A stretch of DNA of 36,129 nt from a virus, in IMG/VR virus record IMGVR_UViG_3300009008_000124, positions 1 to 36,129 of that record; one strand, written 5' to 3'. Position 1 is the first letter of the stretch. Each line of letters opens with the position of its first letter. The notes beneath the pieces were generated by a model. That model made no database searches. It had not been told where the DNA came from and was given only the letters and a program-made list of their open reading frames with translations. This document shows, in pieces, positions 1-36,129 of this stretch. The translations under genes were made by a program, and so were the position numbers.

Positions 1-76
1 TTTTTCTTTTTTTCTGTTTTTCTTTTTTTCTGTTTTTCTTTTTTTCTGTTTTTCTTTTTTTCTGTTTTTTTTTTTT
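1..76. repeat. Polypyrimidine tandem repeat (4 x 16 bp plus T-tract)
   Basis: Four exact copies of a 16-bp unit (T5-C-T7-CTG) fill positions 1-64 and are followed by T12 at 65-76. The array begins at the first base of the window, so its true length is unknown. Read on the minus strand, the direction of the neighbouring genes, it is a purine-rich A/G tract downstream of the endolysin gene. It has no spacers, so it is not a CRISPR array. It could be a genome-end or packaging-related tract, a slippage-prone element or an assembly-edge artefact; the sequence does not decide between these. Confidence 0.9.
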
Positions 77-236
77 GACGCCGCGCAAAATCTAGGCGAA
101 GATGTTTTCTGGAGGAAAAAAAACAATGCGACGAAAAAAGAAAAAAATTATTTTGTGGTGCGGAAACGCGAAAAGCGTAAAAGAAAATTTATCTGCGCTG
201 GAGAAAGAGAAAGGCGGTGATTTTTTTGTTTCTGAT
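77..236. other. Short region with no confident gene
   Basis: This A/T-homopolymer-rich stretch lies between the terminal repeat and the endolysin stop codon. On the plus strand a GGAGG at 110-114 precedes an ATG at 126 that opens a 71-codon frame running to 341, but the last third of that frame is antisense to the endolysin. No convincing rho-independent terminator for the leftward transcript is visible: the only short stem (CGCC/GGCG around 80-103) is not followed by a U-tract on the minus strand. Confidence 0.5.
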
Positions 237-878
237 TTAGATCCTAGCGAAGCCCTCAATTCTTCCATCACGCGAAAGGTCGTGTTCAAATCTCCGAACG
301 ACAGACGGAAAGCGCCCCACATTTCCCTCAACCGTTTTTAATATATCTGTGTTTGGATCGTAAGCCTCGACAAAACCAAGATGTCCCATCCAGTCACCTC
401 GCTTGCCCCTGTCCCAGCAAACCAAATCCCCTGGCTTGAGATTGCTTTTTGAAACAATCTCCTCCCCTGAAGCTATCACGTTTTTAAAAAGCTCTTTTGC
501 TCCAAGCGATCTAGCAAAAGGCACCTCAACCTCAAGCTCCTCTGCTGCGCGCTCGACGCACCAGCACACAAAAGCGGCACACCATGACACCCCCTTTGGC
601 TCGCTCTCCAAAAACAAAGCATCAACAAAGAGCCCCCTGTTGTTGCGCCCCTCTTCGCCCCTCCCAATAGACGCCACGGCGACACTTAGCGCGTTTTTTC
701 CGATGTCTGAACCTTCCACCTCTCGCCGTATGGAATCGAGCGTAAACGGCCCGCATAGCCCATCTACGTGGAGCCCGTGCGCCTCTTGCCAAAACTCCAC
801 CAGCACAACAAAATCCTCTTGTGTAATGTCGCTTCTCTGCCATGCCGCCGCATTATACTTAATTTTTTTTGTGTCCAT
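237..878 (-). CDS. Endolysin: peptidoglycan-binding-like N terminus plus CHAP domain
   Basis: This is a predicted peptidoglycan hydrolase that would cut the host wall at lysis. Residues about 20-52 resemble a peptidoglycan-binding repeat (FWQEAHGLHVDGLCGPFTL). Residues about 65-205 look like a CHAP amidase/endopeptidase: catalytic Cys in VSWCAAFVCW (about residue 100), His in MGHLGFVEA (about 166) and a downstream TVEGN segment that can supply the third polar residue. No signal peptide or membrane segment is seen, so it would need a holin for export. The ATG at 878 is preferred over the in-frame GTG at 881 because AGGGG lies 7 nt upstream of it; it overlaps the upstream stop as TGATG. The gene is the last of the leftward early operon, more than 18 kb away from the membrane lysis candidates at 18595-20115. 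Family-level assignment is good; the exact bond cleaved is not readable. Confidence 0.85.
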   Translation of the reverse strand: MDTKKIKYNAAAWQRSDITQEDFVVLVEFWQEAHGLHVDGLCGPFTLDSIRREVEGSDIGKNALSVAVASIGRGEEGRNNRGLFVDALFLESEPKGVSWCAAFVCWCVERAAEELEVEVPFARSLGAKELFKNVIASGEEIVSKSNLKPGDLVCWDRGKRGDWMGHLGFVEAYDPNTDILKTVEGNVGRFPSVVRRFEHDLSRDGRIEGFARI

Positions 879-1327
879 CACTGCACCCCTAACGGCTGTT
901 TTTGAAAAGCAAGCTGCTGGAGCTTTGTCCAGCCGTCAAACGAGTGCTCCGCTTGCTCAAGCGCGGATATAAACCTTTTTTGACGCTGCTCCTTACCTCC
1001 ACTGAGCGAAAAGCAAATGTGCCCAATAGCTTCCAAAAGATGATCAAAAACATCTTCCATGCCATCCTTCACAAACTCCGCTGTGGTGGTGTCCTGCGCC
1101 GTAGAGCTGGACTCTACGCTGTGGATCATCATTTTAAAGCCCTCGCGCTCCATGCTGCGCGAAGCCGTAGCCAAATAAATTGCGGCGTTGATTGCACCGT
1201 CCGACGTTCCGTCCTTTAGCTCATCCAGCGCCCCGCGAAAACACTCTGATACACTTGGCAACACGTTGGCCCCCTTTTCCGCGATAATCACTTTGTCAAA
1301 AACAAACCAATCGTCCATTTTCAGCAT
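878..1327 (-). CDS. Unknown protein between polymerase and endolysin
   Basis: I do not recognise this 149-residue protein. It is soluble and mostly helical-looking, with a central helix containing KDGMEDVFDHLLEAIGHI and a C-terminal Q/K-rich helix. Its 5' end overlaps the 3' end of the polymerase gene by 32 bp in another frame. A second in-frame ATG at 1318 has a better spaced AGGT (9 nt) than the first at 1327, so the protein may be 3 residues shorter. Its stop overlaps the endolysin ATG (TGATG), so the two are likely translationally coupled. Function is open. Confidence 0.75.
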   Translation of the reverse strand: MLKMDDWFVFDKVIIAEKGANVLPSVSECFRGALDELKDGTSDGAINAAIYLATASRSMEREGFKMMIHSVESSSTAQDTTTAEFVKDGMEDVFDHLLEAIGHICFSLSGGKEQRQKRFISALEQAEHSFDGWTKLQQLAFQKQPLGVQ

Positions 1328-3149
1328 ACCTGGGCACCGCGTTTTTCTCCCACCGCCTCATTGCGTGGTGCTCGGTGCTCACTTTCACATCGGGTAAAAA
1401 TTCCCTCATCCCTTCTACCATTAGCTGGCTGAGCCGCAACCCAACCTCGTGAACTCGCCCCACTTCGCAGCTTAGAAGAATTTCATCGTGAATAAAAGCG
1501 ACCACCCGCGAGCCGAATAAAACATCGCTTGGCTCGAAACATTGACGCACAACGAGAAACAAAGCGCGGCGTGCCCCATCGGCGGCCAAGCCTTGAAAAT
1601 AAGTGTTGCAACCGTCGCAAAAACCAACATCCCCGCGCACCCTTTCGCTTCTAAGTTGCGTGACTGCCATTTTTCTGTCTGCGTTAAGCGAATCACCGAT
1701 ATCTGAAAAATACCGCGCCATCTCGGGGTATGCTTGGAGCCATTTCTCTTTAAGCTCCTTTGCTCTATGTGGGGTCACATCTAGCCCGTAGGTTGTGCGG
1801 GCAAACTCGGAAAACCTCTCTGCGCCTAGCCCTCCCCCTAAGCCGAAATTCATGGCCTTGGAAAGCTGCCTAGCCTCCTTCACCGCTTTATCCCCATCGG
1901 CGTGCCTTTTCACAGCCTCATCATAGGATATCTCTAAAATCTCGCTGGCGGTTTGTAGGTGGAGATCTCTACCAGCGTTGATCGCGTCTGCCATATTACT
2001 TTGCCCTAGCTTATCCAAAAGCACCTGGGACAGTGAGCACAGCTCTAAAAAGCTGTAGTCGCAAGCAATAAATGCGTGTCCCTTTATCGGCACAAGGCAT
2101 TCGCGCACACCATTGCCCCTTGGTAAATTTTGGATGTTCGGTCCTCGTGCGCTTGTGCGCCCACTGGACACCAAAAAATATCGCGGATTCATCGGAACCT
2201 TTGTCGCTTTTTGCAGCAGCGGAACATAGGTGCTTAACATTTTCTGATCGTTTGAAATGTCGGCAAGCCGCTGAAGCGTGTCGTTGCCGCTCTCTCTCAG
2301 CGTGACCACATCTGTTTTTATAGCACCCTTCATTGTTGTGGGTGGCTCATTGTTGTACGCGCTTTCAACCTTTCTCCTGATCGCCGCCATATCCTTTGTG
2401 GGCTTGCCTTTGCGGTCTAGCTTGTAAACACCTTCACTCAAAAAAACGTCTATCGCGCTGTTCACTTTTTCCGATAAGCGATCATCCATTTCCTGCACGG
2501 CTTTTGGATCTGCGCGCACACCCCAAGAGCTGACAATGTGCAAGCTCCAATCGCTTTGCGTTTGTCTGGTGGCATCTGGTGAAATGACTTCAGCGTTTTG
2601 CATTTTGGAAAAAACACGCCACACATATTTTGCATCAAGGAGCGCATACTCTTTCGCGGCTTCTGGCCACTGCGCAAAGGGCACGTCCACCAGTGTGCCG
2701 AAGCGCAAGCGATAGCTGTCCTCTCCTTGTTTGTTTTCCACTTCCTCGCCCAGCCACCGCATCACGCAAGCATCGAGCCCGAAGCGTGGCGGCTTGCCGC
2801 TGTGCGGATCTAACTTAGACCAGCCGTTGGCGATGAATCGTAGGCGCTCAATAATCATGGTGTCGTGAATGCGCCCCTCTTCGTACGCTCGCCAAACGTC
2901 TGCAAGCATGTGCGGATGGTTCTGAACAATGCAGCCGTGGTCAAAACTCGCGTTGTGCCACACGCTGTGACCACCGCCGCGCAAATGCTCTTTGTAAAAC
3001 TCTATAAACTTTTTGGGTGTCCACAAATTGTTGTCTTCACCGTCAAACGATGTATAGCAAACGTCACGGGGGTTGATATTACCTTGTGTGATGAGAAAAG
3101 TCTCAGAGTCGGCGGCGATTAGGTTTTTAGTGCGCACGGGTGCCCTCAT
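1296..3149 (-). CDS. Family A DNA polymerase with 3'-5' exonuclease domain
   Basis: This is the phage replicative DNA polymerase. The N-terminal third is a DEDD exonuclease: D14 and E16 (AADSETF), D70 (HNASFD) and the Exo III motif Y168-x3-D172 (YALLDAKY). The polymerase domain shows the SSGRTSARGPNIQNLPRG motif (328-345), motif A DYSFLEL (364-370, Asp364 and Glu369), the O-helix R427/K431/F435 (RQLSKAMNFG) and motif C IHDE (553-556). At 617 residues it matches phage polymerases without the 5'-nuclease domain. The O-helix position corresponding to E. coli Pol I Tyr766 is Gly439 here, which is unusual. Spacing to the upstream SSB-like gene is about 58 nt and holds a strong hairpin. An alternative GTG five codons in (after AGGG) could be the true start. 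Confidence 0.95.
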   Translation of the reverse strand: MRAPVRTKNLIAADSETFLITQGNINPRDVCYTSFDGEDNNLWTPKKFIEFYKEHLRGGGHSVWHNASFDHGCIVQNHPHMLADVWRAYEEGRIHDTMIIERLRFIANGWSKLDPHSGKPPRFGLDACVMRWLGEEVENKQGEDSYRLRFGTLVDVPFAQWPEAAKEYALLDAKYVWRVFSKMQNAEVISPDATRQTQSDWSLHIVSSWGVRADPKAVQEMDDRLSEKVNSAIDVFLSEGVYKLDRKGKPTKDMAAIRRKVESAYNNEPPTTMKGAIKTDVVTLRESGNDTLQRLADISNDQKMLSTYVPLLQKATKVPMNPRYFLVSSGRTSARGPNIQNLPRGNGVRECLVPIKGHAFIACDYSFLELCSLSQVLLDKLGQSNMADAINAGRDLHLQTASEILEISYDEAVKRHADGDKAVKEARQLSKAMNFGLGGGLGAERFSEFARTTYGLDVTPHRAKELKEKWLQAYPEMARYFSDIGDSLNADRKMAVTQLRSERVRGDVGFCDGCNTYFQGLAADGARRALFLVVRQCFEPSDVLFGSRVVAFIHDEILLSCEVGRVHEVGLRLSQLMVEGMREFLPDVKVSTEHHAMRRWEKNAVPRYAENGRLVCF

Positions 3150-3160
3150 AGCGTTGATTA

Positions 3161-3187
3161 CCCCTACCCTCCGGGGGAGGATAGGGG
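3161..3187 (-). promoter_or_regulatory. Intergenic hairpin masking the polymerase ribosome binding site
   Basis: Two 12-nt arms (3161-3172 and 3176-3187) pair with one mismatch around a 3-nt loop. On the minus strand the downstream arm contains both purine-rich stretches that could act as Shine-Dalgarno sequence for the polymerase (GGAGGG at 3172-3167 and AGGGG ending at 3161, 17 and 11 nt before the ATG). No U-tract follows, so a terminator is unlikely. I infer a structure that lowers polymerase translation relative to the SSB-like gene upstream; an RNA processing site is the alternative. Confidence 0.6.
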
Positions 3188-3207
3188 CTTAAATTTTGGG
3201 TCGAAAA

Positions 3208-3762
3208 TTAGAAAGGAAGATCTGTTGCGCTGGTGGTATCGCCATCATCCACATACGCAACATCTGCGGCTGGAACGCTTTGCTTCTCGCCCACCCACTC
3301 TTTTTGCGAGTTGGAAAAGTAAACACGCGAATACTCTCTCCCACTGCCAACCGCCACGGCTTTTTTTGCAACGGCGTCAAAGGTTAGTCCCTTTGCTGGC
3401 TGGTTTTCCAGGGTGAGCGCATAAACGCGCTCTGGTGTGATGTCGTCGCTGCTTGCTTTGGGATTGAGCGCCAACCCAAAACCTTTCAGGTTGCCGAAAG
3501 TGATGTTTTCGTTCTGGCTCATGTCTTGCGTCCAGCTTACCCGATCTCCTTTTTCGATCTCTGGGTGTGTGGTTTCGAGGCAAGTTGTTTCAACGACGAA
3601 ATAAACGACGCCTGGGCGCGCTTTGCTTCGCACAAGCTCGATCTTGTCCACCTCCAAACGGAACTTTGCCGATCCGTTCGGCCCGTGGCCAATCTTCACC
3701 GTACTTCGTGGCGCACTGACATTCTTCATACCCGCAAAAAGTTCCACTCCAAATTCACTCAT
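3208..3762 (-). CDS. Probable single-stranded DNA-binding protein
   Basis: This 184-residue protein is beta-rich in its first 150 residues and ends in an acidic tail closing with TDLPF (preceded by DDGDT). Bacterial and phage SSBs use such an acidic D-x-P-F tip to recruit replication partners. No catalytic motif is seen. It lies between the helicase and the polymerase, has its own promoter (3819-3847) and a strong AAGGAG leader, all fitting a protein needed in large amounts at the fork. The fold itself is not recognisable by eye, so the SSB call rests on the tip and context. Confidence 0.6.
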   Translation of the reverse strand: MSEFGVELFAGMKNVSAPRSTVKIGHGPNGSAKFRLEVDKIELVRSKARPGVVYFVVETTCLETTHPEIEKGDRVSWTQDMSQNENITFGNLKGFGLALNPKASSDDITPERVYALTLENQPAKGLTFDAVAKKAVAVGSGREYSRVYFSNSQKEWVGEKQSVPAADVAYVDDGDTTSATDLPF

Positions 3763-3796
3763 TTTCTTACTCCTTTTTTCTTGGTTTCTTGTTTCC
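3763..3796 (-). promoter_or_regulatory. Reused 5' leader with AAGGAG, copy 1 (SSB-like gene)
   Basis: On the minus strand this reads as repeated GAAAC/CAAGAA blocks followed by AAGGAG and then a purine-rich TAAGAAA run to the ATG. Very similar leaders precede the genes starting at 9446, 10334 and 10713. Confidence 0.6.
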
Positions 3797-3818
3797 GTTG
3801 CCGCCTATCGGCCCCGAA

Positions 3819-3847
3819 AATATACGCTCAAATGCGTTTTTTTACAA
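3819..3847 (-). promoter_or_regulatory. Sigma70-like promoter for the SSB-like/polymerase genes
   Basis: On the minus strand TTGTAA (3847-3842) and TATATT (3824-3819) are separated by exactly 17 nt. The -35 lies in the last codons of the helicase gene and the -10 just after its stop. The predicted start would give a leader of about 50 nt including the AAGGAG. It matches consensus at 4/6 and 5/6 positions. Confidence 0.55.
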
Positions 3848-5573
3848 CCTCAGCGTTTATAAAATCTGCAAAAAGTAGCTTTTGTTTGTTGCCGCTGGAT
3901 TGCTCGATATATTGCGCATCACCGAACGCTTTTGACAACGCCTCCCTAAGAGCTGTTGTGTGTAGCAAGATGTCGCAAAATACGGTGTCGCTTTGTTGCC
4001 CCACACGATGACAACGCCCTAAAAGCTGCTCGAATGCTTGCCCACCGCTGGGCGGTTCTAAGATTATTTGCTTGTGCCATGCCTGGAGATTGCGCCCAGT
4101 TCCGAAAGCTCGAATCGACATTGCACAGGTTATCGCTTTTTTCGGCGGTTCATCTCCAGCTCCGAACGTCGGCAAAAACTCGCTTAGTTTTTCGCCAACC
4201 GCTTGTGTTTCAAACCACACGATAGCGGGATGTTGTTTTGCGATCCAAGTTTTCACAAAGTCAAAAATAAAATCGGAAACCCAAACGGGCTTTGTGGGTG
4301 GCTGCGGCTTGTCTTTCTCTGGCAACCATTCGAGCCATGCGCGGTGAATGGCTCTGTGCCCGCGTCCCGATCTAACTTCCGCGTCAATCTGGCGCGACAC
4401 CAGAAGCGGTGAATCGTATCCTGGGCCGCTGCGGTGCTTCAGCTCCGATCTAACTTGCCTGTTCCACTCTTGGCGTGCTGCAAGCCACTCCTCATCCACC
4501 ACCCCCTGGGGCCAGTCCCAAACGTAATAGAAACCAAGGGACACGTACCTTTTCGTGCGCCAGATATCCAAATCAGATCCAAGCTCGTCGCCGTCTGGCG
4601 TGATACCAGCGCCCACGCGCTCCATGGCGTGTTCAACGGATGGTGGGAGTTCTACATCTTTGATCGTTTTAAGAAGCAAACTGCATCCAAGCGATCCGGC
4701 CTTCGAAGCCACCACCCCTTGACACATGCGCATCCTCTTTTGGAGTGCTTCACGGCATTTCTGCACTTTTTCCGTCCAGCGCATATTCTCGCCCTCTTGC
4801 CATGAGCCGGCCTCTCCAGCCCATTCCACAAGCGGCCACATTGCCTTGAAGTGGGCATCCCAAGGCTGGCCCCCAACATCCACACACTCACTCCAGGCGG
4901 CTAGGTGGTGCACGTCCCGTGGCACTGGGCTCTTCTCGCGCAAGGCGCAAGCGGCGAGGTGCGCATAGTCGTTGATTGATTTTGAAGTCATGGTGCCGCT
5001 CAATGCAACAAACATCACATCTTGATTCTCTTGGATAAAGCGCATCATGCGCTTGGTTCGTGCGCTTGTGAAACTCTTTAGCTTGTGCGCTTCATCGCAA
5101 ACAATGATGATGTCTTTTGCATCGTAGCTTTCTTTTTCGCCTTCCTCCGAAGCCCAAAAACCATCGTTTCTTTTTGCAACAAGATTCGACAAAAACCGCT
5201 CCCCGTCTGGTCGGGAGAGTTTCGCGTAGCTCATTATTTTAGTTTTTCCGGTGATGTGGAAATGTTTTTTCAGATCGTCAAATTGCTCTTGGAGCTGCGG
5301 CACGGTTGAAGCTGGTGCCAGCACCAAAGCAAACTTTGCGCTGGCGACGGTTCCCGCAAGGCACGCAATGAAAGACTTGCCGTGCCCCACTCCTATGGGG
5401 AAGAAACCGCCCCTGCACTCCCTTATGGCGTGCAGAGCGGCTTCCTGTATGGGCCTAAGCTCCACGTTTCCCGAATCCGTTTTTAGCTCGTCGGTGAGCT
5501 GCCCGAAACGCAAAGCATGATAGTCCTCGCGTTTCAGTTTTATGATGCGATCTGTTTCCACCTTACTCTTCAT
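3828..5573 (-). CDS. SNF2-type superfamily 2 DNA helicase/translocase
   Basis: This 581-residue SF2 ATPase carries Walker A GVGHGKS (61-67), motif II DEAH (160-163), motif III SGT (192-194), motif V (about 486-497, RAFGTGRNLQ) and motif VI QLLGRCHRVGQ (516-526). The HRxGQ form of motif VI is characteristic of SNF2-like proteins. About 250 residues lie between the two RecA-like lobes, which is long and W-rich. It would act on duplex DNA at the phage fork or during recombination. Its ATG lies inside the 3' end of the 43-aa zinc-finger gene (11-bp overlap), implying coupled translation. Confidence 0.9.
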   Translation of the reverse strand: MKSKVETDRIIKLKREDYHALRFGQLTDELKTDSGNVELRPIQEAALHAIRECRGGFFPIGVGHGKSFIACLAGTVASAKFALVLAPASTVPQLQEQFDDLKKHFHITGKTKIMSYAKLSRPDGERFLSNLVAKRNDGFWASEEGEKESYDAKDIIIVCDEAHKLKSFTSARTKRMMRFIQENQDVMFVALSGTMTSKSINDYAHLAACALREKSPVPRDVHHLAAWSECVDVGGQPWDAHFKAMWPLVEWAGEAGSWQEGENMRWTEKVQKCREALQKRMRMCQGVVASKAGSLGCSLLLKTIKDVELPPSVEHAMERVGAGITPDGDELGSDLDIWRTKRYVSLGFYYVWDWPQGVVDEEWLAARQEWNRQVRSELKHRSGPGYDSPLLVSRQIDAEVRSGRGHRAIHRAWLEWLPEKDKPQPPTKPVWVSDFIFDFVKTWIAKQHPAIVWFETQAVGEKLSEFLPTFGAGDEPPKKAITCAMSIRAFGTGRNLQAWHKQIILEPPSGGQAFEQLLGRCHRVGQQSDTVFCDILLHTTALREALSKAFGDAQYIEQSSGNKQKLLFADFINAEVVKKRI

Positions 5574-5694
5574 CCTCTTCCTCTTCCTCTTCTTCGTCCT
5601 CTCGGCAATAGCAACCGCCCTCGCTCATGTGGTAGCGTTCGCCGCATACTTCACATCGCGTGTAATACGCGCCCCAGTCGTCTGGAACATTCAA
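5563..5694 (-). CDS. 43-aa zinc-finger peptide with acidic tail
   Basis: This small ORF starts at TTG (5694) and is normally missed. It has GGAGG 6 nt upstream, and the TTG overlaps the previous gene's TGA (TTGA). The product has a compact metal-binding pattern: C14-E-V-C17 and C28-Y-C30, with H22 between them. It finishes with a run of 12 Glu/Asp residues (31-43 apart from the first Arg). Its stop lies inside the start of the helicase gene, so three genes are chained by overlaps. A zinc-stabilised adaptor or DNA-mimic partner of the helicase is possible but unproven. Confidence 0.65.
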   Translation of the reverse strand: MNVPDDWGAYYTRCEVCGERYHMSEGGCYCREDEEEEEEEDEE

Positions 5695-6434
5695 TTCACA
5701 CCTCCAGGCAAAAGCTGCTCGATAAAGCTATGAACCTTTGCGTGACGCTGAATCGCATCCTGCGGGGCTCCCAGCTTCATGGCGTCTGTGAGCGCCATAT
5801 AAAGACGGTGAACGGTCATGGGCAGAAACTCCTCGTGTGATGGGTTTTCCCATTCCCGCGCAGCGCGGTTGGCTGCGTAGGTTCCGATCACCTTATCTCG
5901 CCAAAGAGCGCGGCCCAAAAGGTCATATCCAGCGTCCATCGAAAGGGGGATCTCCTTCATCTCTGCCATCTGCCTTGTCAACTTTCTGAAACTTTCTTCC
6001 GCGCCCGAAAGAGCGCATCGGATTGCGTGATCGATATCGCCCCACAGTTGCGAATGCTCGCCCGTATGCCTCCGCGCATACGTGGCAGAGTCGCCGCTGA
6101 ATGCAAGATTGTCGCACACAAAAACCTTGCCCCCAGCGCAAAAGCCAGCGCTTATTCCTTTGTCGTATGAGTTTCGTAAGCCAATGGATAGACCGTGCTC
6201 GTCGTCGCCTTGATCGTAGGTTAAGACGCCGAAAAATCGTTGACCGTTTTTGTTGCATCCGTAACTCTCGCTTACCAGCTCTGCCTTGAGGATCTCCGCA
6301 GACATTTCCTTGACCCGATTGACCAGCTCAAGGTGGCTTACTGGCGTATAGGTTCTCGTCTTCTCCGGTGGAGGATAAGACGCGATCTCCGCTAGTGATT
6401 TTTGTTTTGCACCTTTGTGTAAAATGAGTGTCAT
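5691..6434 (-). CDS. DUF932 / phage-plasmid-like protein
   Basis: Residues about 75-110 contain GLRNSYDKGISAGFCAGG and VFVCDNLAFSGD, the signature blocks of the DUF932 phage/plasmid-like family, whose biochemical role is not established. The true start is the internal ATG at 6434: AAGGAGC lies 8 nt upstream, whereas the longer frame to 6491 has no such site and overlaps the nuclease. That gives 247 residues, usual for the family. It sits between nuclease and helicase genes, which suggests a DNA-metabolism link. Confidence 0.8.
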   Translation of the reverse strand: MTLILHKGAKQKSLAEIASYPPPEKTRTYTPVSHLELVNRVKEMSAEILKAELVSESYGCNKNGQRFFGVLTYDQGDDEHGLSIGLRNSYDKGISAGFCAGGKVFVCDNLAFSGDSATYARRHTGEHSQLWGDIDHAIRCALSGAEESFRKLTRQMAEMKEIPLSMDAGYDLLGRALWRDKVIGTYAANRAAREWENPSHEEFLPMTVHRLYMALTDAMKLGAPQDAIQRHAKVHSFIEQLLPGGVN

Positions 6435-6435
6435 G

Positions 6436-7896
6436 TTATTTTGCTCCTTGGATAATGCGCCCGTTTGCGCGGTACATGGGTTCCAGCACATCCAAAAGAA
6501 AGCGCCCCATTACGCTGTCTTTAGAAACGAATAATTTTGTGGGAAGGGGAAGCCTTCCGTGTTCAATCTCAGCTTTCAGCGCCGAAGCCACCATTTTCAA
6601 ACCCTCGTTGTACGCTGGCAACGTGTAATGGACACCCTCTTTTTTGAAAAAGAGATCTGCCAACGGCTGTATCACTTGATCCTGAAAGATTACCGTTTCG
6701 TTATGCGGTAGGCAGTCGATGAATAAAGTGGGTGTCATGTAGTCTCTGTGGAACCCTGCCTCTGCCACTGGCTCTGCCACGGGCTCTAGTGTGGGCTCTT
6801 CCACTGGCTCTTGCGGTAGCTCAACCCCAGCATCGATCATCAAACAAACATCATCAAGGACCATCTTTCTTGTGCTCTTTGCTTCGCCGTCCCAGCCCAC
6901 GGCTGCATCTTTTTTTCTAGGATACATATATTTCCACGTTGCCACAAGCTCATCTTTCTTGAGCTTTCGCACTGTAGCCTTCGCAATCTTAGCTACCTTC
7001 TCGATAGGCTCTGGCTCAGGCTCTGCGGGGCTCTCAGGCGCATCGGGTGGATTGAGCCCAGCGCAAGAAAGCTCCTCCTCTTTGACTTCTTGTTCTTTGG
7101 TTTCCTCTTTGACTTCTTGTTCTTTGCTTTGCATCGCCCAAAACTGATCCATGAACTTTTCTCCTTCTTTTCTTGCTACGTTTTCAAATTTCCCCGCACG
7201 CGCACAATGCGTGCGGAAGTCACATCCACCGTAATCACCGCACGCTGCGGTGTTGACGGGGATCTCCATCATTTCCATCTCTGTTGTTCTTTTCATGTTT
7301 GCAAGCACAGGTAAAACGTGCTTGTCAAAGCCCGTGCGCACTTCATCGGGGCTCTGCCAGCACTCTACCGGCTTGATTCGCCGCGCCCCCTTGGTTTGAT
7401 AATAGATGTGGCGAAATGCAACATCTCCATCGCCACCCCAACGCTCCACCGCGTCGAACAAATACACGCGGCTTTGAAAATCGAAAATCAGATCTTCTGA
7501 GGTGAGCGCGTACCTTCCTATGTCGCTGCTGGTTTTATGGTCGATGACCATTCTCCAATAGGGGATGTCGAGATCGATTTTGCCAACAATCGGCACGATG
7601 TCGGTTTCGATTCTCACCGCCCGCTCAATGTTTTCGAGCTTCAGCGGGAGATCGGGAAGGAGCCCGCTTCCAACGATCCCTTTTGTGATCTCGTTGAGAT
7701 CGTCGGGGTCATTGTGTATAGCGTAACGCTCCAAGCCTTCGTGGCACTCCGTGCCTAGCGCGAGGGCTGGCCGCTCTCGCATCTTGAGCCCGTACATATA
7801 CATCCAAGCCCACATCATTTCGCACCTTGAAAATGTTTTGAGCTGGCTTGCGCTTGCGTGCTTCCAATCCTTCCTTTCGTATAGCTTTTCAATCAT
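6436..7896 (-). CDS. Cas4/AddB-like PD-(D/E)XK nuclease with Fe-S cysteines and C-terminal extension
   Basis: The N-terminal 235 residues form a RecB/Cas4-type nuclease: SQLKTFSRCE with C25, H52 (GTECHEGLERY), D108 (GKIDL), and D119-x-K121 (IDHKTS). Cysteines C219, C225 and C231 with C25 give the four-cysteine Fe-S arrangement of Cas4/AddB nucleases. It probably has 5'-3' exonuclease activity in recombination or end processing. There is no Cas1/Cas2 or CRISPR array nearby. After residue 250 come KEQEVKEE repeats, an E/P-rich linker, a basic segment (about 305-345), a second PVAEP-rich linker and a C-terminal domain of about 105 residues that I do not recognise. The extension makes it about twice the usual Cas4 length. 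Confidence 0.85.
   Translation of the reverse strand: MIEKLYERKDWKHASASQLKTFSRCEMMWAWMYMYGLKMRERPALALGTECHEGLERYAIHNDPDDLNEITKGIVGSGLLPDLPLKLENIERAVRIETDIVPIVGKIDLDIPYWRMVIDHKTSSDIGRYALTSEDLIFDFQSRVYLFDAVERWGGDGDVAFRHIYYQTKGARRIKPVECWQSPDEVRTGFDKHVLPVLANMKRTTEMEMMEIPVNTAACGDYGGCDFRTHCARAGKFENVARKEGEKFMDQFWAMQSKEQEVKEETKEQEVKEEELSCAGLNPPDAPESPAEPEPEPIEKVAKIAKATVRKLKKDELVATWKYMYPRKKDAAVGWDGEAKSTRKMVLDDVCLMIDAGVELPQEPVEEPTLEPVAEPVAEAGFHRDYMTPTLFIDCLPHNETVIFQDQVIQPLADLFFKKEGVHYTLPAYNEGLKMVASALKAEIEHGRLPLPTKLFVSKDSVMGRFLLDVLEPMYRANGRIIQGAK
6725..6759. repeat. 35-bp element shared with a tail gene, copy 1
   Basis: This stretch inside the nuclease gene matches 24689-24723 inside a tail protein gene at 32 of 35 positions by eye. 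Both copies are read in the same frame and encode FHRDY-x-TPT. Confidence 0.75.
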
Positions 7897-8257
7897 GGGT
7901 GTCCTCCAGTTTCAGCAAGCCGTTAATCAAGCAAGATCTGAGAATTTCAGCGCGTGTGGTTTTGCTCCGATCTGCGATTTTCTGGGCTCTATCGATCAAC
8001 CACACGGGCAGGCTCACAGAGACGTGCTTTTGTTGATCGGTGATCAACAAATCTTGAAAAGGGGCAGCTTTCCGCAACACAGAATTTGCGTTTTTTTCCT
8101 TGTCTCTCAGCCCCTGCAAAATCGCTATGCGCATCACCACAGATCGCGTCATCTGTCGCAGAATCACTAGGTCTTCGTCGAGCGCCATTTTTACTGCCAG
8201 CGCATCTGCTCTCTTGATTGTTGCCTTATTTATTCGGAATCCCGTTGTCATCATCAT
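7889..8257 (-). CDS. Tandem ribbon-helix-helix DNA-binding protein
   Basis: This 122-residue protein appears to hold two RHH units. The first (about 4-50) has strand TTGFRIN, helix ATIKRADALAVKMAL and helix TRSVVMRIAILQGL. The second (about 78-116) has strand HVSVSLP, helix VWLIDRAQKIAD and helix TRAEILRSCLINGLL. A single chain with two units could fold as a pseudo-dimer. It starts within the stop of the zinc-ribbon RHH gene (ATGA) with GGAGG 7 nt upstream, and its end overlaps the nuclease start by 8 bp. It probably acts as a repressor or DNA organiser of this region. Confidence 0.65.
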   Translation of the reverse strand: MMMTTGFRINKATIKRADALAVKMALDEDLVILRQMTRSVVMRIAILQGLRDKEKNANSVLRKAAPFQDLLITDQQKHVSVSLPVWLIDRAQKIADRSKTTRAEILRSCLINGLLKLEDTHD

Positions 8258-8721
8258 GCCTCGCCCTCCTCTCGATAAAATTCCGCGAGTTTTATCACTC
8301 CCGTTTCTATCGCGTCCCGCGTCGACGCGGTACGGTTTTCGTTTAGATCTGGCCTAGCTTTGGCCAGATCGGACAGATGCTCAGTGAGCGAGTTTGGGAT
8401 CCTCACGCTGACTTTTTCCGTCGCCAAAAATGGCGGCGGCTGGTGTCCATTGCAAAGGTGCTGGATCCCCAGCCAAAAGGCCCAGCGAAGCACCCCCGCC
8501 AAAGTGGGCTTGCCGCTCTGAGCGATGTACTCCGGCTGTGTTGCAAGGTGCAACACAAGCGCCTCGGCTGCGCTCTTCGCCTCGGCGCTGATCTTCAGCG
8601 TCTTGGCGATGGTTTTTTTTGGGTTCTTGATCGGGAACCCACAGCCGATACACAGCCATGTGTCCCATCCACTGTCCGCGAGGGTTTCCTCGCGCTTGCA
8701 GACTCTACAAATTGCGATCAT
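8254..8721 (-). CDS. Zinc-ribbon plus tandem RHH-like protein
   Basis: The first 30 residues form a zinc ribbon (C5-x2-C8 and C24-x2-C27). Residues about 38-90 contain an RHH-like unit (TLKISAEAKSAAEALV and GVLRWAFWLGIQHL). Residues 102-148 contain a clearer one: strand EKVSVRIP, helix NSLTEHLSDLAKA, helix STRDAIETGVIKLAEF. The architecture parallels the next gene, so the pair may have arisen by duplication with a zinc ribbon added. A GAGGTG ribosome binding site supports the ATG at 8721. Confidence 0.6.
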   Translation of the reverse strand: MIAICRVCKREETLADSGWDTWLCIGCGFPIKNPKKTIAKTLKISAEAKSAAEALVLHLATQPEYIAQSGKPTLAGVLRWAFWLGIQHLCNGHQPPPFLATEKVSVRIPNSLTEHLSDLAKARPDLNENRTASTRDAIETGVIKLAEFYREEGEA

Positions 8722-8750
8722 GACGGCACCTCTTTTCTTGTTTAAACCTC

Positions 8751-9446
8751 TTATATTCGTTCCATTAAAAATCTGGCGTCTTCTTTGCTCAGACCTGCTC
8801 TCAATAAATACTCGTAGTCTGTGTTATTGTGTCTTCTGTGTGCCCCTATTGCGAGACACAAAGAATGATAAAATTCCATCTCACCCTTGCTCTTCTGCCA
8901 AAAGTGCATCACTCCTTTATTTTCTAAACTATAGCGCAAGGCTCTATAGGCTTCTCGCAACCAATTTCTATTCGCTTCATCTACATTATAGAGGCATTCG
9001 ATCAAGAGAATGGTATATCGATCCATAGGAAGACCGATCTGCTTTGCTTTCCTTCGTAAACGCTCCCTTCTCTTCTCAGCCTCAACTGCTTTTTTCTCAG
9101 CATCGCAGATAGCTTTAGCTCTCTCCTCTTTGTATGCCTTAGTTTTTCGCTTTGCAGCATTTTTCTTCTTAGCCTTCTCGCTTTCTCTTTTGCTTTTCGC
9201 AATCAATCTAGCAAGCAAAGGCAACTGATCTGTATGTATGATGGTTGTGAGCTCGGGCTTCCAGCCTCCTCTGGTTTTATTGAAACCGTCCATACGCTCA
9301 TACGTGTAAATTCGCCCACTGTTCAGAGCATAACGCACATGCTTGCTTCTCTTGTTTTCTTCAAAGTTGATCCATCCCTTTGGGATGTTTTTTGACTCCA
9401 CATTGCCATAGGAATTTTTTAAAAGTTTATATTTCTTAGGTGTCAT
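8751..9446 (-). CDS. Unknown protein with basic coiled-coil middle
   Basis: I do not recognise this 231-residue protein. Residues about 1-80 are mixed with several aromatic residues (GWINFEE, RIYTYERMDGF). Residues about 82-140 form a very Lys/Arg/Glu/Ala-rich probable coiled coil, and the C-terminal 90 residues are helical (MDRYTILLIECLYNVDEA). The basic helix could bind nucleic acid. It is preceded by the reused leader (9447-9481) and by a pseudoknot-like element further upstream. Base use is A-richer than in the flanking nuclease and regulatory genes. Confidence 0.7.
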   Translation of the reverse strand: MTPKKYKLLKNSYGNVESKNIPKGWINFEENKRSKHVRYALNSGRIYTYERMDGFNKTRGGWKPELTTIIHTDQLPLLARLIAKSKRESEKAKKKNAAKRKTKAYKEERAKAICDAEKKAVEAEKRRERLRRKAKQIGLPMDRYTILLIECLYNVDEANRNWLREAYRALRYSLENKGVMHFWQKSKGEMEFYHSLCLAIGAHRRHNNTDYEYLLRAGLSKEDARFLMERI

Positions 9447-9481
9447 TTTTCTTCTCCTTGCTTTCTCGTTTTCGTGGTTTC
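9447..9481 (-). promoter_or_regulatory. Reused 5' leader with AAGGAG, copy 2
   Basis: On the minus strand it reads GAAACCACGAAAACGAG, then AAAGCAAGGAGAAGAAAA and the ATG. It is closely related to the leaders at 3763, 10335 and 10714. Confidence 0.6.
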
Positions 9482-9485
9482 GTGT

Positions 9486-9514
9486 GCCGCACTTTGCCCC
9501 GTGCGGCTTGGGGG
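9486..9514 (-). ncRNA. Pseudoknot-like intergenic RNA element, copy 1
   Basis: On the minus strand the order is CCCCC, AA, GCCGCAC, GGGG, CAAA, GTGCGGC. The 7-nt arms GCCGCAC/GTGCGGC pair perfectly, and their loop begins with GGGG that can pair with the upstream CCCCC. This is the A-B-A'-B' order of an H-type pseudoknot with loops of 2, 0 and 4 nt. The second copy is at 9884-9912. It may be a 5'-UTR regulatory structure for the gene starting at 9446 or a processing/terminator-like structure. Confidence 0.55.
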
Positions 9515-9526
9515 TTGGAAAGTTAT

Positions 9527-9592
9527 TTAGTTGCAGACAACAAAGCTGATGTCTGCCTCCACCTTCAAATATTTGATTACTTTAACGTCCAT
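9527..9592 (-). CDS. Possible 21-aa peptide gene
   Basis: ATG at 9592 overlaps the preceding TAA (TAATG) and has a strong GGGAGG 6-7 nt upstream, embedded in the last codons of the previous gene. The frame is 21 codons, MDVKVIKYLKVEA and eight more residues, and stops at 9527 just before the pseudoknot-like element. The initiation signals are better than those of many accepted genes here, but the product is too short to judge by composition. It may be a leader peptide or simply a translated spacer. Confidence 0.35.
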   Translation of the reverse strand: MDVKVIKYLKVEADISFVVCN

Positions 9593-9843
9593 TAAATTCC
9601 TCCCTTATTTATTCCGTGATTACCGTCAACCTCGCAATAATGTTCGAGGCAGAAGTCGTGGATCGTTTTTTCAGTGTCCTGATCGAGATGCCAAGTATTC
9701 ACGACGTCCCCTTTGTAAGACACATCGTACTGCTCCCACAGGGCTTGTACGAAGCGTTTGTATTCTCCCTTTCGATCACCGTCATTTTTAATCCGCAATA
9801 AGTCGTACAATTTGTAAAATTCTTTAAAATCTTTTCTGCTCAT
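9592..9843 (-). CDS. Small acidic/aromatic protein, unknown
   Basis: The start is set at ATG 9843, which has GGAGGG 5 nt upstream; the longer frame to 9882 begins in a duplicated 27-bp segment and lacks a ribosome binding site. The 83-residue product (MSRKDFKEFYKLYDLLR) is rich in Tyr, Trp, Asp and Lys. No domain is recognised. It belongs to the cluster of small early proteins next to the leftward promoter, where phages commonly keep host-takeover factors. Confidence 0.65.
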   Translation of the reverse strand: MSRKDFKEFYKLYDLLRIKNDGDRKGEYKRFVQALWEQYDVSYKGDVVNTWHLDQDTEKTIHDFCLEHYCEVDGNHGINKGGI

Positions 9844-9856
9844 GTTAACCCTCCCT

Positions 9857-9883
9857 TCCCACTGGTTTGTGAGCAATTCCATC
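9857..9883. repeat. 27-bp direct repeat, copy 1
   Basis: It is identical to 9931-9957. The two copies flank the second pseudoknot-like element. This copy is an orphan of the 3' end of the 9921-10334 gene and begins the non-functional N-terminal extension of the next frame. Confidence 0.9.
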
Positions 9884-9912
9884 GCCGCACTTTACCCCGT
9901 GCGGCGTGGGGG
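9884..9912 (-). ncRNA. Pseudoknot-like intergenic RNA element, copy 2
   Basis: On the minus strand the order is CCCCC, AC, GCCGCAC, GGGG, TAAA, GTGCGGC. It differs from copy 1 (9486-9514) only in the unpaired bases, while all paired segments are kept. It lies directly after the stop of the 9921-10334 gene and about 40 nt before the next start at 9843. Confidence 0.55.
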
Positions 9913-9920
9913 TTGAATTG

Positions 9921-10334
9921 TTATGCCAGCTCCCACTGGTTTGTGAGCAATTCCATCTCTGCGTCGTCAAGTTCGTGCCCACTGGCAATGATGTCGCCAG
10001 CGGAAAACGCCTCTGCGAGGAGCGAGATGAGAAGGCTGGGCTGGTCGCCCAAATCTACGCCGCCGCACTCCATGCGACACTCTTCCACCTTCGAATTGTC
10101 GATGACGCGCAAGGCGTCGGCCAGCTCTTCGGCTTCGGTGAGATCACTAAAGTAGTTTGTCCACCATGCAAACGTGTCCTCATCGCACACGAACGTGTCC
10201 TCATCGCTGTCATATCTAAAGTGGGGATTGTTCCACACCTCGATCATGTGAGGAGACAAGTCATAACCGTCTACAATGTAGTCCAGCCTACCGTCGATAG
10301 TACCTTTATCTGATTTCTTGATTGTTACTTCCAT
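9921..10334 (-). CDS. Acidic small early protein, unknown
   Basis: The start at ATG 10334 (MEVTIKKSD) is chosen because AAGGAG lies 9 nt upstream in the reused leader; the frame extends to 10418 without support and would overlap the previous gene. The 137-residue product is strongly acidic, with DEDTFVCDEDTFAWW produced by an in-frame 21-bp duplication. High acidity is common among phage anti-host or DNA-mimic proteins, but nothing specific identifies one here. Its last codons include the 27-bp repeat. Confidence 0.7.
   Translation of the reverse strand: MEVTIKKSDKGTIDGRLDYIVDGYDLSPHMIEVWNNPHFRYDSDEDTFVCDEDTFAWWTNYFSDLTEAEELADALRVIDNSKVEECRMECGGVDLGDQPSLLISLLAEAFSAGDIIASGHELDDAEMELLTNQWELA
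9931..9957. repeat. 27-bp direct repeat, copy 2
   Basis: It is identical to 9857-9883 and forms codons near the end of the 9921-10334 gene (EMELLTNQWE). Confidence 0.9.
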
Positions 10335-10362
10335 TTCTTTCTTCTCCTTGTTTTCTTGGTTA
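10335..10362 (-). promoter_or_regulatory. Reused 5' leader with AAGGAG, copy 3
   Basis: On the minus strand it reads AACCAAGAAAACAAGGAG, then AAGAAAGAA and the ATG. It matches the leaders at 3763, 9447 and 10714. Confidence 0.6.
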
Positions 10363-10380
10363 GGGGTGCTTAGAGCTGGG

Positions 10381-10713
10381 TTACTGAAGTGCGCGCAATA
10401 GGTTTTTGGCTTCCGCAACTACCGCGAGAGTTGCCTCTTCTAGCGTTGGAAAACGCTTCGGATATTGGGGATCGCTGTTTAAATTAAAATTTTGGTAGTG
10501 TCCAACCAAGCGTGGTGAGTAGCCTATGACGGTTGCTTTCCACCCACCAATGGTTTTTCCGATATGTGTTCGCACATTTATTGCCCCCACACTTTGCGCT
10601 GCCATTAGCGCGGCACAATGGTCTAGTTGTTTTTTTATTTCGGGGAACCGCTTGCATAATCTCGCCCATGCTGCCCAATCTTTCTTATCCATATCGACAT
10701 TTTTTATAAGCAT
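10381..10713 (-). CDS. Unknown small early protein
   Basis: This 110-residue protein has an N-terminal helical half (MDKKDWAAWARLCKRFPEIKK) and a beta-like second half (GGWKATVIGYSPRLVGHYQ). It is the first gene after the promoter at 10783-10811 and carries the reused leader with AAGGAG. The segment IGKTIGGWKATVIG has a superficial GKT but no Walker A context. No family is recognised. Confidence 0.7.
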   Translation of the reverse strand: MLIKNVDMDKKDWAAWARLCKRFPEIKKQLDHCAALMAAQSVGAINVRTHIGKTIGGWKATVIGYSPRLVGHYQNFNLNSDPQYPKRFPTLEEATLAVVAEAKNLLRALQ

Positions 10714-10744
10714 TTTCTTTCTCCTTGGTTTCTCGGTTTCTTGG
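10714..10744 (-). promoter_or_regulatory. Reused 5' leader with AAGGAG, copy 4
   Basis: On the minus strand it reads CCAAGAAACCGAGAAACC, then AAGGAGAAAGAAA and the ATG. It is the longest-matching member of the leader family. Confidence 0.6.
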
Positions 10745-10782
10745 GCCTCTGCCCCCGTTGACGCTCCCGCGCTGACAAAACG

Positions 10783-10811
10783 ACACTACATTTGTAGCGT
10801 TGTTGTGTCAA
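10783..10811 (-). promoter_or_regulatory. Second leftward early promoter with operator half-site
   Basis: On the minus strand TTGACA (10811-10806, full consensus) and TAGTGT (10788-10783) are separated by 17 nt. The -35 is inside TTGACACAA, the same nine bases that form an arm of the operator at 11795-11819. A 12-bp imperfect palindrome CTACATTTGTAG (10786-10797) overlaps the -10 and spacer. The leader to the gene at 10713 would be about 65 nt. Control by the regulator encoded at 11867 is inferred from the shared arm. Confidence 0.6.
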
Positions 10812-11008
10812 CTCTTTTCTACGCGGAAAACCGCTTTTTGCGCATAAGATGGTGTTTTTACACAAAAACTTTTTTTAGAAATTTTTTGGGGGCCTTCTGA
10901 GCTGCTTGATTTTGGTCGTTTTTACGTGCTTTTTTGAAAAAACCTGGGAGTTGTAAGGGGTTGGAAACGCTTGGGAAAACGGTTTTTTCAGGCGGGAATT
11001 AAGGGTTT
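10812..11008. other. Non-coding A/T-rich stretch between early genes
   Basis: No supported gene lies between the stop at 11009 and the promoter at 10783-10811. The stretch is rich in A and T runs. On the plus strand it contains two weak hairpin-plus-T structures (GCGG/CCGC with T5 at 10823-10839, and GTTTTT/AAAAAC with T7 at 10854-10876), but their stems are only 4-6 bp. On the minus strand no terminator is clear, so the upstream transcript may read through. Confidence 0.5.
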
Positions 11009-11425
11009 TTACTGAGATCGCCTCTCTTTTGCTATGGCTTCCGCGTTTTTGTTCTCTGCGAGGGGGTTCTCGCGCTCCCACCATTTTTCGACACACGCTT
11101 GCAGATCTGCTGCGTGCGTCGAGCAGAATTTTAATTGGGTGTCGCCAAAATCTCGAAAGTGGGCACCCGTGCCGTCGATGTCGCCAGGGCGCAGCGTCAA
11201 AAAGGCCATCGCCACCTTTACGATCTCTTTGTTGCTTTTTGCCTCATGCGGCACGCAAAAGTCAATGCCCCCAAAAATGGGTGTCGGTTTGTCTTGTGTA
11301 ACGTCGTCCAGCCGATAGCCCAGCACAGACTGAGCGCCACGCTGTTCTTGGAGATCGTATAGCTGCAAGCGGAAGCTATACCCTTTTTTGGTTGTCCATA
11401 TATTTTCGTGCAGCAAATTACTCAT
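11009..11425 (-). CDS. Unknown early protein
   Basis: The start is taken at ATG 11425 (MSNLLHENIW), with AAGGTG 8 nt upstream and an 8-bp overlap with the previous stop (ATGAGTAA). The 138-residue protein has a beta-like first half (GYSFRLQLYD, PIFGGIDFCVPH) and a helical C terminus (TQLKFCSTHAADLQACVEKW). No family is recognised. It is second in the leftward operon from the divergent promoter. Confidence 0.7.
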   Translation of the reverse strand: MSNLLHENIWTTKKGYSFRLQLYDLQEQRGAQSVLGYRLDDVTQDKPTPIFGGIDFCVPHEAKSNKEIVKVAMAFLTLRPGDIDGTGAHFRDFGDTQLKFCSTHAADLQACVEKWWERENPLAENKNAEAIAKERRSQ

Positions 11426-11753
11426 TTTCAGACACCTTATTTTTCTCCATGCGCCAGAGCATCTCAACGGTGAGCGGATCGGAAATTTTCGTTAGCGTGA
11501 AACTTTCTGCGCGATCATCAAACGCAGCCACCATTTTCTTCGATCTGATAGAGCCCGTCAACTCCACCTCCTCGTCTTCCTCAAGCCACGCTTTGCGCAC
11601 TTCTCCCGCCCGTATGCGCGCCGCACGCTCTCCCGCAAATACCTCTTGTGACTCTTCGCGCCGCCCGTCACTGTGCTGCACAACGCGCACAAAAAGATGC
11701 GCTACGCCAGATTTATTGTTCCCCCTAAAAACATTTTCTAAAAAATCTCTCAA
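11418..11753 (-). CDS. Unknown first gene of the leftward early operon
   Basis: This 111-residue charged protein starts at TTG 11753, 5 nt after AGGGGG; no in-frame ATG exists nearby. It has two alternating beta-like segments (GVAHLFVRVVQ and EEVELTGSIRSKKMV) and is rich in Arg and Glu. It follows the leftward promoter at 11775-11803 after a predicted leader of only about 15 nt. Position suggests an immediate-early or regulatory role; no domain is recognised. Confidence 0.65.
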   Translation of the reverse strand: MRDFLENVFRGNNKSGVAHLFVRVVQHSDGRREESQEVFAGERAARIRAGEVRKAWLEEDEEVELTGSIRSKKMVAAFDDRAESFTLTKISDPLTVEMLWRMEKNKVSENE

Positions 11754-11774
11754 AAGCTCCCCCTTTTCAACGCT

Positions 11775-11803
11775 TTAAAATGTAGCACTTTTTCTTGTGT
11801 CAA
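11775..11803 (-). promoter_or_regulatory. Leftward early promoter
   Basis: TTGACA at 11803-11798 is a full-consensus -35. The -10 is TTTTAA (11780-11775) at 17 nt spacing or TTTAAA at 18 nt, both moderate. It diverges from the rightward promoter, and the two -35 boxes lie in opposite arms of one palindrome. Confidence 0.6.
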
Positions 11804-11819
11804 GCAGCACTTGACACAA
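11795..11819. promoter_or_regulatory. Shared operator: perfect 10-5-10 inverted repeat
   Basis: TTGTGTCAAG (11795-11804) and CTTGACACAA (11810-11819) are perfect inverted repeats around CAGCA. Each arm includes a TTGACA -35 box facing outward. One dimeric repressor bound here would block both promoters. The nearest candidate is the HTH protein encoded at 11867. Confidence 0.8.
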
Positions 11820-11839
11820 AGTTTTTTTGCCATAAAGAT
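11811..11839 (+). promoter_or_regulatory. Rightward early promoter
   Basis: TTGACA at 11811-11816 is a full-consensus -35. The -10 is weak (AAAGAT at 17 nt or TAAAGA at 16 nt). The start point would lie about 20 nt upstream of the regulator ATG at 11867. The weak -10 could make it subordinate to the leftward promoter. Confidence 0.5.
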
Positions 11840-11866
11840 TGCTCGGTTATTTTTGGAGAAAAAGCA

Positions 11867-12079
11867 ATGCATTTGGAAAATTATTTAAAGCGGGAAAATT
11901 TAAGCAAGGCACGCTTTGCGCTCAAGCTAGGGGTAACGCGGGAGGCCGTTAGCGCGTGGTGCCGAGGTGACTATTACCCTAATTTGAAAAATTTGGTGGC
12001 TATAGAAAAACTGACGAAAGGCGTTGTGTTGCCAGAGTCTTTTTTTGTGGAAGAGGAAAACGAAAAGGGGGCAGCGTGA
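11867..12079 (+). CDS. Cro/CI-like HTH regulator
   Basis: This 70-residue protein has a helix-turn-helix at about residues 13-36: helix 2 ARFALKLG, turn VTR, recognition helix EAVSAWCRG, followed by helices typical of the Cro/XRE fold (NLKNLVAIEKLT). An acidic tail ends the protein. The ATG at 11867 is chosen over the longer TTG frame from 11795 because GGAGA lies 7-8 nt upstream and the longer frame would cover the operator. Its stop overlaps the primase GTG (GTGA). It probably autoregulates through 11795-11819. Confidence 0.8.
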   Translation: MHLENYLKRENLSKARFALKLGVTREAVSAWCRGDYYPNLKNLVAIEKLTKGVVLPESFFVEEENEKGAA

Positions 12080-14418
12080 CAGCAGTGGCAAAAGACAAAG
12101 TGGTGGTGTTAGCAAAACGGAATTTTGCGGGATGGGATGGGGGTGAAGATTTAAAAAATATTCAAGCGCATCAAGTGATGCCCATCTTATGGGCGCTCAA
12201 GCGAAAGTATTCGACAGACGCGCATTTTGCTCCGTACTTCGTACGCCAGCTTGGCGGGCAGGTTCCAACGTGCGTCCCACGGCTCAATAAACCCGCGCTG
12301 CAAACGCTGAGAAAAAGCGGTGCAGATGTGTTTTTTGGCGTCGTGAGCGTAGACGTGGACGACGAGATCGCGCACGCAAACAAGACGCCAGCGCGCCAAC
12401 AGTGGCGCGATGAACAAGACGACATTTATGGCAATTTGCCACACATATTTTTGGACGGTATGGCACGCTACGATACACGCGGAGGCTACCGTCTTTTGTG
12501 GACGCTGCCAAAACCGCTCACGGTTGAGCAGTACGTTGCTTTCGGGGCCGCGTTACGCGAGGAGCTGCGATGGTACGGGGTTGAGTGTGATGAGAATTGC
12601 GCGGAGTGGAACCGCCTCTACCGCTTGCCGTTTGTTGTGCGTGATGGCGTAAAACAAAATCTTGATTTTGATTTTGACGGCTTGGGGCCGCTTCGATGGG
12701 TGCCGGAGGGTGGCATAGTTGAAGCTGCGCCGAAGGTTGTTAGCGACGCACCACCCGCGCCCGCGTCCCTTTCCCGTGCAGATGAAACGCGGCTTGTGGC
12801 GGCTTTACAGCGCATTCCATCCGATACAAACGAAACGTGGGAGCCCGTGTGCCGTGCTCTCCACCATCAGTATGAGGGGAGCGAACGCGGCTGGCAGATT
12901 TTGGACGCTTGGTCACAGCGTAGCGAAAACTACGACGAAGAGACAAACCGTAGGCGGTGGGATTCTTTTGCGGTAGGCCACGCCGAGCCCACAACCATCG
13001 GCACGATTTTCTTTTTAGCGCAAAAACACGCGCCAAGAGTTGTTGACGAGGATAGGGGCGTTCGGATCGAGAACACAGAGGAGTTCCGTTTTCGCCTGGG
13101 GAGCGAGGTTGAGATAGCAAAGAACGCGATGGGCGAGATTGAAAAAGAAGCGGGTGCGAACATCGTAGCAGACAGAACCAAGCTGTGGCGTTACGCGGAG
13201 CCCCTGGGCGTCTGGAAAGAGCTTGAGAAGCACACTGTTGATCGCATCGTGCATAGCTTTGACGGAGAAGATATTTATCAAGGGTTGAAACAAAACGGTG
13301 AACCGAAAATTTCCAAGCTCAAAATTAGTAACAACATATGCACAGGTGTTGCAAAGATCATCACATCGCAAAAAGCCGTGCCTGATTTTTTTGACGGCGC
13401 GGAAGATGGGATCGTGTTTCGAGATCAGTTTGTGCGTGTCACGAAAGATGGTGTGTCCCTCGAACCCGTGAGCCCCGAACACAGACAAACCGATTATCTC
13501 AGTTTTTCTTTTGTCCCTGGGGCGCGTCCGGCGCGGTTTTTAAAGATGCTGCGCGAGTGCTGGGAGGACGAAGAAGACGTAGAAGATCGCATACAGCTTT
13601 TACGTGAATGGGTGGGTGCTGCTTTGTGCAACAAGGCAACACAGTTTCAGCAGGGGTTAATCCTCTACGGTGATGGGAAGAACGGGAAAAGCACGGTGCA
13701 AGATATTGTGACAGCCTTGTTTCCAAGAGAAACCTTGACGGCGATTGCTCCGCAGGAGATGCAGCAGGAGTATAGGCGTGCGCTTTTGAGCAGATCGCGT
13801 TTGAATTGCGTTTCAGAGCTTCCCGAAGCCGATATTTTAGCGGCTGAGTCCATCAAAGCCGTGATAGATGGATCGGTCATTTCTGGGCGCTGGATCCGCG
13901 AAGCTGTTTTTTCGTTTCGCGCAAAAGCTGCGCACCTTTTTTCCGCAAACTCGCTTCCAGGTGTCACCGATCACAGTTTGGGCTTTTGGCGTCGATGGAT
14001 CGTTTTGCGTTTTGATCGCGTTTTTAAAGATCATGAAATAGATCGAAACTTAGCTAAAGACATTGTTGCAAACGAACTGCAAGATATCGCATCTTGGGTG
14101 GTGGAGGGTGCCGCTAATGTTTTGCAGCGGGGCGGTTACACTGCGCCGAAAAGTGCTCAAGGTGCGCTTGAGGAATGGCGGCATCAAGCCGATCAAGTAT
14201 CTGCGTTTGTCGATCAACGTTGCGAGATGGAGGGACAGGAGCAAGCCACAAAACTGTACAACGCCTATTGCCACTGGGCGATCCAAATGGGGCACCGCAA
14301 AATGTCGTCACCCAAATTTCTGAAACGGCTTTTGAGGCTGGGCGTCGAGAAGAAAAGAACGAAGAATGGAACGCTGTATGGTTTGTCGATAAAAAAGAAC
14401 ATTGCACTTGTCATCTAG
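12076..14418 (+). CDS. Primase-helicase: AEP primase, PriCT and D5-like SF3 helicase
   Basis: This is a 780-residue replication initiator. The N-terminal archaeo-eukaryotic primase/primpol domain shows SVDVDDE (91-97, metal ligands), GGYRLLWTLPKPL (136-148) and NRLYRLP (179-185). Residues about 235-320 match a PriCT-2-like linker (TWEPVCRALHHQYEGSERGW, YDEETNRRRWDSF). The C-terminal D5/P4-type SF3 helicase has Walker A GDGKNGKST (532-540), Walker B-like LNCVSELPE (576-584), SANSLP (623-628) and GFWRRW (636-641). A winged-helix-like tail follows (about 700-775). It would prime and unwind at the phage fork. It starts with GTG overlapping the regulator stop. Confidence 0.92.
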   Translation: MTAVAKDKVVVLAKRNFAGWDGGEDLKNIQAHQVMPILWALKRKYSTDAHFAPYFVRQLGGQVPTCVPRLNKPALQTLRKSGADVFFGVVSVDVDDEIAHANKTPARQQWRDEQDDIYGNLPHIFLDGMARYDTRGGYRLLWTLPKPLTVEQYVAFGAALREELRWYGVECDENCAEWNRLYRLPFVVRDGVKQNLDFDFDGLGPLRWVPEGGIVEAAPKVVSDAPPAPASLSRADETRLVAALQRIPSDTNETWEPVCRALHHQYEGSERGWQILDAWSQRSENYDEETNRRRWDSFAVGHAEPTTIGTIFFLAQKHAPRVVDEDRGVRIENTEEFRFRLGSEVEIAKNAMGEIEKEAGANIVADRTKLWRYAEPLGVWKELEKHTVDRIVHSFDGEDIYQGLKQNGEPKISKLKISNNICTGVAKIITSQKAVPDFFDGAEDGIVFRDQFVRVTKDGVSLEPVSPEHRQTDYLSFSFVPGARPARFLKMLRECWEDEEDVEDRIQLLREWVGAALCNKATQFQQGLILYGDGKNGKSTVQDIVTALFPRETLTAIAPQEMQQEYRRALLSRSRLNCVSELPEADILAAESIKAVIDGSVISGRWIREAVFSFRAKAAHLFSANSLPGVTDHSLGFWRRWIVLRFDRVFKDHEIDRNLAKDIVANELQDIASWVVEGAANVLQRGGYTAPKSAQGALEEWRHQADQVSAFVDQRCEMEGQEQATKLYNAYCHWAIQMGHRKMSSPKFLKRLLRLGVEKKRTKNGTLYGLSIKKNIALVI

Positions 14419-14465
14419 CTTGCAAAAGTGTGCTGAGATGCGCTAAATTGCGATCTGGAGGTGTC

Positions 14466-14729
14466 ATGGATAAAGACCAGTTTCACGATTTTTTGGGCGC
14501 ACACGAAAAAAATTTGGGTGCGGATTTTGTTAACAGATGGAAAGCGTTTTTCAACACCCTTCAAACTGCTAACAGGCTTTTCAAAAGTTGCTTTGATTCG
14601 ACGGGGCCTGGAAACCCAGGCGAGATGCAAGGAACGCTTTTGCTTGCGAAGATGCAGCAGGAGATGGAGCTTGCGCGTGAGCGCGTGGACATTCAGCGGG
14701 AAAAGATCTTGGAGGTTGACGGTGAGTGA
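14466..14729 (+). CDS. Small helical protein, unknown
   Basis: ATG 14466 has GGAGG 4 nt upstream; a longer frame to 14175 lies within the primase gene and is not used. The 87-residue protein has an N-terminal helical region (FVNRWKAFFNTLQTANRLF) and a C-terminal amphipathic helix (MQQEMELARERVDIQREK). It ends inside the next gene's start (8-bp overlap). It may be a partner of the downstream HTH protein; function unknown. Confidence 0.7.
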   Translation: MDKDQFHDFLGAHEKNLGADFVNRWKAFFNTLQTANRLFKSCFDSTGPGNPGEMQGTLLLAKMQQEMELARERVDIQREKILEVDGE

Positions 14730-14991
14730 TTTACACAATTTAACAAAAGCACTCGGAATAGATCGCGTTGCCGAAATTTTGGGGATATCCGACAGGAGCT
14801 TGATCGACATGAGATCGGGACGAACGCCGATCACTGTTGACGATCTGTACGAGCTAGAAAAGAGCTTCCCAAATTTCGACTTGGAGGGAACCGTTCGCCG
14901 TATCGGGGCCGTGAGGGAATCCAAAGGAGTAAACAGAAGAAGCAGAGAACGAAGAAAACCAACGGAGGAACAAAATGAGTTCAACGAATAG
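14722..14991 (+). CDS. HTH DNA-binding protein
   Basis: GTG at 14722 has GGAGG 6 nt upstream and overlaps the preceding gene by 8 bp. Residues about 6-45 fit a helix-turn-helix: GIDRVAEILGISDRSLIDMR, then RTPITVDDLYELEKSFP, the pattern of XRE-type domains. The C terminus is basic (RRSRERRKPTEEQ). It overlaps the methyltransferase start by 17 bp. It is a second regulator candidate in the rightward operon, perhaps for late control. Confidence 0.65.
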   Translation: MSDLHNLTKALGIDRVAEILGISDRSLIDMRSGRTPITVDDLYELEKSFPNFDLEGTVRRIGAVRESKGVNRRSRERRKPTEEQNEFNE

Positions 14992-15514
14992 GGGCGCGGT
15001 TCGCGCTCCACACGATTTTTACCGCACGCCGAAATGGTGTGTTGATTCGGTGTACAAATATTTAGATTTACCCAAGCCAACTTTAGATCCATGTTGTGGC
15101 GATGGCGCTTTGCTCGGTGTTGCAGGAAGCCACACAAGAGGGATTGAAATTCAAAAACACTTAGCTCTTGACGCGATGCAGAGGGGCTACAATGTGCGGA
15201 TTGAAAACGCGCTGGAACGAAGCTGGGAGAATGAGCACATCGTGATGAATCCACCGTTCAAAGACGCTATGACCTGGGTTGAAAAGTCCGTCACAGAAGC
15301 GTTGAGCACCCTTGTGCTCTTACGCCTCGGCTTTCTCGCAAGCAAAAAAAGAAAGCCCTTCTTTGATCGTTACGTTCCTCAATACATGGCGGTGCTATCA
15401 AAGCGCCCGTCTTTTACGGCCAAAGGCACAGATAGTGCAGACTATTGCTGGCTCTTTTGGGATCGCAAACTGATAAATCTAAAACGTGACACCCAAATTG
15501 TTTGGATCGGCTAA
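14975..15514 (+). CDS. Phage DNA adenine-type methyltransferase
   Basis: This 179-residue class I methyltransferase shows DFYRTPKW (14-21), the SAM-binding motif I DPCCGDG (38-44), an acidic end of strand 2 (GIEIQKH) and catalytic motif IV NPPF (92-95), the form used by N6-adenine enzymes. It is small, without a visible target-recognition domain, so it may act on short sites or with low specificity. GGAGG at 14964-14968 supports ATG 14975. It could protect phage DNA from host restriction. Its TAA overlaps the stop of the convergent 58-aa gene. Confidence 0.85.
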   Translation: MSSTNRGAVRAPHDFYRTPKWCVDSVYKYLDLPKPTLDPCCGDGALLGVAGSHTRGIEIQKHLALDAMQRGYNVRIENALERSWENEHIVMNPPFKDAMTWVEKSVTEALSTLVLLRLGFLASKKRKPFFDRYVPQYMAVLSKRPSFTAKGTDSADYCWLFWDRKLINLKRDTQIVWIG

Positions 15515-15687
15515 GACGTAACGAAAACCCGTTCACCTGCCGCTGGGGCCGGGGTGGCTTTGACGGTTTGTTGGGTATCGAAAAGAACCAACAACACATC
15601 CCCGCCGTCTAAAAGTTGTTTCACGTATGCGGCTTGTGCATCGCTGTCCACCGTGTCGAAAAAAGCGCCTGTTGTTCCCACTGTCAT
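15511..15687 (-). CDS. 58-aa protein downstream of the tail fibre, unknown
   Basis: ATG 15687 has AGGAGA 9-10 nt upstream and follows the fibre gene after 14 nt. The frame of 58 codons begins MTVGTTGAFFDTV, has a hydrophobic GGDVLLVLFDTQQTV segment and a P/A-rich stretch, and ends RVFVTS. Its TAG shares two bases with the TAA of the convergent methyltransferase. It could be a small tail or fibre accessory protein. The short beta-like pattern DVLLVLFDTQQTVKATP resembles carbohydrate/tail add-on modules only loosely. Confidence 0.65.
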   Translation of the reverse strand: MTVGTTGAFFDTVDSDAQAAYVKQLLDGGDVLLVLFDTQQTVKATPAPAAGERVFVTS

Positions 15688-15701
15688 TTTTTAATCTCCT
15701 A

Positions 15702-18164
15702 TCATAATCCCGAAACCGTAAACGTGATTGTTGTGCCAGCCACTGTCACATTGCCACTTGTTTCTGCTGTCAATGTCGCGGAATAATCATCGTTCGCGGT
15801 GATCGGAATTGTCACGTCTGGCTCTGAAGCCGTTGTGTTGTTTGCGGTAAATTTTACGCCCGTATTTGGAACGTCAGATACATCGAGATCCCACGTTGCA
15901 TAATCGGATCCAATGTTGATCACTGTCGCTAAATTTACGGACGTTGCTGCCACAACATCAGTATTCACCGTAGCGGTAAGCACTCCACCAACCGCAATTG
16001 TCGCTCCAGGTGGCACAAGCCCAGAAGCGATCCCGTCAATACTTGACCATGTTTTTGTTGTTGTGACGGAAAACGCTGCCGCTGTACCTCCACCACCACT
16101 GTTAGGAATTGTCACAATCTCGTATTGATCAACTGGAGGAGTAGCTGTGCTTTTCCCGATGATTAATATTTCAGTATCTGCTGACGGAGAAGCTCCGATG
16201 CCCCAAGCGGTGCCAACGCTTGTGTCGCCCGACAAAGTGATTTTGTTATCGCCACCAACTGTGATCGGACCATCAAACAACGTACCTTTAGCATTTGCGG
16301 GAGTTGTAGGTGCTGTCGGCCTTAAACCGATGGACGTAGCAGGACCGCCGTTGTGGAAGTTCATCACAACATCTGAATAAAGAGTCGTTTGACTTCCTGT
16401 TTTTGCGACTCCTGAATTGTCGTCGGCGGCAATGATGAATGGATCTGAAACCCGGTAGCCTGCTTGTTGTTCGAGCGGCAACCCTGTCGCTGCATCTGTC
16501 CATTCGATGGCATAAATGGCGTCCCATAAAACTTGATTACCTGTGACGTTTGCCCCGCTTGCTTGGAACGTGTATCCGCTGGGCCAAGTCCCTGCTGACC
16601 ATGTGCCGTTCGCATACCAGTCCAAGGCATCGGCATGATCGGAAATAAAATAGCCACCCGTGTAATTGAATTTCCAGTGTCTTGCATAATTGAGCCCCGT
16701 CCACCCCAACTGGTTATAGCTTGGAAAGATGGTCTCTGACTTGAAGACATCACCCGCTGAATAATTAACACCTTTGAACGTAAGCGCAGATCCTAACTTG
16801 CCGTATACCGTCAACTTGAAATTTGAATCGGTGGTGTAACTACTGTACGAGAAGTAAGCAGGAAAAAGGTGGACAACGAGCCCACGGTTGTTAGGCTGTC
16901 CAGGTGAGGCCCAGTGATCTGTGTATCGTGAGCCATACCCGCTTTGTGTGTATGTGCCGTTGACTGTTGCGCGAGTTAGATTTGTCCCATAAATCGTGGT
17001 CAGCGCATAGCTCGATATTTCAACTATATTTTGTTGCGTAACGACTGTTGGACTTTGCCACACTTTCACATCGTCTAAGTATCCCCTGTCCGTTCCGAGG
17101 CTCAAAAGATTGTCTTTCGTGTATACCCACCTGAAATGATATGCACCCGGCTGTTGCACAACGTATTGCACTTTGTGGAAAGGCGCTTCTTTATCTACAA
17201 ATCCAGAAATTTGCAAAACAGTATGGCTCACGCTGTCAGGATCGACGACAACAAAAGAAAGAAAATCCTTTTCTTCTTCTGAAGAAGTGGCCCACTGGAA
17301 AGAGATCACATCATTTGTGGCAAGCGTCCCAGCGTTATAATCAAGCCACGATGTTTGATTGCTTCCCACATCCCCACTTCCAAGCGCGGCTGTGGGCGAG
17401 GCGTAGCCTATGGTTCCGTCACTTTCCACGCCTGTCGCAAGCCAGTCTGCATCGCCTCCGGTTGTAAAAGTATTCGGCGGCGCATCGAGGGGCGACAAAG
17501 CACCAAAGTCCTCATCAAAGAGCCCGGTATATGTGGATGAATCAAAAGAAGTCGCTTGATCCATCAAAACGGTAAACAAAAAAGATCCACTCTGCGGTGC
17601 ATCGGGCGGGTTGATCGCTACGATTTGAATATACGCGCCGCCTTCTTCAATCTCAACATGACACTGCCTTTGACCTGTGCCTTTTTGCCCCAATTGGATC
17701 GTGTTTGCCGTGGCAAAACTACCGTTAGCTTGATTATAGGAGTAGCTACAGGAGAGGCCCGATGGCGGGTAACGCTCCGATGATAAAATAACACCGTCCG
17801 CGTCCGCGTCTACCCCGCCGAGCGGCAAAATACGAACGTGGGTCACATCGCCCGTTATTGCTACGCTCCCCGAAGTCAGAAATGGATCTTCGACGTAGAT
17901 CTCAAATCCGCGCAAGATGCCTTGCGGCACATGCACTTGCGCTACAACAATCGGGACGCCCGTGCTTTCGCTTTCGCCCCCCCAGCCGCCAGCCGCAAGC
18001 TTGTAATAGCTGACATACGGTGTTGTGGCTGTCCTAATGTTTGCGACACGTAGATCTACCTCGTCAAATCGGCTTGATATGTCAACACCGTCGATGGTGA
18101 CGCCAGCACCTAGCTCGCCTGTGTTCGTAATTTTCTCACCCTTGCCGGGTCTAATAGTGGCCAT
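15702..18164 (-). CDS. Large tail fibre / receptor-binding protein candidate
   Basis: This 820-residue protein is beta-rich, with Gly, Ser, Thr and Asn in abundance and no catalytic motif. Residues about 215-375 look like a jelly-roll lectin-type domain: a buried SWLDYNAGTL segment, DVISFQWATSS, and closing GTDRGYLDDVKVW, a pattern seen in concanavalin-like and MAM-type folds. A Tyr/Trp-rich middle (about 400-560) and a C-terminal Ig-like repeat region (about 690-820) follow. AAGGAG precedes ATG 18164. Position at the distal end of the tail module and composition point to host recognition; the receptor is unknown. Confidence 0.7.
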   Translation of the reverse strand: MATIRPGKGEKITNTGELGAGVTIDGVDISSRFDEVDLRVANIRTATTPYVSYYKLAAGGWGGESESTGVPIVVAQVHVPQGILRGFEIYVEDPFLTSGSVAITGDVTHVRILPLGGVDADADGVILSSERYPPSGLSCSYSYNQANGSFATANTIQLGQKGTGQRQCHVEIEEGGAYIQIVAINPPDAPQSGSFLFTVLMDQATSFDSSTYTGLFDEDFGALSPLDAPPNTFTTGGDADWLATGVESDGTIGYASPTAALGSGDVGSNQTSWLDYNAGTLATNDVISFQWATSSEEEKDFLSFVVVDPDSVSHTVLQISGFVDKEAPFHKVQYVVQQPGAYHFRWVYTKDNLLSLGTDRGYLDDVKVWQSPTVVTQQNIVEISSYALTTIYGTNLTRATVNGTYTQSGYGSRYTDHWASPGQPNNRGLVVHLFPAYFSYSSYTTDSNFKLTVYGKLGSALTFKGVNYSAGDVFKSETIFPSYNQLGWTGLNYARHWKFNYTGGYFISDHADALDWYANGTWSAGTWPSGYTFQASGANVTGNQVLWDAIYAIEWTDAATGLPLEQQAGYRVSDPFIIAADDNSGVAKTGSQTTLYSDVVMNFHNGGPATSIGLRPTAPTTPANAKGTLFDGPITVGGDNKITLSGDTSVGTAWGIGASPSADTEILIIGKSTATPPVDQYEIVTIPNSGGGGTAAAFSVTTTKTWSSIDGIASGLVPPGATIAVGGVLTATVNTDVVAATSVNLATVINIGSDYATWDLDVSDVPNTGVKFTANNTTASEPDVTIPITANDDYSATLTAETSGNVTVAGTTITFTVSGL

Positions 18165-18166
18165 GA

Positions 18167-18598
18167 TTATGCTCCTTCGTTTTGTGCTTCGCGTTGCTTT
18201 TTGCGCCGGAAAAGCAATTCTCCAACAAGTGATTTTGCTGTTTTCTCTGTGAGTGTCAAACCAATTTCCTGCTTGCCGCCGCGATAGGCCAGATTAAGTG
18301 CTAATGTTTCAAGTTCATCTTGCGACAAATAATCAATCTTGCCTTTCATAATTTCTGCCTTGGTGCAGCTCAGTTGTGATCGTAAATCTTCGTACGAATC
18401 ACGAAGATCGCTCAACACAATTTCAATCGTTGTTTCGCATTCCAGGCACGCGCAGCATCTTCTGTTTCGTAAACGAAAATCAGAAGTCCACCAGCCGAAA
18501 ATTCTTTCACCGGCTCTTATGAGCCAATCTTCTCGTCCTGTGCTGTCGTCTCGGCTGTCAATGACTTTCGTGTCACCGCCGCACTTGACGCACTTCAC
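18167..18598 (-). CDS. NrdR-like zinc-ribbon protein without ATP-cone
   Basis: The start is GTG 18598, overlapping the previous TGA (GTGA); a longer frame to 18697 would lie inside the neighbouring gene. The N terminus KCVKCGGDTKVIDSR strongly resembles the zinc ribbon of NrdR, and the second half NRRCCACLECETTIEI matches its RRxxCxxCxxxFTTxE block (C3, C6, C51, C54). About 20 residues are inserted between the two knuckles. Instead of an ATP-cone there is a helical region with an acidic start and basic end. It lies between membrane lysis genes and a tail fibre. Role unknown: it may be a regulator or a structural zinc protein. Confidence 0.65.
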   Translation of the reverse strand: MKCVKCGGDTKVIDSRDDSTGREDWLIRAGERIFGWWTSDFRLRNRRCCACLECETTIEIVLSDLRDSYEDLRSQLSCTKAEIMKGKIDYLSQDELETLALNLAYRGGKQEIGLTLTEKTAKSLVGELLFRRKKQREAQNEGA

Positions 18599-19008
18599 CG
18601 CTGCCCCCCATCGTTTACCGCATATGTGATCGCAATGGTGCTCACTGCGCCCATCACAAAACCAATGCCCACCCACAATTTCGGGCTCTCCCACCACGGT
18701 TGCACTTCGTGTTTGTCGATGATCACATCCAGCAACCTAGCTTGCTCTGCTGCAAAGCCCTGCTGGATCTCCAGCTCCATGTGTAGCGCCTTAATTTTCA
18801 AATTCAGCTTTTCTTTTGTGTACAGCAACTCACTTTCGAGCCTGGGGATCTCCACCTCTTTGAGCTTCGTTGCCTCAAGCGCCCACGCTGGAGGGAATAA
18901 CACGCCTTCAGCGCAAGGAACTAAATCATTCAAACGTAGCGTCAAAGCCTTTGTGCAGTCAAAAGGCTTTGGGGCAGAAAGCAACACAAGCAAAAAGAGA
19001 ATGTTCAT
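18595..19008 (-). CDS. Spanin-like membrane/coiled-coil protein
   Basis: This 137-residue protein has an N-terminal hydrophobic signal-like segment (2-12), a Cys pair (C18, C32) around a PCAEGVLFPP motif, a long coiled coil (about 45-100) and a C-terminal membrane span (about 111-130, VGIGFVMGAVSTIAITY). Similar layouts occur in phage lysis clusters. It overlaps both neighbours by 4 bp. I infer an inner-membrane anchored periplasmic coiled coil, possibly a spanin component. No lipobox is seen, so it is not a clear o-spanin. Confidence 0.55.
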   Translation of the reverse strand: MNILFLLVLLSAPKPFDCTKALTLRLNDLVPCAEGVLFPPAWALEATKLKEVEIPRLESELLYTKEKLNLKIKALHMELEIQQGFAAEQARLLDVIIDKHEVQPWWESPKLWVGIGFVMGAVSTIAITYAVNDGGQR

Positions 19009-19373
19009 TCGCCATCCCCAAAAGAATCATTCACCGCATCCGTTATCGCTTCGGCGTCACCGGATAGACTATCCAGCTCCTCGCCCTTTTTTAAGATCTC
19101 CGCTTTTCGAGTCTTGTGCCTCTCTTCGGCTTCAAAAAGTTTTTCTGCCAAGTCTTTTTTTACTTTCGCAAGATGTCTTGTTTTTTGAACTAGGTTTTTT
19201 CTCTGTGCGCGCTCCACGTCGCTTTTTATTTTTGCTTTTTTGTAGCGTCTTTGTGCGCTTTTCAAAACCAAAAAAGTAAACGCCCAGCTAATCACCGCCC
19301 AAACCCAAAAAGGAGCAGATTTTATTTTCTCCCAAAGTTTTTGGATCATCATGTTTGCAGTGGCCCAAATCAT
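19005..19373 (-). CDS. i-spanin-like protein: one membrane span plus basic coiled coil
   Basis: The start ATG 19373 overlaps the preceding stop (ATGA); the frame is open further up to 19595 but that part is antisense-free shadow of the holin-like gene. The 122-residue product has a membrane span at about 22-38 (FWVWAVISWAFTFLVL) and then a Lys/Arg/Glu-rich helix of about 65 residues. This single-span plus coiled-coil layout is that of Rz-type inner-membrane spanins, though charge is more basic than usual. Confidence 0.55.
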   Translation of the reverse strand: MIWATANMMIQKLWEKIKSAPFWVWAVISWAFTFLVLKSAQRRYKKAKIKSDVERAQRKNLVQKTRHLAKVKKDLAEKLFEAEERHKTRKAEILKKGEELDSLSGDAEAITDAVNDSFGDGE

Positions 19374-19834
19374 GATTGCCCCAAAGCCTTGATTCGTCTC
19401 TTTAGGACCCCCACAACAATCGTACACAAAGCCCCCGCCCCTATGCCTATGGCAGTTCCCCACGGCCAACCATCGCCAGCACCCCCAAGAGTTCCATAAA
19501 GAAACGTTCCAGCGGTGCCGCCCAACGCAAGCGCCGAAAAACGCAAAGCCGACGCCCAAAACCAAGGTGTCTTTTTCTTTGTTTTCTCTTTCCATCCCTT
19601 TAGCAGCAGTTTAACCGCCTCCAAAGCGCCCCAAACCACAACGGCAACAAGAACCCCCAGGGTTCCTATCGTGGTGGTGTCTGGCAAGGGGCTTTTCACC
19701 TTCGGTGGTGCCGTAGTTATCGACGTGTGACCATTTGAGCTTTGCTCCATAGTCAAATCGCGCTCAGTGTTCACCACAATCGTTTTTGTAGTTTTGCCAT
19801 CTTTTGTGTCTATCGTTTTCCTAAAATCCGTCAT
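19370..19834 (-). CDS. Holin candidate with three membrane spans
   Basis: The 154-residue protein has a polar N terminus of about 50 residues and spans at about 56-78, 92-115 and 125-144, ending in a basic tail (KRRIKALG). Three spans with small residues (Gly/Ala) and short loops fit a class I holin, which would release the endolysin. ATG 19834 has GAGG 7 nt upstream; a TTG two codons earlier overlaps the previous stop. The N-terminal extension is longer than in standard holins. Confidence 0.5.
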   Translation of the reverse strand: MTDFRKTIDTKDGKTTKTIVVNTERDLTMEQSSNGHTSITTAPPKVKSPLPDTTTIGTLGVLVAVVVWGALEAVKLLLKGWKEKTKKKTPWFWASALRFSALALGGTAGTFLYGTLGGAGDGWPWGTAIGIGAGALCTIVVGVLKRRIKALGQS

Positions 19835-19836
19835 GT

Positions 19837-20115
19837 TCAATCCTCTATTCGGATTTCAATTTTAGCGGTGCGCTCTCGCAACGAGTTAATCTCTGACCAA
19901 ATTTGCACCCGCCCTTCTCTTGATTCTTTAATGGACACCTTTAATTCATTTAAGTCTTTGTCAATGGTTCGCATCCTCTCATCCATGAGATGCGTGTGAC
20001 TTTGAAAAAGAGATCGTAAACGCTCAAGCCTCTGACTCAGTACCCAAGCGGCTGTGCCGACAGTGATGAACAAACCAATGAGCTGGAAAATTATGTTGGT
20101 GGTGTCTAAACTCAT
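19837..20115 (-). CDS. Small membrane-anchored coiled-coil protein (XhlA-like layout)
   Basis: This 92-residue protein has one N-terminal membrane span (about 8-26, IIFQLIGLFITVGTAAWVL) and a long charged coiled coil. The layout resembles haemolysin XhlA-type holin partners and some i-spanins. It is the first gene of the membrane-protein cluster and overlaps the tail gene upstream by 4 bp (ATGA). Precise role is uncertain. Confidence 0.5.
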   Translation of the reverse strand: MSLDTTNIIFQLIGLFITVGTAAWVLSQRLERLRSLFQSHTHLMDERMRTIDKDLNELKVSIKESREGRVQIWSEINSLRERTAKIEIRIED

Positions 20116-21227
20116 GAATCGTCCTCCCCTTCAAACAAGCAAAAATTTCTGATCAAGGTTTCGAGGTGAACACCAGCCGCGAGGATTGGATCGAAGTATT
20201 TCCCAAAACCCGCAAGCCCTTCATCGTCCAACCAGTATATGGGGTGGGGGCCATCGCCAAGCGGATCGCCAGCCTCCACCAGCGGCTCCCCTAACCCCTC
20301 GGTTACAGTCCCTTCGTTCTGCGCTCCAAAGAGATCTAAAATTTGCCCGTCATATGGCTGGTTGATAGATGCTGTGGGCGGGAAAGAGCCAGCCGGATTG
20401 TACCTTGTTTCACCGTTTGCAGGATCTAGCAAATAACTGGGTGGCACATAAAAAGCATCGGCATCCAAAAGCACTTCTATGTAGCAAGGTTTTCCAAGTG
20501 TCGATCTGAAAACATCGTGTGTGCTAGGAACGAAAAACGAAGTCCATTGAGCAGACAAAGAGTTTGTCTCTTCTTCGCCGTAAACCCCAGGTGAAGGCTC
20601 GTTCATAACAAACGGCAAAAGCTCAAGAGTGCAAACGGGCTCATCCCCAGTTGCAAGGGAGTTTTGAGCCTCTCCCCAAAGTGGATCGCTCATGTCCTCA
20701 ATCTCCCAATAGGACGTTGGTATAGGAGCAAATTGCAACACGTTATAGCTTCCCGCCGAAGTGCTTTGGGGAGGCCCCACGGTGTATAGGATTTTGGAAA
20801 CGTGCTTTTGGCTTCCGTCTGCTCTTTTCAGCGTGTAACGCAATCTAACAAAGCGCCCGATCCAGTTGCAATCCAAAACATCGCCGCTTTTTTTGATGAA
20901 CATATGCGGCTGGGAAAAGTCGGTTGCTGGCAACAAAGACATTGAGCTGTAGAATGGGTGTAGATGCTCACCTGTAACGATTCCAGTTATGGACTTAGCC
21001 GCTGGCGAAGCCCTAAAAGCAAGCTCTAGCATGGCCCAAGTGCAGCCAAGTGTTCCTCTATATCCGTAGGCAACGCAACGCAACGCTTGCCGCCACACAT
21101 CTCTTTTTATGCTCGACGGTCTTCGAAAACCGAAAAATTCTGTAAGCTCGTCAAACGCCCATCCCTCAGCTTTTGTGATGAGCGTGTCACGCAATGCAAT
21201 TTCAGATTGTGACAAAGGGTTGAGCAT
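20112..21227 (-). CDS. Tail/baseplate protein, unknown
   Basis: This 371-residue protein has a helical N terminus (about 1-75, including DTLITKAEGWAFDELTEFFG and RDVWRQALRCVAYG), reminiscent of baseplate wedge attachment regions, and then beta-rich, Pro/Gly-rich segments. The C terminus is acidic (EGEDDS). The start overlaps the preceding stop as TAATG. It lies between large tail proteins and the lysis cluster. No family is recognised with certainty. Confidence 0.6.
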   Translation of the reverse strand: MLNPLSQSEIALRDTLITKAEGWAFDELTEFFGFRRPSSIKRDVWRQALRCVAYGYRGTLGCTWAMLELAFRASPAAKSITGIVTGEHLHPFYSSMSLLPATDFSQPHMFIKKSGDVLDCNWIGRFVRLRYTLKRADGSQKHVSKILYTVGPPQSTSAGSYNVLQFAPIPTSYWEIEDMSDPLWGEAQNSLATGDEPVCTLELLPFVMNEPSPGVYGEEETNSLSAQWTSFFVPSTHDVFRSTLGKPCYIEVLLDADAFYVPPSYLLDPANGETRYNPAGSFPPTASINQPYDGQILDLFGAQNEGTVTEGLGEPLVEAGDPLGDGPHPIYWLDDEGLAGFGKYFDPILAAGVHLETLIRNFCLFEGEDDS

Positions 21228-22033
21228 TACAAAATCCCGTTGGTTCCGTCGCCCTCTTTTGTGGCAGTCAAAAAATCAAAAGAGCGAGGCGTTAAAATAT
21301 TTTTTTGGTTGAGTGTCACGATCTGGTGAGCTGGTTGCACATGGTTAGGCTTATCGCTTGGTGTAACATCCCTGAAACTTGCGTGCGTTTTCGACTTGTA
21401 AACATATTCAATGTTCCCGATGAAAACAGATCCTTTATCGGGAAAGCCTAACGTGCTTTCTACAAAAATGTGAGTGTCATCAGGTGACACATCTTGCATC
21501 AATATAGTTTCTGGTCTTCCGGTGAACTCTTGAATAAGTTGACCAGCGGCCCTTGAAATAGCTTTAAACATACCGTGCCGCCATTCGTTGCCAAGTGCAA
21601 CGTCTACGGTTGGTGACGTAAAGGAAAAGCTGGCCGACGTTCGATAATAAGAAGTCACGCCGCTCATCGTAGACTCTAGCACACCGCCTATGAAGCCTTG
21701 ATCGGTGACATCACAAACAACCGTGCAATTCCTCTGAGGTATAAGTGGTGGGTTAAACCACACCTTCACGGTTTGATTGGTCAATGCTTTGGTTGCGTAA
21801 ATTTGCGAAGCTGTGGGATCTTTTGACGTGTAATAAAACGTGTTGCTTGACGACGGCGTTGTGGTGACGCTTGAGTCAGTGTTGTACACGTCCCAATGCT
21901 GGGCAGAAATTTTATCGAAGTCTGTTATGGCTTGGGCAAAAGTTACCACCGCTTCCGTTGTGTCGCTTATTGCAACACTGGAAAAACCGTCTGCGTGATT
22001 GTTGCCGAGAATCCCTTCGTAAGTTGCCCCCAT
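21227..22033 (-). CDS. Tail protein with FP..G.v.IGNIEYVY beta module
   Basis: Of 268 residues, the C-terminal part (about 185-235) includes IFVESTLGFPDKGSVFIGN and IEYVYKSKTHASFRDVTPS. This is the common phage tail module that follows the pattern strand-FP-x2-G-strand-IG-x-E-x-Y. The N-terminal 120 residues are Ser/Thr-rich beta. GGAGAG precedes the ATG. It is probably a structural component of the baseplate or fibre network. Confidence 0.6.
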   Translation of the reverse strand: MGATYEGILGNNHADGFSSVAISDTTEAVVTFAQAITDFDKISAQHWDVYNTDSSVTTTPSSSNTFYYTSKDPTASQIYATKALTNQTVKVWFNPPLIPQRNCTVVCDVTDQGFIGGVLESTMSGVTSYYRTSASFSFTSPTVDVALGNEWRHGMFKAISRAAGQLIQEFTGRPETILMQDVSPDDTHIFVESTLGFPDKGSVFIGNIEYVYKSKTHASFRDVTPSDKPNHVQPAHQIVTLNQKNILTPRSFDFLTATKEGDGTNGIL

Positions 22034-22035
22034 GT

Positions 22036-22698
22036 TTAACCGCTCTCCGTTTCCGAATCGTAGCCAAGCATTTCCTCAAATCTGAGTGTCCTTTGTCCGG
22101 CTTCAAATATGAGTGGCCACCTGTTTCTGATAGCGTAAACCTCTTGCGATCTGTTTCGCCAAACAACCCTAAAAATATTTTCTATTTTTATCTTTTCTGG
22201 ATTGCCTGGATTGTGCAATTCGAGATCGTAAATTCCAGGCGGTAAAGATGGGATCACAAAACGCAACTGTGTTCCCGCCGTTGGCATGGTAACGCCCGCC
22301 ACTGTTGACTTTACGACATTTGTGTAAACGTTATCCAAGAGCCCAGGAACGGGGCTGTTGCAATAGAGCAAAGAGTCTGTGGCTTGCGGAAAAACTTGAT
22401 CGGTTTCGCTGTGGATGCACTTGACTTTCCACGGGCCAATCTCTGGCCAATCGGCAATGAGCAAAGCAATGCTCCCGCCATCGTCGGGGATCAAAGTTGT
22501 CCCGAACCAAGAAATGTGATCCGATTTTAACGGTGAAGGCTCCCCGAAGCCCCATTCTTCTGAATCTCCAGCCCATGCGGTTGGTTCTGGATCTCCAAAA
22601 CCCCAATCAAAATGATCGGCAAACACCGCAAGCTCATTACCCGAAGGGCCAAGCGAAGTGTCGGGGGTTGTCCCTGATGGAGATCCAAATCCAAACAC
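22036..22698 (-). CDS. Tail protein with IPT/TIG-like domain
   Basis: GTG 22698 follows the previous stop by 3 nt with GGAG 8 nt upstream. The 220-residue product starts with two GFGDPEP/GFGEPSP repeats (about 30-55). A beta region follows with TQLRFVIPSLPPGIYDLELH, typical of IPT/TIG Ig-like domains in phage tails. The C-terminal part is helical/basic (RNRWPLIFEAGQRTLRFEE). Structural role inferred. Confidence 0.6.
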   Translation of the reverse strand: MFGFGSPSGTTPDTSLGPSGNELAVFADHFDWGFGDPEPTAWAGDSEEWGFGEPSPLKSDHISWFGTTLIPDDGGSIALLIADWPEIGPWKVKCIHSETDQVFPQATDSLLYCNSPVPGLLDNVYTNVVKSTVAGVTMPTAGTQLRFVIPSLPPGIYDLELHNPGNPEKIKIENIFRVVWRNRSQEVYAIRNRWPLIFEAGQRTLRFEEMLGYDSETESG

Positions 22699-22701
22699 GT
22701 A

Positions 22702-24927
22702 TCAGCTCCAACCGCTCTGCGATGAGTCAAACGCAAGCTCCGTTGACCTGCGCTTGTACTGCCAGAAATGGATATGCACATACGCCTCGCCTCCCGTTGT
22801 CAGTGAGCTTTGAAGCGTTGCCCCAGTGTTCAGAATGTGCGGTGCTGGGGCTGTGGGGTGGAGATCCATTTCTATCGCGCCCTGTCTCGCAAGTATGACA
22901 ATGAGCGGCCAAACAATGGTTCCACCGGAAACCGTTTGCGTGTACGGATTCGCAATTATCGTTTGCCCCGATGACTGTAGAGCTGCGCCTTTGCCTGTAG
23001 ATCTGCAAGTGTTAAAAGTAACAGTAAAAATACTGCCTGTGGACACGAGCTGAAGCGTCGCAGGGAATTTCATTTTCACAGCCATGCGATAGCCAGCCGG
23101 GAGCCGGAATCCCAGGTTATCGTTTTTCAGAATTGTTCCCGGTGTCGTTGCCGCTGTGGTAAAGCCAATCCCGCCAGAGCTGGCCCAGCTATACATTGGG
23201 TGAGCACTGTTTATGGCTGTGGATATTGCTACATAATTTGCTGCAATATTTGCCTTCCCAGGCGGCAGAACGTAGATCTCAAAAGTTACCGCGTCCGATG
23301 TCGAAATTGCACCGAGGTTAGCGCTTGCGTGCTGGTACTCAACTTCCCACCCCTCTATGATCATGTCTTGGCGAAAAGGCCCACACGATGGCACCATCGT
23401 TGCGGCTGTCCATACTGATTGCCCACTATCTACTCCATAAGAAGCCGCGTCTTCGCCAAACATGATCCATGCTTCTTCGCTCGCTGTGTAGTTTTGACCA
23501 TAGAGAACTCCGATCCCTCTAACAGCATCTACGCCTGGATAGGCAAGCTGTGTTCCGAGCGTTTGGCCGCCGAGCTGTGGGAACGGGTCTGATGCAAGTT
23601 CGGTGTCTACTCTTTGTCCGCGAAGCAAATTCGATCCAAAAGATCGTGATGAAAGTTTACGCCCAAGTGCGGGGTAGGGTGGTGTCCACGCTGTGGTGCT
23701 GTGTCCTAGCCCCGGTGAGGCAATGTTGAGATCCATAACCAACGGTTCAAAAGTTGCTGGTGTGTTGCTTTGTGCATCATCAGAAAGGAAAGGCGTTTTC
23801 ACTTCTATAAATGCGTCTTTGATTATGATCGGACCTTCGTCGTAATAAGTTGCATCGGGCCAGGGCAAGCGCATCGTAATCATATTTTGTAAGCTAAGCC
23901 CCGCTATAACATTGGGGTTCCCCGCATCACGCAGATCGTCTGCTGTAATCTTTGCCACAGCATAGCGCATCACCCCCGGCGATATGATTTCTTGGTGCAG
24001 CGGGATCGTTGTTTGGTTGTATTTTTGCTGCGCGCCCTGACTGCTTCTAAGCACAACACTTTGCACATCCAGATCGTCCCGCTCGTGCGTGGATAGTGCG
24101 CAAGAGCTTTCGTTGTAACGCACGTCACGGATCTTGTTCGTGCGTAAACTTCCCGAAGGCTCATAAGTGTGTGTTGTAATTTCCAACCGCCCAGCGTTCG
24201 GGGAAAATAAAAGAGTGCTTCCCGCGGGGGAAAAGATTATTTGTGCAGCATCTTGATCGTGACTGAGCGAAGCCACAAAAAGAGATTCTGTTCCACTTAG
24301 GCCCGAAGCACTTTCTGTCCAAGCAACAAACTTCGCATCTTCCGCACTCGCACCCGTGGAAGAAGCCCCTTGAAGTGCATTGTCCGGTAAGCTGGCGACA
24401 AGCGTATCACCGTAAGAATCCGTAGCCGCAACCAACGCATCCAAAAACTTTTGCATGATTGTTGCGTCCGTGTCGCTTGTCGTGAGGTTCGCACTTACCG
24501 TCACGCTTTGCATCGCAGCGTTTCCGCTCGTATCCGTTTGACGGTATTTCAAAATTATCCCAACAGTTGCCGGAAGAGCCGCAGCCGCAATGCTTTGAGA
24601 AACCTCCAAAATGTTGATAGTGTGCGCTGCCGCGTTCACCAACAAATAACTTTCACCTGCTTCTTCGTTGCTGCCCTCCGCTGCTGAAAAAGTGGGTGTC
24701 GTATAGTCTCTGTGGAACTCTGCAACTTCTCCAATTGGAACATTTGTGTTGTGGGGGATCCTCGTTCCTTGTGCATCTCGGAATGTTCCGGCCCCGTAAA
24801 TGCCTTTGAGGATAGGGTGCGCCGTCCCGCTCAGTGTAAGAGAAGAAGTCTTTTGACCGCGTTTTTTCAGCGCGTCAATCAGCTTCGCATTACTCGCCGC
24901 GTATGCGTTTGCTACAGTCCATGCCAT
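22702..24927 (-). CDS. Large tail/baseplate structural protein, unknown
   Basis: This 741-residue protein starts with a short helix (MAWTVANAYAASNAKLIDAL) and is then beta-rich, with Thr, Ser, Ala and Gly dominant. The first third contains FHRDYTTPT (about 69-77), which is encoded by the 35-bp element shared with the nuclease gene. The middle has many Asp/Asn and Tyr residues; the C-terminal 250 residues include lectin-like YRMAVKMKFPATLQLVSTGS. No enzymatic motif is seen. It follows other large tail genes, so a fibre or baseplate rim protein is likely. Confidence 0.65.
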   Translation of the reverse strand: MAWTVANAYAASNAKLIDALKKRGQKTSSLTLSGTAHPILKGIYGAGTFRDAQGTRIPHNTNVPIGEVAEFHRDYTTPTFSAAEGSNEEAGESYLLVNAAAHTINILEVSQSIAAAALPATVGIILKYRQTDTSGNAAMQSVTVSANLTTSDTDATIMQKFLDALVAATDSYGDTLVASLPDNALQGASSTGASAEDAKFVAWTESASGLSGTESLFVASLSHDQDAAQIIFSPAGSTLLFSPNAGRLEITTHTYEPSGSLRTNKIRDVRYNESSCALSTHERDDLDVQSVVLRSSQGAQQKYNQTTIPLHQEIISPGVMRYAVAKITADDLRDAGNPNVIAGLSLQNMITMRLPWPDATYYDEGPIIIKDAFIEVKTPFLSDDAQSNTPATFEPLVMDLNIASPGLGHSTTAWTPPYPALGRKLSSRSFGSNLLRGQRVDTELASDPFPQLGGQTLGTQLAYPGVDAVRGIGVLYGQNYTASEEAWIMFGEDAASYGVDSGQSVWTAATMVPSCGPFRQDMIIEGWEVEYQHASANLGAISTSDAVTFEIYVLPPGKANIAANYVAISTAINSAHPMYSWASSGGIGFTTAATTPGTILKNDNLGFRLPAGYRMAVKMKFPATLQLVSTGSIFTVTFNTCRSTGKGAALQSSGQTIIANPYTQTVSGGTIVWPLIVILARQGAIEMDLHPTAPAPHILNTGATLQSSLTTGGEAYVHIHFWQYKRRSTELAFDSSQSGWS
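24689..24723. repeat. 35-bp element shared with the nuclease gene, copy 2
   Basis: It matches 6725-6759 at 32 of 35 positions by eye, same orientation and same reading frame, and encodes FHRDY-x-TPT in a tail protein. Confidence 0.75.
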
Positions 24928-24928
24928 T

Positions 24929-26146
24929 TTAGATCACCCTTCTCAGAATCACGTTGACGGAAATTCCACTTGCCCGAAGCTCTTCGCTGGGCGCGGTCAA
25001 CACACGAAAACACAAAAAGTCATTGCCGCCCGTGAGCTGCCCTATGGAGCTGGCGCTTGTGTTGTGACTTGCCCAATCATCCCAGTGCGGTGTGAACGGC
25101 ACAACAGCCGCAGAAGATGTTTGCGTTGCAGACAAAGCCCGCATACCGAAAGGGCTGGTGCTAAGCTGCGTGCAAATCGTTGTAGATGTCACGCTTGCGT
25201 ATGTGCCAACGGCCAAGTCAAAACTATAGATATCTGGTTTTGTGCCCGCGTGGTTGAAATGGACCCCATAGCTGATAACTTCCCAATCCTTCAGCGTCCC
25301 TGGCGGCATGTGCCACACAAACATGGGTGTCACAGCGTTTTGGTACATGGGGCCATTGTTGACAAACGGTGTCAAACCGTCCTTCTCATGATAAGTGTGG
25401 GTGGCGTGTGCCGACAAAAACGCTAGATCCTTCGTCATCATCGTCGGCGGGCTTGAGCTTCCTGCCTCGGCAAGCACCACCCCAGGGTTCGCGGAAGTTG
25501 CGAGATCGATATCTCCACCGTGGTGCTTGTGCAAAATAGAATGCGCTGTCCCATGACTGGCGTATGGTGTATTGGCACCGCTGGTGGCCGGATCGTCTGC
25601 ATACCCGCCTTGTACAAGCGCGTGTAAATCCGGCCCCGTTGCGTGATCGTTGTCACCGTGATCTAAAATGTTGTGAGGGGCAACGGTGGCAGAGAAGTTT
25701 TCTATAGCGTCTGCCCAAGCGTAGATGTCGTTGAACCAATTTCTTTCCCCAGCCGCTGGCTTTTGTATTCGCTGGATCGCAGAAAGGACGCGGATCACAA
25801 CGAACGCGGAGCTTGGGGCTTTTAGTGGATCGGCTTCGCTCGTGGCCCCGCTCGATGCATCCGTGGCAACAAGGAAAAGTCTGTAGTTTCCCCATATGTC
25901 CACATTTTGCAAAGTGGGGTTCTGTGCGGTTGAGCTTGCAAAGGTGGCTGTGCTGGATGCTGGCTTTGCCATCAAGTACCACTGGTAAGTGTATGTTGCG
26001 CCAGGGGTTGCACTGTCGTACCCGACGCCATAAACAGATCTCGACGTTGGCAAAGAAACACCGGAGGCATTGAGATCGATTGTCACATCTTCCGCTGGAA
26101 CACTTAACGGGTTAGCGTTTCCCGATGCATAAGCGATAATGGCCAT
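24929..26146 (-). CDS. Tail fibre-like protein with PKD/Ig-like N terminus
   Basis: In this 405-residue protein residues about 20-120 look like a PKD/Ig-like domain (TYTYQWYLMAKPASSTA, DIWGNYRLFLVATDAS). The centre (about 155-245) is His/Gly/Asp-rich (HNILDHGDNDHATG, HSILHKHHGGDIDL), a composition seen in metal-binding fibre shafts. The last strand reads SVNVILRRVI, similar to the end of the next upstream protein (YITVLAERVIL). The start is ATG 26146, sharing TAATG with the upstream gene. Confidence 0.65.
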   Translation of the reverse strand: MAIIAYASGNANPLSVPAEDVTIDLNASGVSLPTSRSVYGVGYDSATPGATYTYQWYLMAKPASSTATFASSTAQNPTLQNVDIWGNYRLFLVATDASSGATSEADPLKAPSSAFVVIRVLSAIQRIQKPAAGERNWFNDIYAWADAIENFSATVAPHNILDHGDNDHATGPDLHALVQGGYADDPATSGANTPYASHGTAHSILHKHHGGDIDLATSANPGVVLAEAGSSSPPTMMTKDLAFLSAHATHTYHEKDGLTPFVNNGPMYQNAVTPMFVWHMPPGTLKDWEVISYGVHFNHAGTKPDIYSFDLAVGTYASVTSTTICTQLSTSPFGMRALSATQTSSAAVVPFTPHWDDWASHNTSASSIGQLTGGNDFLCFRVLTAPSEELRASGISVNVILRRVI

Positions 26147-28227
26147 TACAAGATCACCCTTTCTGCAAGCACTGTGATGTAATAATCATGCCGCGTGTCT
26201 TCCTCGGTCCAGGCTTTGCCAAAGTCCACGGAAAAGTTGCCGACCTCTGTAGTGGCTCCACCGTCAGATTCGAGGTTTGCGGTAACATCAGTCACAACCT
26301 CAAGATCCACGGGATCGTCTATATTATCACCTGTTACATTTATACTAACACTTAGATTTTGCGATCCCGTTACCTCATTTAAAACCGACATTGAGCTTTG
26401 CGCCGTGTAAACCGCAAACTGGGTGTCCGTTAGTGGGGCAACATACGCAACGGGCATTTTATGCGAAGCATTGACGATCCCATTTGTTGTAGAAAACGGG
26501 TTTTGTGTAATCTGGACAGACAAGATTTTGTACCCATTTCTAATTTTCCAAGTGTAGTATGATCCCACGTCCTCGCTGTTGCCTTGTGCAACAAAGGTTA
26601 ATCCGAAGCCGTCAAAAGTTGGGTTGGTCGTTCCTGCCGTCGTTGAGAGTTTGCCAGCCGCCGCGACAAAGCACCCTTTCAACGAGTCGGTTCCTCCTAT
26701 CTCTCGCCGCACATGGCGCACAGTTTCAAGGTGCTGCTCATCGGTTCGCTTTGTCAAAGCTGCGATGCTTCCCCGAAGCTGCAAAAGCCCGCCCGTGTCT
26801 GTGGGGAGAGCGTACCAAGGCCGCCCCTCGCTCCTCGTGCCCATCAGATCTACATTATTGACGCCTTCATCACCGCCCTCGTTACCAAAAGCGTTCGGCC
26901 CTTCAACCTCCGTCTGGCTATCCAAAATCATTGAAATTTGACGGCGCATAAGGTGCATGACTTGGGGAATGCCAAGCCTCCACAATGCGTATGAGTCAAC
27001 ATTCAAGCCTTCGTCGCCAAGGCTCACCCAGCCTTTTTCCGCAAGCTCACCGTAAACGTGACTCTCGTTGTCCGGCAAATTGTTCGCCGCATCAAGCTCG
27101 GAAGAGCCGCCTTTGTTTTGATCCCATAGTCGATAAAAAGATCCTGGGTAGGGGTATCGGGCTTTTGAAGTCGTGCTGCCTACGTGTGTAGGCTGGTTTC
27201 CAGCGCCATCGCCGCCAACAAAATCCATATTTGGGGGCGCGGTGGCTTGTGAGATCCAATCCCCCCGCGCAATGTTTGAAAGCACGGCCCCATTATTTGC
27301 AAAAGGGGCACTCTCGGTTTCTGCAACTCCCGTGGCGGTTGAGCCTGGGCCATGCGGTTTGGGCTTTGCAAGAAACATAGACGCTTCGGGGCTTGTTCCT
27401 GACTCGCTGGAGAATTTTGCAACACCCTGCCCCGTTGGTGTGGTTGTGTCGGTCTGCGTCCCGTCGCCAACGTCGCCGTTTAAAAAGTGATTGTCCCAAA
27501 CATAGATCGGGTTCAAAACAAAACTGGTGGGAACCTTGGCCCCAGCCGCTCCAGTTTCCGATCCGCTGCTGGCGTAGATCCAAGAAACAATTCGGCCAAT
27601 AGGCACCCACTGCAAGTCACCCGTGGTAGGCTTTGTGCTCTTAAATTTAAAACGAGATCTAACACGGTTCCTTGTCATCATTGTGATGGGTTTTTCAACC
27701 CCGTCGGCAACGCTCCATTCTCTCCTTGCGTCTTGATCGGTGTCCTGAAAATATGGCTGCGCCCACAAAATAGGCATGGACAACTTGCCGTTTGCTACAG
27801 CCCCGCCATGAACACTCTCGGTCCCATAAAGTGCTGCTGGATCGCTGTTGCTTGTTGCCACATCAACCCACTCGGAATAGGCAGAGTTCCAATTCACCCC
27901 CTCATCGGATTCGCCCTCATCGTTTGGATTGAAGGAAACAACTTTGCCGAAATATCGCTTGGGAACGCTCACCGTGGTGTTGTTTGTTTGTCTTCGAAGC
28001 TGCTCCTCAAGCTGCGGTTCGCACCAGTAATATTGAAAAGACTTCAAAAAAACCGTGGTGTCAGGGTTCGTGCTGTCGTGCGCAAACTCAATGCTGGTAA
28101 GCGCGCCCGCACTATTCCCCATTATGCCACCGATGCATTCCCCCACATACTGGTAGACCATGCTTTGCAAGGAGTTCGCGTCAACTAGATCTAACCTTTC
28201 ATGCGCTTGAAATCTTACTTTATCCAT
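26146..28227 (-). CDS. Large baseplate/tail structural protein, unknown
   Basis: This 693-residue protein begins with MDKVRFQAHERLDLVDAN, then a short helix, and is beta-rich afterwards with many Asn, Asp, Gly and Thr. The centre has Trp/Tyr-rich blocks (EWVDVATSNSD, LMGTRSEGRPWYAL). The C-terminal 90 residues resemble an Ig-like beta domain ending YITVLAERVIL. It follows the J-like protein directly, the place where baseplate-to-fibre connector genes lie in contractile-tail phages. GAGGATG precedes the ATG. Confidence 0.6.
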   Translation of the reverse strand: MDKVRFQAHERLDLVDANSLQSMVYQYVGECIGGIMGNSAGALTSIEFAHDSTNPDTTVFLKSFQYYWCEPQLEEQLRRQTNNTTVSVPKRYFGKVVSFNPNDEGESDEGVNWNSAYSEWVDVATSNSDPAALYGTESVHGGAVANGKLSMPILWAQPYFQDTDQDARREWSVADGVEKPITMMTRNRVRSRFKFKSTKPTTGDLQWVPIGRIVSWIYASSGSETGAAGAKVPTSFVLNPIYVWDNHFLNGDVGDGTQTDTTTPTGQGVAKFSSESGTSPEASMFLAKPKPHGPGSTATGVAETESAPFANNGAVLSNIARGDWISQATAPPNMDFVGGDGAGNQPTHVGSTTSKARYPYPGSFYRLWDQNKGGSSELDAANNLPDNESHVYGELAEKGWVSLGDEGLNVDSYALWRLGIPQVMHLMRRQISMILDSQTEVEGPNAFGNEGGDEGVNNVDLMGTRSEGRPWYALPTDTGGLLQLRGSIAALTKRTDEQHLETVRHVRREIGGTDSLKGCFVAAAGKLSTTAGTTNPTFDGFGLTFVAQGNSEDVGSYYTWKIRNGYKILSVQITQNPFSTTNGIVNASHKMPVAYVAPLTDTQFAVYTAQSSMSVLNEVTGSQNLSVSINVTGDNIDDPVDLEVVTDVTANLESDGGATTEVGNFSVDFGKAWTEEDTRHDYYITVLAERVIL

Positions 28228-28229
28228 TT

Positions 28230-29759
28230 TTATTCATCCTCTGCCGCTGGGACTATGGTGATGTTACTTTCCGTCATGCGCCAAGCTGTGAAGTGATCTG
28301 TAGCTGGATCGTCTGCTTTTAGGTAACCGGATTCGGGCTCATAAATGTTTACTGACACCAGTTTTGGGTTATTCATCAACCTATCAATAAGTTGTGAAAC
28401 AAAGAAAGTGTCTCCAGGCCCTAAGCCCTGAAAGAATGAGACAGTCTCATTGATAACGTCTTCGGAAACATTTGAAAGCGCAATGTGCGACTTTGGCAAA
28501 ACATGGATGTCCAAAGACATATCTTCGCTTTTTGCTGGCCGAACCAGCACCCGCGTACCTGCCGCCCTCCACCCAGGTTGTTCAACTGGGTTGCTTGTGC
28601 TCCCTTCGACTACTCTTTGCAGATTCGCCACAAGCCCCGTATAAACCTCATACTTCAACGTGTCGTCGTCCGTGCTGCCAATTTGCCAAGTGTCTCCTGG
28701 CGTCAAAACACCTTTTGGAAAGTAAATCAAACCGCGTTCGTGTAATGACATATAGGTTTGGCCCAAGGCGTTATCGTGAACTTCGTAATTGACATTGCCG
28801 CCGCTGTCTGTAAATTTTATTTTCTTGATCGGCTCCGTTGCTGGGCTCTCATGAAACAAAATAGTTTGCCCGTGCGAAGGCACCACGCCCGTTGTAACGC
28901 GCCCTGCTTTTTTGTTGTCTTCCAGCCCAGAGCCATCGTCCACCACTAGCCAACTAATCCCCGGCGTTCCTGGCTTTTCATGACACCTAGAAAAAATTGC
29001 ACGCGATCCGCTTGGATCTTCAAACTGCAACGCCATAAACTCCAGCGCCGAAGGTTGGCACCGCGCCAAGCTGGACAAGTATGCAATGATTCGATTTTTT
29101 AATTGCTCATCCGATTCGCGGTTGAACCCGTTCCGCAAAGCGCCCGTTGAGTCTTGATTGACAGTAGATCCGGCGGCTGGGGCACCGTTGTCCACAGACA
29201 AAACATCATCGGGCGCTGACACGATCCTTGTGATCGTTTCCTTGTCACAATTCCCTTCGGGGCCAGCCACCGTGCATTTTATATAGACTTGATCGACAAT
29301 TTGCGTGCCTGGGACATTGTTTGCAACGTCCGGCGATCCGGCAAACAAAACATCATCCGTTGTGACGTATGTGATCGCTGGATTGTCTTCGCGCCCAAAA
29401 ACAGATCCAGCGGGGAGCGTGAACGGATCTAGAAAATTCGTGCCGCTAGAAGCCGTTAGGTTCTTGCGCTGTACTGTCAACACCGCGCCTTGTGCAAACG
29501 TCTTCCCGTGCCGAGTGAGCCCAGCCAGAGGCATCTCAGAAGCACGCTCATCCAACTCCGCGCCCGTTACGTTTTTCAGGAAAAAGCTATCTCGAATCCG
29601 CTTCAAACGAATTTCTGAGAGATTCAGTTCCTCGCCTATCGCGGCGAGAATTTGCAGCAAAGTGGAGCCCTCTGACAAATCCGTCAAATCGGTTCTGGCA
29701 ATGACACGCGCTGCCATTGATTGTATCAAACTTCTCGAATCTCGCGGCACGTATGACAT
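28230..29759 (-). CDS. Baseplate J-like wedge protein
   Basis: In this 509-residue protein residues about 20-90 (SEGSTLLQILAAIGEELNL, FLKNVTGAELDERASEM) match the N terminus of the baseplate J family (P2 gpJ / T4 gp6-like). GFNRESDEQLKNRIIAYL at about 215 is the family's internal helix. It would form the wedge ring of the baseplate. GAGAGG precedes ATG 29759. The family is usually 300-500 residues, so length is normal to slightly long. Confidence 0.88.
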   Translation of the reverse strand: MSYVPRDSRSLIQSMAARVIARTDLTDLSEGSTLLQILAAIGEELNLSEIRLKRIRDSFFLKNVTGAELDERASEMPLAGLTRHGKTFAQGAVLTVQRKNLTASSGTNFLDPFTLPAGSVFGREDNPAITYVTTDDVLFAGSPDVANNVPGTQIVDQVYIKCTVAGPEGNCDKETITRIVSAPDDVLSVDNGAPAAGSTVNQDSTGALRNGFNRESDEQLKNRIIAYLSSLARCQPSALEFMALQFEDPSGSRAIFSRCHEKPGTPGISWLVVDDGSGLEDNKKAGRVTTGVVPSHGQTILFHESPATEPIKKIKFTDSGGNVNYEVHDNALGQTYMSLHERGLIYFPKGVLTPGDTWQIGSTDDDTLKYEVYTGLVANLQRVVEGSTSNPVEQPGWRAAGTRVLVRPAKSEDMSLDIHVLPKSHIALSNVSEDVINETVSFFQGLGPGDTFFVSQLIDRLMNNPKLVSVNIYEPESGYLKADDPATDHFTAWRMTESNITIVPAAEDE

Positions 29760-29826
29760 TTTTAAAACCTCTCGCGTGACATCTTACTCAAAATTCAGCT
29801 CTTCGTCCATGATTCTTTTTGCACCA
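29760..29826. other. Short gap between baseplate genes
   Basis: This 67-nt gap holds the J-like ribosome binding site and an eight-codon frame (MDEELNFE) on the minus strand with no clear Shine-Dalgarno. Nothing else is seen. Confidence 0.5.
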
Positions 29827-31662
29827 CTACAAAGCCGAAATAACTGAAATACTTGGCCCAATCAATGGGACAACTTCTAAAAATGCGGTCAACTCGTCAC
29901 CCTCGTCAGTCAAACGCATGGTGTCAAGCTCCACGACTCTTGGATCTCGCATCAACTGCGAGTGCAGATGACTTGCTAAGTAGCCTAAGCTCTCAGCCGT
30001 CATTTTCTGCCCAATGAACGGCGGCAAGCCGTAGCTCTGCCAAAATGAGCACTCGCCTTGCTTCGTCAGCAGTCTGTGCCTAATAGCTTGCTCCAGATTT
30101 TCTTTGTCTCTGATCGTCCGCACGTCGCCCTCATCGCCCCCAACGATTGCAAGATCACCCGTTTTTGGATCCACATACAAATCTTTGCCAAAGCGATCTC
30201 TCTCCATGTTTTGCGTCGGAGACAACAAAGCCTGTTGCAAAAAGACACTCCTCACAGGTATGCGCAAAACATCGCCAGTGGTCAACGGGGTGCCGTCGCG
30301 CTTTTGGTATGGGCTTGGCATTTTATTCAGCTCACAAATAGCTATCCAATACCGCGAATCGCCCATCCAAATACGCGCTAATTCGCGCACAGTCTGACCT
30401 TCGGACACAACAACAGATCGGGCCTCTCGATCTAAATCAGCCGTGGGAAAACGCGGACTAGGCCCTGGCATGGCGTATTGGTTTGCAACACTTTTGCCTG
30501 GATCTTCACCGCTGTTTTTTGACGCAAGCGTTGGATCCTCGCCCGTGTTCGCAAGCGGCGGGCCGTACTCAACACCGCAACCCACAGCCCCAATCGTTCC
30601 CACAGCCGTTGTGGCTAAAACCTCTGCTTCGGAAACCATGTCCGTTACAGCGTTCAACTCTTGATCTGAAATAAAGGTTTCAAAAATTCCAGATAAATCA
30701 TAGTTCGAGCTTCCAAAATCAGAAGATAGTTTTGCAATCGCGTTTCTGCCTGTCGCAAAAACATTTGCAGCATCCGTCAAAAACAATCGGGGAATATTTG
30801 CGATAGAGGAAAGCCCCTCCACCACTCCACGGAATTGCTCTGCCATTCCCTGCATCGCTTGCACGGGGCCTCGTATGCTGTTCAAAACGCCATAGATGCT
30901 TTCTGTTGCGTTCGTCACCATCCCGCCCGCATCATTGACACTGTTTATCAATTCAGAAACTTTGTCCGAGATGGCCGAGACATCGCCAAAGGCGTCAAGC
31001 ATGGAAGGTGCCTTCGTTGGTGTGGCTGGAGCGTAGGCTTGCAAGTCAAGCTCCCAGTTGTACGAAAAGCGGTTCGTTTTAGCGTCCCGCCCCATGCGCC
31101 AATTAGTAACTTCCACACGAACATGCAAATGTTCCGAAAAGCTGCGAAGCACAAGATAAGCCGACTCCCCACGGTTTCTGTAATTCAACGGGTTGGTAAA
31201 ATAGTCACTTCTTTTAACTGCGCGAGATTGGAAAAAATTCAAAAAGGCATCTAGTTCGCGCAAAAGCTCCGGCCCTGGCCTGAAAACGCTTGAGCCCTTC
31301 CTGTTGTGAGCGTTGCGCCGCGCAAGCCCACTGACGCCGCGCAACTTGATCGATAAATTTCTGTGTGTCGAGTGCTCTCTATTGGGCTGCACGCCTAGCG
31401 TGTAGGTTGTTCGCGTGTGCGTGGGGCGTACAATCTCGATGGCTTCTGGATGGATCGGTAAAATTATCGATCTCTCCAGGGTAGCCACATCGCTATCCCC
31501 GCTTGCTGACCACACCTCCAAAACATAATCGCTTTTCGGACCAAAAAAATCAGTTAGAAACCCTTTTCCTAGATCGACAAAAGCATAATCGGTGGCCTCT
31601 TCTTTCCCTGGCGCATAAAGATGATACCCTTTTGTGGCGGCTAGATCGTCCCATACGCTCAT
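29827..31662 (-). CDS. Fusion of tail-tube/LysM baseplate protein with gp25-like protein
   Basis: This 611-residue protein appears to be at least three parts. Residues about 60-215 carry PEAIEIVRPTHTRTTYTLG and RNLSIKLRGVSGLARR, the pattern of gp53/XkdP-type tube-end proteins. Residues 417-470 are a LysM domain (VSEGQTVRELARIWMGDSRY, GTPLTTGDVLRIP). Residues about 488-605 match the gp25/W-like baseplate family (DRFGKDLYVDPKTGDLAIVG, DKENLEQAIRHRLLTKQGE, DPRVVELD). These are commonly separate neighbours, so the fusion would join hub-proximal and wedge-inner pieces. The start overlaps the V-like gene end by 4 bp. Confidence 0.85.
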   Translation of the reverse strand: MSVWDDLAATKGYHLYAPGKEEATDYAFVDLGKGFLTDFFGPKSDYVLEVWSASGDSDVATLERSIILPIHPEAIEIVRPTHTRTTYTLGVQPNREHSTHRNLSIKLRGVSGLARRNAHNRKGSSVFRPGPELLRELDAFLNFFQSRAVKRSDYFTNPLNYRNRGESAYLVLRSFSEHLHVRVEVTNWRMGRDAKTNRFSYNWELDLQAYAPATPTKAPSMLDAFGDVSAISDKVSELINSVNDAGGMVTNATESIYGVLNSIRGPVQAMQGMAEQFRGVVEGLSSIANIPRLFLTDAANVFATGRNAIAKLSSDFGSSNYDLSGIFETFISDQELNAVTDMVSEAEVLATTAVGTIGAVGCGVEYGPPLANTGEDPTLASKNSGEDPGKSVANQYAMPGPSPRFPTADLDREARSVVVSEGQTVRELARIWMGDSRYWIAICELNKMPSPYQKRDGTPLTTGDVLRIPVRSVFLQQALLSPTQNMERDRFGKDLYVDPKTGDLAIVGGDEGDVRTIRDKENLEQAIRHRLLTKQGECSFWQSYGLPPFIGQKMTAESLGYLASHLHSQLMRDPRVVELDTMRLTDEGDELTAFLEVVPLIGPSISVISAL

Positions 31663-32714
31663 GGCTCTTCTCCTTCCTGATCAAAAACGCTGGTTGATGA
31701 AATGCGAAGACACCCAGCCTTTAGTTTTTCTTTATCGCCATCTGGGGTGGCTGAGCTTTTTGCGAAACCAAAAGGCACGTTTTCGGGATCTGCCACAGTG
31801 GCTACCGCGTTTGCGTCCGTGTACGGCATAATGAGGGGCAGGCCGGACTCTAAGATGGACGAAGCGTTTTCTAAAGCCGATGCGTCGTCCACAATATCCG
31901 AGATCACATCACTCAAAGCCTCCTCGTCCGGCGTTTCTTCTGATAGAATATCCGACAAAGCTGGTGGTATGGCTGCGCCCGTAGGCATTAACGGGGTGCT
32001 CTTGTTACCTGGGGCGCTACAAATAACAGTAGCAGTAGAGAGCTGTGTACTGAGCTTTGTCAGCCCCTCGGCAACGGTCAGCACATGCTTTTCCACATCG
32101 TCTATTTTGCGTGCAAGCGTGTCCATTCTTTCGTGTATTGCTTTTACGTGATTCAGCAAAACATTTCCCAGCAAAACAAACTCATTGGCCGCCCCGTCTT
32201 GACTCACGCGCACGAACGCCTTTTTGTCGAGCTGGAAACGGATCGGTTTTTTCGTGGCTTTTGCATCTAGCAACCACGTTCCGGTTTTCGCAAAAACCAT
32301 CCTTAGCTTTTTGTGCTTTATTGTTCGATCTTCAAAATTTTGAATGTCTCCATAGTCCACAGAATCCCCATTGTCCTGCTCTTCTACAGTTATACTCTCT
32401 TGCCTCTTCGCGCTGTAAATGGTTCCCAAAACAACGGGCTTGGGGTTTCTGCCGTCGCCAAAAGAGATCAACACATCCCCCGTGTCGTCGTATGTTTCTG
32501 TGTTGTGCGCATTTGAAACATTATGAACAGGTGGAGGGGAGTAATCGAAACTATCAACATCGCCGCCGCCCATGTCCATCATGCGACACCCAAAATATTG
32601 ATTGCCGTAACCATCTGCAACATCACAAACGGGCAGACCGGACGTTTCGTCAATGTAGTGGTGCGTCACCTTTGCGGCACGCACCGCCCCTGGCTGTAAG
32701 TCTCTCCACCTCAA
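31659..32714 (-). CDS. Baseplate spike/assembly protein V-like (OB fold)
   Basis: Of 351 residues, about 45-110 fit the phage baseplate V OB fold: NQYFGCRMMDMGGG, then DDTGDVLISFGDGRNPKP and VVLGTIYSA. A coiled-coil-like helix (about 190-235, HERMDTLARKIDDVEKHV) and an acidic helix follow. The C-terminal tail does not show the HxH metal motif of a sharpened spike, so the needle tip may be supplied by another protein. It overlaps both neighbours with ATGA. Confidence 0.8.
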   Translation of the reverse strand: MRWRDLQPGAVRAAKVTHHYIDETSGLPVCDVADGYGNQYFGCRMMDMGGGDVDSFDYSPPPVHNVSNAHNTETYDDTGDVLISFGDGRNPKPVVLGTIYSAKRQESITVEEQDNGDSVDYGDIQNFEDRTIKHKKLRMVFAKTGTWLLDAKATKKPIRFQLDKKAFVRVSQDGAANEFVLLGNVLLNHVKAIHERMDTLARKIDDVEKHVLTVAEGLTKLSTQLSTATVICSAPGNKSTPLMPTGAAIPPALSDILSEETPDEEALSDVISDIVDDASALENASSILESGLPLIMPYTDANAVATVADPENVPFGFAKSSATPDGDKEKLKAGCLRISSTSVFDQEGEEP

Positions 32715-35011
32715 ACTATTTCTCCACCCGTGTTGCCTGAAGGATTGAAGTCACCGAGAGATCCCCCAAAATCAATGGCTCCTGGCACAACAGAGCCATC
32801 CTGCAATTTGAACTCTTTTTCTTGCAAGGAAGTTGTCCCATCAAAAGGTTGCGGTTGCCGAAACGTGCCCAAGCCGTTCATGGAAAAATCAGACAAAACA
32901 AGTGACGTGTTTTTTATGACTGTCCCATCATCCATAACCTCGATTTCATGCGTTACGCTTTCGATATATCCTGTCCACCCGTTTTTACCCTTGTGCTTGG
33001 AAGCGTCCTCTTTTCTTTTGTGCGTTTGCGTTTCATAGAGCGGTTTTTGATCGGGATTGATCCCCGTTGTCCAATGCCCCGCCTTTAACCACGGCTTGAA
33101 AAGCGTTTGCACGGTAGCTTTCCCAAACACAGACTCGCCGCTTGCGGTCGTCGCATAAATAAACTCGTTTAAGGCTTCGTGTCTTTTTCTGATTGTCTCA
33201 ACATTTCGGCCCTCGCCGTTGGTGGGGAAAAATTGATAGCTGACAGTAGATAAGCGCATACCGTGGACACCTATGCTGTTGTTATCCACAATGGGCTGAC
33301 ATGCGATACCTATATCTTTACCCTCAACAGACGAACCATTTGAACTCATCGGCGTGTTTATGTGTGTCCCATTGATTCGATCTGCATCGTCAAAAGCATA
33401 CCGCAAAGAATAGATTTCATCTGGATCGTGATGGTACGCCCACCAGTTGGGAGATGCACCGCCGTGCAAGTTTGGATAATGCGCGATCAACTCCGTTGCC
33501 TGATTTGTTCCGATCTCTTCCGAAACTGGATTTTTAACCACAACTTTGAATACGTCTTCAGGTGATAGACCTGCAACATTTTTTGTCCGCAAAGACATTT
33601 TTAGGTTTCGAAAATCTATAGGCTTAAACATTTTAGGCTTCATCCGATACAACAAGATCGGCATAGCCCCGCCTAAAGCCGTGCAAAGCTCGGCTTGTGT
33701 TTTTTGCAAACTGTGGAAAGGTTGCGAATCAACTTTATGCGTTGCGTTTTCGGGCTCACCATCAAACGGCGCTGGGGTTTGTCCGGCCAACCCTGTTGGG
33801 TTTTGGACACTGAGACCCCACTCATTTGCAGACAACCATTCTCCAGCTCGGAACCAGGGCGAATTATCAGACATAGGCAACGACCATTCAGCCGCATTCG
33901 TGACGCCTATCATGGTGCTATCGTCCGTCATAGTTTCATCGGGACGCTTGAAAACTCTCGCGGGGCTTCCTCTAGCGTCATCAAACATAACGGGCCACTC
34001 TAGGCTTGGGAAGCATTCAATGATGTCGGGCGCGTTGAAAAAAGTCTCTTGCATGAATGACCAAAGCGTTCCGTGTGGCATTCTGCCACCCACAAAAGAC
34101 ATGCCATCACCGATCACTTTTCTCATTTGCGGCACGCGCATCGGGGCGTAAAGAAAACACGTTTCTTTATCGCCAACGAAAGCGATCTGATCTCGCATCG
34201 TATACGGCTTTGCGGTGGCTGTTGGTTTTTCTATCAAGTTAGATAAATCTGGAGGACCATCCACGTATGTTTTAGCGTCCACTCCGTATCGGTAAGAACG
34301 GTTCCCTGAAACATTTTCCACAAACCACGATCCGTCAAACTTCGTCAAAGTGTTCGGTAAATAGATCATGAAAAGAGTGTAGAACAGTTTTTCAAAAAGA
34401 GTTTTCGGGCCTTCTCTCATGCTTGTTATGTTGCGCCCAAACTCTCTGATGATGTGCGACCAAGAATTGTTTGAATAGGTAAACCCGTCACGTATGTATG
34501 CAGACATTGGCGTCAATAAAAATCGGCTTTTTGCACAAGCCATCGCCCAGCTTTCAAACTCTAAATACACAACGTGGGTGACTGTCCCGTTATCGTCCGC
34601 GTCAACAAGCCCATTGATTCTTGAACACCTGCCCCAGTGGACCGCTGACCAAACATCTTTTCCTTTTTTGTCTTTGTTTGGAAGGTATAGGACGGCCCAA
34701 AAACCTGGATCTGGATTGCGCAAAAGAAAGCCATAATCGTTTGCGTTCTCGGCGTTATCGTTTAACGCACCTGGGATGACATTTTGCCCAAAACCTTCGG
34801 GAAATGTGAGTGTCATGTTCATTGTTTCGTAAGGCGCGTTGATCGAATGTGTCCAGCTCAATGCGTCAACAAAGCCCGTGACGTTCAACGGACGATCTAT
34901 ATTGCCATAACCATAATCGTTGTGCTTTGCGTCTGCCGTTGTCCACCCATGAAAAACGACTTGAGGCAAACCCGCTGCTGGTGAGGCTTCTCGATCAAGT
35001 CCTGGGATCAT
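32711..35011 (-). CDS. Baseplate hub candidate (gpD/gp27-like position)
   Basis: This 766-residue protein lies between the probable tape measure and the V-like spike, where contractile-tail phages encode the hub. The N terminus (PLNVTGFVDALSWTHSINAP, ETMNMTLTFPEGF) fits the first barrel of hub proteins, which contains a ligand-like strand pair with a T-L-x-F pattern. A middle aromatic region and a C-terminal barrel-like part (GYIESVTHEIEVMDDGTVI) follow. Length is larger than P2 gpD or T4 gp27, so insertions are likely. The call rests on position and these patterns. Confidence 0.6.
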   Translation of the reverse strand: MIPGLDREASPAAGLPQVVFHGWTTADAKHNDYGYGNIDRPLNVTGFVDALSWTHSINAPYETMNMTLTFPEGFGQNVIPGALNDNAENANDYGFLLRNPDPGFWAVLYLPNKDKKGKDVWSAVHWGRCSRINGLVDADDNGTVTHVVYLEFESWAMACAKSRFLLTPMSAYIRDGFTYSNNSWSHIIREFGRNITSMREGPKTLFEKLFYTLFMIYLPNTLTKFDGSWFVENVSGNRSYRYGVDAKTYVDGPPDLSNLIEKPTATAKPYTMRDQIAFVGDKETCFLYAPMRVPQMRKVIGDGMSFVGGRMPHGTLWSFMQETFFNAPDIIECFPSLEWPVMFDDARGSPARVFKRPDETMTDDSTMIGVTNAAEWSLPMSDNSPWFRAGEWLSANEWGLSVQNPTGLAGQTPAPFDGEPENATHKVDSQPFHSLQKTQAELCTALGGAMPILLYRMKPKMFKPIDFRNLKMSLRTKNVAGLSPEDVFKVVVKNPVSEEIGTNQATELIAHYPNLHGGASPNWWAYHHDPDEIYSLRYAFDDADRINGTHINTPMSSNGSSVEGKDIGIACQPIVDNNSIGVHGMRLSTVSYQFFPTNGEGRNVETIRKRHEALNEFIYATTASGESVFGKATVQTLFKPWLKAGHWTTGINPDQKPLYETQTHKRKEDASKHKGKNGWTGYIESVTHEIEVMDDGTVIKNTSLVLSDFSMNGLGTFRQPQPFDGTTSLQEKEFKLQDGSVVPGAIDFGGSLGDFNPSGNTGGEIV

Positions 35012-36129
35012 TGATATTTCCCTGGCATATGCCCTGGAGCCGATCCAGTTGGCACCCCTTGACCCGCAACAGGCGTTCCGTCTGCATTTCTGCTGGCTGG
35101 AGTTGGTGGAGCCTGTTTCCTCTTCGGTTTTGTTTCCAAAGCCTTTTTAATGCTAGTTAGCAACCGCTCTGTGTGTTGCGCAAATCCCATAAAAAACCTA
35201 GACGCTTTTGCAATATCCTCGAACATATCAGCCGTTGTTTTTGAGCCGCGTTCTTTTCTCAGCTTGCTTAACTCTGCCATTGCCCTAGCGTTTGAAATTT
35301 TGAATCTATCTGGGCTTGCACCTCCTCGGCTTCTGACAACATCTCTTTGACCGAGATCGCCCGCCAATCTCCGAGATTGATCTGCCGAGCTTCCCGATCC
35401 TAAAAACGCATAAGCCGCAGCATCGCCCCATTGTCCTTTGGTTATTTGTCGCACGCGCTCTGGATCGGCGCTTATCTCTTCAGCGAGGGCCACCGCCTCC
35501 AGATAGTCACCCGTTTGGCCAAACGCATGAGCCATCACAGCATCTTCGACCATCCCGCCGAAGGGCGCACGCATTTGCTGCACCGCGCCCGCGCCCGCGC
35601 CTGTTAAGCGTAGAGCTGAACGCACCGACTCCATGCCGCCCCTTGCGCCGCTGGTGGCAGAAAGGTTTGAAATGAACTGGTTGGTGGCTGTCGTGTCAAG
35701 GTACATGCCTTGTTCGGCCATCTGCGTTGTCGCAGAAGCGATGCGTGCAAGCGCCTCATCAATTTTTGCACCACGCAAATTATCGTGCATCATCGTTCCA
35801 ATGAGCCCTTGAGCATCTGCCGCAGCCTTGCCTACGCCCCCCACAGCACCGCCGCCAGCCGTTCCCAACGATGCAAAACGTGCGATCATCTCTGGAGAGA
35901 GGCCGCTTGCCGCCGCTTGTGCAACAAAGCTTTGCATACCACGGTTCATCGCTCCCGCGCTGCCTATCGACCGAGCGACACCGGAAAAAAGCTGCGCCGA
36001 TTCCCCAGCTCCAAAACCAAATCTAGCTCCGATCTCCGCAGATCCACCTTTCCCAAAACCAAAAGACGATCCCCCCGCCACTCTCATGATCTCACTTGGC
36101 CGCTCTAAATCTGCAAGCTGATTAGCAAC
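35008..36129 (-). CDS. Probable tape measure protein, C-terminal part (5' end beyond window)
   Basis: The frame is open to the right edge (14 more codons before the first internal ATG at 36087), so the start lies outside the window. The visible 373 residues are Ala/Gly-rich and helical, with GAGAGAVQQMRAPFGGMVED and ARASATTQM-like low-complexity blocks, and end in a Pro/Gly tail (GVPTGSAPGHMPGKYQ). Composition and position ahead of the hub gene fit the C terminus of a tape measure protein. Its ATGA overlap with the hub gene indicates a single late transcript. Confidence 0.65.
   Translation of the reverse strand, partial: VANQLADLERPSEIMRVAGGSSFGFGKGGSAEIGARFGFGAGESAQLFSGVARSIGSAGAMNRGMQSFVAQAAASGLSPEMIARFASLGTAGGGAVGGVGKAAADAQGLIGTMMHDNLRGAKIDEALARIASATTQMAEQGMYLDTTATNQFISNLSATSGARGGMESVRSALRLTGAGAGAVQQMRAPFGGMVEDAVMAHAFGQTGDYLEAVALAEEISADPERVRQITKGQWGDAAAYAFLGSGSSADQSRRLAGDLGQRDVVRSRGGASPDRFKISNARAMAELSKLRKERGSKTTADMFEDIAKASRFFMGFAQHTERLLTSIKKALETKPKRKQAPPTPASRNADGTPVAGQGVPTGSAPGHMPGKYQ

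Follow-up and report, generated by a model that had tools for sequence, protein, structure and literature searches.

The DNA studied, a 36,129-base virus contig from IMG/VR, was analysed over its whole length (hereafter the window), and the record is possibly an incomplete fragment. At the contig end, positions 1-76 form a tandem array of 4.8 copies of a 16-bp T-rich unit, TTTTTCTTTTTTTCTG. The subject of this analysis is a 113-bp A+T-rich gap between the start of a leftward gene at 11753 and the start of a rightward gene at 11867, within which lies a perfect inverted repeat. The features of the gap, the first leftward gene and the rightward operon are the following.

11418-11753, minus strand: 111-aa protein, first leftward gene, with a TTG start preceded by AAGGGGGAG
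11795-11819: proposed repressor operator, a perfect inverted repeat (10-5-10), TTGTGTCAAG-CAGCA-CTTGACACAA
11798-11803, minus strand: TTGACA, candidate leftward -35, with a weak -10 candidate TTTAAA at 11779-11774 (18 bp)
11811-11816, plus strand: TTGACA, candidate rightward -35, with weak -10 candidates AAAGAT at 11834-11839 (17 bp) or TAAAGA at 11833-11838 (16 bp)
11867-12079, plus strand: 70-aa Cro-like helix-turn-helix (HTH) protein with an ATG start, proposed ligand and autorepressor
12076-14418, plus strand: primase/helicase of the same operon, its start overlapping the HTH gene end
14461-14991, plus strand: 176-aa protein of the same operon, encoded between primase and methyltransferase, with weak HTH similarity
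14975-15514, plus strand: final gene in the rightward operon, its product resembling DNA adenine methyltransferases (phrog_799, 1.8e-37; Dam below cut-off)

An earlier note on this DNA had described a single perfect palindrome with an outward-facing TTGACA in each arm, and the sequence confirmed the exact 10-5-10 symmetry at 11795-11819, both hexamers (plus strand at 11811-11816, minus strand at 11803-11798) and the adjacent 70-aa reading frame at 11867-12079. The symmetry runs 4 bp past each TTGACA, and the centre of the dyad is 60 bp upstream of the HTH gene start. When 20,000 first-order Markov copies of the 113-bp gap were generated, a repeat with 10-bp arms and a loop of up to 12 was present in approximately 1.1% of them (P ~0.01), and one that also had TGTCAA in its left arm was present in none (0/20,000). 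Over the whole 36-kb window the number of such repeats was unremarkable, with three observed versus ~0.6 expected, the other two being intragenic. The gap has one dyad only, and no second dyad with three or fewer mismatches at a spacing of 5 was found in the window. A possible second dyad at 18304-18328, which had four mismatches (such a site appeared in 1 of 60 shuffles), falls within coding sequence and was left out of the count.

The claim that the palindrome carries both divergent -35 boxes was half supported: the TTGACA hexamers are perfect, but neither direction offers a good -10 partner at normal spacing. Divergent sigma-70 hexamers spaced by 16-18 bp combine a perfect -35 with a -10 that matches at most 3-4/6, and a consensus scan requiring at least 4/6 in both hexamers identified no sigma-70 pair at the palindrome. 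In a promoter weight-matrix scan of 72,198 positions, the rightward pair with AAAGAT ranked 26th and the leftward pair with TTTAAA ranked 12th; these high ranks despite poor -10s arise because the -35 is perfect. Non-standard extended -10 options can also be read from the sequence, TGC-TACATT leftward at 13 bp and TGC-CATAAA rightward at 14 bp.

Profile searches of the 70-aa protein gave a match to HTH_3 above the cut-off (2.7e-9, 37.3 bits versus 23), and matches below the cut-off to P22_Cro (1.1e-4, 22.3 bits versus 30.2) and YdaS (3.8e-5). The closest solved sequences by phmmer were chains of the P22 c2 repressor (E 0.012). A single-sequence AlphaFold model of low confidence (pLDDT 70.6) had five helices; most of its PDB matches were to Cro and XRE-type proteins, but none was significant. 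In viral contigs, the nearest relative found was L225 (42% identity over residues 1-57), which is encoded divergently from a Peptidase_S24-containing protein of 285 aa (CI-type). A cro gene divergent from a CI gene is the usual Cro/CI layout, so the position of L225 supports the Cro-type label for the window protein. As in the lambdoid-type Cro family, the window protein is a small single-domain HTH_3/Cro-C1 protein, and its gene is the first of an early operon that includes replication genes. Two other characters of that family differ here: the gene opposite encodes the 111-aa protein, which had no family match in a profile search, rather than a CI-type repressor, and the divergent gap has its one dyad rather than several related operators. 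No match to Peptidase_S24 or a tyrosine integrase was detected in the 36-kb record, which may be incomplete, with controls positive. A lysis-lysogeny switch is therefore not established for this fragment. The earlier note had called the adjacent protein the obvious ligand of the palindrome; based on the HTH_3, P22_Cro/YdaS-like, P22 c2 and L225 likenesses this is the best-supported reading, with binding predicted from sequence.

The methyltransferase gene downstream was the reason that we considered whether the HTH protein might be a restriction-modification controller protein. This candidate was set aside, as none of the operon's genes was recognised as a restriction gene and tandem boxes appear to be absent. 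Elsewhere in the window, positions 7889-8257 encode a 122-aa protein with a ribbon-helix-helix (RHH/CopG-like) match, which is a second candidate regulator.

The 9-mer TTGACACAA is present in three copies in the window, one in each arm of the palindrome and another on the leftward side.

10803-10811, minus strand: third TTGACACAA, in a 161-bp non-coding gap upstream of the leftward gene 10381-10713; candidate second promoter or half-site

Every copy is intergenic and aimed at a gene, and the probability of a third copy in the remaining gaps by chance was ~0.015. The site at 10811 was the top-ranked promoter of the three in the weight-matrix scan, and there is no -10 common to the three at any normal spacing. 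Such a pattern is more in keeping with a protein site than with plain promoters; the main rival reading is that TTGACACAA may serve this phage as a general -35 extension. The leftward arm probably has one or more promoters besides that of the palindrome. With another promoter-like site at 10811, the leftward promoter at the palindrome would directly serve only three small leftward genes of no assigned function, and silencing of the helicase, polymerase and lysin genes by one dimer therefore cannot be assumed. The earlier proposal that a single bound dimer would switch off the leftward replication/lysin operon together with the rightward primase operon is consequently too broad on the leftward side, where direct control would be limited to the palindrome promoter of the first three genes unless the repressor also acts at 10811.

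Two further observations were made in the leftward arm. A long imperfect inverted repeat, TGACACAACAACGCTACA-AA-TGTAGTGTCGTTTTGTCA (10773-10810, minus strand; 15/18 paired), overlaps the third TTGACACAA and has a strong predicted RNA fold (z -4.2). The leaders at 3763-3827, 9447-9591 and 10714-10874, each before leftward genes, are alike (e.g., GAAACCAAGGAG..AAGAAAATG), which suggests repeated leader units.

The nearest phage records had no DNA match to the window, and no relatives were found by searches with the primase (viral and genome contigs) or the baseplate protein. An alignment built from the DNA polymerase and its MW202816 counterpart led to 51 distant relatives, mostly at 26-43% identity, and a primase relative was present in eight records. 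In L208 (2799-8971) the HTH, primase and methyltransferase genes have the same order as in the window and are followed by a nuclease gene, all co-directional. The L208 HTH gene is preceded by a good sigma-70-like promoter (TTGACG-17-TATAAG), and no palindrome comparable to that of the window was found upstream of its HTH-primase genes. Among the 51 relatives no homologue of the 70-aa HTH protein was detected, in a search that had no positive control. The exact 25-bp palindrome, which the earlier note had suggested seeking in related phages, was absent from the viral and genome collections searched, from which near kin of the window may be omitted. Outside the window its inner 19 bp had two-mismatch matches only, in 11 of the 51 relatives versus 2 for a reversed control pattern, and these were at scattered sequences untied to an HTH gene as far as examined. 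With neither an HTH homologue nor the palindrome in the distant relatives, there is no visible conservation of the switch across the lineage at such a distance. HTH homologues in other phages (L219-L224) have upstream inverted repeats whose sequence is unrelated to the palindrome. A looser pattern, TGTCAAG-N5-CTTGACA, matched many viral contigs, but a large share of these matches belong to another, dispersed palindrome centred on GGAATCC or GGATTCC and do not count as evidence for the operator. The scan for the operator core also showed a dispersed palindrome, CTGTCAAGGAATCCTTGACAG or a close variant, in many unrelated environmental viral contigs (L075-L194).

We consider it probable that the palindrome is the operator for a dimer of the 11867 Cro-like protein, which would repress its own operon and the first leftward promoter; binding, promoter activity and repression at this site are what we infer from the sequence and gene layout. 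A dimer of the 70-aa protein would bind the two-fold symmetric site and so cover both outward TTGACA -35 elements. On the rightward side it would repress its own operon, comprising the HTH, primase, 176-aa protein and methyltransferase genes, and on the leftward side the promoter of the first three genes, the outcome being an autoregulated turndown of early genes in the course of infection. A further target of the protein may be the related single half-site at 10803-10811. We tentatively speculate, as a possibility that we do not favor, that the phage has a lone Cro-type autorepressor without CI, with the dyad coupling primase and early leftward transcription and the 10811 half-site extending control to the rest of the leftward arm. 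If this speculation is correct, the system would be a copy-number-style governor of early genes and not a lysis-lysogeny switch.

A real alternative, albeit an unlikely one, is that the palindrome represents two identical back-to-back -35 elements (TTGACACAA, of phage or host) with no ligand that binds the dyad. That single motif accounts for 9 of the 10 arm bases, its third copy at 10811 precedes a gene without the same inverted partner, and all three sites are within the top 26 of the 72,198 promoter-like positions. However, the tenth arm base is symmetric too, the three sites share no -10, and an HTH regulator gene adjoins the dyad. A further reading is that the dyad is an operator for another regulator, such as a host protein, the RHH protein or a repressor encoded beyond the fragment. 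In its favor are the possible incompleteness of the record and the RHH/CopG-like protein of 7889-8257. Against it, the 11867 gene lies right next to the dyad and belongs to a fitting family, and the usual binding site of a small phage HTH protein is close to the gene that encodes it; we regard another regulator as improbable.

Less credible still is an intrinsic terminator or attenuator on rightward transcripts, formed by the 10-bp stem and the AGTTTTTTTG that follows it. The repeat is the longest-stem terminator-like match in 9400-15800 and has a predicted fold of -12.9 kcal/mol (z -2.5), but its stem is not G+C-rich (G-C pairs 4/10), its T run is offset by AG rather than direct, no rightward gene lies on its left, and it would sit upstream of or within the HTH gene promoter instead of downstream of a co-directional gene. 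That the repeat arose by chance and has no function is the reading to which we give almost no weight: the three such repeats in the window exceed the expected number and the other two lie within genes, but the location of this one in a divergent gap had odds of ~1% and both of its arms contain consensus hexamers.

If the operator reading is confirmed, the palindrome would be a two-way repressible element of very small size, from a myovirus-like lineage that is otherwise unstudied, and a reason to ask what role Cro-type proteins have in phages that lack a recognisable CI. How phage early regulation is generally understood would not change.

One of the closest known systems is that of P22, with its c2 repressor and Cro; the c2 repressor is the nearest solved sequence, and the CAAG-N5-CTTG of the window resembles the AAG-N4-CTT core of the P22 operators. 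The recognition-helix residues differ (GVTREAVSAW in the window versus GVSNVAISQW in P22), and P22 has multiple operators and a c2 gene. L225 (IMG/VR contig 3300030733_000099) shares with the window a Cro-like protein and a divergent neighbor, but that neighbor is a Peptidase_S24 repressor and the gap between the two has a repeated TTGCTTCTAAT rather than the window palindrome. In the CI-MOR switch of phi13 and TP901-1, palindromic operators are likewise located between divergent phage promoters (PMC8516035), but there are three operators and a CI and MOR pair, in contrast to the one dyad of the window. The Cro of PY54, a linear plasmid/telomere phage, binds exclusively one palindromic operator, OR3, between divergent genes (PMC4488713). 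The window has the same combination of a small phage Cro-type HTH protein and one palindromic site between divergent genes, with binding here being proposed; in PY54 a CI-type repressor gene faces cro and the site is 16 bp long, whereas the window has the 111-aa protein opposite, no CI detected and a 25-bp repeat. The description of the locus as an unusually compact switch was thus overstated, because a Cro with a single operator had already been described in PY54. Most likely, the palindrome belongs to an ordinary type of phage switch, here compact and with a single site, of which PY54 Cro is a known example.
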